Source: Actinomycetes bacterium (GTDB lineage: Bacteria; Actinomycetota; Thermoleophilia; Solirubrobacterales; Solirubrobacteraceae). Taken from it: DNA of 48,577 bases. The stretch covers positions 1 to 48,577 of the forward strand of contig JAJZWB010000005.1 in the NCBI GenBank assembly GCA_021846845.1, given 5' to 3'. A program made the translations under genes and the position numbers. This document shows positions 1 to 48,577 of this stretch, in pieces (positions within the stretch are counted from its first letter, which is position 1; the number at the start of each line of letters is the position of its first letter). A model generated the notes under the pieces. The model saw nothing but the letters and a program-made list of their open reading frames with translations. It ran no database searches and was not told the origin of the DNA.

Positions 1-474
1 GGTCTCGATGATCACCAGGTCCACGCCGCCGTCGATCAGGCCCGTGGCCTGCTGCTCGAACACGTCGACGAGCTCGGCGAAGCCGATCGCTCCCAGCGAC
101 GGGTCGTCCGACGCCGGCAGGAACCCGGTCGGTCCGATGGAGCCGGCCACAAGCCGATGCTCGCCCGCCGCCCGCCGAGCGAGCTGGGCGGCCTTCAGGT
201 TGATCTCGTGCGTGTGGTCCTCCAGACCCCATTCGGCGAGCTTGAGCCGGCTGGCCTGGAAGGTGTCGGTCTCCACCACGTCCGCCCCGGCCGCGAGCAT
301 CGACTCGTGGACGCCCTGGATCACGTCGGGGCGGTTGAGCACCAGCGCCTCGTGACAGCGACCGGGCAGGCGATAGTCGTCCTGGAGGCTGAGGTCAAGC
401 TGCTCCAGGGTCGCGCCCATGCCCCCGTCGTAGACGAGCGTGCGCTCCCTGCTGGCGACGATGAAATCTCGCAT
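1..474 (-). CDS. metH: Methionine synthase, homocysteine-binding domain (N-terminal part, cut by window edge)
   Basis: The reading frame opens with an ATG at 474 and runs off the window at base 1, giving 158 codons. The translation fits the start of the homocysteine S-methyltransferase domain of cobalamin-dependent methionine synthase: DGGMGATLE at residues 16-24, a V-E-T-D-T-F-Q-A-S stretch at 67-75 that matches the family's TNTF region, and GSIGPTG near residue 110. The enzyme moves a methyl group from methyl-tetrahydrofolate to homocysteine in the cytoplasm. The zinc-binding cysteines and the cobalamin domains would lie beyond the edge, so a stand-alone BHMT-type methyltransferase is not excluded. 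No Shine-Dalgarno sequence precedes the ATG. A good promoter ends just upstream, so the transcript is probably leaderless. Confidence 0.85.
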   Translation of the reverse strand, partial: MRDFIVASRERTLVYDGGMGATLEQLDLSLQDDYRLPGRCHEALVLNRPDVIQGVHESMLAAGADVVETDTFQASRLKLAEWGLEDHTHEINLKAAQLARRAAGEHRLVAGSIGPTGFLPASDDPSLGAIGFAELVDVFEQQATGLIDGGVDLVIIET

Positions 475-481
475 CGGGCTC

Positions 482-511
482 AGGGTAGCAACCTTAACAA
501 GAACGTGTCAA
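482..511 (-). promoter_or_regulatory. Sigma-70-type promoter of metH
   Basis: Read on the minus strand, TTGACA (506-511) and TACCCT (482-487) are separated by 18 bp. The -10 box lies 7 bp from the metH ATG at 474, which predicts a leaderless or nearly leaderless mRNA. This agrees with the missing ribosome-binding site. Confidence 0.5.
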
Positions 512-535
512 TGTTGGGCGGGCGCCGCGTCAGAC

Positions 536-1543
536 CTAGATCATCGCCGGTGGCGCAGCGGGCTGGATCCGCACCGGGGTCCCGGTCTCGGCCGCCTCGC
601 GCAGGGCTTCGATCGTCCGCGCCTGGCTGACCGCCTCGGTCCGTCCCAGCAGCGGCGAGAGCCCGCCGCGGATCGCTGTCGCGATGTCCTCCACCTCCAG
701 CAGGTAGGGGTCGGCGCCGGGGACCGGGATCACCTCGGCGCGGCCGCCCCGGCGCAGCTCTATCCCCGGCTCGTTGCACAGCCACGGGTCGGGGACGTGC
801 AGGCTCGCCTCGTCGCCGACGATCTCGAGCCCCTGTCTCGGCGCGAGCCGTATCCCGGCGTCGAACTGAGCGATCACCCCATCCAGGTGCTCCAGCGTGC
901 CCGCGAACCGGACGTCGACCCCGTCGCCGCCGATCGCCCGCCATCCGCTCACCCGCACCGGCTCGCCCGCGATCAGCCTCGCCGCATCGACGCAGTAGCA
1001 GCCGACGTCCAGCAGCGCGCCCCCCTGGAGAGTCGCGCTCAGCCGGACGTCATGCGGGTCGCCCAGCGGGAAGCTGAACGAGGCACGGATCAGGCGCGGA
1101 GAGCCGATCGCCCCGCCGCGCACGAGCTCCGCCAGCCGGCGCGTCTGGGGATGGTGGCGGTACATGAACCCCTCGCTGAGCAGCCGTCCCGCGCGCTCGG
1201 CCGCGTCGAACAGGGAGGCGGCCTCGCCGGCGCGGGCGCTCAGCGGCTTCTCGCAGAGGACGTGCTTGCCAGCCTGGAGCGCACGCAGTGCCCACTCGGG
1301 GTGCAGCCCGTTGGGCAGCGACACGTAGACCGCCTCGATGTCCGGGTCGGCCAGCAGCGCCTCATATCCGGCGTGCGCGCGCGGGATGCCGTGGCTGCGC
1401 GCGTACTCGGAGGCACGCCCGCCGTCGCGGCTGGCGACCGCGAGCACCTCGCACAGCGGCGAGGCGGCGATCGCCTCCTCGATCCTCCGGTTGATGCGGG
1501 CCGTCGAGAGCAGCCCCCAGCGCACGGGTTCGGCGCGCCCCAC
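536..1543 (-). CDS. Gfo/Idh/MocA family NAD(P)-dependent oxidoreductase
   Basis: This 335-residue cytoplasmic enzyme has the two-domain Gfo/Idh/MocA layout. An N-terminal Rossmann fold covers roughly residues 7-120, and its conserved loop ends in the family signature C-E-K-P (97-100), where the lysine is the usual catalytic residue. The C-terminal substrate domain covers about 125-330 and includes G-C-Y-C-V-D-A near residue 180, a typical helix of the catalytic face. Length matches the family (330-380). Members oxidise sugars, inositols or dihydrodiols. The overall look is closest to the D-xylose dehydrogenase/dihydrodiol dehydrogenase branch, but the substrate cannot be read from sequence. 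The gene lies 61 bp upstream of metH on the same strand, and metH has its own promoter in that gap. Confidence 0.85.
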   Translation of the reverse strand: MGRAEPVRWGLLSTARINRRIEEAIAASPLCEVLAVASRDGGRASEYARSHGIPRAHAGYEALLADPDIEAVYVSLPNGLHPEWALRALQAGKHVLCEKPLSARAGEAASLFDAAERAGRLLSEGFMYRHHPQTRRLAELVRGGAIGSPRLIRASFSFPLGDPHDVRLSATLQGGALLDVGCYCVDAARLIAGEPVRVSGWRAIGGDGVDVRFAGTLEHLDGVIAQFDAGIRLAPRQGLEIVGDEASLHVPDPWLCNEPGIELRRGGRAEVIPVPGADPYLLEVEDIATAIRGGLSPLLGRTEAVSQARTIEALREAAETGTPVRIQPAAPPAMI

Positions 1544-1863
1544 GTCAGGAGCGGTGCCCAGAGCTCGGCGGCACCTGGCCCGTGGTCAGGCTCTCGGCTG
1601 CTCCGGGCGCGCCGGTGCCCGTGGTCAGGCTCTCGGCTGCTCCGGGCGCGCCGGTGCCCGTGGTCAGGCTCTCGGCCGATCCGCGCGTTGCGGCTAGGCT
1701 CCCGCACGGCCATCCGCCCGGCGCCCCGCGGATCGTGAGGCCGGCGGCACGGCCGACCCGCGGCGGTCGCTCGGGTCCGAGCGAGAGCGGCGCGCCGGCC
1801 ATGATCAACAGCAGCCGGACCGCTGGAGGATGTCGTTGACCAACACCGAGCGGAGCGTACACA
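1544..1863. other. Divergent intergenic region with tandem repeats
   Basis: A 320-bp spacer separates the Gfo/Idh/MocA gene (minus) from the galK fusion (plus). It holds a 39-bp tandem repeat (separate entry). I see no supported gene in it. GGAG at 1852-1855 sits 8 bp before the GTG at 1864 and is the ribosome-binding site of the fusion gene. Confidence 0.6.
1581..1676. repeat. 39-bp tandem repeat, about 2.5 copies
   Basis: Copies begin at 1581, 1620 and 1659 with CGTGGTCAGG; the third breaks off after 18 bp. The copies are identical over the shared length, which indicates recent duplication. The period is a multiple of three, but no coding frame here is supported. Confidence 0.9.
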
Positions 1864-4380
1864 GTGGTTGAGGCCGTGACGGCCTTCGCGCCCGGGCGCG
1901 TGAACCTGATCGGCGAGCACACCGACTACAACGGCGGTCTCGCGCTGCCGTTCGCGATCGACCTCGGCGTCACGGTAAGCGCCGCCGGCACCGGCGGCCG
2001 TCGCGTGCACGTGCTGGCATCGGACCTCGGGGCGCGTGACACGTTCGACCTGGTCGCGCCGCCCGCATGCGCGGGCTGGCGCGCGTTCGCACGCGGTGCG
2101 GCGGCAGAGCTGCGCGCCGCCGGCGCACACCTGTCAGGAGCGCGCCTGGAGGTCTCAGGGACGGTCCCGCGCGGCGGCGGGCTGGCATCGTCGGCAGCGC
2201 TCGAGGCGGCCCTGTGCCTGGCGCTCCTGGAGGTCTCCGGCCAGCCGGCTCCCGACCGCATGAGCCTGGCCCGGATCTGCTCCAGGGTCGAGAACGAGTG
2301 GGTCGGCGCTCCCACCGGGCTGCTGGACCAGATCGCGTCGCTCTGCGGCGAGCGAGGGCGGGCGCTGCTGATCGACTTCGCGTCGCTTGAGGTGACCCCG
2401 GTCCCGCTGGAGCTGGAGGGCTTCCGGCTGGTGACGCTCGATTCGGGTCAGCGGCGCGCAAACGCCGATCTCACGGGCGGCTACCGCACCCGCCGCGCCG
2501 AGTGCGAGCGCGCCTGCGAGCTGCTCGGTGTCGACACGCTGCGCGGCGCCACCGGGGCGCACGCGCAGCGGCTGCCGGAGCCGCTGCGATCGCGTGCGCT
2601 GCACGTGATCGGCGAGAACGAGCGCGTCCGCCTTGCCGTCGCGGCGCTCAGGGCCGGCGACGCGGTCCTGCTGGGCGAGCTGCTGGATGCCTCGCACGCG
2701 AGCCTGCGGGACCTGTTCGAGGTCTCCACGCCCGCCGTCGAGGCCGCTGTCGAGCGGCTTCGGCGAGCCGGGGCGATCGGCGCGCGGCTCTTGGGCGGCG
2801 GCTTCGGCGGACACGTGCTGGCGCTGCTGCCCGCCGCCGCGCCGGTGCCCGACGGCGCGCTCGAGGTGCGCCCCGGCCCGGGCGCGAAGGTCGTCGCCGG
2901 GCCGGCTCCGGAGACCCGCGGCGCGCAGGCGGCCGCTCCGATCCGAGCCCGGGACGGGGGCGGCGCCTCCCGGCCCGGCAAAATTGATCGCATGACCGAT
3001 TCGGGACTGGAGGCGGCGACGCAGAAGATGCGGGCCGCCGGGGCGCACGAGGAGGCGATCAGCTCGTTCCAGAGCGCCTACACGCGCCTGAAGTCGGGCG
3101 AGGCGGCGCTGCTCGCGAGCGCCGAGCTGGAGCCGGCAGGCGAGGTGCCGGGACTTGAGGAGCTGCCCGGCGCCGATCCGGCGCAGGCGCTCTCGGCGGT
3201 CGCCATGGTCAAGCTCAACGGCGGCCTGGCGACGACCATGGGGCTGCGCGAGCCCAAGTCGCTGATCGAGGCCCGGGACGGCCGCTCGTTCCTGGAGATC
3301 ATCATCGGCCAGGTGCTGGCGCTCAGGCGCCGCCATGGGATCTCGCTGCCGCTGCTGCTGATGGACTCGGATGCGACGCGCGACGCGACGCTGCGCGAGC
3401 TGGCGCGCCATCCGGAGCTCGCCGTCGACGGGCTGGATCCCGACTTCCTCCAGAGCATGGTCCCGAAGCTGGAGGAGGCGACGCTCGCGCCGGCGCGCTG
3501 GCCGGAGGAGCCGGCGTTGGAGTGGTGCCCTCCCGGCCACGGCGACGTCTACGGCGCGCTGCGCCGGTCGGGGGCCCTGGACGCGCTGCTCGCGCGCGGC
3601 TTCCGCTACGCGATGATCTCCAACGCAGACAACCTGGGGGCCCGCGTGGACGCGCGGATCGCCGCGCACCTCGCGGCGCATGAGATCCCGTTCCTGATGG
3701 AGGTCGTGCAGGGGACGGAGGCCGACCGCAAGGGTGGGCACGTCGCGAGGCGCCGCTCCGACGGGCGCCTGGTGCTGCGTGAGACGGCGCAGACGCCGCC
3801 GGAGGACGCCGAGTCATTCAGAGACCACCGGCGCTGGCGTTGGTACAACACGAACACGATCTGGATCGACCTGCGGGCTCTGTCCGGCGCCCTGGAGCGA
3901 ACCGGTGGGGTCCTGGAGCTGCCGCTGATCGTCAACCGCAAGACCGTCGATCCGCGCGATGCGGGATCGACGCGGGTGGTGCAGCTGGAGAGCGCGATGG
4001 GGGCGGCGATCGGCAGCTTCGAGGGTGCGCGGCTGCTGCGCGTGCCGCGCACCCGCTTCGCGCCCGTCAAGACCACCGACGACCTGCTGGTGCTGCGCTC
4101 CGACGTCTACGAGATGGATGCCGATCTCGACGTGACGCCGGTGCCGGAGCGGGTCGACGAGCTGCCGTACGTCGAGCTCGACCCTCGCTTCTACAGGCTG
4201 ATCGACGACTTCGAGGCGCGCTTCCCGGGCGGGCCGCCCTCGCTGCGCGAGGCCCGGCGGCTGATCGTGAGCGGCGATGTGACCTTCGGCGCGGGGATCC
4301 GCGTCCGCGGCGACGCACGGGTGCGGGCGCTACAGCCGACCTCGCTTGAGCCGGGCACGGTCCTGGGGTCGGCGGCATGA
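1864..4380 (+). CDS. galK: Galactokinase / UTP-sugar-1-phosphate uridylyltransferase fusion
   Basis: One uninterrupted frame of 838 codons joins two enzymes. Residues 1 to about 350 are a GHMP galactokinase: GRVNLIGEHTDYNGG (11-25), the ATP loop GGGLASSAALE near 100, and LLGGGFGG near 315. Residues 377-838 are a complete eukaryotic-type (UGP2/UDPGP) uridylyltransferase: KLNGGLATTMG, PPGHGDVYGAL, SNADNLG, KGGHVARR and WYNTNTIW. A low-complexity linker of about 27 residues joins them. Galactokinase makes galactose-1-phosphate. Uridylyltransferases of this fold make UDP-glucose, and some accept galactose-1-phosphate. Start: GTG at 1864 has GGAG 8 bp upstream; GTG 1876 is the alternative. An internal ATG at 2992 could restart translation and make a free 462-residue UGP. 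Both domains look complete with no missing motif. The stop overlaps the next gene (ATGA). Confidence 0.85.
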   Translation: MVEAVTAFAPGRVNLIGEHTDYNGGLALPFAIDLGVTVSAAGTGGRRVHVLASDLGARDTFDLVAPPACAGWRAFARGAAAELRAAGAHLSGARLEVSGTVPRGGGLASSAALEAALCLALLEVSGQPAPDRMSLARICSRVENEWVGAPTGLLDQIASLCGERGRALLIDFASLEVTPVPLELEGFRLVTLDSGQRRANADLTGGYRTRRAECERACELLGVDTLRGATGAHAQRLPEPLRSRALHVIGENERVRLAVAALRAGDAVLLGELLDASHASLRDLFEVSTPAVEAAVERLRRAGAIGARLLGGGFGGHVLALLPAAAPVPDGALEVRPGPGAKVVAGPAPETRGAQAAAPIRARDGGGASRPGKIDRMTDSGLEAATQKMRAAGAHEEAISSFQSAYTRLKSGEAALLASAELEPAGEVPGLEELPGADPAQALSAVAMVKLNGGLATTMGLREPKSLIEARDGRSFLEIIIGQVLALRRRHGISLPLLLMDSDATRDATLRELARHPELAVDGLDPDFLQSMVPKLEEATLAPARWPEEPALEWCPPGHGDVYGALRRSGALDALLARGFRYAMISNADNLGARVDARIAAHLAAHEIPFLMEVVQGTEADRKGGHVARRRSDGRLVLRETAQTPPEDAESFRDHRRWRWYNTNTIWIDLRALSGALERTGGVLELPLIVNRKTVDPRDAGSTRVVQLESAMGAAIGSFEGARLLRVPRTRFAPVKTTDDLLVLRSDVYEMDADLDVTPVPERVDELPYVELDPRFYRLIDDFEARFPGGPPSLREARRLIVSGDVTFGAGIRVRGDARVRALQPTSLEPGTVLGSAA

Positions 4381-5105
4381 GCGACGCGATGTCGGCATCC
4401 GGCGCCGCGGGCGGGGAGGAGGCCGGCGAGGTCGACGTCGACGCGGCCGACGGCCGCTCGCGGGCCGGCGCGGGCCCGGAGGCGATCTCGATCGTGCTGG
4501 CCGACGATCACAACCTGGTGCGCGCCGGGCTGCGGCTGCTGCTCGAGGCCGAGGAGGGCTTCTCGGTCATGGCGGAGGCCGGCGACATCGCGACCGCGCA
4601 GCGGCGCGTCGGCGCGCATCGCCCGGACGTGATCGTGCTGGACATCAACATGCCCGACGGCTCCGCGATCGACGCGATCCCCGCGATCCGGGCTGCCTCG
4701 CCGCGGACGCGGATCGTGATGCTCACGGTGCACGGCGACCCCGAGCTCGCCAGCGACGCGCTGAAGGCCGGCGCCTCTGCCTTCGTGCTCAAGGAGTCGG
4801 CCAGCGCCGAGCTGATCCAGGCCGTCCGGCTCGCCGCCTCGGGCCGCACCTATCTCAATCCGGAGCTCGGCGCGAGCATCGCCGCCCGCGGCGCGGTCGC
4901 CGCGCGGTCGCCGCACGATCTGACCGAGCGCGAGATCGAGGTGCTCAAGCTGCTCGCGCTCGGGCACACGAACGCCGAGATCGCAAAGCAGCTGTACCTC
5001 AGCGTGCGCACGGTGGAGTCCCACCGAGCCCATCTGCAGCGCAAGACGCAGATCTCCTCGCGCGCGCAGCTGGTGGTCTACGCGCGCGAGCACGGGCTGC
5101 TCTGA
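4377..5105 (+). CDS. NarL/FixJ-family response regulator
   Basis: This 242-residue two-domain transcription regulator starts at an ATG inside the ATGA that ends the galK fusion, so the two genes should be translationally coupled. After an acidic, disordered tail of about 35 residues comes a receiver domain with the acidic pair D43-D44, the phospho-acceptor Asp89 in VIVLDINMPDG, Thr117 and Lys139. A LuxR-type helix-turn-helix follows at about 172-235 (LTEREIEVLKLLALG, then N-A-E-I-A-K-Q-L and V-R-T-V-E-S-H). All phosphorylation residues are present. There is no histidine kinase in the window, so it is an orphan here. The coupling suggests a link to sugar-nucleotide supply, but that is inference. 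Confidence 0.9.
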   Translation: MSDAMSASGAAGGEEAGEVDVDAADGRSRAGAGPEAISIVLADDHNLVRAGLRLLLEAEEGFSVMAEAGDIATAQRRVGAHRPDVIVLDINMPDGSAIDAIPAIRAASPRTRIVMLTVHGDPELASDALKAGASAFVLKESASAELIQAVRLAASGRTYLNPELGASIAARGAVAARSPHDLTEREIEVLKLLALGHTNAEIAKQLYLSVRTVESHRAHLQRKTQISSRAQLVVYAREHGLL

Positions 5106-5108
5106 GCC

Positions 5109-5150
5109 GGGCCGGCGGCGAGCGGCCCTTGCGCGGTCGCGCGCCGGCCC
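5109..5150. terminator. Hairpin between convergent genes
   Basis: The arms GGGCCGGCG (5109-5117) and CGCCGGCCC (5142-5150) are perfect inverted repeats with a 24-nt loop. They lie between the response regulator (plus) and glutamine synthetase (minus). There is no T-run, so a bidirectional, Rho-assisted or hairpin-only terminator is the likely role. Confidence 0.45.
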
Positions 5151-5200
5151 TCCGAGGTCGCCGCCGGCCCGTGCGGGGGCGGGCGGCGACCCGGGTCCGG

Positions 5201-7351
<2,151 letters not shown>

Positions 7352-7637
7352 CTGTCTGGCTGTTCCTTTGTTTCGCTCTCTGAATCGGCAGTCGCGGCGG
7401 CTGGGCGCGCCGATCGGCGTCTCCGGGAGACGTGGGGATCAGCCTAGGTCACGGCACGCTCTCCGTCACTATCCCTATGTCCAAATCGTGTGGGCCGTGC
7501 GGCGGGGCCGCCGTCGAGCCGGCACGAGCGGACCGGCACGAGCGCACCGGCGCCGGTTTGAGCCGTGCGGCGGGGCCGCCTGCGCGGCACTGGCGGACCG
7601 GCACCCGGGGCGGGTACGGCCCGGCTCAGGCGGGCTA

Positions 7638-10100
7638 TCAGCGTCTGACGCCCAGCACGGGGATCGACAGCGCCGGGGTGCGGACCAGGCACGACGACGG
7701 GGGGGCTGCGGCGGCGCCCGCGGGGAACGCCAGCGCGAGGGCGTCGGCGATCAGGTGCGCGCGGGTCGCGTAGCCCGGCGAGTAGTAGTGGATCCCGTCG
7801 GGTATGAACCACCGGCGCCTGGCCACCGAGGCCCAGTCGAACACCCGCATGTTCGGGTAGCGCAGGCACGCCCGCAGCAGCGCGCGGTTCCAGCCCTGCA
7901 TGTTCTGCTCCGCGTAAGGGCCGGACGTGTTCAGCGTCTTGACGTTGACCCACATCACCGGCTGGTCGCCGATCGTCGACATCATCTCCGCGATCCGCGC
8001 GGCGTAGCCGACCGACGAGCCGACGTACACATCGGCGGCGTCGTTGGTGCCCAGCGCCAGCACCCAGCACCCGTGATAGCCGCCGGCGATCAGGCGCTGG
8101 GCGACGGTTCGGGCGTCGACGGTTCCGGGCAGCGTCTCGACGATCGACGTGCCCCCGGTGATCCGCATGATGCTGTGGAGCGCCCCGACCCGCGCGTACT
8201 GCGCAGCCATTCGCTGCGTCGGATCGGGCAGGTAGCTGGCGGACGTCAGGCCGTCAGAGGTCGAGTCACCGATGTGCACCACGGAGCGGCAGGAGGTTCG
8301 GTCGCCGGCCGTTGCGCCGCCGGTTCCGCCGGCCGTCGCGCCGCCGGTTCCGCCGGCCGTCGCGGCGGGGATCACCGCCGCGCCCCCGGCACCGGCGCGG
8401 ACGCCCGCATTCGCGACCCGCACGGCGCCCGCCGGCCCGCCGGTGCCCGCTGAGCCGCCGGTGCCCGCTGAGCCGCCGGTGCCCGCTGAGCCGCCGGCCG
8501 CCCTGAGGCCGCTCGTCCCCAGTCCGACAGCCGCGGCGGCCGACGGCGTTGGACCGCCGCTCGAGCCCGATACACCGGCGAGACCCAGGGAGGCGAGCGC
8601 GAACGTCAGCGCGGCCGCCGTGAGCCACGCCCGCGCGCCACCGGGCAGGTCACGCGGCCGCCAGCGCGCCGAGCGGGCCTGAGCCCACGCCCGTCCAAGC
8701 GCCCCGTGGCGGATCGGCTGCTCTACGAACCGCCAGGAGAGCGCCGCGAGCGCGACGCTGCCGGCCACCTGCGCGATCGCTCGCAGCGGCTGTACGGCGT
8801 GGCTGTAGGCGGGCGTCGTGAGCACGATGATCGGCTCGTGCCAGAGATAGATGGCGTACGAGCGCACTCCGATCCAGCGCAGCGGGCGCCAGCCCAGCGC
8901 GTGCGCCACGCGGCTGGCGGGGTGCGCGCCCGCCGCGACGACCACCGCCGTCGCGAGCGACAGCAGCATGATGCCGCCTCGATACATGAAGGCCGAGTAC
9001 TCGTTGGTGCGCCACACCAGGACCGCGATCGTCGCCAGCCCCGCGACCCCGAGCCCGTCGAGGATCCGCCGCGCGCCGGTGGTGATGCGGCCCGTGAGCG
9101 ACCGACTGGGCCACACCAGCGCCAGCGCGGCGCCGATCAGCAGGCCGAACGCGCGCGTGTCGGTGCCGTCGTAGATCCGGGTGTTGTCGAAGCTCGGGTG
9201 GTAGAGCAGCGCCATCTCCAGAGCCGACGCGAGGGCCAGCGCCAGCGCGATCGCCGCCAGGCGCGGGCGCACCAGGACTCGACCGCTCTGCAGGCGGCGC
9301 TCGGGCACGAGGCGCAGCCCCGCCAGCAGGAGCCAGGGCCACAGGAGGTAGAACTGCTCCTCGACCGCCAGCGACCACAGGTGGCCGAGCGGCGACGGCG
9401 GCCCGAAGCGGGCGAAGTAGGAGACGTTCTGCGAGATCTGCCACCAGTTGTTGACGTACGCGAGCGCCGACAGGGTCTGGCCGCGCACGTCTGCCAGCCG
9501 TGAGGGCGATCCGACCGCGACCCAGATGGCGACGAGAGCCAGCATCAGGTAGAGAGCCGGCAGCAGGCGCCGGGCGCGGCGCCGCCAGAAGTCGCGCAGC
9601 CGCAGGCCATGCCCGTCCCATCCGGCCAGCAGCAGATCGCATATCAGGTAGCCGCTGAGCGTGAAGAAGACCCCGACCCCCAGCAGGCCGCCGGGCGCCC
9701 ACCCGAGCCCGAGGTGGTACGCGATCACGGCTGCGACCGCCAGCGCGCGCAGCCCGTCGAGCGCGGGCATGTAGCGCGCCGTCTGCTGCACCGGCTCGGG
9801 CATCAGGTCCGCGGCGGCCTTTGGGAGTGCGGCCTCGGCCTCATACGGCTCGGCCTCGCACTGCTCGGCCTCGCACTGCTCGGCCTCGTACTGCTCGGCC
9901 TCGTACTGCTCGGCCTCGTACTGCTCGGCCTCGTACTGCTCGGCCTCGTACTGCTCGGCCTCGTACTGCTCGGCCTCGTACTGCTCGGTCTCGTGCTGCT
10001 CGGTCTCGTACTGCTCGGCCTCGTACGGCTCGGCCTCGCACTGCTCGGTCTCTGGCGTCGCGATCGGTCGGCGGGCACCTGGGTAAGGTGAGGCACGCAC
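7638..10100 (-). CDS. Membrane acyltransferase 3 with C-terminal SGNH hydrolase domain
   Basis: The order is: a repeat-rich N-terminus (residues 15-90) of E-A-E-Q-Y pentapeptides; an acyltransferase 3 domain from about 108 (RYMPALDGLRALAV, FFTLSGYLICDLLL, HLWSLAVEEQFYLLWPW) with about ten membrane segments to about 500; a Gly/Ala/Thr-rich linker with GGSAGT and GGATAGGT repeats; and an extracytoplasmic SGNH domain in the last 220 residues (HIGDSTSDG block I, GTND block III, PDGIHY for the Asp-His pair). This is the OafA layout, which O-acetylates or acylates cell-envelope glycans. The start is uncertain: GTG 10100 includes the repeats, whereas the ATG at 9803 (residue 100) would drop them and still keep the whole acyltransferase domain. 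Neither has a strong ribosome-binding site. Confidence 0.85.
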   Translation of the reverse strand: MRASPYPGARRPIATPETEQCEAEPYEAEQYETEQHETEQYEAEQYEAEQYEAEQYEAEQYEAEQYEAEQYEAEQCEAEQCEAEPYEAEAALPKAAADLMPEPVQQTARYMPALDGLRALAVAAVIAYHLGLGWAPGGLLGVGVFFTLSGYLICDLLLAGWDGHGLRLRDFWRRRARRLLPALYLMLALVAIWVAVGSPSRLADVRGQTLSALAYVNNWWQISQNVSYFARFGPPSPLGHLWSLAVEEQFYLLWPWLLLAGLRLVPERRLQSGRVLVRPRLAAIALALALASALEMALLYHPSFDNTRIYDGTDTRAFGLLIGAALALVWPSRSLTGRITTGARRILDGLGVAGLATIAVLVWRTNEYSAFMYRGGIMLLSLATAVVVAAGAHPASRVAHALGWRPLRWIGVRSYAIYLWHEPIIVLTTPAYSHAVQPLRAIAQVAGSVALAALSWRFVEQPIRHGALGRAWAQARSARWRPRDLPGGARAWLTAAALTFALASLGLAGVSGSSGGPTPSAAAAVGLGTSGLRAAGGSAGTGGSAGTGGSAGTGGPAGAVRVANAGVRAGAGGAAVIPAATAGGTGGATAGGTGGATAGDRTSCRSVVHIGDSTSDGLTSASYLPDPTQRMAAQYARVGALHSIMRITGGTSIVETLPGTVDARTVAQRLIAGGYHGCWVLALGTNDAADVYVGSSVGYAARIAEMMSTIGDQPVMWVNVKTLNTSGPYAEQNMQGWNRALLRACLRYPNMRVFDWASVARRRWFIPDGIHYYSPGYATRAHLIADALALAFPAGAAAAPPSSCLVRTPALSIPVLGVRR
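8311..8358. repeat. 24-bp tandem repeat, 2 copies
   Basis: Two 24-bp units (8311-8334 and 8335-8358) differ at one base. They encode the duplicated Gly/Ala/Thr segment of the linker before the SGNH domain of the acyltransferase, in frame. Confidence 0.85.
8443..8496. repeat. 18-bp tandem repeat, 3 copies
   Basis: Three identical 18-bp units (8443, 8461, 8479) encode the G-G-S-A-G-T repeats in the linker of the acyltransferase. The reading frame is kept. Confidence 0.9.
9841..10050. repeat. 15-bp tandem repeat, 14 copies
   Basis: Fourteen contiguous 15-bp units, consensus TCGTACTGCTCGGCC on the plus strand, run without interruption from 9841 to 10050. Variation is limited to a few positions and concentrates in the outer copies, while the core copies (9886-9975) are identical. 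On the minus strand it reads as E-A-E-Q-Y repeats in the acyltransferase frame. Several other frames are also open across it, so frame openness alone does not prove translation. Confidence 0.95.
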
Positions 10101-10179
10101 GACGTCCGGTCAAGACGTGGGCCGTTTCGTTCTGTCAGACCGGCGGCCCGTGCCCGAGCCCGGCTCTCGGTCCCAGCGC

Positions 10180-10818
10180 TCAGCGGCTCTCCACCACCTG
10201 GCCGTCGGCGTTGACGCGGTAGCGGGCGGGAGCCGTGGAGATCTCCACCGTCAGCGTGCCGCGGGCCACGACGGCGCCCGCGAGCGCCGGCGCCACCTGC
10301 CAGGCGACGGTGTGCCGGCCCGGCCTGACGGCGCTCACCGCCCACTCGAACGTCGCCGTGCGCCCGGGCTCGAGGCGGCCGAAGGCCCACGTGTTGGAGT
10401 AGGCGGTCGCCGCGCCTCCCTGGGCGCCGCCCGCGCAGCCGTAGCCGCAGAGGCCGGGGGCCCGGGTGATGATCCACACCGGTCGTGAGGGGTCCGCGAG
10501 GCTCGGCAGCGGCGCGATGTCGGTGGCGAACGCGGCCGCCTGCGTGCCCTCGCCGGGCGGCGCCGGGTATGCGCAGGTGACGTTGCAGATCGTCACGGCT
10601 ACGTCCGGCAGCGCCCGTGCCCCGGCGTTGCGCACGGTGACCCGGAAGCTCGCCGTCTGCGCGAGCCTCTGCGCCGGCGGGAAGCTGGCGCTCGCGGAGA
10701 CCGGGAAGGAACCGCCGGAGGCACCGCGCGGCGCCTCCAAGCCGCCACAGGAGGTGAGCATCAGGGCGGCGACCACGCCTGCGGTCGCCCGGCCGGTGCG
10801 CGTCGTGCGGGCACTCAA
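10180..10818 (-). CDS. Secreted lipoprotein with CARDB-like domain
   Basis: I chose the TTG at 10818 because it yields a textbook lipoprotein signal: a short basic head (SARTTRTGR), a hydrophobic core (TAGVVAALML) and the lipobox L-T-S-C. The frame stays open far upstream, but that would bury the signal. The mature part (about 185 residues) looks beta-rich: F-R-V-T-V-R-N-A-G-A resembles the CARDB/APHP beta-sandwich fold, followed by cysteine-containing stretches (ICNVTCAYP, GLCGYGCAGG) that may form disulphides. The function is unknown; it is probably lipid-anchored outside the membrane. No clear ribosome-binding site precedes the TTG. It is divergent from the lipid-transport operon. Confidence 0.6.
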   Translation of the reverse strand: MSARTTRTGRATAGVVAALMLTSCGGLEAPRGASGGSFPVSASASFPPAQRLAQTASFRVTVRNAGARALPDVAVTICNVTCAYPAPPGEGTQAAAFATDIAPLPSLADPSRPVWIITRAPGLCGYGCAGGAQGGAATAYSNTWAFGRLEPGRTATFEWAVSAVRPGRHTVAWQVAPALAGAVVARGTLTVEISTAPARYRVNADGQVVESR

Positions 10819-10865
10819 CGAACGCGAACATATCAGCGAGTCCCGATCCGCTCGACGGTTGCCGG

Positions 10866-10894
10866 TTGGTTGGCGCCCCGGCCACGGGTAGGCT
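10866..10894 (+). promoter_or_regulatory. Promoter of the MlaE/MlaF/MMPL operon
   Basis: TTGGTT (10866-10871) and TAGGCT (10889-10894) are 17 bp apart, about 50 bp upstream of the first MlaE start. GGGAG at 10931-10935 then serves as the ribosome-binding site before the TTG start at 10946. Confidence 0.45.
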
Positions 10895-10945
10895 TCCGCG
10901 CCTGGAGACCGCCGCACAGGCAACGCACGTGGGAGAGAGAGAGAG

Positions 10946-11755
10946 TTGATCAGAGCCGTCGCCGACCGGGCGTTCGTGCCGACGCGATCCGTGCTCGAGG
11001 AGGTCGGGAACATGATGCTCCTGACCGGGCGCACGCTGGTCTCGGCCGTGCGGCCGCCGTACCCGTACGGGTCGGAGTTCGTCGGCCAGTTCCTGTTCGC
11101 GATGCGGCTCTGCTGGTTTCCGCTGCTGGTCTCGACGATCGCCTTCGGCTACGAGGCGCCCGGGCTGCAGGCGGCCAACTTCCTGGTGCTGTTCGGCGCC
11201 CTGGACCGCCTCGGCGGGTTCTTCGTGCTCGCGTCGATCCGCGAGTTCGCGCCGTTCGTGGACGCGATCGTGCTCGCCGGCGTCGCCGGGACGGCGATCA
11301 CCGCCGACCTGGGCGCCCGCAAGATCCGGGAGGAGCTCGACGCGCTGGAGGTCCTCGGCGTCGATCCGATCAAGAACCTGGTCGTGCCGCGCTTCCTGGC
11401 GCTGATGCTGCTGACCGGGCTGTTCGACATCTACGCGCTGATCTTCGGGGTGTTCGGCGGAATCCTGGCGACCGTCGTCAACCACGCTCCGCTCGGACCG
11501 TTCTTCGCGACCTTCTTCAACAACGCCGAGACGACCGACCTGTGGGGCTCGGTCGTCAAGACGACGCTGTTCGGGGCGATCATCGCGATCGTCTGCTGTT
11601 ACAAGGGGATGACCGCGTCCGGCGGCGCCGAGGGAGTCGGGCGTGCCGTGAACCAGGCGGTCGTGATCGCGTTCCTGGGCATATTCGCGTTCAACTACGC
11701 CTTCACCCAGACGCTGCTGGCCACCCACCCGGACATCACGACTATCATCAAATGA
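10946..11755 (+). CDS. MlaE/YrbE-type lipid ABC transporter permease (first copy)
   Basis: This 269-residue integral membrane protein has the MlaE/YrbE fold: an amphipathic N-terminal part, then five or six membrane segments. The family signature appears as GTAITADLGARKIREELDALEVLGVDP, split here by position (about residues 113-140); the E-L-D-A-L-E-V core is what contacts the ATPase. Such permeases work as a pair with an MlaF ATPase to move phospholipids, sterols or other hydrophobic substrates across the inner membrane, usually through MCE proteins. The TTG start has GGGAG 10 bp upstream. It opens an operon with a second permease, an ATPase, an MMPL protein and a redoxin; a 52-bp gap follows. 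Confidence 0.92.
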   Translation: MIRAVADRAFVPTRSVLEEVGNMMLLTGRTLVSAVRPPYPYGSEFVGQFLFAMRLCWFPLLVSTIAFGYEAPGLQAANFLVLFGALDRLGGFFVLASIREFAPFVDAIVLAGVAGTAITADLGARKIREELDALEVLGVDPIKNLVVPRFLALMLLTGLFDIYALIFGVFGGILATVVNHAPLGPFFATFFNNAETTDLWGSVVKTTLFGAIIAIVCCYKGMTASGGAEGVGRAVNQAVVIAFLGIFAFNYAFTQTLLATHPDITTIIK

Positions 11756-11807
11756 GAACTCTAACCGTCAGCTTGAGGGTTCGAAAAGACCCCGAAAGGC
11801 CCGTCTG

Positions 11808-12605
11808 ATGGAGGATCTGATCCTCACCCCGCGGGGTTGGATCGAGGCATTCGGCGAGATCGTGCGCTTTGCCGCGAGGATGCTCCGCGAGGTGGCCTCG
11901 CTGCGTGTGATGCGCTTCTTCGGCGAGGCGCTGCGCCAGGCCGGGATCCTGATCGTCTCCTCGACGCTCGTGATCTGGGGCCTGGTGTTCATCATCGGGC
12001 TCGAGTGCGGGATCGAGGGCGCCTATTTCACCTACGGCGAGGGGACCCCGGCGTACTCGGGCGTGTTCGCGGCCTGGTGCGACCTGCGCGAGCTCGTCCC
12101 GCTGGTGTTCGGCTACATGATGGCCGCCAAGGTCGGTACCGGGATCGTCGCCGAGCTGGGGTCGATGCGGATCTCCGACGAGATCGACGCGCTCGAGGTG
12201 ATGGGCATCAGCGGGATGCGCTTCCTGTGCGCGACTCGCCTGCTGGCGGCGCTGATGGTGCTGCCGTTCGTCTACCTGTGCTCGATCGCCGCCGGCTTCT
12301 TCGCCAGCTACCTGGCGGTCGTGCAGCAGATCGGCTACGTCTCCTCGGGGGGCTTCTTCCTGATCTTCTGGCAGTTCCAGAACCCGCCGGACCTCTTATA
12401 CAGCCTGATCAAGGCGATGGCGATGGCGATCGTGATCGTGATCGTGGGCTGCTACTACGGCTACAACGCCAGCGGCGGGCCGGTTGGCGTGGGCACGGCA
12501 ACCGCCAAGTCGATGGTGCTCAACCTGGTCTCCGTGCACCTGATCGGGATGCTGGGGACGCAGCTGTTCTGGGGTGCCAACCCGCGGGCGCCGATCGGAG
12601 GCTAG
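11808..12605 (+). CDS. MlaE/YrbE-type lipid ABC transporter permease (second copy)
   Basis: This is the partner of the preceding permease: 265 residues with the same fold, including GTGIVAELG and the E-I-D-A-L-E-V-M-G-I coupling element near residue 125. Actinobacterial systems use two different MlaE-type subunits (YrbEA/YrbEB), probably as a heterodimer. Conserved G-C-Y-Y-G-Y near residue 217 and an Asn-Ala-Ser-Gly-Gly turn match the last membrane helices of the family. Start ATG 11808 has a weak GAAAGG element about 10 bp upstream. The stop is 2 bp before the ATPase start, so the two are likely coupled. Confidence 0.92.
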   Translation: MEDLILTPRGWIEAFGEIVRFAARMLREVASLRVMRFFGEALRQAGILIVSSTLVIWGLVFIIGLECGIEGAYFTYGEGTPAYSGVFAAWCDLRELVPLVFGYMMAAKVGTGIVAELGSMRISDEIDALEVMGISGMRFLCATRLLAALMVLPFVYLCSIAAGFFASYLAVVQQIGYVSSGGFFLIFWQFQNPPDLLYSLIKAMAMAIVIVIVGCYYGYNASGGPVGVGTATAKSMVLNLVSVHLIGMLGTQLFWGANPRAPIGG

Positions 12606-12607
12606 GG

Positions 12608-13561
12608 ATGCGGGATGACGCCCACAGCCAGCGTGGCGACGTGAAGCGCACCGACGGCAAAGCCGTATCCCGCGTATCGGTGGTCGACGAGTCGCCGCCA
12701 AGGCCCGGGCCCCCGGAGGGCGCCGCCGACGAGGAGTACCGCTGGCACTCCTACGCGGTCCACCCATCCGGGCGCCCTGACGCGGTGCGGTTCGTCGACA
12801 CCTACAAGTCGTTCGGCCGCTCGCACGTCCTGCGCGGCCTCAACATGGCCCTGCCGGAGGGGATGGTGTCGATGATCCTCGGCCCATCCGGGACCGGCAA
12901 GTCGGTCTGCATCAAGCACATGGTCGGGCTCCTGTACCCGGACAGCGGCGACGTCCTGGTGCATGGGCGGTCGGTTCCCGACATGCCCGACGACGAGCTG
13001 TTCGAGATGCGCAAGAAATTCGGGCTCCTGTTCCAGGACGGCGCGCTGTTCGGCTCGATGAACCTGTTCGACAACGTCGCGTTCCCGCTTCGCCAGCACA
13101 CCGAGAAGGGTGACGACGAGATCGAGGAGATCGTCATGCGCCGGCTCAACGAGGTGGGGCTCGGCGATTCGAGGACGAGGATGCCCAACGAGCTCTCCGG
13201 TGGGATGCGCAAGCGGGCGGGGTTCGCCCGCGCGCTGGTCCTGGAGCCCGACATCCTCCTGTTCGACGAGCCGGACTCCGGCCTTGACCCGGTGCGCACG
13301 GCGCTGCTCGGCGAGCTGATCCTGGAGATCCACCGGGAGATGATCGAGGAGGCCAAGCGCAAGCAGCGTGAGCATCTGCCGACCTTCTGCGTCGTGACCC
13401 ACGACATCATGAGCGCGCGTCGAGTCGCCGACTACATCAACGTGCTCTGGAAGGGGCGGATCGTGGAGGCGGGACCGGCAGAGGAGATGCTGGGCTCAGA
13501 GAACCCCTTCATCCGCCAGTTCCTGTCCGGGGAGTCGCAGGGTCCCCTGACGATGGACTGA
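12608..13561 (+). CDS. MlaF/Mkl-type lipid transporter ATPase
   Basis: A 317-residue ABC ATPase with all motifs: Walker A GPSGTGKS (about 97-104), Q-loop LFQDGALF, signature LSGGMRKR, Walker B ILLFDEPDSGLDP and the H-loop VTHD. The D-S-G-L-D-P variant and the G-A-L-F-G-S-M after the Q-loop are typical of MlaF/Mkl proteins that power MCE-type lipid transport. An N-terminal tail of about 60 charged residues precedes the ABC domain; a later GTG (12641) could be the true start, but GGAGGCTAGGG just before ATG 12608 supports this one. The MMPL gene begins 3 bp after the stop. Confidence 0.92.
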   Translation: MRDDAHSQRGDVKRTDGKAVSRVSVVDESPPRPGPPEGAADEEYRWHSYAVHPSGRPDAVRFVDTYKSFGRSHVLRGLNMALPEGMVSMILGPSGTGKSVCIKHMVGLLYPDSGDVLVHGRSVPDMPDDELFEMRKKFGLLFQDGALFGSMNLFDNVAFPLRQHTEKGDDEIEEIVMRRLNEVGLGDSRTRMPNELSGGMRKRAGFARALVLEPDILLFDEPDSGLDPVRTALLGELILEIHREMIEEAKRKQREHLPTFCVVTHDIMSARRVADYINVLWKGRIVEAGPAEEMLGSENPFIRQFLSGESQGPLTMD

Positions 13562-13564
13562 GCG

Positions 13565-16462
13565 GTGCTGGAGCGGATCTGCGCGCTCGCCGCGCGCCGG
13601 CCACAGGTGACGCTCGCGGCGGTCGTGGCGCTCGCGCTGGCGGGCGGCGCGGCGGCGCTGCGGCTGTCGCCATCGACCGGGATCCAGACGTTCGTCGGCT
13701 CCTCCTCACGGGCCGCGCGCACGACCGCCGCGCAGCAGCGGCGCTTCGGTACCGATCCCGTGGTGGTGCTGGTATCCGAGCCGCTGGGCGCGATGCTCGC
13801 GCCGGCCTCGCTCGCGACCCTGGCACGGCTGGAGGCATGCCTCGCGGGGCAGTACGTGGCCTTCAGCTCCTCGCTCGGCGCGTACGTCCCGATCGCACAC
13901 GCTCCGTACGGGGGGTACGGGAGCCCGTGCGCCGAGCTGAGGCGCAGCCGGGCGGCGCAGGTCGTCTACGGACCTGCCAGCTTCCTGAACCGGGCCGTCG
14001 CGGCGGTCAACTCCCAGATCCGCGCGCTGGTAGTCGGCGCGGCCCGCGCCGTCGACGTCGCCGAGCGGACGGCGCTGAGCCTCTCGCTCGCGCGGGGCCT
14101 CGGCCGCCGGCAGGCGCTCCGGGAGGCCGCCGCCGCGGGTGCCGCCGAGCGGGCGCGCCAGCTCGCCGGGCTCGAGCGCCTCGCGCTCAGCTCCGGGCTG
14201 CGCGGCACCCCCTCGATCGAGGATCCGACGTTCGTGCGCCAGCTGGTGCTCAACCCGTCGCCGGGCCCCGCGACCCCCAGGCCGCGACTGTCGTACGTGT
14301 TTCCGAGCCCGGACGCGGCGCTTATCCAGGTGCGGCTGCGCGCGACCCTGACCGGGTCTCAGCGCAGCCGGGCGATCGCCTGGATCGGCCGGGCGCTGCG
14401 CATGCCCGGCCTCCGGCTGCCGGGCGCCACCTACACGCTGGCGGGCGAGCAGGTGGTGCTCGACGGGGTCGCGGGTCGGCTGGGCGGCTCGCTCGCCACG
14501 CTGCTGATCGCCGCCGTGATCGCGATGGCGCTCACGCTGCTGATCGTGTTCCGCGCGCCGCTTCGCCTGCTGGCGCTCGGCGTCGCGCTCGCGTCCGCCG
14601 GGATCTCGTTCGGGCTGCTGGCGCTGCTCGGCGCGGGGCTGACGGTGGCGTCGATCGCCGTGCTGCCGATCCTCATCGGGCTCGCCGTCGACTATGCGGT
14701 TCAGCTGCAGGCGCGCGTGCAGGAGGACGCGGGCGCGGGCCGGGCGTCGGTTGCCGACGCGGCCGGCCGGGCCGCTCCGTCGATCGCGACCGCGGCGCTG
14801 GCGACCACCACCGGCTTTCTGGTCCTGCTGCTGTCGCCGGTGCCTATGGTTCGCGGGTTCGGGCTGCTGCTGGTGGCCGGGATCGCGGTCGCGTTCGGCT
14901 GCGCGCTCGCGGTGGTGCCCGCGGCGCTCTCGCTCCGCGGCATGGACTCCAAGCGCCGTCGAGCCGCTGATCGACCGGCGGTGGCGCCCGCGGCGCTCTC
15001 GCTCCGCGGCGACCCGGCGCCGCGCAATGGCTCCCCGCGGCGGCTGGGCGCTCTGGTCGGGCCCAGCCTCCTTGGCGCTCGAGATCTGCTGTCGGTGGCG
15101 GGACGCGGCGCATGGGGGCTGCTGGCCGTGGCGGGACGCGGCGCGTGGGCGCTGCTGGACGCCAGCGCCCGGGGAGCCTGGGAGCTGCTCGCCCCGAGCG
15201 TGCGCGGCGCGCGGGCGCTGGTCCTCGCGGGCGTCCGCCTGGCGCCGTCGCCCGGCGAGGCGCGCACGGCCAGGCGCGCCGGCGCCCGTCACGCGCTCGC
15301 GTCCCGGATGGCCGACCGCCTGCTGGCCCATCCGGGCCGCGTGCTGGCCGTTGGAGCGGCGCTGGCGGCGCTGGGCTGGGTCGCCGACGGCCGGACCGCG
15401 GTCCAGACCGACCTCACCAGGCTCGTCGGGTCGGGCACTCCGGTGCTGCGTGCGCTGAGCAGGCTGGAGCGAGTCTCGGGAGTGTCGGGCGAGATCGACG
15501 TCCTGGTGACCGGGCGTGACGTGACGACGCCGGCCCTCGTCGCGTGGATGTCCGACTACGAGAGCCGGGTGCTGCGTCACTTCGGCTACCTCCAAGGGGT
15601 CGGCTGCGCGCATGCCACGCTGTGTCCGGCGATCTCGCTGCCCGGCCTGCTGAGCGGGTCCGGGGCGGGCAAGACGACCCGGGCGAGCATCGACGCGCTG
15701 CTGCGCGAGGTACCGGCGTACTTCACCCGTGCGGTGGTGACGCCCGATCACCGCGCCGCGACGCTCGCGTTCGGGATTCGGCTGATGCCGCTCGCCCGGC
15801 AGCAGCGGGTGATCTCATACCTGAGCTCGCAGCTGCATCCCCCGCGCGGGGTGTCGGCGGGGCTGGCGGGGCTGCCCGTGCTCGCGGCCCGGGCGGGCGC
15901 GGTCCTCTCGTCCGGCGGTCGCCGTCTGCTGACGCTGCTCGTGGCGCTGCTGGCGGTCGGCGCCGTGCTGCTGGCCGTGCTCCGCAGCCCCCGGAGGGCG
16001 CTGGTGCCTATGGCGCCGATCGTGCTGGCGACCGGGTGGTCGTCGCTGATCGTCAAGCTGACCGGGATCCCCCTGAATCCGATGTCGGCCACGCTCGGGA
16101 CGCTCGTGATCGCGATCACGACCGAGTTCAGCGTGCTGCTGTCCGAGCGCCACCGCCAGGAGCGCCGCGCGGGCCACGACCTGCGGGCCGCGCTGTCGCG
16201 GGCCTACCGATCGACCGGGGCGGCCGTGCTCGTCTCCGGCCTGACCGCGATCGTCGGCTTCGCGGTGCTCGTCGTCTCCGGCATCCCGATGCTCCGCGAC
16301 TTCGGGCTCGTCACGCTCGTGGACCTGTCCGTGTCGCTCGCCGGCGTGCTGCTGGTGCTGCCCGCGGCGCTGGCCGCCTCCGAGCGCGGCGCGCGCGGCC
16401 GGCTGGGCGCCGCGACGCTCACGGGTCCCGAGCGGCACGGAGGCCGCACCCGGGTCGCATGA
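13565..16462 (+). CDS. MMPL/RND-family transporter
   Basis: This 965-residue membrane protein has the duplicated RND layout: membrane segment 1, a large external loop (about 35-305), five clustered membrane helices, a long loop with a second external domain, and five more helices near the C-terminus. The half-signatures are G-L-A-V-D-Y-A-V-Q-L with a downstream Arg, and V-I-A-I-T-T-E-F-S-V-L-L-S-E-R-H in the second half, where Glu replaces the usual Asp of the proton relay. It resembles hopanoid-type HpnN and mycobacterial MmpL exporters. The region at about 450-570 between the halves is enlarged by in-frame duplications (A-A-L-S-L-R-G repeats 69 bp apart; G-R-G-A-W units). Adjacency to MlaE/MlaF suggests export of a lipid. 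GTG start, 3 bp after the ATPase. Confidence 0.88.
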   Translation: MLERICALAARRPQVTLAAVVALALAGGAAALRLSPSTGIQTFVGSSSRAARTTAAQQRRFGTDPVVVLVSEPLGAMLAPASLATLARLEACLAGQYVAFSSSLGAYVPIAHAPYGGYGSPCAELRRSRAAQVVYGPASFLNRAVAAVNSQIRALVVGAARAVDVAERTALSLSLARGLGRRQALREAAAAGAAERARQLAGLERLALSSGLRGTPSIEDPTFVRQLVLNPSPGPATPRPRLSYVFPSPDAALIQVRLRATLTGSQRSRAIAWIGRALRMPGLRLPGATYTLAGEQVVLDGVAGRLGGSLATLLIAAVIAMALTLLIVFRAPLRLLALGVALASAGISFGLLALLGAGLTVASIAVLPILIGLAVDYAVQLQARVQEDAGAGRASVADAAGRAAPSIATAALATTTGFLVLLLSPVPMVRGFGLLLVAGIAVAFGCALAVVPAALSLRGMDSKRRRAADRPAVAPAALSLRGDPAPRNGSPRRLGALVGPSLLGARDLLSVAGRGAWGLLAVAGRGAWALLDASARGAWELLAPSVRGARALVLAGVRLAPSPGEARTARRAGARHALASRMADRLLAHPGRVLAVGAALAALGWVADGRTAVQTDLTRLVGSGTPVLRALSRLERVSGVSGEIDVLVTGRDVTTPALVAWMSDYESRVLRHFGYLQGVGCAHATLCPAISLPGLLSGSGAGKTTRASIDALLREVPAYFTRAVVTPDHRAATLAFGIRLMPLARQQRVISYLSSQLHPPRGVSAGLAGLPVLAARAGAVLSSGGRRLLTLLVALLAVGAVLLAVLRSPRRALVPMAPIVLATGWSSLIVKLTGIPLNPMSATLGTLVIAITTEFSVLLSERHRQERRAGHDLRAALSRAYRSTGAAVLVSGLTAIVGFAVLVVSGIPMLRDFGLVTLVDLSVSLAGVLLVLPAALAASERGARGRLGAATLTGPERHGGRTRVA
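14918..15009. repeat. 23-bp direct repeat, 69 bp apart, inside the MMPL gene
   Basis: An identical 23-bp block beginning CCCGCGGCGC occurs at 14918-14940 and 14987-15009. The 69-bp spacing keeps frame and duplicates P-A-A-L-S-L-R-G in the cytoplasmic linker of the MMPL protein. Confidence 0.8.
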
Positions 16463-17121
16463 GCGGGCGGGGAGGCGATCGGCCGTCTCCGGGGGGGCAG
16501 CGGCCGGAGCGACAGCCGCCGGTGGTCGACGTCAACCGATACGGGTGGGTTGTCGGGGCGATCGGCGTGGCGCTGGTGATCGCGTTCTCGCTCTCGCAGC
16601 TGACGGGACGCGGGGCCGCTTCAACGGGTGTGGCCCCCGGTCGACCGCTGCGCCTGTTCGCGGCTCCCCTGGCTGGCTCGGGTCTCAACGGCGTCCCGAA
16701 CCCGAGCCCGTCCTGCGACCCGGCCCGCCACGACCCGCGCGCCCTGAACCTGTGCCTGCTCGTGCGCCGCGGGCCCGTGGCGCTCGCGTTCTTCGTCCCG
16801 CAGGCGCGCCGGTGCGTTCGCCAGGTGGATGCGCTGCAGGAGCTGTCGTCCCGGTTCCCCGGCGTCGCGTTCGCCGCGGTCGCGGTCGGCACGGGCCGCG
16901 CCGCCGCCGCTCGGCTCGTTCGCTCCCACAGGTGGACGATCCCGGTGGCCTACGACAGCGACGGGGAGGTCGGTGCCCTGTACGCGGTCGCGGCGTGCCC
17001 GATGGTGCAGCTGGCGCGACGGGGCGGGATCGTCGCCGCACGCCTGATCGGCGACCGCTGGGCCAGCGCAGCGTCGCTCGCGCCGCGGGTCAGAGCGCTG
17101 GTCGGCGACGCCCGGCGCTGA
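16459..17121 (+). CDS. Membrane-anchored thioredoxin-fold (redoxin-like) protein
   Basis: The ATG at 16459 overlaps the MMPL stop (ATGA). The 220-residue product has a proline/arginine-rich cytoplasmic head, one membrane segment at about 27-46 (YGWVVGAIGVALVIAFSLS), then a thioredoxin-like domain outside the membrane: G-P-V-A-L-A-F-F-V-P, a helix R-R-C-V-R-Q-V-D-A-L-Q-E-L, F-A-A-V-A-V-G, and a C-P-M loop in the cis-proline region. It resembles TlpA/AhpC redoxins but lacks a CXXC pair. Only one cysteine sits at the helix start, so a disulphide reductase role is doubtful; a peroxidatic or binding role is possible. It belongs to the lipid-transport operon by translational coupling. Confidence 0.75.
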   Translation: MSGRGGDRPSPGGQRPERQPPVVDVNRYGWVVGAIGVALVIAFSLSQLTGRGAASTGVAPGRPLRLFAAPLAGSGLNGVPNPSPSCDPARHDPRALNLCLLVRRGPVALAFFVPQARRCVRQVDALQELSSRFPGVAFAAVAVGTGRAAAARLVRSHRWTIPVAYDSDGEVGALYAVAACPMVQLARRGGIVAARLIGDRWASAASLAPRVRALVGDARR

Positions 17122-17140
17122 TGCAACGGTGCCAGCCCAG

Positions 17141-17236
17141 GGCGGCGGGCTCGCCGTCCTGGGCGCGGGCGGGCTTGCCGCTCTGGGCGCGGGCGGGCTC
17201 GCCGTCCTGGGCGCGGGCGGGCTCGCCGTCCTGGGC
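17141..17236. repeat. 24-bp tandem repeat, 4 copies
   Basis: Four 24-bp units (copies end at 17164, 17188, 17212 and 17236), consensus GCGGGCTCGCCGTCCTGGGC plus 4 bases, fill the 147-bp spacer between the redoxin gene and the next gene. One copy differs at two positions. No translated frame is supported here. Confidence 0.9.
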
Positions 17237-17268
17237 ACTGATCCTCCGGTGGTAACTTCGGTCGTGCC

Positions 17269-17733
17269 ATGGGAGCAGCCGCGCCTGGTGCACCGGTCAG
17301 CGATGCCCCGCCCGGTCGGGAGCCGGCCGGCACGGCGGCCCTCGGCCCGGGCTCGCGGGGCGCGAGCGCCGGTGGCGGGGCGGTCCTGGTGGTCGCGATC
17401 ATGCTCCTCGGCAGCGTCGGGCTGTGGATCGGGACCCCGCTGCTGTGGCTGTGGGTGGCCGGTCGCGTCGAGGGCGCGACGGGGTCGCTCGGATCCGCGC
17501 TGGCAGCTGGCTTCCTCGGCGTCGTGGCCACCGTCGCGGTGCTCGCGTCGGTGCTCTCGCGGCTGAGCGAGACCTACCGCGCAAACCGCGTGTCCCGCGG
17601 CCTGGGCGATCCGGGGAACGCGATGCTGGAGGGGGTTCTGGTCATCAGCGCCGGGGTGACGATCGTCGCCTTCCTGGCGTGGTTCCTGCTGCTGGCCGGC
17701 GCGAGCCCGGTGCCGATCGGGATCCAGCTGTAG
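17269..17733 (+). CDS. Small membrane protein of unknown function
   Basis: A 154-residue protein with a low-complexity Gly/Ala/Pro head (1-37) and three clear membrane segments: about 38-65 (LVVAIMLLGSVGLWIGTPLLW), 78-95, and 122-147. Between the second and third lies a short basic cytoplasmic loop (S-E-T-Y-R-A-N-R-V-S-R-G). I do not recognise a family. The start ATG 17269 has no strong ribosome-binding site. It follows the lipid-transport operon on the same strand but after a repeat-filled spacer, so co-transcription is only possible. Confidence 0.65.
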   Translation: MGAAAPGAPVSDAPPGREPAGTAALGPGSRGASAGGGAVLVVAIMLLGSVGLWIGTPLLWLWVAGRVEGATGSLGSALAAGFLGVVATVAVLASVLSRLSETYRANRVSRGLGDPGNAMLEGVLVISAGVTIVAFLAWFLLLAGASPVPIGIQL

Positions 17734-17796
17734 CGCCGAGGCGCCTCAGGCACCTGCCTGGACCAGTGACGGTGGCTGTGGGTGTCAGCGGGCGCG

Positions 17797-17900
17797 GCGG
17801 GCGGCTGGGGGTGTCAAGCCGGCGGCTGGGGGTGTCAAGCCGGCGGCTGGGGGTGTCAAGCGGGCGGCTGGGGGTGTCAAGCGGGCGGCTGGGGGTGTCA
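17797..17900. repeat. 21-bp tandem repeat, 5 copies
   Basis: Five 21-bp units, each ending in GGCTGGGGGTGTCAA or a near match, follow one another with exact 21-bp spacing. Two diverged 29-bp units follow (to about 17970). The 404-bp stretch 17734-18137 around them holds no gene I can support. GGGTGTCA occurs eight times between 17780 and 18025. Confidence 0.9.
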
Positions 17901-17982
17901 GTGGGCGCGGCGGGCGGCTCTGCGTGCCAGCGGGCGAGACGGGCGGCTCTGGGTGCCAGCGGGCGAGACGGGCGGCGGCCGG

Positions 17983-18040
17983 GGGTGTCATGTCCTTCTG
18001 GTGACACCCGCCCCGCCGGGTGTCACACGGTGCCCGGCGG
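17983..18040. terminator. Two hairpins between convergent genes
   Basis: GGGTGTCA (17983-17990) pairs with TGACACCC (18002-18009) over an 11-nt loop. CCGCCGGG (18013-18020) pairs with CCCGGCGG (18033-18040) over a 12-nt loop. They lie between the plus-strand membrane protein and the minus-strand integration host factor, so a bidirectional terminator is likely. No T-run follows. Confidence 0.45.
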
Positions 18041-18137
18041 GTGGCGCGTCGGCTCGGCGGTGGCAGAGCGCGGGCTCCCGGCGCCGGCCGGCGCCGGGAC
18101 CCGCGCGCGCCATCCCCTCCTGCGGCGGTCGCGTGCT

Positions 18138-18485
18138 CTACACGCCGGCCAACTCGCCCTCGCGGGACCCCGCCCGCTGCAGCGATTCGGCCAGTATCCG
18201 CCGCTGACGCTCGGTCAGCTTGCCCACGGGCCGCGTCTCGGCGATCTGGTTGGAGGAGAGGAACTTGCGGCACCTGCTGCTGCCCCAGCGCCGCTGGCTC
18301 ATCAGCAGGTCGCTGATCGACCATCGGTCGGCTGCGTCCGGGCAGTCGAGGATCACCTCCGCGACGGAGACCTCGCCGAGCGCGATGCGCCTCTTCAGCT
18401 CGGCGCGGGCCAGCCGGATCTCGTTCGCCTTCTCCAAGGCGCGCAGCGGCTGGCGCTCGGCGGTCGTCGGGGCGGCTTGCGTCAT
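18138..18485 (-). CDS. Actinobacterial-type integration host factor (H2TH DNA-binding protein)
   Basis: This 115-residue basic protein matches the mIHF family of small nucleoid proteins, which bind DNA as monomers through a helix-two-turn-helix module. It shows A-L-E-K-A-N-E-I-R-L-A-R-A-E-L-K near residue 16, then L-G-E-V-S-V-A-E-V-I-L near 36, then the H2TH segment with S-S-R-C-R-K-F-L and the C-terminal K-L-T-E-R-Q-R-R-I-L-A-E-S-L helix. Length is close to the family (about 105). The start is well fixed: GAGAGG lies 6 bp upstream of ATG 18485. It is a lone gene, convergent with the upstream membrane protein. The 370-bp leader is unusually long. Confidence 0.8.
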   Translation of the reverse strand: MTQAAPTTAERQPLRALEKANEIRLARAELKRRIALGEVSVAEVILDCPDAADRWSISDLLMSQRRWGSSRCRKFLSSNQIAETRPVGKLTERQRRILAESLQRAGSREGELAGV

Positions 18486-18857
18486 CTCTGCCTCTCACGC
18501 ATCGGGTCCGCATCGCGGACATTGACCATTATCAACTTAGCCACCGCTCAGGGAATGTGGGGCTGTCAGTCCTGCCTGAAGTTCGGGAGTCCTGCTCCCC
18601 CGTCGCTGGTGGCGGACTTCGGAGATCCCGAGGATCTCCCCGGAGACCTTGGTGACGCCCGGTCAACCGCTACCCACTCGACGCGGAAGAACCTAGAGCA
18701 CCGGCGCGTTCACAGCAACATCACAGGTGGCCGAAAAGGGCTCAGAGCGCGTTTTTTCGTTCCGCGAGGGCTTGTGCAGGCAGGGACAAGCTCCCGACCC
18801 CACGCCTGAGCCCCCTCAGGCGGCCGAGACCGGGCGCCGTGGGCCGATCGCAGGCCG
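18486..18857. other. Long intergenic region with several inverted repeats
   Basis: A 372-bp region lies upstream of the integration host factor gene and downstream of the oxoamine synthase gene. It contains perfect small hairpins GGGAG-TCCTG-CTCCC (18585-18599) and GGAGATC-CCGAG-GATCTCC (18621-18639), a T6 run at 18752-18757 and a terminator-like stem at 18803-18822. I see no gene. A structured 5' leader for the integration host factor mRNA is possible, but I could not match it to a known riboswitch. Confidence 0.5.
18803..18822. terminator. Hairpin downstream of the oxoamine synthase gene
   Basis: CGCCTGAG (18803-18810), a C4 loop, and CTCAGGCG (18815-18822) form a perfect 8-bp stem with a tetraloop, 36 bp beyond the stop of the minus-strand synthase gene. 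No T-run follows directly. Confidence 0.55.
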
Positions 18858-20120
18858 TCACTCGCCGGCCGGCAGCGGGCCGTGCTCGGCCTCGAATGCC
18901 CGCTTGACGGCGGCGAACGCCGCGAGGGCGCGATCGAGCGTCGCGCGGTCGTGGCTGGCCATCACGCTGGTGCGCAGCAGCGCCCCGCCGGGCGGGACCG
19001 CCGGGTGGATCATCACGTTGACGAACACGCCCGCCTCGTAGAGGGCCTTCCACAGGAACGCCGCCTTCCAGTCGTCGCCGACCAGCACCGGCACGACCGG
19101 GGTGATCAGCTCGGTCCCGTCGGCGAGTCGCGTCGGGGGGACGACCCTGAAGCCGAGCTCGCGCAGGCCCCCGTGCAGGTAGCGGGCGTTGTCGAGCACG
19201 CGACCGAACAGCGCCGGGCCCTCGTCTGAGCGGCAGATCCGAACGGCGGCAAGCGCCGCGCCGACGGCTGCCGGGACGCCGGAGGCCGTGAAGATGAACG
19301 GTCGCGCCTGGATCCGTAGGAACTCGACCACGTCCATGGGCCCCGCGATCACGCCGCCGCAGGAGGCCAGCGACTTTGAGAAGGTGGCCATCCGCAGGTC
19401 GACCCGGTCCTCCACTCCAAGCAGTTCGCACGTACCCGCGCCCCGCGCGCCGAGCACGCCCAGGGCGTGGGCCTCGTCGACCATCAGCCGCGCTCCGTAG
19501 CGCTGGCACAGGTCGCAGATCTCGGGCAGCGGCGCGACGTCCCCCTCGGTGGAGAAGACCCCGTCGACGACCACGAGCACCCCGCCGCCGTCCTCCACGG
19601 CCCGCTGGAGGGCGTGCTCCAGGCGGTCGATCCGGTTGTGGCGGAAGGCCCGCAGCTTCGCGCGCGACAGGATCACGCCATCCATGATCGAGGCGTGGTC
19701 GCCGGAGTCGGCTATCACCGTGTCGCCGGGCGCCAGGATCGTGCCCAGCGCGCCCACGTTCGCCTGGTGGCCGGTCGTGAACACGAGCGCCGCCTCGGTC
19801 CCGAGCCACTCGGCCAGCTCGCGCTCCAGCTGGAGGTGCAGATCGAGCGTGCCGTTGAGGAACCGGGACCCGGTGATGCCCGTCCCGTAGCGCTCGAGCG
19901 CGTCGCGGGCGCCCTGCTTGACGCGCTCGTCGCCGGTCAGGCCCAGGTAGTTGTTGGACCCGAGCATGATCCGCGCCTGGCCCTCCATCTCGACGACCGG
20001 AAGGGTCGGGCCCTCCAGCACGTGGAAGTAGGGCATCGCGCCGATCTCGCGGGCCGCGTTCATCTGCGCGATCCGCTCGTTCTCGCGAGCCTTGGCAAAG
20101 ACGTCGATCGATGTCACCAC
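18858..20120 (-). CDS. PLP-dependent alpha-oxoamine synthase (KBL/AONS/SPT family)
   Basis: A 420-residue fold-type I PLP enzyme that condenses an amino acid with an acyl-CoA and releases CO2. Seen motifs: L-G-S-N-N-Y-L-G-L (53-61), G-T-G-I-T-G-S-R near 80, TTGHQAN with the ring-stacking His118, DEAHALGVLG (215-224) and the PLP lysine Lys249 in A-T-F-S-K-S-L-A-S. The F-S-K-S form resembles serine palmitoyltransferases more than KBL or AONS, which usually have LGKA. Substrate is therefore open: glycine/acetyl-CoA, alanine/pimeloyl-CoA or serine/fatty acyl-CoA. No tdh or bio gene lies nearby. Start: tandem GTGs at 20120 and 20117 with a weak AGG upstream. TACGAT 11 bp before the GTG could be a -10 box and would give a very short leader. 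Confidence 0.82.
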   Translation of the reverse strand: MVTSIDVFAKARENERIAQMNAAREIGAMPYFHVLEGPTLPVVEMEGQARIMLGSNNYLGLTGDERVKQGARDALERYGTGITGSRFLNGTLDLHLQLERELAEWLGTEAALVFTTGHQANVGALGTILAPGDTVIADSGDHASIMDGVILSRAKLRAFRHNRIDRLEHALQRAVEDGGGVLVVVDGVFSTEGDVAPLPEICDLCQRYGARLMVDEAHALGVLGARGAGTCELLGVEDRVDLRMATFSKSLASCGGVIAGPMDVVEFLRIQARPFIFTASGVPAAVGAALAAVRICRSDEGPALFGRVLDNARYLHGGLRELGFRVVPPTRLADGTELITPVVPVLVGDDWKAAFLWKALYEAGVFVNVMIHPAVPPGGALLRTSVMASHDRATLDRALAAFAAVKRAFEAEHGPLPAGE

Positions 20121-20240
20121 GGCGGAGCCTAATCGTAATCCCGCCCGGCGGGTACGCCGAGGGGCCTGGGGAACCGCCGACGGCGCGATCCCGGCGCATG
20201 AGCGAACGCGACCGAGGCTGCTGTCACCATAATTGGCGCG

Positions 20241-20591
20241 ATGTCTCGCACCGACCCCACGGACCGGCTTCCGACCACGATCGACGGCGAGGTGATCGAG
20301 GAGCTCGACCCGATCCCCGCGCGCCTCCACCACGGGGAGGTTGCGACGGTCCTCTCGCCCTCGCGGTCGCTCGCGTCTCCGTCGGCGGCCGCGCTCCCGG
20401 CGGTGCAGGCGGCGGCCGCCGCCGCGACCGGCTTCGTCGCCGGCGCGGCGACTCTGGCTCTGGTCCGCCGCCGCAGCTCGCGCCGCCTGGCCCGGGGACG
20501 CGCACCGAGGCGGGCGCCGCAGCGGCAATCGATCGTCGACTCCCGCAGCTTCCTGGTCGACGTCCACCTGCTCGCGAAACCGGGAGATTGA
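20241..20591 (+). CDS. Small single-span membrane protein of unknown function
   Basis: A 116-residue product with an acidic/polar head (1-40), one Ala-rich membrane segment at about 47-73 (A-A-A-L-P-A-V-Q to A-T-L-A-L-V), then a very basic tail (R-R-R-S-S-R-R-L-A-R-G-R) and a short conserved-looking end S-F-L-V-D-V-H-L-L. The basic tail should stay in the cytoplasm. I do not recognise a family. CATAAT at 20228-20233 lies 7 bp before the ATG, so a leaderless transcript is likely and no ribosome-binding site is present. The stop overlaps the TTG start of the DNA glycosylase gene (TTGA). Confidence 0.6.
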   Translation: MSRTDPTDRLPTTIDGEVIEELDPIPARLHHGEVATVLSPSRSLASPSAAALPAVQAAAAAATGFVAGAATLALVRRRSSRRLARGRAPRRAPQRQSIVDSRSFLVDVHLLAKPGD

Positions 20592-21523
20592 GCGCGCCCC
20601 AGCCGGCGTCGATCCGGGATGCATACCCGGTGCGGGTGCGGCTGGAGGTCGGGCCGAGCTGGACCTTCCGTCTGCCGCGCCGGGTCGGGCTGGACCGCGT
20701 GGCGCGCCTTGGCACCGGCTCCCTGGCGCGTCTGCTGCACCGCGGCGAGCGGCCGGTGCTCGTGCGTGTCGCCCAGGCGGCGCCCGAGCGGGTGCTGTTC
20801 GAGGCCCGAGCCGAGAGCCGCGACACCGCCGACTGGGGGATCGCCAGGATGCGCGCGGCGCTCGGCGTGGACCAGGACCTGCGTCCCTTCTACGAACGCT
20901 TCAGGCAGGATCCGCTGATCGGTGCGGCGGTTCGCGCCAGCCCGGGGCTGCGGGTGGCGGCGCGTCCGTACCCGTTCGAGGCCCTGATGTGGGCCGTGTG
21001 CGAGCAGCTCATCGAGTACGAGCGGGCGGCAGCGATCGAGCGGGCCCTGATCGCCCGTCTCGGCCGGCGGTGCGCGGTCAGCGGCCTGGTGGACTCGCCC
21101 TGCGCCGCGACGATCGCCGCGCAGCCGCCCGCGCTGCTGCAGGCCTGCGGCCTGACCGAGACGCGCGCGCGCGCGCTGGTGGCCGCCGCCCGCGAGATCG
21201 CGTCGGGCCGCGTCGACCTTGACGACGCCGATCACGAGCGGGGCTGGCGGCGCCTGGCGCGGATCCGGGGGATCGGACCCTGGACGCTCCAGACGATGGC
21301 CCTGACCGGCCAGGGGCGACTCGACCAGCTGCCGGCCGGCGACCTCGGCTACCTGAAGCTGGTCGGCCGGCTGCGCGCCCCGTATCGCGGCGCCCCCAGC
21401 GCCCGAGCCACCGTCGAGGACGTGGAGCGGCTGTTCGCCCCCTATGCCCCGTGGGCCGGACTGGCCGGCCTGCACGCGCTGCACGGCGCGGGCAGTTCGC
21501 TCGCGCTGCGGCTCGCGGCCTGA
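20588..21523 (+). CDS. alkA: DNA-3-methyladenine glycosylase II (AlkA-type, HhH-GPD)
   Basis: This 311-residue base-excision repair enzyme removes alkylated purines from DNA. After an N-terminal TBP-like domain (about 10-115) comes the helical HhH-GPD core: P-F-E-A-L-M-W-A-V-C-E-Q near 129, the helix-hairpin-helix L-A-R-I-R-G-I-G-P-W-T-L-Q-T (223-236), and the catalytic aspartate, predicted as Asp252 in L-P-A-G-D-L-G. No Fe-S cluster cysteines follow, as expected for AlkA. The TTG at 20588 overlaps the previous stop (TTGA), with GGGAG 1-2 bases upstream; GTG 20631 is an alternative. A 40-bp tandem duplication spans the stop codon. Confidence 0.88.
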   Translation: MSAPQPASIRDAYPVRVRLEVGPSWTFRLPRRVGLDRVARLGTGSLARLLHRGERPVLVRVAQAAPERVLFEARAESRDTADWGIARMRAALGVDQDLRPFYERFRQDPLIGAAVRASPGLRVAARPYPFEALMWAVCEQLIEYERAAAIERALIARLGRRCAVSGLVDSPCAATIAAQPPALLQACGLTETRARALVAAAREIASGRVDLDDADHERGWRRLARIRGIGPWTLQTMALTGQGRLDQLPAGDLGYLKLVGRLRAPYRGAPSARATVEDVERLFAPYAPWAGLAGLHALHGAGSSLALRLAA

Positions 21524-21568
21524 AGCCGCGGGCAGTTCGCTCGCGCTGCGGCTCGCGGCCTGAAGCCG
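21489..21568. repeat. 40-bp tandem duplication spanning the alkA stop codon
   Basis: Copy 1 (21489-21528) encodes the last residues of AlkA, including the TGA at 21521-21523. Copy 2 (21529-21568) repeats it perfectly downstream and is not translated from alkA. The period of 40 is not a multiple of three. Confidence 0.95.
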
Positions 21569-21658
21569 TGGGCCCGGTGGCCGCTCGTGCCGGTCCACCA
21601 TCCGCAGACCCGGTTGGGAGGGCCTTGCGCTCGGCTGCCCCTCTCGGATGGCGTCAGG

Positions 21659-22669
21659 TCATGGTCCCTGTCCGGCCAGCAGCTGATTGGTCTCGGCACC
21701 GATCGCGGCCGCCGGATGGCTGATCAGATGGTGGGCCAGCATCCAGTTGCCATAGGCGGTCCACTGGGCCGGCGCCATCCATCCCCAAGGATGGCCGCCG
21801 GACGGGAAGAAGGCCGGCAGCGTCGCCCGGACGCTCGCGCTCTGGAGCCGGCGGGAGAGCGACGGGTTGGCGCTCAGGAGCGCGTCGATACCCGCCTGCG
21901 GGTTGGAGCGGACCGCCTCGTACCCGCGGCCGAGAGCCTGCACGAAGCGTCGCAGCACGTTGTTGCGGTTGGCGATCTCGTTCTCGCGCACGACGATCAC
22001 GAGCTCGTCGTAGGTCGGCACGCCGGCGTCCTGCACGGGGATCACGTTGGGGCGCTTGCCGGCCTGGCGCAGCTGGATGGCCTCGTAGTTCCAGTAGGCG
22101 CCGAGCGTCGCGTCGACCCGTCCGGACAGCATCGCCGGCACCAGGTTCGCGCCAACATTGACCTCCCTGACCGACGACACCGGGACCCCGGCATGCCTCA
22201 GGATCGTGTCCAGGTAGGCGTGCTGGTAGGCGATCCCCGCGTCGCCGACCGTCTTGCCGCGCAGTTTCGCGGGGCTGGTGATGTGCCTGGAGCCGAGCGA
22301 GACGATCGAGGTCAGCGGTCGCTGCACGATCGCCGCGATCGCCGCCAGCGGCGCGCCGCGGTCGCGCGCGAGCAGCAGCTCGGGCTCGTATGAGATCGCC
22401 GCGTCGACCTTCCCGGCCGCCACGAGATCGAGCGGCGTCGCGACGTTGCCCGGGGTCTCGACGTTGACGCTCAGCCCGGCCTGCTTGAAGTAGCCGTCCT
22501 GGATCGCCGTGTAGAGGCCGACGTGGTCGGCGTTCGGGAACCAGTCCAGCATCAGGCTGACCGACTGCGTGGGCGCGGACCCGGCCGTGAGCGGGTCGTT
22601 CATGGCGCCGCAGGCCGCGAGCGCCAGGGCAGCCACCAGCGCGCCGGCCGCCATCAGGCTTCTTCTCAT
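21659..22669 (-). CDS. thiY: Thiamine-precursor ABC transporter, substrate-binding lipoprotein (NMT1/THI5-like)
   Basis: A 336-residue lipoprotein. The signal is MRRSLMAAGALVAALALAAC with Cys20 as the lipidated residue. The mature part is an NMT1/THI5-like periplasmic-binding fold: V-S-L-M-L-D-W-F-P-N-A-D-H-V-G-L-Y near 36 is the hallmark of pyrimidine-precursor binders, followed by Y-F-K-Q-A-G-L, A-A-I-S-Y-E-P and G-A-Y-W-N-Y-E. It should deliver HMP, formylaminopyrimidine or thiamine to ThiX. The start is firm: AAGGAG lies 5 bp before ATG 22669, which also overlaps the thiX stop (ATGA). It is the last gene of an operon under a TPP riboswitch. The exact ligand is not readable. Confidence 0.9.
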   Translation of the reverse strand: MRRSLMAAGALVAALALAACGAMNDPLTAGSAPTQSVSLMLDWFPNADHVGLYTAIQDGYFKQAGLSVNVETPGNVATPLDLVAAGKVDAAISYEPELLLARDRGAPLAAIAAIVQRPLTSIVSLGSRHITSPAKLRGKTVGDAGIAYQHAYLDTILRHAGVPVSSVREVNVGANLVPAMLSGRVDATLGAYWNYEAIQLRQAGKRPNVIPVQDAGVPTYDELVIVVRENEIANRNNVLRRFVQALGRGYEAVRSNPQAGIDALLSANPSLSRRLQSASVRATLPAFFPSGGHPWGWMAPAQWTAYGNWMLAHHLISHPAAAIGAETNQLLAGQGP

Positions 22670-23556
22670 CGATCTCCTTCGGACTTCGGTTGGTTGGCCC
22701 AGGGCAGCAGCCGCCGCTCGGCCACGGTCATCAGCGTGAACAGCCCGATCGAAAGCGCGCAGAGGACCGCGGTGGTGGCGAACGCCCGGGCCGGCAGCAA
22801 CTGCGCGATCGACTGCTCGAACAGGTATCCCAGCCCGGAGCTGGCGCTCATCCACTCCGCGAACACGGCGCCGATCACCGCCACCACGATCGCGATCTTG
22901 GTCCCTGTCACGACCGATGGCAGCGCCGCCGGCAGCTCCACGCGGCGGAACGTCTCCAGGCGCCCGGCGTCGAGGGTGCGCATCAGCCTGAGCAGCTCGG
23001 GGTCGACCGCGGCGAACCCCGCGAGCGTGGTCACGACGACCGGGAAGAACGAGACGAGCGCGATCACCACCACCTTCGGCAGGATCCCGAACCCCAGCCA
23101 CAGTGCGAGCACCGGTGCGAGCATCGGCACCGGCACCGCCTGGGAGGCGACCAGCAGGGGGTACAGCGCTCGCCGCAGCGTGGGGGAGAAGTGGATCACG
23201 ACGGCCATCGCCAGGCCGGCGGCCATCGCCGCGACGATCCCGAGCGCGATCTCCCTCGCGGTGACCAGGAAGTTGCTCCACAGCAGCGCCCGGTCGTCGT
23301 ACAGCGACGCGAGGACGGCGTGGGGCGCGGGCAGCACGAGGGGGTCGACGCCGCCGAGGTCGACATACAGCTCCCAGGCGCCGAGCAGGCACAGGATCAC
23401 GGCGAGCGCGGGAAGGACCGAGAGCCGGGCCCTGCGGGCTGCATCGAGCCACGCCCCTGGTGCCGGCGCGCCTTTCCGGGCGGGCGGGATCACCCCCGCA
23501 CCTCCGGCCCGGCGGGCCCGCTCATCGCGCACCTCCGGCCCGGCGGGCCCGCTCAT
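22666..23556 (-). CDS. thiX: Thiamine-precursor ABC transporter permease
   Basis: A 296-residue BPD-type permease with six membrane segments from about residue 45. The EAA loop region is visible as L-R-L-M-R-T-L-D-A-G-R-L-E-T-F-R-R-V-E-L-P-A-A-L-P (about 190-215), which docks on the ATPase. The first 35 residues are a low-complexity tail (PAGPEVRDERARRAGGAG) encoded by the 31-bp repeat array. Start ATG 23556 is the only repeat copy in frame and has GGAGG 7 bp upstream. That ATG overlaps the stop of a 31-codon minicistron (ATGA), and the stop overlaps thiY (ATGA). Cytoplasmic-membrane partner of ThiZ and ThiY. Confidence 0.9.
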   Translation of the reverse strand: MSGPAGPEVRDERARRAGGAGVIPPARKGAPAPGAWLDAARRARLSVLPALAVILCLLGAWELYVDLGGVDPLVLPAPHAVLASLYDDRALLWSNFLVTAREIALGIVAAMAAGLAMAVVIHFSPTLRRALYPLLVASQAVPVPMLAPVLALWLGFGILPKVVVIALVSFFPVVVTTLAGFAAVDPELLRLMRTLDAGRLETFRRVELPAALPSVVTGTKIAIVVAVIGAVFAEWMSASSGLGYLFEQSIAQLLPARAFATTAVLCALSIGLFTLMTVAERRLLPWANQPKSEGDR

Positions 23557-23611
23557 CGCGCACCTCCGGCCCGGCGGGCCCGCTCATCGCGCACCTCCGG
23601 CCCGGCGGGCC
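23500..23611. repeat. 31-bp tandem repeat, about 3.6 copies
   Basis: Copies begin at 23500, 23531, 23562 and 23593 with ACCTCCGGCC. On the minus strand each full copy supplies a GGAGG ribosome-binding site and an ATG (at 23525, 23556 and 23587). Because 31 is not a multiple of three, the three ATGs lie in three different frames. Confidence 0.95.
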
Positions 23612-23648
23612 TGGCCATAGAGCATCTCGGTCCGGTTGGCCGGCTCAT
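23553..23648 (-). CDS. Minicistron of 31 codons between thiZ and thiX
   Basis: The ATG at 23648 overlaps the thiZ stop (ATGA), and the TGA at 23553-23555 overlaps the thiX ATG (ATGA). The peptide would be M-S-R-P-T-G-P-R-C-S-M-A-R-P then the repeat-derived P-A-G-P-E-V-R-D-E-R-A-R-R-A-G-G-A-R. It is very basic, lacks a membrane segment and matches nothing I know. Its likely role is to carry ribosomes from thiZ to thiX, filling what would otherwise be an untranslated 89-bp gap. It could equally be an untranslated by-product of the repeats. Confidence 0.4.
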   Translation of the reverse strand: MSRPTGPRCSMARPAGPEVRDERARRAGGAR

Positions 23649-24406
23649 CCCTGCACCCCGAGCGCCTCCAGCACGGCCTCGCGCAGGGCCAGCACGCCGG
23701 GTTCGGTCCGGCGTCGCGGCCGAGGCAGATCGACCTCCAGCGTGCGAACGACTCTGCCCGGTCGCGCCGACATCACCACCACGCGGTCGCCCAGCAGGAC
23801 TGCCTCCTCGACGTCGTGCGTGACCAGCACCACCGTGCGCGGCTCTGAGTCGAGCACGTGCGCGAGCCATCCCTGCATCTCGGCCCGCGTGATCGCGTCG
23901 AGCGCCGCGAAGGGCTCGTCGAGCGCGAGCACCGGCTTGCCGGCCAGCAGCGAGCGAAGGAACGACACCCGCTGCCGCATCCCCCCTGAGAGCTGGGCGG
24001 GCCGCGCCTGTTCGAAGCCGCCAAGCCCGAAGCGCTCGAGCCACGGCGCAGCGTGCGCGCGCGCCCGCTCACGCGGGAGGCCGCGCACCCGCAGCGCCAG
24101 TGCCGCGTTGTCGACCGCGCTCAGCCACGGCAGGAGCAGGTCGCGCTGGGGCATGAGCGCGGCGGGGTCGCACTCGACGGTCCCGCCGTCCGGCCGGCTC
24201 AGCCCGCAGATCAGCTCGAGCAGCGTCGTCTTGCCGCAGCCGCTCGGGCCGACGACCGTCACGATCTCCCCGGGCTCGGCGCGCAGCGACACGCCGTCGA
24301 GGGCGCGCACTGTCGCGCCGCGGGTCCGGAACGCCTTCGTGACGCGCTCGACTCGCACCCCCGTCCCGGGTGACCGGACGGGCGGCTGGGCCGGAGCCTC
24401 GATCAT
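23645..24406 (-). CDS. thiZ: Thiamine-precursor ABC transporter ATPase
   Basis: A 253-residue ABC ATPase of the nitrate/taurine/HMP importer group. Walker A GPSGCGKT is at 53-60, the Q-loop at L-M-P-Q-R-D-L-L-L-P-W, the signature LSGGMRQR, Walker B V-L-A-L-D-E-P, D-loop A-A-L-D and the H-loop VTHDVEEA. I chose ATG 24406 (M-I-E-A-P-A-Q) rather than the in-frame ATG 24433, because 24433 lies inside the conserved core of the TPP riboswitch. AAGGGAG, which is the 3' end of that riboswitch, lies 11 bp before 24406 and would be the ribosome-binding site, so ligand binding can plausibly hide it. First gene of the operon. Confidence 0.9.
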   Translation of the reverse strand: MIEAPAQPPVRSPGTGVRVERVTKAFRTRGATVRALDGVSLRAEPGEIVTVVGPSGCGKTTLLELICGLSRPDGGTVECDPAALMPQRDLLLPWLSAVDNAALALRVRGLPRERARAHAAPWLERFGLGGFEQARPAQLSGGMRQRVSFLRSLLAGKPVLALDEPFAALDAITRAEMQGWLAHVLDSEPRTVVLVTHDVEEAVLLGDRVVVMSARPGRVVRTLEVDLPRPRRRTEPGVLALREAVLEALGVQG

Positions 24407-24410
24407 GGCT

Positions 24411-24516
24411 GGTTTCGCTCCCTTCGCGGGCATTACCCCACAGGTTCGAAGGGTCAGCGCCGGGTCGCGATCGCGTTGGCGCTATCTCAGCCGGCCTTCC
24501 CGCCAGCCCCCCTGGT
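24411..24516 (-). promoter_or_regulatory. TPP riboswitch (THI element)
   Basis: On the minus strand the order of conserved blocks is as in the THI box: a G-rich 5' strand of P1/P2 (CCAGGGGGGCTGGCGG), GGCTGAGATAGCG with the CUGAGA that binds the pyrimidine ring of TPP, a variable stem, then GACCCTTCGAACCTG and GGGTAATGCCCGCGAAGGGAG, which match the family's GACCC-UU-GAACCUG and AUAAUGCC-GCG-AGGGA. It ends 4 bp before the thiZ start codon and contains the thiZ ribosome-binding site, so control at translation start is likely. High TPP should shut off the thi operon. TAGCAT at 24536-24541 is a possible -10 box. Confidence 0.93.
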
Positions 24517-24587
24517 TTGCTGATCCTCGGCTCCGATGCTACCGCGCGCGCACGGCGCCCGCCGGGGCATTCAGTAACGTGCCCTCG

Positions 24588-27020
24588 ATGCACCGCCAAG
24601 GCGCCGGAGCCCGCGTCGCCGTCGCCGCGGCTCTGCTCGCCGCCCTGCTCGCCGCGGCGCTCCCCGGCAGCGCGGCGGCAGCCGCTCGCTTCCGGCCGCG
24701 GATCGGGTTCGCGCTCGGCCTGCTGCCGTCGGGCGGCGCGCAGGAGATCGCCGGTGGCGCGCCGATCCCGGTCGTCTACCACGGCGGTCCGGTGATGCGC
24801 GACGTGACCCTCCACACCGTCTTCTGGGCGCCGAGCGGCTACCGGTTCGACGGCTCGCCGGCGCCGGGGGTGCCGGGCTATCAGGCCCTGATCGAGCAGT
24901 TCCTCTCCGACGTGGCGCATGACTCGGGAACCGGCTCAAGCGTGTTCTCGGTGCTGTCCCAGTACGGCGATCGCGGGGGCCCGGGCTCCTACGGGATCAG
25001 CTACAACCCGGCGGTCGACTCGATCGTCGATGCCGACCCCTACCCGCCGGCGTCGTCGCGGTGCGCGTCGCCCTCGGGTGTGGCGACGTGCTTGACCGAC
25101 CTTGAGCTGCAGCGCGAGCTTGACCGCCTGATCGGGCCGTCGGGCGCGGCCGCCCGTGGCCTGTCGAACATCTGGCTGATCCTGCTGCCGCCCAACGTCG
25201 ACACCTGCACCGCCGTCGGCTCCTGTGCCAGCAACGCCTACGCCGGGTACCACTCCGCCTTCCAGCTCGGCCACGGTGAGACCGTCTACGCCGTGATCCC
25301 CGACCCGCTGATCGAGTACACGCCGACGCCCGGCACCGATCCGGAGGGCAACCCCGAGGCGGAGTCGACGGTCGACACGCTGGCGCACGAGATGGTCGAG
25401 GCGATCACCGATCCGCTCGGGACCGGATGGATGGACCCGAACGGCTTCGAGACCGGCGACAAGTGCGAGAGCGGCCCGCAGACGGGGGCCCCGCTTGGCT
25501 ACGCCCCCGACGGGTCGCCCTACAACCAGGTGATCGACGGGCACGAGTACCTGATCCAGGACATGTGGTCCAACGCGCGCGGCGGCTGCGTGCAGAGCTC
25601 CGCGGCGGTCGCGTCGATACCGCCGCTGCACACGGTGCGGCTGCGGCAGTTCAGCGCCGCCGTGAGCGGCGGCATCGGAGCCGCCAGGCGGGTGCCGGTG
25701 GAGGTGACGCTGATCCGCTCCGGGATCGCCGTCGCCTCCGCCCGCGGGCGCACCCGCGCCGATGGGCGCTGGGGGCCGCTGACGCTGCGCGACCGTGCAG
25801 GGCGGCCGCATGCCGTCGGCGACGACCGGGACGTGCTGCGCATCAGCTATGGCGGGGGCCCGGGCAGTCCCCCGCCGGACCTGATCGCAACCGGGAACGG
25901 GGGCAACCCGTTCACCGCCTCGGGGTGGACCGGCTGGTTCGACCTCGACCATGGCTACGCCGTGGTCTCCCGCGGTTCCCGGGCCGCCGTTCTCGTCGGC
26001 CCGTGCTCGCAGACCGGGGTGCTGACGCTGGCAATCGGGAGGCTGACGGTCTCGCCCACGGACCTGTGCGAGACGGAGGCGGACGCCGCCTTGATCTCGG
26101 CATCGCACATCGGCTCGGGGGTGCCCCTGACCCTGTCCAGCGACGACAACCGCGGCTCCTACCTGCTGCAGCCGGACGGCACCCTGGTCGACATGACGGT
26201 GTCGCTCGGCGAGCCCAACAGCGTCCCGGCGATCGGCAACGGCCAGCTGCTGTTTCGCCCGACCGGCTTTCCGACCTGCACCGCGTTCCTGAGGATCGGC
26301 GCCGTTCGCTGCGTCGGGCTCGTGCCCGGGGCGCGCTACGCCCTGGCGCGCGGCGGCCGCGTGCTCGGGCGCTCCCGCGCCGGGCGAGCGGGCGCGGCGG
26401 AGTTCGCCGGCATGCCGATCGCCGGCGGTGACGTCGTATCGCTGTTCAACGCGGCCGGCCGTCGGCTCACCGGCCTTCACATCGCGCGACTGCGCGTCTC
26501 GATCGTCGGCGATCAGACCACGATCGCGTCGGGGACCTGCCAGCCGGGCGACTACTGGGGCAGGCCGCAGACCTCGCCGCAGCCGAGCGCCGCGATCGGG
26601 CTCGGGATCGGCGGATCGGGGAGGATCTGCCCCCTCAGCGGCCGCGCCGCGGGCCTGCCGGTCGCCGACATCGCCCAGACCGACGACTTCAGCGGCGGCC
26701 AGACGGTCCTCCAGGTGCCGGCGATCGAGTCGACCTCGCCGATCCAGGACGAGACGCTCTACGGCGCCTTCTACGCATCCGCCCAGTCTGGGCTGCCGGG
26801 GCCGCACGGCGCGACCGCAGCGGCCGGCGTGCCGATCTCGCTGACGATCGCCGACGCCGGCTCCGGGGGGGCGGTCGTGTTCCGCGCCGCCAACGTCGAC
26901 ACCGCCCGCGGGGTGCAGGTGAGCGGCCTGCCGCCAGGGGCCTACGTGGCTCGCTGGGTGCTGCGCGACCGAAACGGTGACACCCGGACGGTCATGACGC
27001 GGTTCGACGAGGCCGCCTGA
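24588..27020 (+). CDS. Large secreted protein with HEMVEAITDP motif
   Basis: An 810-residue protein with a clear signal peptide (about 1-32, ending in GSAAAAA). Residues 60-310 resemble secreted actinobacterial proteins related to the phosphate-induced/EXORDIUM group: V-T-L-H-T-V-F-W-A-P, a G-I-S-Y-N-P stretch, and V-D-T-L-A-H-E-M-V-E-A-I-T-D-P with H267-E268 and a downstream G-D-K-C. The H-E-M-V-E part looks like a zinc-peptidase helix but lacks the second histidine of HEXXH, so catalysis is doubtful. The rest (310-810) is beta-rich, with repeated Gly-rich loops and several cysteines; I do not recognise it. TAACGT at 24575-24580 lies 7 bp before the ATG, so a leaderless mRNA is likely. Divergent from thiZ. 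Confidence 0.75.
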   Translation: MHRQGAGARVAVAAALLAALLAAALPGSAAAAARFRPRIGFALGLLPSGGAQEIAGGAPIPVVYHGGPVMRDVTLHTVFWAPSGYRFDGSPAPGVPGYQALIEQFLSDVAHDSGTGSSVFSVLSQYGDRGGPGSYGISYNPAVDSIVDADPYPPASSRCASPSGVATCLTDLELQRELDRLIGPSGAAARGLSNIWLILLPPNVDTCTAVGSCASNAYAGYHSAFQLGHGETVYAVIPDPLIEYTPTPGTDPEGNPEAESTVDTLAHEMVEAITDPLGTGWMDPNGFETGDKCESGPQTGAPLGYAPDGSPYNQVIDGHEYLIQDMWSNARGGCVQSSAAVASIPPLHTVRLRQFSAAVSGGIGAARRVPVEVTLIRSGIAVASARGRTRADGRWGPLTLRDRAGRPHAVGDDRDVLRISYGGGPGSPPPDLIATGNGGNPFTASGWTGWFDLDHGYAVVSRGSRAAVLVGPCSQTGVLTLAIGRLTVSPTDLCETEADAALISASHIGSGVPLTLSSDDNRGSYLLQPDGTLVDMTVSLGEPNSVPAIGNGQLLFRPTGFPTCTAFLRIGAVRCVGLVPGARYALARGGRVLGRSRAGRAGAAEFAGMPIAGGDVVSLFNAAGRRLTGLHIARLRVSIVGDQTTIASGTCQPGDYWGRPQTSPQPSAAIGLGIGGSGRICPLSGRAAGLPVADIAQTDDFSGGQTVLQVPAIESTSPIQDETLYGAFYASAQSGLPGPHGATAAAGVPISLTIADAGSGGAVVFRAANVDTARGVQVSGLPPGAYVARWVLRDRNGDTRTVMTRFDEAA

Positions 27021-27033
27021 GGAGGGGTCCCGA

Positions 27034-27060
27034 GGGTGGCCCGCGGTCGGCCGGCCACCC
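27034..27060. terminator. Hairpin after the secreted-protein gene
   Basis: GGGTGGC (27034-27040) pairs with GCCACCC (27054-27060), 14 bp after the stop codon. There is no T-run, as is common in high-GC actinobacteria. Confidence 0.45.
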
Positions 27061-27143
27061 CGATCGACGCTGAGGCCGGACGGCGCTATCGCCGGTGCCG
27101 GGAGTCGACCGCTCACCGGCCACCGCCGGTCGCGCGGGCCCGG

Positions 27144-27166
27144 CTGGCTGGCCAGCCAGGTATGAT
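27144..27166 (+). promoter_or_regulatory. Palindromic operator candidate and -10 box of the P450 gene
   Basis: CTGGCTGGCCAGCCAG (27144-27159) is a perfect 16-bp palindrome lying directly before TATGAT (27161-27166). It therefore covers the -35/-10 spacer of the likely promoter of the P450 gene, the position a repressor would need. No good -35 box is visible, so an activator-dependent promoter is also possible. Confidence 0.5.
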
Positions 27167-27198
27167 CTGCACGCCCATCGGCTCGTGAGGAGGAGCAG

Positions 27199-28431
27199 AT
27201 GACATCGACACGCGGCGACCTTGACCGGTTGCTTCTGACGGAGCGCGAGCACTGGCGGGACGGCCCGCCGCACGAGCTCTTCGCTCGGTTGCGCTCCGAG
27301 TGCCCCGTCCACTGGACCGCCCGCGTCACCGAGTACCCGCAGGAGGCGGGTTACTGGTCGGTGACCCGTGCCCAGGATGTGCACACCGTCAGCCGTGACT
27401 GGCGGACCTACTCGTCCGCATCGGGCGTCACCGCTGTCTCTGACCTGTTCATGGAGCTGATGCAGGCGATGTTCATCGGCATGGACCCGCCCAAGCACGA
27501 CCGCCTGAAGATGCTCTTCCAGGCCGGCTTCACCCCGAAGCGGATCGCCGCTCACGAGGCGGAGATCCGGCGCATCGTGACCGAGGTGCTGGACCGGCTC
27601 GAGGGCCGGGATGCCTGCGACCTGGTCGCCGACGTCGCGCAGCCGGCGGTCTCCCGGGTGATCGGGAGCTTCATGGGCATCCCGCCTGGCGATGACGCGA
27701 TCTGGGCGCGGCTGATGAACACCTCGCTGGCGGCCGGAGACCCGGACCTGGCGCCGGAGGGCATCCAGGGGATCCTCGCCAGTGAGGTGCCGGAGATCTT
27801 CCGTCGCTGCTCGGAGATGATCGCGCAGCGCCGCGAGCGCCCCACCGACGATCTCACGTCGGTGCTCGTGCACGCCGAGATCGAGGGCCAGCGCCTGGAG
27901 GAGCACGAGATCGTGATGGGCTTCTTCCTGCTGGTGGCGGCCGGCAACGACTCGACCAAGGCGACCTACTGCAGCGGGCTGCGGGCGCTGATCGAGCACC
28001 CGGACCAGCGCGCCCTGCTCCTGGCGGACCCCTCCCTGATCCCGAGCGCGGTCGAGGAGTCGCTGCGGATGTTCCCCGCCTTCGCCCACTTCCGTCGCAC
28101 CGCCACGTGCGACACCGAGCTCGCGGGCCGGCCGATCCGGGCGGGTGACAAGGTCGTGATGTGGTACGTGTCGTCCAACCGGGACGAGACCCGCTACGAG
28201 GATCCGGACCGCTTCGACGTGCGTCGCGACCCCGAGCACCAGGCGTTCGGCGCCGGAGGACGCCACTTCTGCCTCGGCGCGGCGCTCGCCCGCCTGGAGC
28301 TTCGGATCATGTTCGAGGAGACGCTCGCCCGGTGGCCGGCGATGGAGCTCGACGGAGCTCCGGCGTTCGTCGAGTCGGGGTTCGTCAACCAGCTCAAGAC
28401 GCTGCCGGTCACGCTCGGGCCGCGGGCCTGA
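27199..28431 (+). CDS. Cytochrome P450 (class I, bacterial)
   Basis: A 410-residue soluble monooxygenase with all hallmarks: the I-helix oxygen-activation segment A-A-G-N-D-S-T-K (Asn where Thr/His is often found), E-S-L-R of the ExxR motif, and the heme loop [11 protein letters not shown] with Cys358 as the iron ligand. M-D-P-P-K-H-D-R-L near 95 is the usual C-helix entry. It is similar in style to the CYP125/CYP142/CYP124 lipid or steroid hydroxylases, but the substrate is not readable. GAGGAGGAG just upstream fixes the ATG. No ferredoxin or reductase gene is adjacent. A palindrome sits over its promoter. Confidence 0.93.
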
Positions 28432-28439
28432 GGCCCGCG
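28421..28439 (+). terminator. Hairpin with the P450 stop codon as its loop
   Basis: CGCGGGCC (28421-28428), TGA (28429-28431, the stop codon) and GGCCCGCG (28432-28439) form a perfect 8-bp stem with a three-base loop. It is followed by a GGCGCCCCGTC direct repeat but no T-run. It may act as a terminator or protect the 3' end. Confidence 0.45.
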
Positions 28440-28600
28440 CTGCCGGGGGCGCCCCGTCGGCGCCCCGTCGGCGCCCCGGGACCGCGCGCGGCGGATTCGC
28501 GAACCAGGGGCGAGAACTACGGATCGGCCGCGAGGACGGGTCCGGATGCGGCACGGGCCGCCGGCAGGGAGCCTGGTTGTCACTTCAGAGAGGTGGTCCG

Positions 28601-30121
28601 ATGGCAACGTACTCACCGCCCGTGGCGCGCTATCCGGTGCGCGTGGAGGGGCACCTGGAGCATCCCTCCCGCTGGCTGTGGCTGTTGAAGTGGCTGCTCG
28701 CGATCCCGCACTACATCGTCCTGGCCGTGCTGTGGATCGCCTTCGTGGTCAGCGCGGCGATCTCGTTCGCAGCGGTCCTGTTCACCGGCCGCTACCCGCG
28801 CTCCCTGTTCGAGTTCAACCTGGGTGTCCTGCGCTGGTCATGGCGGGTGGAGTTCTACGCCTACGGCGCGAACGGGACCGATCGCTACCCGCCGTTCACG
28901 CTCGACGACGACCCGGCGTATCCGGCGAGGCTGGAGATCTCCTATCCCGAGCGGCAGCGCAGGGGGCTGTCGCTGATCGGCTGGTGGCTGGCCGGGATCC
29001 CGCAGTACATCGTCGCCGGCGTTTTCATCGGCGGGGGAGGAACCGTCGGATGGAGCGCGGCGGACCGGTCGTGGGCGGGCGTGACCTGGATCGGGCTGAT
29101 CGGCCTGCTCGTGCTCGTCGCCGCGGTGGTGCTCCTGTTCCGCGGCGAGTACCCGCGCTCGATCTTCGACTTCGTGCTCGGACTCAATCGCTGGGTGCTG
29201 CGCGTCGCGGCCTACGCGGCGGTGATGACCCCCGAGTACCCGCCGTTCCGGATCGACGCCGGCGAGCGGGAGCCGACCGTCACCCTGACGGTGGCGCCAC
29301 CGAGCTCGCCCGACGCGCCGACCGGGACCGGTGCGCCCGTCGCCGGCTCCACGCCTCCGGCGCGGTCAGCCGCGCCACCGGCCGGGACGCCCCCGTCGGC
29401 CGCCGACCACACCGCATCGCCGTCGGAGCCGGAGGCCTTCACCGCCACCGGGCGCCGGCCGGTGAGATGGGGACCGGGCAGGGTCTCGGTGCTCGTCGTG
29501 GCCAGCCTCGCGGCGCTGCTGGCGGCGGCCGCGATCGCGGCGGGCGGCGTGGGGATCGTGCTCGATCAGACCCAGCGTGACGCGAGCGGCTACCTGATGA
29601 CCGGGGCGAGGACCTACTCGACCGGCACCTACGCCCTGGTCTCGGCCAGCTACCGCGGCGGCACCGGCAACGATCCGCTGGTCGCGCGCGACCTGCTCGG
29701 CGAGATCCGCGTCCGCGTCGACAGCGTGCGTCCCGTGTTCCTGGGGATCGCGCCCGAGAGCGCCGTCGACCTCTACCTGGCGGGCGTCGCCCATGCCCGC
29801 GGTCCCGGGTTCGACACCCCCAGCGTCGAGTTCCGCGTGATCGCCGGAGGCGCGCCGAGCTCACCCCCGAGCGCGCACACGTTCTGGAGCGCCAGCGCGC
29901 TCGGGGCGGGGCAGCACACGATCACCTGGAGCCCGCAGGCCGGCAACTGGCGCGTGGTGCTGATGAACGCCGACGGCTCGGCCGGCGTCACCGGCAACGT
30001 CAGCGTCGGTGCCCAGCTTCCGCACCTGCTCACGATCGCGATCGCGGTGCTCGGCGGCGGGATCATGCTGCTGATGCTCAGCGCCGGCGCGATCTACCTC
30101 GCCGCGACCGGCCGTCGCTGA
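28601..30121 (+). CDS. DUF4389-domain membrane protein
   Basis: A 506-residue protein. Residues 10-225 hold two DUF4389-type units: each has a [12 protein letters not shown] or W-W-L-A-G-I-P-Q-Y helix, a hydrophobic span, and [12 protein letters not shown] or [12 protein letters not shown] followed by Y-P-P-F. Then come a Pro/Ala/Thr linker (230-285), a membrane segment (about 300-325), an external beta-rich domain of about 150 residues and a last membrane segment (about 478-503). The function is unknown. GAGAGG lies 7 bp upstream of ATG 28601; an upstream in-frame TTG at 28577 is less likely because it precedes that site. Confidence 0.8.
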
Positions 30122-30193
30122 CCGGCGACGCTAGCGGGCGGTCGGTGACGCGCGACGCTCGCGGGCGTTCGCCGACCGGCCACCCGGGCGCCG

Positions 30194-30841
30194 TCAGCCG
30201 CCGAGACCCCCGAGAACCGTGAACGGGCTCCAGATGCGCTCGTCGTAAACGGCGAGCGCATTGGCCTCGACGGTCACCGCACGGCCAGCTCCGAGCTCGT
30301 CTCGCAGCCGCTTCGCCAGCCGCTGCGCGCTGTCCTCGTCGTCGGCCCCGATCAGCACCCAATCGTGGCGGCGGATGTTCGGAAGTCCCTCATCCTCGAG
30401 GCGCCGGGAGAGCTCGTGGGCCCCGCGGCGCGACTCGCACTGGACTCGCACCTCGAACTCGGGGTAGCCCTGCCGGGCGGACTCCTCACGTTCACGCGCG
30501 ACCCGCTCCTCGTGCTCGGGCTCGCCGGGGACGTCGCCGGCCGGCAGCGGGGTGTCGGGATCCTCCCAGCGCTCGGCGACCGGATGCCAGCGCGCCAGAT
30601 CGATCGCCGCGCTCCATCCGTGGCGCCGCGCGAGCCCGTCGATCAACCGCTGCGCACGCTGCGCCTGCTCGCGCGTTCCCGCATAGCAGAAGACCTCCGC
30701 CCCGTCGACCGAAACCGTGACCCGATCGGCGAACGAGTTGGCGAGGTCGTGCTCGAGCTCGGGGCCGCCCAGCAACCGGCCGAGCGCGCGGGCCTCGCCC
30801 GTGTCGCCCAGCTCGATCCGCAGCCTCCAGTCGTCGCTCAC
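30194..30841 (-). CDS. Conserved-looking cytoplasmic protein of unknown function
   Basis: About 215 residues, soluble and charged. Two halves look alike: R-I-E-L-G-D-T-G-E-A-R-A-L-G-R-L-L near the start and F-E-V-R-V-Q-C-E-S-R-R-G-A-H-E-L-S-R-R-L in the second half, each followed by V-T-V-S-V-D-G/W-V-L-I-G-A-D-D and a helix R-A-Q-R-L-I or S-A-Q-R-L-A-K-R-L. This suggests a duplicated beta-alpha-beta unit, perhaps ferredoxin-like. A highly charged helix (E-H-E-E-R-V-A-R-E-R-E-E-S-A-R) links them. I do not recognise a family. Start GTG 30841 (S-D-D-W-R-L) is preferred; GTG 30850 would add three residues. No ribosome-binding site is visible. Divergent from the ABC exporter by 47 bp. Confidence 0.65.
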   Translation of the reverse strand: MSDDWRLRIELGDTGEARALGRLLGGPELEHDLANSFADRVTVSVDGAEVFCYAGTREQAQRAQRLIDGLARRHGWSAAIDLARWHPVAERWEDPDTPLPAGDVPGEPEHEERVAREREESARQGYPEFEVRVQCESRRGAHELSRRLEDEGLPNIRRHDWVLIGADDEDSAQRLAKRLRDELGAGRAVTVEANALAVYDERIWSPFTVLGGLGG

Positions 30842-30888
30842 CGCGCACACAGTAGCTGGATGCAGGAGCGGCCAACGGGTGCGCCATC

Positions 30889-32790
30889 ATGAGTCGGATC
30901 ATGAGCAGCGGCAACCGAGGATTCGCAAGCGCGCACGGCGGCACCGGACCTGGCCTGCGCGCCGCTCTCGGCGGCACTCCCAGGCGTGAGCCCACGCCTC
31001 TGATGGACCCCACGCGCGAGCGCGACAGGCGCAGGATCCTGGCCCTGTTCAGGCCGTATCGGGTCCGCCTGGCCGTGGTGCTGGTCCTGATCGTGATCTC
31101 CGCGGGAGTGAGCATGCTGAGCCCGTTCCTGCTGCGCACCGCGCTGAACGTCGGCCTGGGCGAGCACGACGCGACCGTCCTGGCCGAGACGGTGCTGGGG
31201 ATGATCGGCGTGGCGATCTTCGCCAACGCCACCGGCGTCTGGCAGACCTACATGTCCAACGTCGTGGGCCAGCGCGTGATGCACGACCTCCGCGCCGCCG
31301 TCTACCACCGGCTGCAGAAGATGTCGCTGGCGTTCTTCACGCGCACGCGCACGGGCGAGATCCAGTCGAGGATCGCCAACGACATCGGGGGACTGGACAG
31401 CGTCGTGACTACGACCGCGACGACGATCGCCTCCAACGCCACCACCGTGATCGCGGCGCTGGTCGCGATGTGCCTGCTCGACTGGCGGCTGGCCGTCTTC
31501 TCGCTCGTGTTCGTGCCGCCGTCGGTCTGGATGACCCGCCGCGTCGGCAGGATCCGCCGACGGATAACGACCGAGCAGCAGAGGCGCCTGGCCGACATGT
31601 CCGCTCTCGTGGCCGAGTCGCTGTCGGTGTCCGGGATCATGCTCGGCAAGACGATGGGTCGCGGCGGCGACCTCGCCGACAGGTTCACGCGTGACTCCAA
31701 GGGCATCGCCGACCTGGAGGTGCGCAGCCGGATGGCCGGTCGCTGGATGATGGCGACGATCCAGTTCGTGTTCGCCGCCCAGCCGGCCGTCATCTACTGG
31801 CTCGCCGGTCAGTCGTTCATCGGGTCGGTGGACATCGGGACCGTCGTCGCCTTCACCACCCTGCAGACGCGCCTGCTGTTCCCGATCAACTCGCTGCTCG
31901 GAGTCCAGGCCGAGATGGAGTCGTCGCTGGCGCTGTTCGACCGGATCTTCGAGTACCTGGACCTGCCGATCGACATCGTCGAGGCTCAGGACCCGGTGGT
32001 GCTGCGACCCGACGAGGTGCTGGGCGAGGTGCGCATGGAGGGGGTCCACTTCCGCTACGCGGAGCCCGGCTCGGCGAGCTCCGACGAGGGGCGGGAGTGG
32101 ACGCTTGACGGCATCGACCTCGTCGTCGCGCCGGGCACCCGCACCGCGATCGTCGGCGAGACGGGGTCGGGCAAGACGACGCTCGGCTACCTGATCGCTC
32201 GCCTCTACGAGCCCCAGCGCGGGCGGGTGACGATCGACGGGGTCGACATCCGCGACGTCTCGCTCGCGTCGCTGGCCGCGACCGTGGGGGTCGTCTCCCA
32301 GGAGACCTATCTATTCCACGCCTCGGTGCGTGAGAACCTGCGCTTCGCGGCCCCCGACGCGAGCGATGCGGAGATCGAGGACGCGGCGCGCACGGCCCGG
32401 ATCCACGACCTGATCGCCTCGCTTCCCGACGGCTACGACACGGTGGTGGGCGAGCGCGGCTACCGCTTCTCCGGCGGGGAGAAGCAGCGGATGGCGATCG
32501 CCCGCACGATCCTGCGCAACCCGCCCGTGCTGGTGCTCGACGAGGCGACCAGCTCGCTGGACACCCAGACCGAATACGCGGTGCAGGCCGAGCTGGAGCG
32601 CCTCTCGGAGGGGCGCACCACGATCACGATCGCCCATCGCCTGTCGACGGTGCGCGACGCGGACCAGATCGTGGTCGTGGATGCGGGGCGGATCGTCGAG
32701 CGCGGCACGCACGAGGAGCTGCTGGAGCGCGGCGGCATCTACTCGGCGCTTGTCACGCGCGACGTCACCGAGGAGGCGGTCGGGGGCTGA
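30889..32790 (+). CDS. ABC exporter half-transporter (MsbA/MdlB-like)
   Basis: A 633-residue protein with an N-terminal six-helix exporter domain (about 60-345; F-F-T-R-T-R-T-G-E-I-Q-S-R near 140 is the coupling region) and a C-terminal ATPase: Walker A GETGSGKT near 423, V-V-S-Q-E-T-Y-L-F, signature FSGGEKQR, Walker B V-L-V-L-D-E-A-T-S-S-L-D and AHRLST. Such proteins dimerise and export lipids, peptides or drugs. Here it could be a homodimer, since no partner gene is adjacent. The first 45 residues are low-complexity. Starts at 30889 and 30901 both lack a nearby ribosome-binding site. Confidence 0.92.
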   Translation: MSRIMSSGNRGFASAHGGTGPGLRAALGGTPRREPTPLMDPTRERDRRRILALFRPYRVRLAVVLVLIVISAGVSMLSPFLLRTALNVGLGEHDATVLAETVLGMIGVAIFANATGVWQTYMSNVVGQRVMHDLRAAVYHRLQKMSLAFFTRTRTGEIQSRIANDIGGLDSVVTTTATTIASNATTVIAALVAMCLLDWRLAVFSLVFVPPSVWMTRRVGRIRRRITTEQQRRLADMSALVAESLSVSGIMLGKTMGRGGDLADRFTRDSKGIADLEVRSRMAGRWMMATIQFVFAAQPAVIYWLAGQSFIGSVDIGTVVAFTTLQTRLLFPINSLLGVQAEMESSLALFDRIFEYLDLPIDIVEAQDPVVLRPDEVLGEVRMEGVHFRYAEPGSASSDEGREWTLDGIDLVVAPGTRTAIVGETGSGKTTLGYLIARLYEPQRGRVTIDGVDIRDVSLASLAATVGVVSQETYLFHASVRENLRFAAPDASDAEIEDAARTARIHDLIASLPDGYDTVVGERGYRFSGGEKQRMAIARTILRNPPVLVLDEATSSLDTQTEYAVQAELERLSEGRTTITIAHRLSTVRDADQIVVVDAGRIVERGTHEELLERGGIYSALVTRDVTEEAVGG

Positions 32791-32860
32791 GCACCGCCCG
32801 ACCAGGGCCCGCTCGGCCCGGGGGCGCCGCCGCCCGGATCGCGGTCACAGCCGCCCGGCC

Positions 32861-32893
32861 TTGCGAGGCACGACCCGAGCGTCTAGCCTCGGG
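32861..32893 (+). promoter_or_regulatory. Promoter with overlapping inverted repeat upstream of the peptidase gene
   Basis: TTGCGA (32861-32866) and TAGCCT (32884-32889) are 17 bp apart. CCCGAG (32874-32879) and CTCGGG (32888-32893) form an inverted repeat that straddles the -10 box, a good place for a repressor. The peptidase ATG is 47 bp downstream of the -10 box, with GGGGAGGA 6 bp before it. Confidence 0.45.
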
Positions 32894-32936
32894 TGCGCGG
32901 TAGGCGGGCCCGGACCAAGACAGGGGAGGAATCGGC

Positions 32937-35900
32937 ATGTCCAGAGGCGGACGGCGCGTGGCCGTGCTCTCGATCACGCTGCTGTGCTCGGCGGGGATCT
33001 GGATCGGTGGCGCCGCCGCCAGGGTGCCCGGCCGTGCCGGTCGCGCCGCCGACCCTGCGAATGGCCGCGCCGCCCACCGTGCAAGCGGCAACGCCCACCG
33101 CGCGCGCCGCGGCATCGGCCCGTTCGCATACGGCGCCCATCGCGGCCTGCCGGCGGCGCGGATCCTGGCCGGTACCGGGCAGGTCCGCACGCGCGTGATC
33201 GTGGTCCTTCGGGACCAGCTGCGCTCGCTGCCATCGACCCGCGCGCACGTTCGCGCCCGGATCGCCGCCGAGGCGAGCGCGGACGCCGTTATCGAGGCGC
33301 GCGTCGCACGCTCCGGCGGCCGCGTCTACCGCCGCTACCGAGCGCTGAACGCGTTCGCCGCCGACGTGACGAGCGCGGAACGCAGCGCGCTGGCGTCCAG
33401 CCCGGATGTCGCGCAGGTGATCCCCGACGTCGTCGTCCGTCTGCCCGTGCTGGACTCCGGGCCGATCAATCCCGGCGCGCAGCCGGGACCGCTCAACAAC
33501 GACAGCCAGGTGTGCCCCAGCGACCCGTCCAAGCCGCTGCTCGAGCCGGAGGCGCTGCAGACGACGCACACCGCCTACGCCGACCCATCGATCCCGCAGG
33601 CTCAGAGCATCGCCACGGGACAGGGGGTCAGGGTCGCGTTCCTCGCCGACGGGTTGGACGTCAACAACCCGGACCTGATCCGGCCCGACGGCTCGCATGT
33701 GATCGTCGACTACAGGGACTTCTCGGGCGAGGGGCCGAACGCTCCATCCAACGGGCTGGAGGCGTTCGGCGACGCCGGCTCGATCGCCGCACAGGGCAAT
33801 GTGGTCTACGACCTGTCGAAGTTCGTCAACCCCGCGCATCCGCTGCCCGCCGGCTGCAACATCAGGGTGCGGGGGATCGCGCCGGGGGCCTCGCTGATCG
33901 CGATCAAGGTCTTCGGGGCGAGCGACAGCGCCTACAACTCGGTCATCCTCCAGGGGCTCGACTATGCCCTGAGCAATGACCACCCGGACGTGATCAGCGA
34001 GTCCTTCGGCGGCTATCCGATCCCGGACTCGACGCAGGACCTGCTGCGCCAGTTCAACGAGCAGGCCGTGGCGGACGGCGTCACCGTGGTCGAGGGCACC
34101 GGGGACTCGGGTGTACAGGCGAGCCCGGGCTCCTCGGCCAGCGACCCGGCCGTGATCGCCGCCGGCGCGAGCACCACGTTCCAGAACTACGCCCAGGGAG
34201 ACCAGTACGGAGCGCAGTTCGCCACTGGCGGCTGGCTGAGCGACAACATCTCATCGGTCGAGTCGGGCGGCTTCACCCAGGGCGGGCGGGTGCTGGACCT
34301 GGTCGCGCCGGGCGAGGCCAACTGGTCGCTGTGCAGCCCCGACACGGCCCTTTACACGGGCTGCGTGGACTTCGCAGGCCGTCCGAGCCCGCTGCAGAGC
34401 TTCGGCGGCACGAGCGAGTCCGCGCCGCTGATCGCCGGCGGCGCGGCGCTCGTGATCCAGGCCTACCGCCAGGCCCACGGGGGCGCAAGCCCCTCGCCAC
34501 AGCTGGTGCGAGAGCTCCTGACGAGCACCGCCACCGACCTGGGAGCTCCCGGCTACGAGCAGGGGGCCGGTGAGCTCAACACGCTGGCGGCGGTCCAGGC
34601 GGCCGAGTCGGTCGGGCTGCCGGCGGCGGACGCGAGCGGCGCCAACCTGCTCGTCTCGCCGACCCAGCTGGATCTGAGCGGCGCCGCCGGCAGCCGCTTC
34701 TCGACGGTCGTGCACGTGACCGATCTCTCGTCGTCCCCCGAAACGGTCGCTGGGGCCGTGCGGCAGATCGGAGCTCAGCTCGCCGATCAGACCGGGTCGG
34801 TCACACTCGACTCGTCGAGTCCGACGTTCGTGGACGGCTTCGGCAACAGCGTTCCATACGAGCAGATCCATTTCTCGGTACCGGCCGGCGCGGACCGGCT
34901 GGTGGCCGACCTGGCCTGGCCGGGTCCCGACGCTCGCGTCGCCCTGACGCTGATCGACCCGCGGGGCCGGCTCGCCGCCTTCACGCGTCCTCAGGGCAAC
35001 GGCGACCACGGCGAGGTCGACGTGGCGCACCCGCCCGCGGGGGACTGGACCGGGCTGATCTTCCTCCGTGACGGCTCCTACTCCGGTCCGGTCAGCTGGC
35101 AGGCGGTCTCCCAGGCGTTCGTCTCCGCCGACTCCGTTTACCCGCGCTCGCGCCTGCTGGAGCCGGGACAGACTGGCGCCTTCCGGGTCGCCGGCACGTT
35201 CCCGGCGGCCGCCGGCGACGTCAGCCAGGAGCTGGTCGTCACATCCGGCGACGGGACCGTCTCGACGGTCCCGATCGCGCTGCGCTCGCTGGTCGCGATC
35301 GATGCCGGCGGCGGAGCGTTCACGGGCAACCTGGTCGGTGGCAACGGACGCAACGGCGCCTTCCAGCCCGGTCAGATCGACACCTACGACTTCTGGGTGC
35401 CGCCCGGCGAGCCGCAGCTGAGCGTGTCGCTGTCCACCGGCGCCAGCCCCGGCACGGTCGTCACGGGCAGCCTGATCTCTCCGGCCGGGCAGGCGGTGAC
35501 GGACGGCGTCAACGCCTACGTGGACGGTGGAGGCGCGATCCACGTCACGGGTGGGCTGCAGGCCTTCGCGCTCCGACCGCGGCCCGGCCTGTGGCGGTTC
35601 GTGGTCGACGTCGTCAACCCGGTCGGCGGCCATGTCCTGTCGGCGCCCTACACGGGGCGGATCTCGTTCGCGCCGCCGCCGATCCAGGTGAGCGGGCTGC
35701 CGGACCGGCGCACCGTCCTGACCGCCGGCACGCCGCTCACTGCGACCGTGACCGTGACCAACGACGGCCCCGGGACCGAGCAGCTGTTCCTGGACCCGCG
35801 CACGGAGGAGCGACGCTTCGTGTCGCTGCTGTCGGTCACTCCGTCAACAGGCGTCCCGCTGCCGGTGCCGATGACCCAGCTGCCGCCGGTCTACCTGATG

Positions 35901-36482
35901 CCGACGGAGACGGACGCTGTCGGGGCGTTCGCCCAGGCCACCCAGCCGGTCACGTTCGACTTCGGCTTCGGCGACCCGAGCCTGGCCGCGATCGCGACGG
36001 GCGAGAGGGCGGCGGGGTACTTCCTCGGCCACGCCACGCCCGGGCTCTGGGACCTGGCCCCCGACGAGCTCGGACCGTTCAGCGGCCCCGCGCCGGCGGG
36101 AACGGTCTCGACCGGGATGGTCGCGCTGACGCGAGGCTTCGACCCCTACGCCAGCTCATCGACCGGCGACCCCGAGGATCAGGCGGTCAACCCCGGCGCG
36201 GCGCCCTACACGCCGCTGACCCTGGGTCCGGGGCAGAGCGGGACGATGACGCTGACGATCACGCCGCCCGCGACCGGGTCGGCCACACCGACGATGTGGC
36301 CCGACGGCCGGGGTCGCGAGCTATCGGGCACCCTGTACGTCGATGCGTTCGACGGCGTGTTCGGGGTCGCCGGGGAGCTGGCGGCGATCCCGTACGCGTA
36401 TCGCCTCGCCGGCCCCGCCCGCCAGCCCGGACACGAGCCGCGACGGCACGCACGCTTCCCCCGATACCCCCGGCGGCGCTGA
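32937..36482 (+). CDS. Secreted subtilisin-fold serine peptidase with sedolisin-like active site
   Basis: An 1181-residue exported protein: signal peptide (1-28), an I9-like propeptide (about 84-170), a peptidase domain (about 225-585) and several beta-sandwich domains to the end. Seen residues: Asp238 in V-A-F-L-A-D-G, S-E-S-F-G-G near 354, GTGDSG with Asp390, and SFGGTSESAP with the nucleophile Ser493. The subtilisin HGTHVAG motif is absent; at its place is E275-A-F-G-D279-A-G-S-I-A-A. Glu at the His position, Asp four residues on, and Asp in place of the oxyanion Asn are the set known from sedolisins (S53: Glu80, Asp84, Asp170, Ser287). It is therefore probably an acid-active peptidase; an inactive pseudopeptidase is the alternative. 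Start fixed by GGGGAGGA. Confidence 0.82.
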   Translation: MSRGGRRVAVLSITLLCSAGIWIGGAAARVPGRAGRAADPANGRAAHRASGNAHRARRGIGPFAYGAHRGLPAARILAGTGQVRTRVIVVLRDQLRSLPSTRAHVRARIAAEASADAVIEARVARSGGRVYRRYRALNAFAADVTSAERSALASSPDVAQVIPDVVVRLPVLDSGPINPGAQPGPLNNDSQVCPSDPSKPLLEPEALQTTHTAYADPSIPQAQSIATGQGVRVAFLADGLDVNNPDLIRPDGSHVIVDYRDFSGEGPNAPSNGLEAFGDAGSIAAQGNVVYDLSKFVNPAHPLPAGCNIRVRGIAPGASLIAIKVFGASDSAYNSVILQGLDYALSNDHPDVISESFGGYPIPDSTQDLLRQFNEQAVADGVTVVEGTGDSGVQASPGSSASDPAVIAAGASTTFQNYAQGDQYGAQFATGGWLSDNISSVESGGFTQGGRVLDLVAPGEANWSLCSPDTALYTGCVDFAGRPSPLQSFGGTSESAPLIAGGAALVIQAYRQAHGGASPSPQLVRELLTSTATDLGAPGYEQGAGELNTLAAVQAAESVGLPAADASGANLLVSPTQLDLSGAAGSRFSTVVHVTDLSSSPETVAGAVRQIGAQLADQTGSVTLDSSSPTFVDGFGNSVPYEQIHFSVPAGADRLVADLAWPGPDARVALTLIDPRGRLAAFTRPQGNGDHGEVDVAHPPAGDWTGLIFLRDGSYSGPVSWQAVSQAFVSADSVYPRSRLLEPGQTGAFRVAGTFPAAAGDVSQELVVTSGDGTVSTVPIALRSLVAIDAGGGAFTGNLVGGNGRNGAFQPGQIDTYDFWVPPGEPQLSVSLSTGASPGTVVTGSLISPAGQAVTDGVNAYVDGGGAIHVTGGLQAFALRPRPGLWRFVVDVVNPVGGHVLSAPYTGRISFAPPPIQVSGLPDRRTVLTAGTPLTATVTVTNDGPGTEQLFLDPRTEERRFVSLLSVTPSTGVPLPVPMTQLPPVYLMPTETDAVGAFAQATQPVTFDFGFGDPSLAAIATGERAAGYFLGHATPGLWDLAPDELGPFSGPAPAGTVSTGMVALTRGFDPYASSSTGDPEDQAVNPGAAPYTPLTLGPGQSGTMTLTITPPATGSATPTMWPDGRGRELSGTLYVDAFDGVFGVAGELAAIPYAYRLAGPARQPGHEPRRHARFPRYPRRR

Positions 36483-36530
36483 TCCGGGCGCGCTCGTGAG
36501 CCGGTTGCGCGCCGCCGCCCGCCCCGAGGA

Positions 36531-36582
36531 TCGCCCGCCTGAGGATCGCGCGCCCGCATCGCCCGCCTTAGGATCGCGCGCC
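36531..36582. repeat. 28-bp direct repeat, 2 copies
   Basis: TCGCCCGCCTGAGGATCGCG (36531 on) recurs at 36559 with one base changed. It lies in the 147-bp spacer between the peptidase gene and the convergent flavin oxidoreductase gene. Confidence 0.8.
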
Positions 36583-36629
36583 GGGCATGATGGGATCCCG
36601 AGCTGGGGTGCTCGCCGGTGCTCGGAGGG

Positions 36630-38687
36630 TCAGACCGACATCGTGCCCTCCAGGATCGCCTCCTCCAGAGTGCGCGGGCCGAGCACGTCGCCGGCTCTGA
36701 CGGCTCCGGGATGGCTCTCCAGCGACGGCCACAGCTCGTCGGCCGGTACGCGGCCCTGGGCGAGCACGAGCGTCGCGCACTCCGGGAGGGGCACCGTTCG
36801 CCCGGAGAAGACGTGCCGAAGCCGTGGCCCTCGTGAGAGCTCATGATGGTGAAGGATGGTCACGCCGAGCCCGTCGAGCCTCGACAGGTACAGGTTGCGC
36901 TGGTACTGATGGAGGGTCTCGCCTGGCACCGGCGCCGCGCACGCGAGCATCACCGCGCAGCCGCAGCCGGCCAGGCGCTCGGCGGCATCCAGTCCGTCCC
37001 AGCCGCCGCCCCAATCGCAGACCAGCGCCGGAGACGCGACCGACGATGGATCGAGGATCGCGTCCCATGCCTGCGTGACCGCCAGCCCGCCGGCGTCCAG
37101 CGGTGGCGAATAGGGGCGCGCGCCCGTCGCGAGCACCACTCGATCGAAGCCGGCGGCCAGCTCGGCGGACGCCTCCACGCCCAGCCGCAGCTCGACGCCG
37201 GCGCTTCGCAGCCGGGCGCTCGTCGAGCGGTGGTATCGCTCCCACGCCTCGGCGTGGCCCGGAGCCAGGCCGGCGAGTCGCAGCTGGCCGCCGATCTCGG
37301 CCTCACGCTCGACCAGCGTGACCGAGGCCCCGTTGCGAGCGGCCTCGATCGCCGCCGCGGCGCCAGCCGGCCCCGCGCCGATCACCAGCACGCGCGGGCC
37401 GGCGCCGCCTGCTGCCGGATCGCGGCCGGGGGCGCCTGCTGCCGGATCGCGGCCGGGGGCGCCTGCTGCCGGATCGCGGCCGAGGTCTCGGGAGCGCGCG
37501 GCTTCGCCGGCTCCGACCGCCCTCAGCCGCGGGGCGGCGTCCGTCCCGAGCGTGCGCTCGCGCCCGGTGCGAGGGTTGACGGCACAGCCGATCGGCAGGC
37601 CCGCGTGGTAATGGCCGATGCACGACTGGTTGCAGCCGATGCACTCGATCACGTCGGCGGCGCGTCCGGCCAGCGTCTTGGCGATCAGCTCGGGGTCGGC
37701 GATCAGAGCCCGCGTCATCCCGACCAGGTCGGCCGTCCCGGTCGCCACCAGCAGTTCGGCCGCCTCCAGGTCGACGATGCGGGTGGTCGCCAGCAGCGTC
37801 GCGCCCGGGACCGCGGCGCGGATCGCGGCCGCGGGCAGCGTGATCGCTGCCGCCGGCGCCGGCGGCGGCGGCGCGATCCATGTCGACGCCGCGGGCTGCG
37901 ACGAGTTGCCCAGCACCAGCGAGACGAAGTCCGCCAGGCCGGCGTCGTGCAGGCGGGCGGTGATCCGGGCGCAGTCCTCGACCCCGAGGCCGCCGGGAGT
38001 GAGCTCGTCGACCGACAGCCGGGCGCCGATCGCGACCCCTTCGCCCGCGCCGTCTCGGACCGCCTGCAGGACCTCGATCGCGAACCTCAGCCGCGCCTCC
38101 GGCGGGCCGTTGAAGCGATCCTCGCGCCGGTTGGTCTGCGACGAGAGGAACTGCGCGATCAGATAGCCATGCGAGAGCGATACCTCAAGCCCGTCGACGC
38201 CACCCTCCGCGGCAAGGCGCGCGGCGGTCCGATAGCCGTCGATCAGGTCCGCGATCTCGGCTGCGGTCAGCGCCCGCGGCTCGGACTTGAAGCGCAGGCT
38301 CGGGACCGCCGAGGGAGCGACCGCGGGTGCCCGCGGCGCCTCGGCGATCACCTCGCGCCCGCCGTGGAACAGCTGCACGAACAGGCGCGTTCCGTGCTCG
38401 CGCACAGCCTCTCCCAGACGCCTGTACGCCGGGACGATCGCCGGCTCGTAGCCCCCGATCGTGTGAGACGTCAGCAGCCCGGTCCGGTGGACCGCGGTGG
38501 CCTCCAGGAACACCGCTCCGGCGCCCCCGGCGGCGCGGGCCCGGTGGTATGCGATCAGATCGTCGGTCGGAAGGTGATCGTGGACCAGACCGGTCTGGTG
38601 CGAGGTCGAGACGACGCGGTTGCGCAGCGTGACAGGGCCGATGTCGATCGGCGCGAGCAGCGCGGCGAGGCGTCCGCGGGCGCTCAT
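36630..38687 (-). CDS. FMN/FAD/[4Fe-4S] oxidoreductase (2,4-dienoyl-CoA reductase / OYE family)
   Basis: A 685-residue flavoprotein with the FadH/trimethylamine dehydrogenase layout: an Old Yellow Enzyme TIM barrel (about 8-345), a [4Fe-4S] cluster site with Cys349, Cys352, Cys356 and Cys368, then a FAD domain beginning V-L-V-I-G-A-G-P-A-G (about 434) and an NAD(P)H domain. It should pass hydride from NAD(P)H through FAD and the cluster to FMN and reduce an enoyl-type substrate. The S-T-S-H-Q-T-G-L-V-H start resembles the FadH/OYE proteins linked to mycofactocin systems, but no mycofactocin genes are in the window. Three in-frame D-P-A-A-G-A-P-G-R repeats extend the linker between the domains. 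ATG 38687 overlaps the MFS stop (ATGA). Confidence 0.88.
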   Translation of the reverse strand: MSARGRLAALLAPIDIGPVTLRNRVVSTSHQTGLVHDHLPTDDLIAYHRARAAGGAGAVFLEATAVHRTGLLTSHTIGGYEPAIVPAYRRLGEAVREHGTRLFVQLFHGGREVIAEAPRAPAVAPSAVPSLRFKSEPRALTAAEIADLIDGYRTAARLAAEGGVDGLEVSLSHGYLIAQFLSSQTNRREDRFNGPPEARLRFAIEVLQAVRDGAGEGVAIGARLSVDELTPGGLGVEDCARITARLHDAGLADFVSLVLGNSSQPAASTWIAPPPPAPAAAITLPAAAIRAAVPGATLLATTRIVDLEAAELLVATGTADLVGMTRALIADPELIAKTLAGRAADVIECIGCNQSCIGHYHAGLPIGCAVNPRTGRERTLGTDAAPRLRAVGAGEAARSRDLGRDPAAGAPGRDPAAGAPGRDPAAGGAGPRVLVIGAGPAGAAAAIEAARNGASVTLVEREAEIGGQLRLAGLAPGHAEAWERYHRSTSARLRSAGVELRLGVEASAELAAGFDRVVLATGARPYSPPLDAGGLAVTQAWDAILDPSSVASPALVCDWGGGWDGLDAAERLAGCGCAVMLACAAPVPGETLHQYQRNLYLSRLDGLGVTILHHHELSRGPRLRHVFSGRTVPLPECATLVLAQGRVPADELWPSLESHPGAVRAGDVLGPRTLEEAILEGTMSV
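37407..37487. repeat. 27-bp tandem repeat, 3 copies
   Basis: Units begin at 37407, 37434 and 37461 with GCCTGCTGCCGG. They are in frame and encode the D-P-A-A-G-A-P-G-R repeats between the Fe-S/barrel part and the FAD part of the oxidoreductase. Confidence 0.92.
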
Positions 38688-40042
38688 CGGCAGTTCGCGG
38701 CCGCCGTCTCGATCGCGCTTCCGGCCGCGGCACGCGCCGGGGTCGCGGGCCCGGACGCCTCCTCCATGGGCGAGGTCGCATCCGGCGGGCGAGCCCGGAG
38801 CGCCTGGGTCCGCCCGACGCGATCCGTGCTCGCCGCCGCGCGCAGTCGCGTCCGCTCCAGGGCCACCGGCGCGAGCGTGGCGACCATCAGGGCCGCCAGC
38901 CCGAGCAGCGGCAGGACGTCGCCACCGGCCTGCGCGAGCGTCGCGGCGGCCGGCGCGCCGAGCGCCTCGCCGAACGCCCAGGCGAGGTTCATCACCATCG
39001 AGGCGATCACGAGCGAGATCCCAACTGCCTCGGTGGCCTCGGTCAGGATCGTCATGGAGGGGATCGTGTATGCGGCCAGCGGGCCTCCGAGCACGACGAC
39101 CGTGACCAGCGCGAGCAGCACCGGCGAGCTCGGAAGGTTCAGCAGGACCATCAGCGTGGCGGTCGCCGTCAGCCCCATGAGCAGCGGCGCTCGCGGCCCG
39201 GCTCGGTCCGTCATGCGCCCGAGCGGCCGCGAGATCCGTGCCGAGGCGAGGGCGGCGACCAGGAAGGTCGCGCCGATCAGGATTCCGGAGCCACCCAGTC
39301 GTGAGAGCCGCAGCGGCAGCAGCGTGCCGATGGCGCCGATCGTGGCCGCCTCAAGCAGGATCAGCCACGCACCGAGGGCGATCCGCCGATCGCCCAGCAG
39401 GGCGCGCAGCGCGGGCCGGTGCTCACGCTCGGCGCCGCGCGGCGGCTCGGGGTGACGCCATGTCCAGCCGGCGAGCCCGACCGCCCCCGCCCCGACGAGC
39501 GCGAACACGACGGCCGTGCCGACGCTCACCGCAAGCGTCCCGAGGATCGGGCCAAGCAGCGTGCCGAAGATCGCCGCGGCGAACACCGTTCCCAGCATCT
39601 CGCCGCGCCGACCGCGCTCGGCGAAGCCGATCACCCAGGCGAGGCCGGCGACCCAGATGAAGCCGCACCCGATCCCCTGGGCGAAGCGCAGCCCGTCGAG
39701 CACCGCGATGTCACCGGGGAGCCCGAAGGCCGCGACCGCGGCGGCGAACACCGTGAGCCCGAGCAGCGTCGTGCGCCTCACGCCGAGACGCGATGCGGCC
39801 CATGCCGCGATCAGCGATCCGGGCACTATGCCAGCCGGATAGCTCGCGTTCAGCAGTCCGACCGCCGGCTTGGCGGCGTGCAGGACGCGTGCGTAGTGGG
39901 GCAGCACGGGCGCCAGCGCCGAGTACATCGCGGACTCGAACAGCAGCAGCGTGCGCACCAGCGTCACGACCCGCTGACGGCCGTGCGCCGCACCGGCGCT
40001 CGAGCTCGGGCCGGGCCTGAGCTGGACGGTCGTGCCCGTCAT
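38684..40042 (-). CDS. MFS transporter
   Basis: A 452-residue major facilitator protein with about twelve membrane segments between residues 25 and 415. The loop 2/3 signature is relaxed (A-S-R-L-G-V-R-R-T-T after segment 2), and the second half has a matching loop (S-R-P-L-G-R-M-T-D-R-A-G-P-R). F-I-W-V-A-G-L-A-W-V-I-G near 150 and the G-P-I-L-G-T-L run near 185 are like motif C of drug/proton antiporters. Substrate unknown. It sits between tetR and the flavin oxidoreductase with ATGA overlaps on both sides, so all three are one transcription unit. A pair of efflux pump plus reductase under TetR control suggests handling of a small organic compound. Confidence 0.88.
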   Translation of the reverse strand: MTGTTVQLRPGPSSSAGAAHGRQRVVTLVRTLLLFESAMYSALAPVLPHYARVLHAAKPAVGLLNASYPAGIVPGSLIAAWAASRLGVRRTTLLGLTVFAAAVAAFGLPGDIAVLDGLRFAQGIGCGFIWVAGLAWVIGFAERGRRGEMLGTVFAAAIFGTLLGPILGTLAVSVGTAVVFALVGAGAVGLAGWTWRHPEPPRGAEREHRPALRALLGDRRIALGAWLILLEAATIGAIGTLLPLRLSRLGGSGILIGATFLVAALASARISRPLGRMTDRAGPRAPLLMGLTATATLMVLLNLPSSPVLLALVTVVVLGGPLAAYTIPSMTILTEATEAVGISLVIASMVMNLAWAFGEALGAPAAATLAQAGGDVLPLLGLAALMVATLAPVALERTRLRAAASTDRVGRTQALRARPPDATSPMEEASGPATPARAAAGSAIETAAANCR

Positions 40043-40800
40043 CGGCTCTCGACCAGGATCGACGCCAGCCGACGAAGTCGCGGTCGCACGTCCTCGTCGA
40101 AGCCCGTCGCCAGCTGACCGATCAGCAGGCCGTCGGCCGCGCCGAGCAGGAGCTCGGCGTCGGCTCGCGGGCTGGTCGATCCGGCCGCCTCCAGCAACCG
40201 TGCGAGCGTCAGCAGGTAGGCCTCGCTCCAGCGGCGCGCGACCTCCCGCAGAGGCGGCCGCCTCGCGGCCTCCAGCATCAGCGCGTACGCCGCGACCATC
40301 GGGGTGCGGGTCGCCCGCCCATCGAGGTCGCATTCGACGATCGCGTCCACGGCGGCGTCGAGCGGGTCGCCCTGCAGGCGCGCCGCGGTCGCCGCGTAGT
40401 CGAGCAGCCGCTGCGTGTCGCGCTCGGCCGCTAGCTCCAGCGCCGCGGTGAGCAGCTGATCCTTGGACGCGAACCAGTAGGTCGTGGACGCGAGCGGAAG
40501 CCCGGCGACCGCGGCCACCCGGCGGTGGGTGACGGCGTCGGCGCCGACCTCGGCGACGATCCGCAGGGTCGCCTCCAGCAGCGCCTCGCGACGGGCTGCG
40601 CCACGCGGACGCGGCGTGCGGACTCCGAGGTCGGCCGGGGCGGGCGCGGTCCACTCGGGGTGATCGGCGGTGGCACGAGCCCGGGCGCCCCGCGCCGCCG
40701 GGGTCTGCTTGGGGGGATCGGCGGTGGCACGAGCCCGCGCTCCCGGCGTCGCCCCGGTCCGCTCGGGGGACTCGGTCTCCAGGCGCGTCTCGGCAGGCAT
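40039..40800 (-). CDS. TetR-family transcriptional regulator
   Basis: A 253-residue regulator. Residues 1-70 are a low-complexity Ala/Arg/Pro tail containing an 18-residue in-frame repeat (A-R-A-R-A-T-A-D, DNA period 54 bp). The TetR helix-turn-helix follows: A-L-L-E-A-T-L-R-I-V-A-E-V-G-A-D-A-V-T then R-R-V-A-A-V-A-G and T-T-Y-W-F-A-S-K-D-Q-L. The ligand domain fills the rest. I chose ATG 40800 because it abuts the operator-like palindrome at 40801-40816; ATG 40821 would place that palindrome inside the gene. No ribosome-binding site precedes it, so a leaderless mRNA is likely. First gene of the operon; it probably represses itself and the MFS and oxidoreductase genes. Confidence 0.88.
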   Translation of the reverse strand: MPAETRLETESPERTGATPGARARATADPPKQTPAARGARARATADHPEWTAPAPADLGVRTPRPRGAARREALLEATLRIVAEVGADAVTHRRVAAVAGLPLASTTYWFASKDQLLTAALELAAERDTQRLLDYAATAARLQGDPLDAAVDAIVECDLDGRATRTPMVAAYALMLEAARRPPLREVARRWSEAYLLTLARLLEAAGSTSPRADAELLLGAADGLLIGQLATGFDEDVRPRLRRLASILVESR

Positions 40801-40816
40801 CGGTACAACTGTACCG
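40801..40816 (-). promoter_or_regulatory. Palindromic operator candidate at the tetR start
   Basis: CGGTACA-AC-TGTACCG is a 16-bp inverted repeat with 7-bp arms, directly against the tetR ATG. Length and symmetry fit a TetR-family site. Bound regulator here would block the start of the whole operon. A related partial sequence (TACGTCTGTACTG, 40825-40837) lies just upstream and may be a second half-site. Confidence 0.55.
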
Positions 40817-40871
40817 ATCATCGATACGTCTGTACTGACCGCGGGCTGGCGTCTCGGCTCGCCGTGGTAGC

Positions 40872-41204
40872 TCAGAGAGCCGGCGCGTTGGGGGCGCTGG
40901 GACTGCGGGGCGAGCCGCTCGCCGATCGTGTGCCGTGCCGCGCCGGGGGCTCGGTATGGGCGGCAATCGTCTCGCGGCGGATGAGCCGGTCGTCGGCGTC
41001 CAGGATCAGCAGCTCGCATGCCCGGGCGTGCGCGACGTGCAGGTACCCGACCAGGCGCGCGTCCTCCAGCGTCTCGCAGGAGACCGGCCCTCGCCCGTCG
41101 CCGAGTGCGACCTGCCATCGGGCGCGACCGTCATGCCTGATCTGGACCGCCACCGGATCGCGCTGGGGCTCCCTCACCCCGCCGTTGCGCCGCGCATCCG
41201 TCAC
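40872..41204 (-). CDS. Small DUF2188-like protein
   Basis: A 110-residue protein. Residues 15-70 read as a compact strand-strand-helix unit: V-A-V-Q-I-R-H-D-G-R-A-R-W-Q-V-A-L, then C-E-T-L-E-D-A-R-L-V-G-Y-L-H-V-A-H-A-R-A, then E-L-L-I-L-D-A-D-D-R-L-I. This resembles DUF2188-type domains, whose function is unknown. The C-terminal 35 residues are disordered (Pro/Ser/Ala). The GTG at 41204 overlaps the stop of the zinc-ribbon gene (GTGA) and follows a GAGGGCGAG series that serves as ribosome-binding site. The frame continues upstream antiparallel in sense to nothing useful, so this start is preferred. Confidence 0.65.
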   Translation of the reverse strand: MTDARRNGGVREPQRDPVAVQIRHDGRARWQVALGDGRGPVSCETLEDARLVGYLHVAHARACELLILDADDRLIRRETIAAHTEPPARHGTRSASGSPRSPSAPNAPAL

Positions 41205-41437
41205 CTCGCCCTCGCCCTCGCCCTCGCCTCGTCCCGGCGCGGCGAGCGAGCCGCGAGCCTGTGACCCTGTCGCTCGCCCGCCGGCCTGTTGGATGTGAAC
41301 AGCCCGACCGGAATCCTGGCCCGCCCGATGCAGCGCGGGCAGTACTCCACCGTCAGCCACTCGATGCGCCGTCGAATGCTCAGGCCACATCGCGGACAGT
41401 TCAGGTAGACGGTGTCGGAGTTGGGTCGATCGATCAT
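41201..41437 (-). CDS. Small zinc-ribbon protein
   Basis: A 78-residue protein with two C-P-R-C knuckles: NCPRCGLSI (14-22) and YCPRCIGRARIPV (32-44), 18 residues apart, enough to bind one zinc. The rest is a basic, low-complexity tail (A-R-S-P-R-R-D-E-A-R-A-R-A-R). Zinc ribbons of this size act in nucleic-acid or protein contact; the exact role is unknown. The start is firm: AAGGAGAG lies 5 bp before ATG 41437. Its stop overlaps the start of the DUF2188-like gene (GTGA), so the two products are probably made together. Confidence 0.75.
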   Translation of the reverse strand: MIDRPNSDTVYLNCPRCGLSIRRRIEWLTVEYCPRCIGRARIPVGLFTSNRPAGERQGHRLAARSPRRDEARARARAR

Positions 41438-41665
41438 GCGCTCTCCTTGGAGACAGGGCCACGACGCAGGAGCGACTCAGCCCCGCCGCGACAGCGGGCC
41501 CGCCACCTGCTCCTGATCAATCACCTGCTCCGACGCCACCTCCCGCGGCACGCCGACGCCTGTGCACAACAGTGAACCCGTCCGCGAGCGGCGGCATCGG
41601 TAGTCCGCCCCGATCCTCCGCGCGCGCTCCCCTGAGCGTGTCCGGCACCGGCCGGGCGCGGCCGC

Positions 41666-41998
41666 TCAGGCGGCCTCCCGGCCCTGAGCCGAGCGCCAGT
41701 CGGCACGCTTGGTTCCGTAGCCGTCCGGGAGCTCCTCGCCGATCAGATCCAGCCAGGCGAGCCATGCGAGAGCGGCGCGGAAATCGCCGCGGCCCGCCGC
41801 CTGGTCGGCCCATCGAAGCGTGTTCTCAACCGCCGCGCGGTGCCGCGCGACCGGATCGGCGGTCGCGCGCCGGGACGTGCGGCGCCGCGCGGAGCCACCG
41901 CTGGGTCTGGGCCTGCCAGACCCAGGCGCGGTGCGCTGCTGGTCGGCGCTCGTCCGCCCGCCACCGCGCTCGGACACGGTCTGCTCCCGGTTCACCAC
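41666..41998 (-). CDS. Small protein of unknown function
   Basis: About 110 residues. The first half is disordered and basic (R-P-S-G-G-S-A-R-R-R-T-S-R-R). The second half is a helical, tryptophan-rich segment (A-V-E-N-T-L-R-W-A-D-Q-A then F-R-A-A-L-A-W-L-A-W-L-D), which may be a single protein-protein contact module. I do not recognise a family. GGAGGAGGT just upstream of GTG 41998 (with GTG 41995 next to it) supports translation and fixes the start. It is on the same strand as the zinc-ribbon gene but 228 bp upstream of it; that gap holds nothing I can support. Confidence 0.55.
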   Translation of the reverse strand: MVNREQTVSERGGGRTSADQQRTAPGSGRPRPSGGSARRRTSRRATADPVARHRAAVENTLRWADQAAGRGDFRAALAWLAWLDLIGEELPDGYGTKRADWRSAQGREAA

Positions 41999-42662
41999 GC
42001 CACCTCCTCCAGCGGGCGCCGGGGTCGAACCCGGCGCGCCTGCGAGATGCACGGCCGGGCCGGGGCGCTCGTCACGGCGACCCGCTCGCGCAGGCTCGGC
42101 GGTCGTGAATGCCTGGGACTCCTGGAACGCGCTCTATCGAGCGCCGACGAGAACACCAACCCGGCCTCCTGGAAACGGCAGCCCCCGCCCGGCGTGCAAC
42201 GCCGGTGCGGCCAGGCCGCTGGCTGTATCCGCTCGGGAGAGCCGCCACGCCGAGCTCGTCGGCGGCCGTGTCACGAGCCAGGTCGGAGAAGCGCGTTCTG
42301 CGCGCCTCCCACACCTCGAGCGTACCCGCCGTTCACGGACCCGTCAAGGCGATCGGAGTGTGTGACGAAAGACCGTCACATGGTGTGAGCAAGTGTCATG
42401 GCGCAGGACCCGGCATCCGCTCCGCCTATAGTGAGTGAAGGGACGATGGATCGATCAGGCGCGCGCGCACGGCCGGCGACCGCTTCCGCCACGGCGATGT
42501 CCGCCAGGTCGATAGCCTGCTCGCGGTGCTAGACCAGAGCGTCGATCTTGCGATCGGGCAAACAGCCCTTATGTCCCGGCGACCGCGCGGGCCCGCCGGC
42601 CGCACACGCGACGAGGGCCGGCCCGCCGGCCCGGCCGGCGAGGCCGCGGGAGTGGTCGGCAG
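41999..42662. other. Divergent intergenic region upstream of cheR
   Basis: A 664-bp spacer with no gene I can support; short open frames here have no ribosome-binding site or family likeness. It holds an inverted repeat TGTGACG-AAAGAC-CGTCACA (42361-42380) and TATAGT at 42427-42432, a -10-like box for cheR or a tiny frame. ATG 42445 has AAGGGA just before it but yields only 28 codons. Confidence 0.5.
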
Positions 42663-44513
42663 GTGAGCATCGCGGAGCACGAAGAGGACGGCGACGCCCT
42701 CGAGCGCCTGCTGGACCACATCAGGATCACCCGCGGCTTCGACCTCACCGGCTACAAGCGCGCGACGCTGCGGCGCCGGATCGGCAAGCGGATGGCCGAC
42801 ATCGGGGTCGACTCATACGGCCAGTACATCGACCAGCTTGAGGTCTCGGCCGGCGAGTTCGACGCGCTGTTCAACACCGTGATGATCAACGTCAGCTCGT
42901 TCTATCGTGACCCGAACGTCTGGCGGTACGTCGCGGAGCATGTGATACCCGAGATCCTGCGGCGTCGGGGCGGCGGCGAGCCGATCCGCATCTGGTCGGC
43001 CGGCTGCTCGACCGGAGAGGAGCCGTACACGGTCGCGATGCTGCTCGCCGAGCAGCTCGGAGAGCGTGGCTTCGCCGATCGGGTCAAGGTGTTCGCGACC
43101 GATGTCGACGAGGAGGCGCTCGCGACCGCCCGGCAGGGCGTCTACGCGGCCGCCGGGCTGGAGGCTCTGCCCGCCGAGCTGCGCGACAACTACTTCGAGC
43201 ACGCCGACGGGCGCTGCAGCGTGTCCAAGCCGATCCGCCGGTCGGTGATCTTCGGGCGCAACGACCTCGTCCGTGACGCCCCGATCTCGCGTCTGGACCT
43301 GGTGACCTGCCGCAACACGCTGATGTACTTCAACGGAGATACGCAGCGCAGCATCATGACGCGGCTGCACCTGGCTCTGGCGCCGGAAGGCTTCCTGGTG
43401 CTCGGCAAGTCCGAGCTCCTGCTGACCCTTGGCGAGTGCTTCGCTCCCGAGAGCCTGAGCCTGCGCGTATTTCGCAAGCGGCCGGGCGTGCGGCTGCGCG
43501 GCGGCGGGCCGGCGAGCCTCTCGCGCGCTCCGGCCGGCCGGGGGCCCGAGATCCTCCCTGCGGCCCTGATGGACGCGTTCAGGGTCAGCCCGGTCGCGCA
43601 GCTCGTGCTCGACGCGAGCGGGGGCGTGGCGTTCTGCAACCGGCCGATGGGCGAGCTCTTCGGCATCGGAGAGCGGGAGCTGGGAACGCCGATCCAGGAT
43701 CTGGAGCTCTCCTATCGGCCCGTCGAGCTGCGGTCGCTGATCGAGCAGGCGGCTGCCGTCGAAGGGCCCATCCGCAGCGAGCGCGTGTCCTGGACCGGCC
43801 GCGATGGAGCCGAGCATGAGGTCGAGGTCGAGGTCGTGGCGCTGCGCGGAGGCCTGGAACAGATGGGGACGAGCATCGCGTTCATCGACGTGACGCGCTT
43901 CGCGAGGATCACGTCCGAGCTGGAGCGCTCCAAGCGCGAGCTGGAGTCCGCCTACGAGGAGCTGCAATCGACGGTCGAGGAGCTGGAGACGACCAACGAG
44001 GAGCTTCAGTCGACCAACGAGGAGCTGGAGACCACCAACGAGGAGCTTCAGTCGACCAACGAGGAGCTGGAGACGATGAACGAGGAGCTTCAGTCCTCCA
44101 ACGAGGAGCTGGAGACGATGAACGAGGAGCTCCGGGTTCGCACCGAGGAGCTCAACCGCGTCAACCTCCTTGTCGAGACGATGCTCTCCAGCCTCGGGAT
44201 GGCCGTCGCGGTGGTCGACCGCGAGCTTCGGGTGACGGTGTGGAACGACCTTGCAAAGGACACCTGGGGACTCGATCTCCACGATGTCCGCGACCGGCGC
44301 TTCCTCGGGCTCGACATCGGGCTGCCGGTCGAGCGGCTGCGGGAGCCGCTGCTCGCCTGCGTCTCCGGAGCATCTGGCGCGGTGGAGCGCGTGCTGGAGG
44401 CACGGGACCGTCGCGGGGTCGACGTGCTGTGCCGGGTTCGCTGCACTCCGTTGTCGGACGGTCACGGGGCGGTCGCCGGCGCGATCGTGATCATGGAGCC
44501 GAGCCCGAGCTGA
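42663..44513 (+). CDS. cheR: CheR-type methyltransferase with PAS - coiled coil - PAS tail
   Basis: A 616-residue cytoplasmic protein. The CheR N-terminal helical domain covers 1-75 and the SAM-dependent methyltransferase domain about 76-272: WSAGCSTGEEPYT (111-123), F-A-T-D-V-D near 144, and L-V-T-C-R-N near 213. A PAS domain follows (about 300-410), then a long coiled coil (415-500) made of N-E-E-L-Q-S-T/N-E-E-L-E-T-T repeats, and a second PAS-like domain (505-612). This tail is well known from CheB-CheR fusions and hybrid kinases; here CheB is absent. CheR normally adds methyl groups to glutamates of chemoreceptors, but no chemotaxis gene is in the window. GTG start 42663 has GGGAG 10 bp upstream. 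Confidence 0.88.
   Translation: MSIAEHEEDGDALERLLDHIRITRGFDLTGYKRATLRRRIGKRMADIGVDSYGQYIDQLEVSAGEFDALFNTVMINVSSFYRDPNVWRYVAEHVIPEILRRRGGGEPIRIWSAGCSTGEEPYTVAMLLAEQLGERGFADRVKVFATDVDEEALATARQGVYAAAGLEALPAELRDNYFEHADGRCSVSKPIRRSVIFGRNDLVRDAPISRLDLVTCRNTLMYFNGDTQRSIMTRLHLALAPEGFLVLGKSELLLTLGECFAPESLSLRVFRKRPGVRLRGGGPASLSRAPAGRGPEILPAALMDAFRVSPVAQLVLDASGGVAFCNRPMGELFGIGERELGTPIQDLELSYRPVELRSLIEQAAAVEGPIRSERVSWTGRDGAEHEVEVEVVALRGGLEQMGTSIAFIDVTRFARITSELERSKRELESAYEELQSTVEELETTNEELQSTNEELETTNEELQSTNEELETMNEELQSSNEELETMNEELRVRTEELNRVNLLVETMLSSLGMAVAVVDRELRVTVWNDLAKDTWGLDLHDVRDRRFLGLDIGLPVERLREPLLACVSGASGAVERVLEARDRRGVDVLCRVRCTPLSDGHGAVAGAIVIMEPSPS
43976..44130. repeat. 42-bp coding repeat in the CheR coiled coil
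   Basis: Units of 42 bp (14 codons, E-E-L-E-T-T-N-E-E-L-Q-S-T-N) recur about 3.5 times with small differences. They set the length of the coiled coil in steps of two heptads, so they do not disturb its phase. Confidence 0.75.
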
Positions 44514-44547
44514 CGCGCGACGATGCGCGGCGCTCGTCGGCAGGCCG

Positions 44548-46065
44548 TCACCGAGCGCGCACGAGGAAGCGCAGACCGCCCCTGGGTCCCAGCGTCGGGG
44601 TGGTCGCGATCCGCGGCTCGTCCGTGGACAGCGGCTCCAGCCTGACGCGGCGATAGAGGGTGCAGGCGAGCGCGCGCAGCTCGTATTCCCCGAAGCGCTT
44701 GCCGAGGCACATCCGCGACCCGCCCCCGAACGGCACGTACGCGCCGCGGGGAAGCGCGGCCTCACGCTCTGGCAGGAACCGGTCCGGCTCGAACCTGAAC
44801 GGGTCCGGGTACAGCTGCGGCAGGTGGTGGGTTGCCCACGACGAGTAGTGCACGCCGATCTGCGCCGGCACTCGAACCCCGGCCAGGGTGACATCCCGTG
44901 TCGTGCGTCTCGGCCCCACCCAGGCGGCGGGGTAGCGGCGCAGCGTCTCCTTGAGCGAGCGCTCGAGCACCGGCAGGGCCCTCCCGTCAAGCTCGTCGGC
45001 GGCCGCCCTTCGCGTGCCGAGCACGCTGTCGAGCTCGTGCTCGACCGCGTCGCGCGCCCTCGGGTTGCGTCCGAGCTCGTGCGTCAGGAACGTGAACGTC
45101 GTGGTCGTCGTGTCATGTCCGGCGAACAGCAGCGTGATCGCGTGGTCGCGCACGCAGCGGGTGCCAAGCGGCCGGCCGTCGCCGTCGGTGGCGGTCAGCA
45201 GCAGCCCCAGGACGCCGCCGCCCGGGTCGCCGCTCCGGCGGCGGCGGTCGATCTCGTCGCGCACCGCGCGGTCGAGCGTGCGCTGGGCCGCGATCGCGCG
45301 CGCTCTCGGCGTGCCAGGGCCGGCCAGCATCTGGAGCGGGACCGGCTCGCCGTGGATCGCCAGTGAGGCCTCGAACGCCGATGCCAGCTCGTGCTCGCGC
45401 CGCGCGTCCGCGTCGATCCCGAGCAGTGCTCGCAGGGCGATCCGGAGCGCCAGCTCGCGGACCCAGCGGTAGAGCTCGATCACCTGGCCGTCGCGCAGCG
45501 ACTCCGCGGCCGCGACCGCCTGGTCGACCATCGTCTCGGCCACCGACGCGATGTGGTCGCGCTGGAACGCGGGAAGCAGGAGCATCCGGAAGTCACGGTG
45601 GTACGGGCCGTCCGTGTTCAGCAGCCCGTCTCCGAGCAGCGGCCACAGGTCCGCGAAGCGGCCCTCGCGCCACTGGAACGCGTCGAACTCGCCGACCAGG
45701 ATCTGGTGGTTCGCCTCGGCTCCGATCGCCCAGACGATCGGCTCGTGCAGCAGCCGGATCGTGAACACCGGACCGAAGCGCCGCTCGTGCTCCAGCAGCA
45801 GGCCAAGCGGGTCGGAGATGATCCGCCGGGTGTTGCTCCAGCTCGGCGCCAGGCTTCCCGGTGGCAGCCGAGAGTGCCGGCGGACCCGCAGCTCGCGTCG
45901 CAGGTCGTCGCCGATCCTGGCCGCAAGGCCGAGCCTCATCGGCTTCGGCCGGTCCGCGGTGACGATCCGCCCCGGGCGCGGTGCTCGTGCGCTCACGGGC
46001 CCGCGATCGCCCGCGGCGTCCGTTCCAAAGGCGATACGCGGGCCGGCGGATGGCGCCTGATCCAT
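44548..46065 (-). CDS. Cytochrome P450
   Basis: A 505-residue P450 with the full set: I-helix F-A-G-H-D-T-T-T, E-T-L-R-R-Y-P (ExxR), the P-E-R-F-like F-E-P-D-R-F, and the heme loop FGGGSRMCLGKRF with Cys453 as iron ligand. The longer length and A-G-H-D-T-T motif place it with CYP4/CYP102/CYP110-like fatty-acid or terpenoid hydroxylases rather than with the shorter P450 at 27.2 kb. No membrane anchor or reductase domain is present. The first 42 residues are low-complexity; Met43 (M-R-L-G-L-A-A) is an alternative start, and neither has a ribosome-binding site. Convergent with cheR, 34 bp apart. Confidence 0.92.
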   Translation of the reverse strand: MDQAPSAGPRIAFGTDAAGDRGPVSARAPRPGRIVTADRPKPMRLGLAARIGDDLRRELRVRRHSRLPPGSLAPSWSNTRRIISDPLGLLLEHERRFGPVFTIRLLHEPIVWAIGAEANHQILVGEFDAFQWREGRFADLWPLLGDGLLNTDGPYHRDFRMLLLPAFQRDHIASVAETMVDQAVAAAESLRDGQVIELYRWVRELALRIALRALLGIDADARREHELASAFEASLAIHGEPVPLQMLAGPGTPRARAIAAQRTLDRAVRDEIDRRRRSGDPGGGVLGLLLTATDGDGRPLGTRCVRDHAITLLFAGHDTTTTTFTFLTHELGRNPRARDAVEHELDSVLGTRRAAADELDGRALPVLERSLKETLRRYPAAWVGPRRTTRDVTLAGVRVPAQIGVHYSSWATHHLPQLYPDPFRFEPDRFLPEREAALPRGAYVPFGGGSRMCLGKRFGEYELRALACTLYRRVRLEPLSTDEPRIATTPTLGPRGGLRFLVRAR

Positions 46066-46185
46066 GTGCCGAGGGTATCTGCGAGGCCTGTACGAGCGGG
46101 CGCCGGGCGCCTGACCCGCGTGCGGCGCGACGCCCGCCGTATCCAGCCGATCAGCTGCGGGAGCGTCGCTGCGGACGAAGCGCTG

Positions 46186-46674
46186 CTAGGGACGGAGCGT
46201 CGCCACCAGGGTCATCGGCTCCAGCAGGAGCGCGAGCGCCTGCTCGATCGAGACGGCCGTGACGTCCGCTGCGCTCAGCGCGTCCCGGTGAGCTCCCTCC
46301 GGCCCGATCACGGCGATTCCGACGCCGGCCGCCTGGAGCATCGGCGCGTCGTTGCGCCCGTTCCCGATCGCGACGCACGCGCTCGCGCCGAGCGAGCGGA
46401 CGTATTCAAGCTTGTCGGCGCCGGTGCGGATCCGTCGATAGGTGGCTCCGATCGACTGCGCCAGCCGTTCGGCCGTGCCGAACGTGTCGGCTGACAGGAC
46501 GTGCAGCGCGAGCACCCTGGCGAGGGTGCGAAGCGGCCCGAGCGCGCCTGCGATCGGCTCGCCGCGGTCGGAGAGCGTTCCGTTGACATCGAGCACGAGG
46601 TGCTCGAGTCGGAGCTCGCCCTCTCCGGGTATCGAGATGCCTACGGTCAAGTCCTCGGCTCCTGTTGGTCGCAT
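46186..46674 (-). CDS. HAD-family phosphatase (soluble P-type ATPase-like)
   Basis: A 162-residue cap-less HAD enzyme. Motif I is D29-V-N-G-T: the nucleophile Asp29 is present, and Asn replaces the second Asp, as in P-type ATPase-like members of the superfamily. Motif II is L-S-A-D-T-F-G-T, the motif III lysine is in G-A-D-K-L-E-Y, and motif IV is G-N-G-R-N-D-A-P-M-L. Length fits the small soluble group often annotated as ATPase P. It should hydrolyse a small phosphate ester; the substrate is unknown. The start ATG 46674 has no ribosome-binding site; TTG at about 46650 is an alternative. It lies 79 bp downstream of tRNA-Thr on the same strand. Confidence 0.8.
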   Translation of the reverse strand: MRPTGAEDLTVGISIPGEGELRLEHLVLDVNGTLSDRGEPIAGALGPLRTLARVLALHVLSADTFGTAERLAQSIGATYRRIRTGADKLEYVRSLGASACVAIGNGRNDAPMLQAAGVGIAVIGPEGAHRDALSAADVTAVSIEQALALLLEPMTLVATLRP

Positions 46675-46753
46675 GCGGTTGGATGCCCGGCCAGGGACGG
46701 TTCGGCTACCGTCGGCGCGCAGCCCACCGGCGATGCGAGCCGGGAGGGGGGAG

Positions 46754-46826
46754 AGCCCGCCGGGGGACTCGAACCCCCAACCCCTTCATTACAAGTGAAG
46801 TGCTCTACCGGTTGAGCTAGGCGGGC
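46754..46826 (-). tRNA. trnT: tRNA-Thr (anticodon TGT)
   Basis: The cloverleaf is complete on the minus strand: acceptor GCCCGCC pairs with GGCGGGC, the D-arm is in TAGCTCAACCGGTAGAGC, the anticodon stem and loop have TGT (46791-46793 on the plus strand as ACA), and the T-arm contains GGTTCGAGTCC. The 73rd base would be U, and CCA is not encoded. It reads ACA, and by wobble other ACN codons. Confidence 0.97.
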
Positions 46827-46868
46827 GTGCGGGAAGTGTGGCAGGGACCGGCGTTGGTGAGGCGCCGG

Positions 46869-47819
46869 TCAGCGAGGTCCGTGCGCCAGCTCCCGCTCCC
46901 ACCAGGAGACCGTGTCGGCCATCGTCTGCGCGAGCGGGATCTGCGGCTTCCAGCCGGTCAGCGCGGCGATCCGGGATGGGTCGCCGCGGAGGTCCATGAC
47001 CTCTCTTGCGCGCACGCGTGAGGGGTCCACGACGTGCTCGACCACGATCGGCTCGAGCAGGCGGGCCAGGAGCCTGACCTGATCGCCCGCCGAGACCGAC
47101 ACGCCGGAGCTGACGTTGAAGGCCTCGCCCTCGCCGGCCTGCGCCAGCGCCAGGAGCCGATAGCCGCGGACGATGTCGCGCACGTCGGTGAAGTCCCGCC
47201 GGGTGTCCGGGTTGCCGGTCACGATCCGGAGTGTCTCCACGCCATCGAGCCTCCCCTCGGCGGCCTGCCTGGCCAGCGATGAGAGCAGGAAGATCGGCAG
47301 CTGGCCGGGACCCGAGTGGCTGAACGGCCGGGCCCGGACGATCCGCAGCCCGTATGCCGATCGGTAGACCTCGGCCAGCATCTCGCCCGCCGCCTTGGAG
47401 ACCGCGTACGGGTTGGCGGGCGCCGGTCGGGCGTCCTCGCCGACCGGCAGCACCGCCGGCTCGCCGTAGACCTCGCAGGAGCTGACCCAGACGACCCGGG
47501 CGTCGGGGGCGTGCGCGCGCAGCGCCTCAAGCAGGTTGACGGCGATCACGTCGTTGTCGGCCACGGTCCTGGCCGGCTCGCTCCAGGAGCGCCCGACGGA
47601 TGTCAGGGCCGCAAGGTGGTAGACGACCTCAGGCCGGGCGCTGCGGACCGCGGCGGCCACCGCCTCCGCGTCCCGCATGTCGACGGCGACTCCGCGGCCG
47701 CAGCCATCCGGCGCCGTGCCTCGGCGCGATGCCGCCACGACATCGTCGTCCGCGGCTGCGCACTCTCGGCAGAGCCACGTGCCGGCGAAGCCCGACGCTC
47801 CGGTTACGAGCACGCGCAC
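46869..47819 (-). CDS. NAD(P)-dependent sugar-nucleotide epimerase/dehydratase/reductase (SDR)
   Basis: A 316-residue extended short-chain dehydrogenase: cofactor loop T-G-A-S-G-F-A-G (6-13), the V-D-M-R-D adenine-binding turn, H-L-A-A near 68, V-S-S-C-E-V-Y-G (112-119), and the catalytic Y138-A-V-S-K142. R-A-R-P-F-S-H-S-G-P-G-Q and R-R-D-F-T-D-V-R-D are typical of the GDP-mannose 4,6-dehydratase/RMD branch. In that branch the catalytic dehydratase has Thr-Glu in the position where this protein has S-C-E, so a 4-reductase such as GDP-6-deoxy-hexulose reductase is an option. GTG start with GGGAG 13 bp upstream. It follows the next gene by 40 bp on the same strand. Confidence 0.85.
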   Translation of the reverse strand: MRVLVTGASGFAGTWLCRECAAADDDVVAASRRGTAPDGCGRGVAVDMRDAEAVAAAVRSARPEVVYHLAALTSVGRSWSEPARTVADNDVIAVNLLEALRAHAPDARVVWVSSCEVYGEPAVLPVGEDARPAPANPYAVSKAAGEMLAEVYRSAYGLRIVRARPFSHSGPGQLPIFLLSSLARQAAEGRLDGVETLRIVTGNPDTRRDFTDVRDIVRGYRLLALAQAGEGEAFNVSSGVSVSAGDQVRLLARLLEPIVVEHVVDPSRVRAREVMDLRGDPSRIAALTGWKPQIPLAQTMADTVSWWERELAHGPR

Positions 47820-47859
47820 GACGCTCAGCGCTCCCGGCCCGGTGCTGGGGGCACGACGG

Positions 47860-48408
47860 TCAGGGCGTCTCGTGGACGGTGACGGTGTGCTCCAGCGAGC
47901 CGTGCCCGTTGCTGGAGAAGTCGGTTGCCGCCGGCGTGGGCGAATCCGGCGGCTCGGGGTTTAGCCGCCGCTCCAGCTCGCCGAGGACGAGGCCGAACAG
48001 GGCGTGGCGCCATGCCGCCTGCCAGAACGCGGCCCTGTTGCCGCGCAGCGCAGGCAACCGCTCGCGTGCGGGGTGGAATCGGTCCGAGAACCCCGTCAGC
48101 TGCCAGGAGGCGAGGTGCTCCAGCAGCGCGACGGCGGGACCGCGCAACCTGGAGGGCACCGGCAGGCCCGGCGCGATGTTGGCGTAGAGGGCCCCGAAGA
48201 TCGCGCCGTTGGCGAGGTGCAGAGCGGCACCGAGCCTGAGCCAGCCGCCGCCGTCTCCGGCCACCATCCGGCCGAGCAGCTCGACGTCGTCGTAGTCGCT
48301 GCCGAAGACGGCCTTGTCAAGCGGCTGCTGGATCGCCCAGACAGCCGCCGCGGCAGCACCTGCGGCGGCTCCGCGCAGCGTGCGGGTGCGGTCGGGACGC
48401 TGGCTCAC
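47860..48408 (-). CDS. Membrane-associated protein of unknown function
   Basis: A 182-residue protein with an Ala-rich hydrophobic segment near the N-terminus (about 12-27), a likely second span around 55-78 (L-G-A-A-L-H-L-A-N-G-A-I-F-G-A-L-Y-A) and a third near 132-145 (W-R-H-A-L-F-G-L-V-L-G-E-L). The motif A-V-F-G-S-D-Y-D-D-V-E-L-L-G-R between the first two looks conserved. A polar tail ends in V-T-V-H-E-T-P. It is reminiscent of small integral membrane proteins of the YagU/DUF1440 kind, but I cannot confirm this. GTG start 48408; no ribosome-binding site. Confidence 0.65.
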   Translation of the reverse strand: MSQRPDRTRTLRGAAAGAAAAAVWAIQQPLDKAVFGSDYDDVELLGRMVAGDGGGWLRLGAALHLANGAIFGALYANIAPGLPVPSRLRGPAVALLEHLASWQLTGFSDRFHPARERLPALRGNRAAFWQAAWRHALFGLVLGELERRLNPEPPDSPTPAATDFSSNGHGSLEHTVTVHETP

Positions 48409-48457
48409 TGCCGACGAACTGTAACGGGCGGCCGGCGGGCGGGTACGCCCCTGTGCG

Positions 48458-48577
48458 ATGGATCACCTGGAGCGGGATCACCTGGAGCGACTGCACCGCC
48501 GGGCGCGCGAACGTCGTGCCAACCCGATCGTCTACGCGATCGTCCGCGTCACCTTCCAAGCCTTCTTTCTCGTGTAC
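48458..48577 (+). CDS. Start of a probable 1-acyl-glycerol-3-phosphate acyltransferase (cut by window edge)
   Basis: An ATG at 48458 opens 40 codons to the end of the window: a charged head with a D-H-L-E-R duplication (residues 2-11), then N-P-I-V-Y-A-I-V-R-V-T-F-Q-A-F-F-L-V-Y. The second part resembles the first membrane helix of short PlsC-type acyltransferases. The HX4D motif would lie past the edge, so the call is tentative. The gene is divergent from the preceding one with 49 bp between. No ribosome-binding site is visible. Confidence 0.4.
   Translation, partial: MDHLERDHLERLHRRARERRANPIVYAIVRVTFQAFFLVY

Follow-up and report, generated by a model that had tools for sequence, protein, structure and literature searches.

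The open reading frame at 32937..36482 (+) of the window, the whole 48,577-nucleotide stretch of DNA that we analyzed, encodes a protein of 1,181 aa that we interpret as a secreted clan SB endopeptidase, predicted to act at acid pH and to combine an S8 scaffold with catalysis of the sedolisin type. Sequence comparison and structural modeling lead us to give this reading a probability of roughly 0.8. The protein has full-length homologs, and about 70 of them form a discrete family. The scaffold, propeptide, and C terminus of the family are S8-like, and its likeness to sedolisins is limited to the active site.

Domain architecture

All features of the protein lie on the + strand. Residues 1 to 28 (RGGRRVAVLSITLLCSAGIWIGGAAA; 32937..33020) form a probable Sec signal peptide, as judged from the sequence, and the N termini of the homologs are likewise hydrophobic. 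There follow an I9-type propeptide (residues 87 to 169, 33195..33443; Pfam PF05922 Inhibitor_I9, E 2.1e-6), a subtilase-fold catalytic domain (residues 228 to 543, 33618..34565; Pfam PF00082 Peptidase_S8, E 5.5e-23, and the AlphaFold model), and an all-beta C-terminal region (34635..36416). The C-terminal 594 residues are modeled as beta domains with a pLDDT of 92, in the order of an Ig/fn3-like domain with an inserted jelly roll, a PPC/collagen-binding-like sandwich, and more beta domains. VIA matches this region to domains of Tk-SP, Vpr, and ColG. Parts of it resemble the Tk-SP jelly roll, the Vpr fn3 domain, and a PPC-like domain of the collagen-binding type. A search for C-terminal domains detected fn3_5 in 42 of 52 family members and PPC in 21 of 52.

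Family members and distribution

We found a full-length, unannotated homolog with 58% identity in Streptantibioticus cattleyicolor through a tblastn search of plasmids; a single-sequence scan of genome contigs found no homolog. One genome scan with an alignment of these two catalytic domains as the query returned 61 further loci, which belong nearly throughout to the Actinomycetota. Related genomes contributed 11 further homologs, one of them a duplicate, and the active-site set is present in the 10 that are nonredundant. Family members score at least 402 bits against the family profile and the next matches at most 128 bits, with the gap between them empty. These next-best matches, outside the family and within S8, are ordinary subtilases that carry Asp, His, Asn, and Ser wherever the motif is covered. 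All residue conservation counts given here derive from an alignment of 63 family sequences, which has a mean column identity of 56% across the folded region. Among Pfam and NCBIfam models, none is specific for the family, and its members match the general S8 model or miss specific cutoffs.

Several loci are unusual. Two (L040 and L050) lie on contigs of bog metagenome-assembled genomes (MAGs) labeled Melainabacteria, which reflects either transfer or misbinning. The Fodinicola copy (L043:3865-5589) stops at 572 aa, directly after the catalytic domain, by truncation or frameshift. One genome of the window's genus (G009) holds three family copies (L071, L079, and L081). Gene neighborhoods show no conservation beyond five loci. 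Within the window itself, 36630-38687 (-) encodes an NADH:flavin oxidoreductase joined to an FAD/NAD domain, with the short linker GRDPAAGAP repeated three times, and 42663-44513 (+) encodes a fusion of CheR methyltransferase and PAS domains.

Relationship to S8 and S53 proteases

The S8-type scaffold ascribed to the protein by the sequence-only reading is borne out by the propeptide, the catalytic-domain profile, the fold, and the C terminus alike. PF00082 is matched in all 51 of the members searched, and the I9 propeptide is present in 50 of the 51. The Pro-kuma_activ propeptide (PF09286) is found in 0 of the 51, although the true sedolisins of the window's genome do match it. AlphaFold modeled the propeptide and catalytic domain with a pLDDT of 85.6 and a pTM of 0.90, and the best structural match is pro-subtilisin E (3whi; Z 38, 2.6 Å, 343 residues; Foldseek and VIA-align), with Vpr (8jmw, Z 35.8) and Tk-SP (3afg, Z 35.5) also close. 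The best 50 PDB structure matches listed are all S8 and include no S53 chain, an absence that does not speak against an S53-like fold. Subtilisins also lead the PDB sequence matches, with no S53 chain among the best 60 of 198.

The family also shares with the subtilisins (MEROPS S8A) the core motifs G-x-G-V-x-V-A and AP-A-S-L, the GTS nucleophile loop, and the C-terminal fn3 and jelly-roll domains. It differs from them in having Ala237, Glu275, and Asp390 in place of Asp32, His64, and Asn155, an extra acid at Asp279, a longer post-helix loop, and four family-invariant cysteines. With the sedolisins (MEROPS S53; sedolisin 1ga6 and kumamolisin 1gt9), it shares E-x-x-x-D on one helix, an oxyanion Asp in xGD-x-G, the GTS nucleophile, and a low pI. 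In contrast to sedolisins, its catalytic domain is far nearer S8, its helix and AP-A-S-L segment are S8-like, and its C-terminal domains are of the S8 type.

An identical catalytic set would also be expected of a true S53 member or a direct evolutionary intermediate whose active site shares its ancestry with that of the sedolisins, and phylogeny lends this some support. We built unrooted trees from 169 columns with the catalytic positions left out and with an S8 sample limited to plasmids and Actinomycetota. Three groups emerge: S53 separates at 100/100, and the family attaches to the S8-S53 stem near S8; the split between S8 and the family plus S53 has support values of 99/88 in the first set and 93/86 in the second. 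However, the stem placement is possibly a long-branch effect, and the helix after Asp279 follows an S8-like pattern (A-S-S-I-A-A) rather than the I-E-V pattern of S53. Profile comparison with hhalign scores the family at 351 against S8 (E 1e-49) and at 85 against S53 (E 5e-11), and S8 against S53 at 116 (E 3e-15); by this measure, the family comes no closer to S53 than ordinary S8 enzymes do. Together with the missing Pro-kuma_activ propeptide, these scores make S53 membership or a direct intermediate unlikely. On the earlier suggestion that the protein may bridge the two families, the evidence is divided: the position on the stem near S8 would suit it, and the profile scores show no added similarity to S53. 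Because the trees are unrooted, that position fits both an intermediate and an early, convergent S8 branch.

By the features that define the two families, these proteins combine Peptidase_S8 similarity, an I9 propeptide, and a subtilisin fold with A237, E275, and D390 where S8 has its Asp-His-Ser triad and oxyanion Asn. They have the Glu-x-x-x-Asp of S53 on one helix plus Ser and the oxyanion Asp, and they lack both the PF09286 propeptide and a catalytic-domain similarity to S53 above that to S8. We therefore assign them to a group of their own within clan SB.

The window's genome also has genes for a single classical S8 protease and for three true sedolisins with Pro-kuma_activ (L001, L003, L004, and L005); the classical S8 gene and one sedolisin gene are convergent neighbors on one contig (C103). 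In another sampled genome (G058), two proteins that have Pro-kuma_activ along with E-x-x-x-D and GTS (L119 and L121) form a long, divergent branch within S53.

Predicted geometry of the active site

A single unbroken helix in the model, residues 274 to 284 (33756..33788; DSSP of the AlphaFold model), bears both the predicted general base Glu275 (33759..33761) and the predicted catalytic acid Asp279 (33771..33773). Aligners disagree at this helix: two sequence alignments open a gap of 4 to 5 residues between Asp279 and Ala280, while a third, broader one sets Glu275 on His64 with no gap. Residues 280 to 285 correspond to subtilisin 69 to 74 in every alignment, which, taken with the unbroken helix, would place Glu275 at His64 in space and set Asp279 where Val68 stands, an arrangement like that of sedolisins. 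The model thus agrees with the original proposal that Glu275 occupies the subtilisin His position. Glu275 and Asp279 would then correspond to Glu78 and Asp82 of kumamolisin, with the same E-x-x-x-D spacing (PMC11593635). The predicted oxyanion residue, Asp390 in GDSG (34104..34106), takes the place of subtilisin Asn155 and kumamolisin Asp164; Ser356 (34002..34004) is at the position of subtilisin Ser125 and kumamolisin Ser128; and Ser493 in GGTSESAP (34413..34415) is the predicted nucleophile. Sedolisin has 80-EWDLD-84 and the oxyanion motif SSGD, and kumamolisin has 78-EVELD-82 and AAGD (PMC11593635). The E-x-x-x-D pentapeptide and the oxyanion xxGD of the family agree with both.

The second acid of the site has another candidate. 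Residues 228 to 246 align without a gap with subtilisin residues 23 to 41 (VAFLADGLDVNNPDL versus VAVIDSGIDSSHPDL), and in this register Ala237 falls on Asp32 and Asp238 on Ser33 (33645..33650), so the view that the protein keeps the subtilisin Asp as Asp238 is off by one residue. Position 237 is Ala in 59 of 63 sequences. An acid occupies position 238 in almost every member (57 Asp and 4 Glu of 63), and in the remaining two an Asp precedes it by one or two residues. Asp238, which in the model sits at the end of the strand adjoining the former Asp32, could accordingly be an alternative partner of Glu275, with the acid after a beta-strand replacing Asp279 in that role. We give this arrangement little credence, as its acid aligns with Ser33 instead of Asp32, the spacing of Asp279 is exactly that of sedolisins, and Asp279 is lost along with Glu275 and Ser493 in pseudoprotease members that keep Asp238.

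Conservation and loss of the active-site set

The four residues named in the sequence-only reading are present as it described: Glu275, Asp279, and Ser493 are each found in 61 of 63 sequences, as is Ser356, and Asp390 is found in all 63. The E-x-x-x-D, GD, and TS motifs are common to every member apart from one pseudoprotease lineage of two loci. This conservation across the family, set beside the classical residues of other S8 proteins, indicates that the motif is far beyond chance.

The pseudoprotease lineage comes from Streptosporangiaceae MAGs (L057:4150-5604 and L059:4138-5607). Both proteins have lost Glu275, Asp279, Ser356, and Ser493, with Ser356 replaced by Pro in each, and both retain the oxyanion Asp, Asp238, H514, and the full C terminus. 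Of 94 positions that are at least 97% conserved in active members, only 16 are lost in both, including E275, D279, S493, and S356. Since the two are 70% identical to each other, they probably lost these residues in one event. The joint loss nonetheless singles out Glu275, Asp279, and Ser493 as working together.

Such proteins raise the question of whether the whole family might be a dead subtilase that serves as a binding or scaffold protein, given that the histidine and Asp32 are absent and that two clear pseudoproteases keep their C terminus intact. That is a slim prospect: a dead enzyme would have little reason to hold the Glu, both Asp residues, and the Ser near-invariant, as they are elsewhere in the family, and the active-site block is lost jointly in one lineage only. 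We rejected an ordinary His-based S8 site with its His supplied from elsewhere in the sequence, which is barely conceivable: H514 is invariant and the only conserved His, but it lies 21 residues past Ser493 at the end of a long helix and is kept in the pseudoproteases, which makes a conserved His base unlikely, and every other His is less than 80% conserved.

Proposed mechanism and origin

In the sedolisin-type mechanism that we favor, the signal peptide and I9 propeptide would deliver and fold the catalytic domain, which is probably freed by self-cleavage. Glu275 would deprotonate Ser493, and Asp279, one helical turn on, would share a proton with Glu275; Asp390 would stand in for the oxyanion Asn. 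From the replacement of a histidine pair by two carboxylic acids, we infer action at acid pH, about 3 to 5. The catalytic domains of the family have a pI of 4.42 (K+R 4.8%), compared with 4.51 (5.4%) for S53 and 5.97 (8.2%) for S8. A low pI with few basic residues, as in sedolisins, is in line with an acid optimum and does not prove it, being common among secreted proteins. Since the genes have no conserved operon context, the role of the protein would most simply be extracellular protein digestion.

It is quite possible, at somewhat less than even odds, that the Ser-Glu-Asp mechanism evolved twice, the second time within the S8 lineage. One simple route would be the deletion of GTHV, one turn of the helix, from the S8 motif D-x-x-G-H-GTHV-A-G, after which D-x-x-G-H would have become E-x-x-G-D followed by A-S/G, with acids at the His64 and Val68 places. 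Losing these four residues would be one step, and it would be enough to move an acid into the place of the His. We offer this route as a hypothesis, for which the evidence is the fit of the gaps at the helix in two of the alignments and the Gly at -1 and aromatic residue at -2 that the family has in common with many actinobacterial S8 proteins.

Our literature search found no description of the family. In 2007, Siezen, Renckens, and Boekhorst (Proteins 67:681) reportedly distinguished a sedolisin-like subset of subtilase-fold proteins that have Glu for His and fall outside classical S8 and S53. The conserved Asp of that subset is said to sit on a strand, whereas the Asp conserved throughout the present family is on the same helix as its Glu. 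The NCBI CDD entry "Peptidases_S53_like", to judge by its name, presumably covers subtilase-fold proteins with an S53-type site. Both leads may lower the novelty of the group.

For clan SB, the question of how a His-based protease could turn into a carboxyl-based one that acts at acid pH is still open. The family offers an S8 scaffold with a sedolisin site in place, in about 70 natural sequences and with a natural dead-mutant lineage, and the S8 and S53 enzymes encoded in one genome alongside a family member provide a comparison set. The transition between His- and carboxyl-based proteases is thereby made testable by mutagenesis, and the family could supply acid-active enzymes on a robust subtilisin scaffold.
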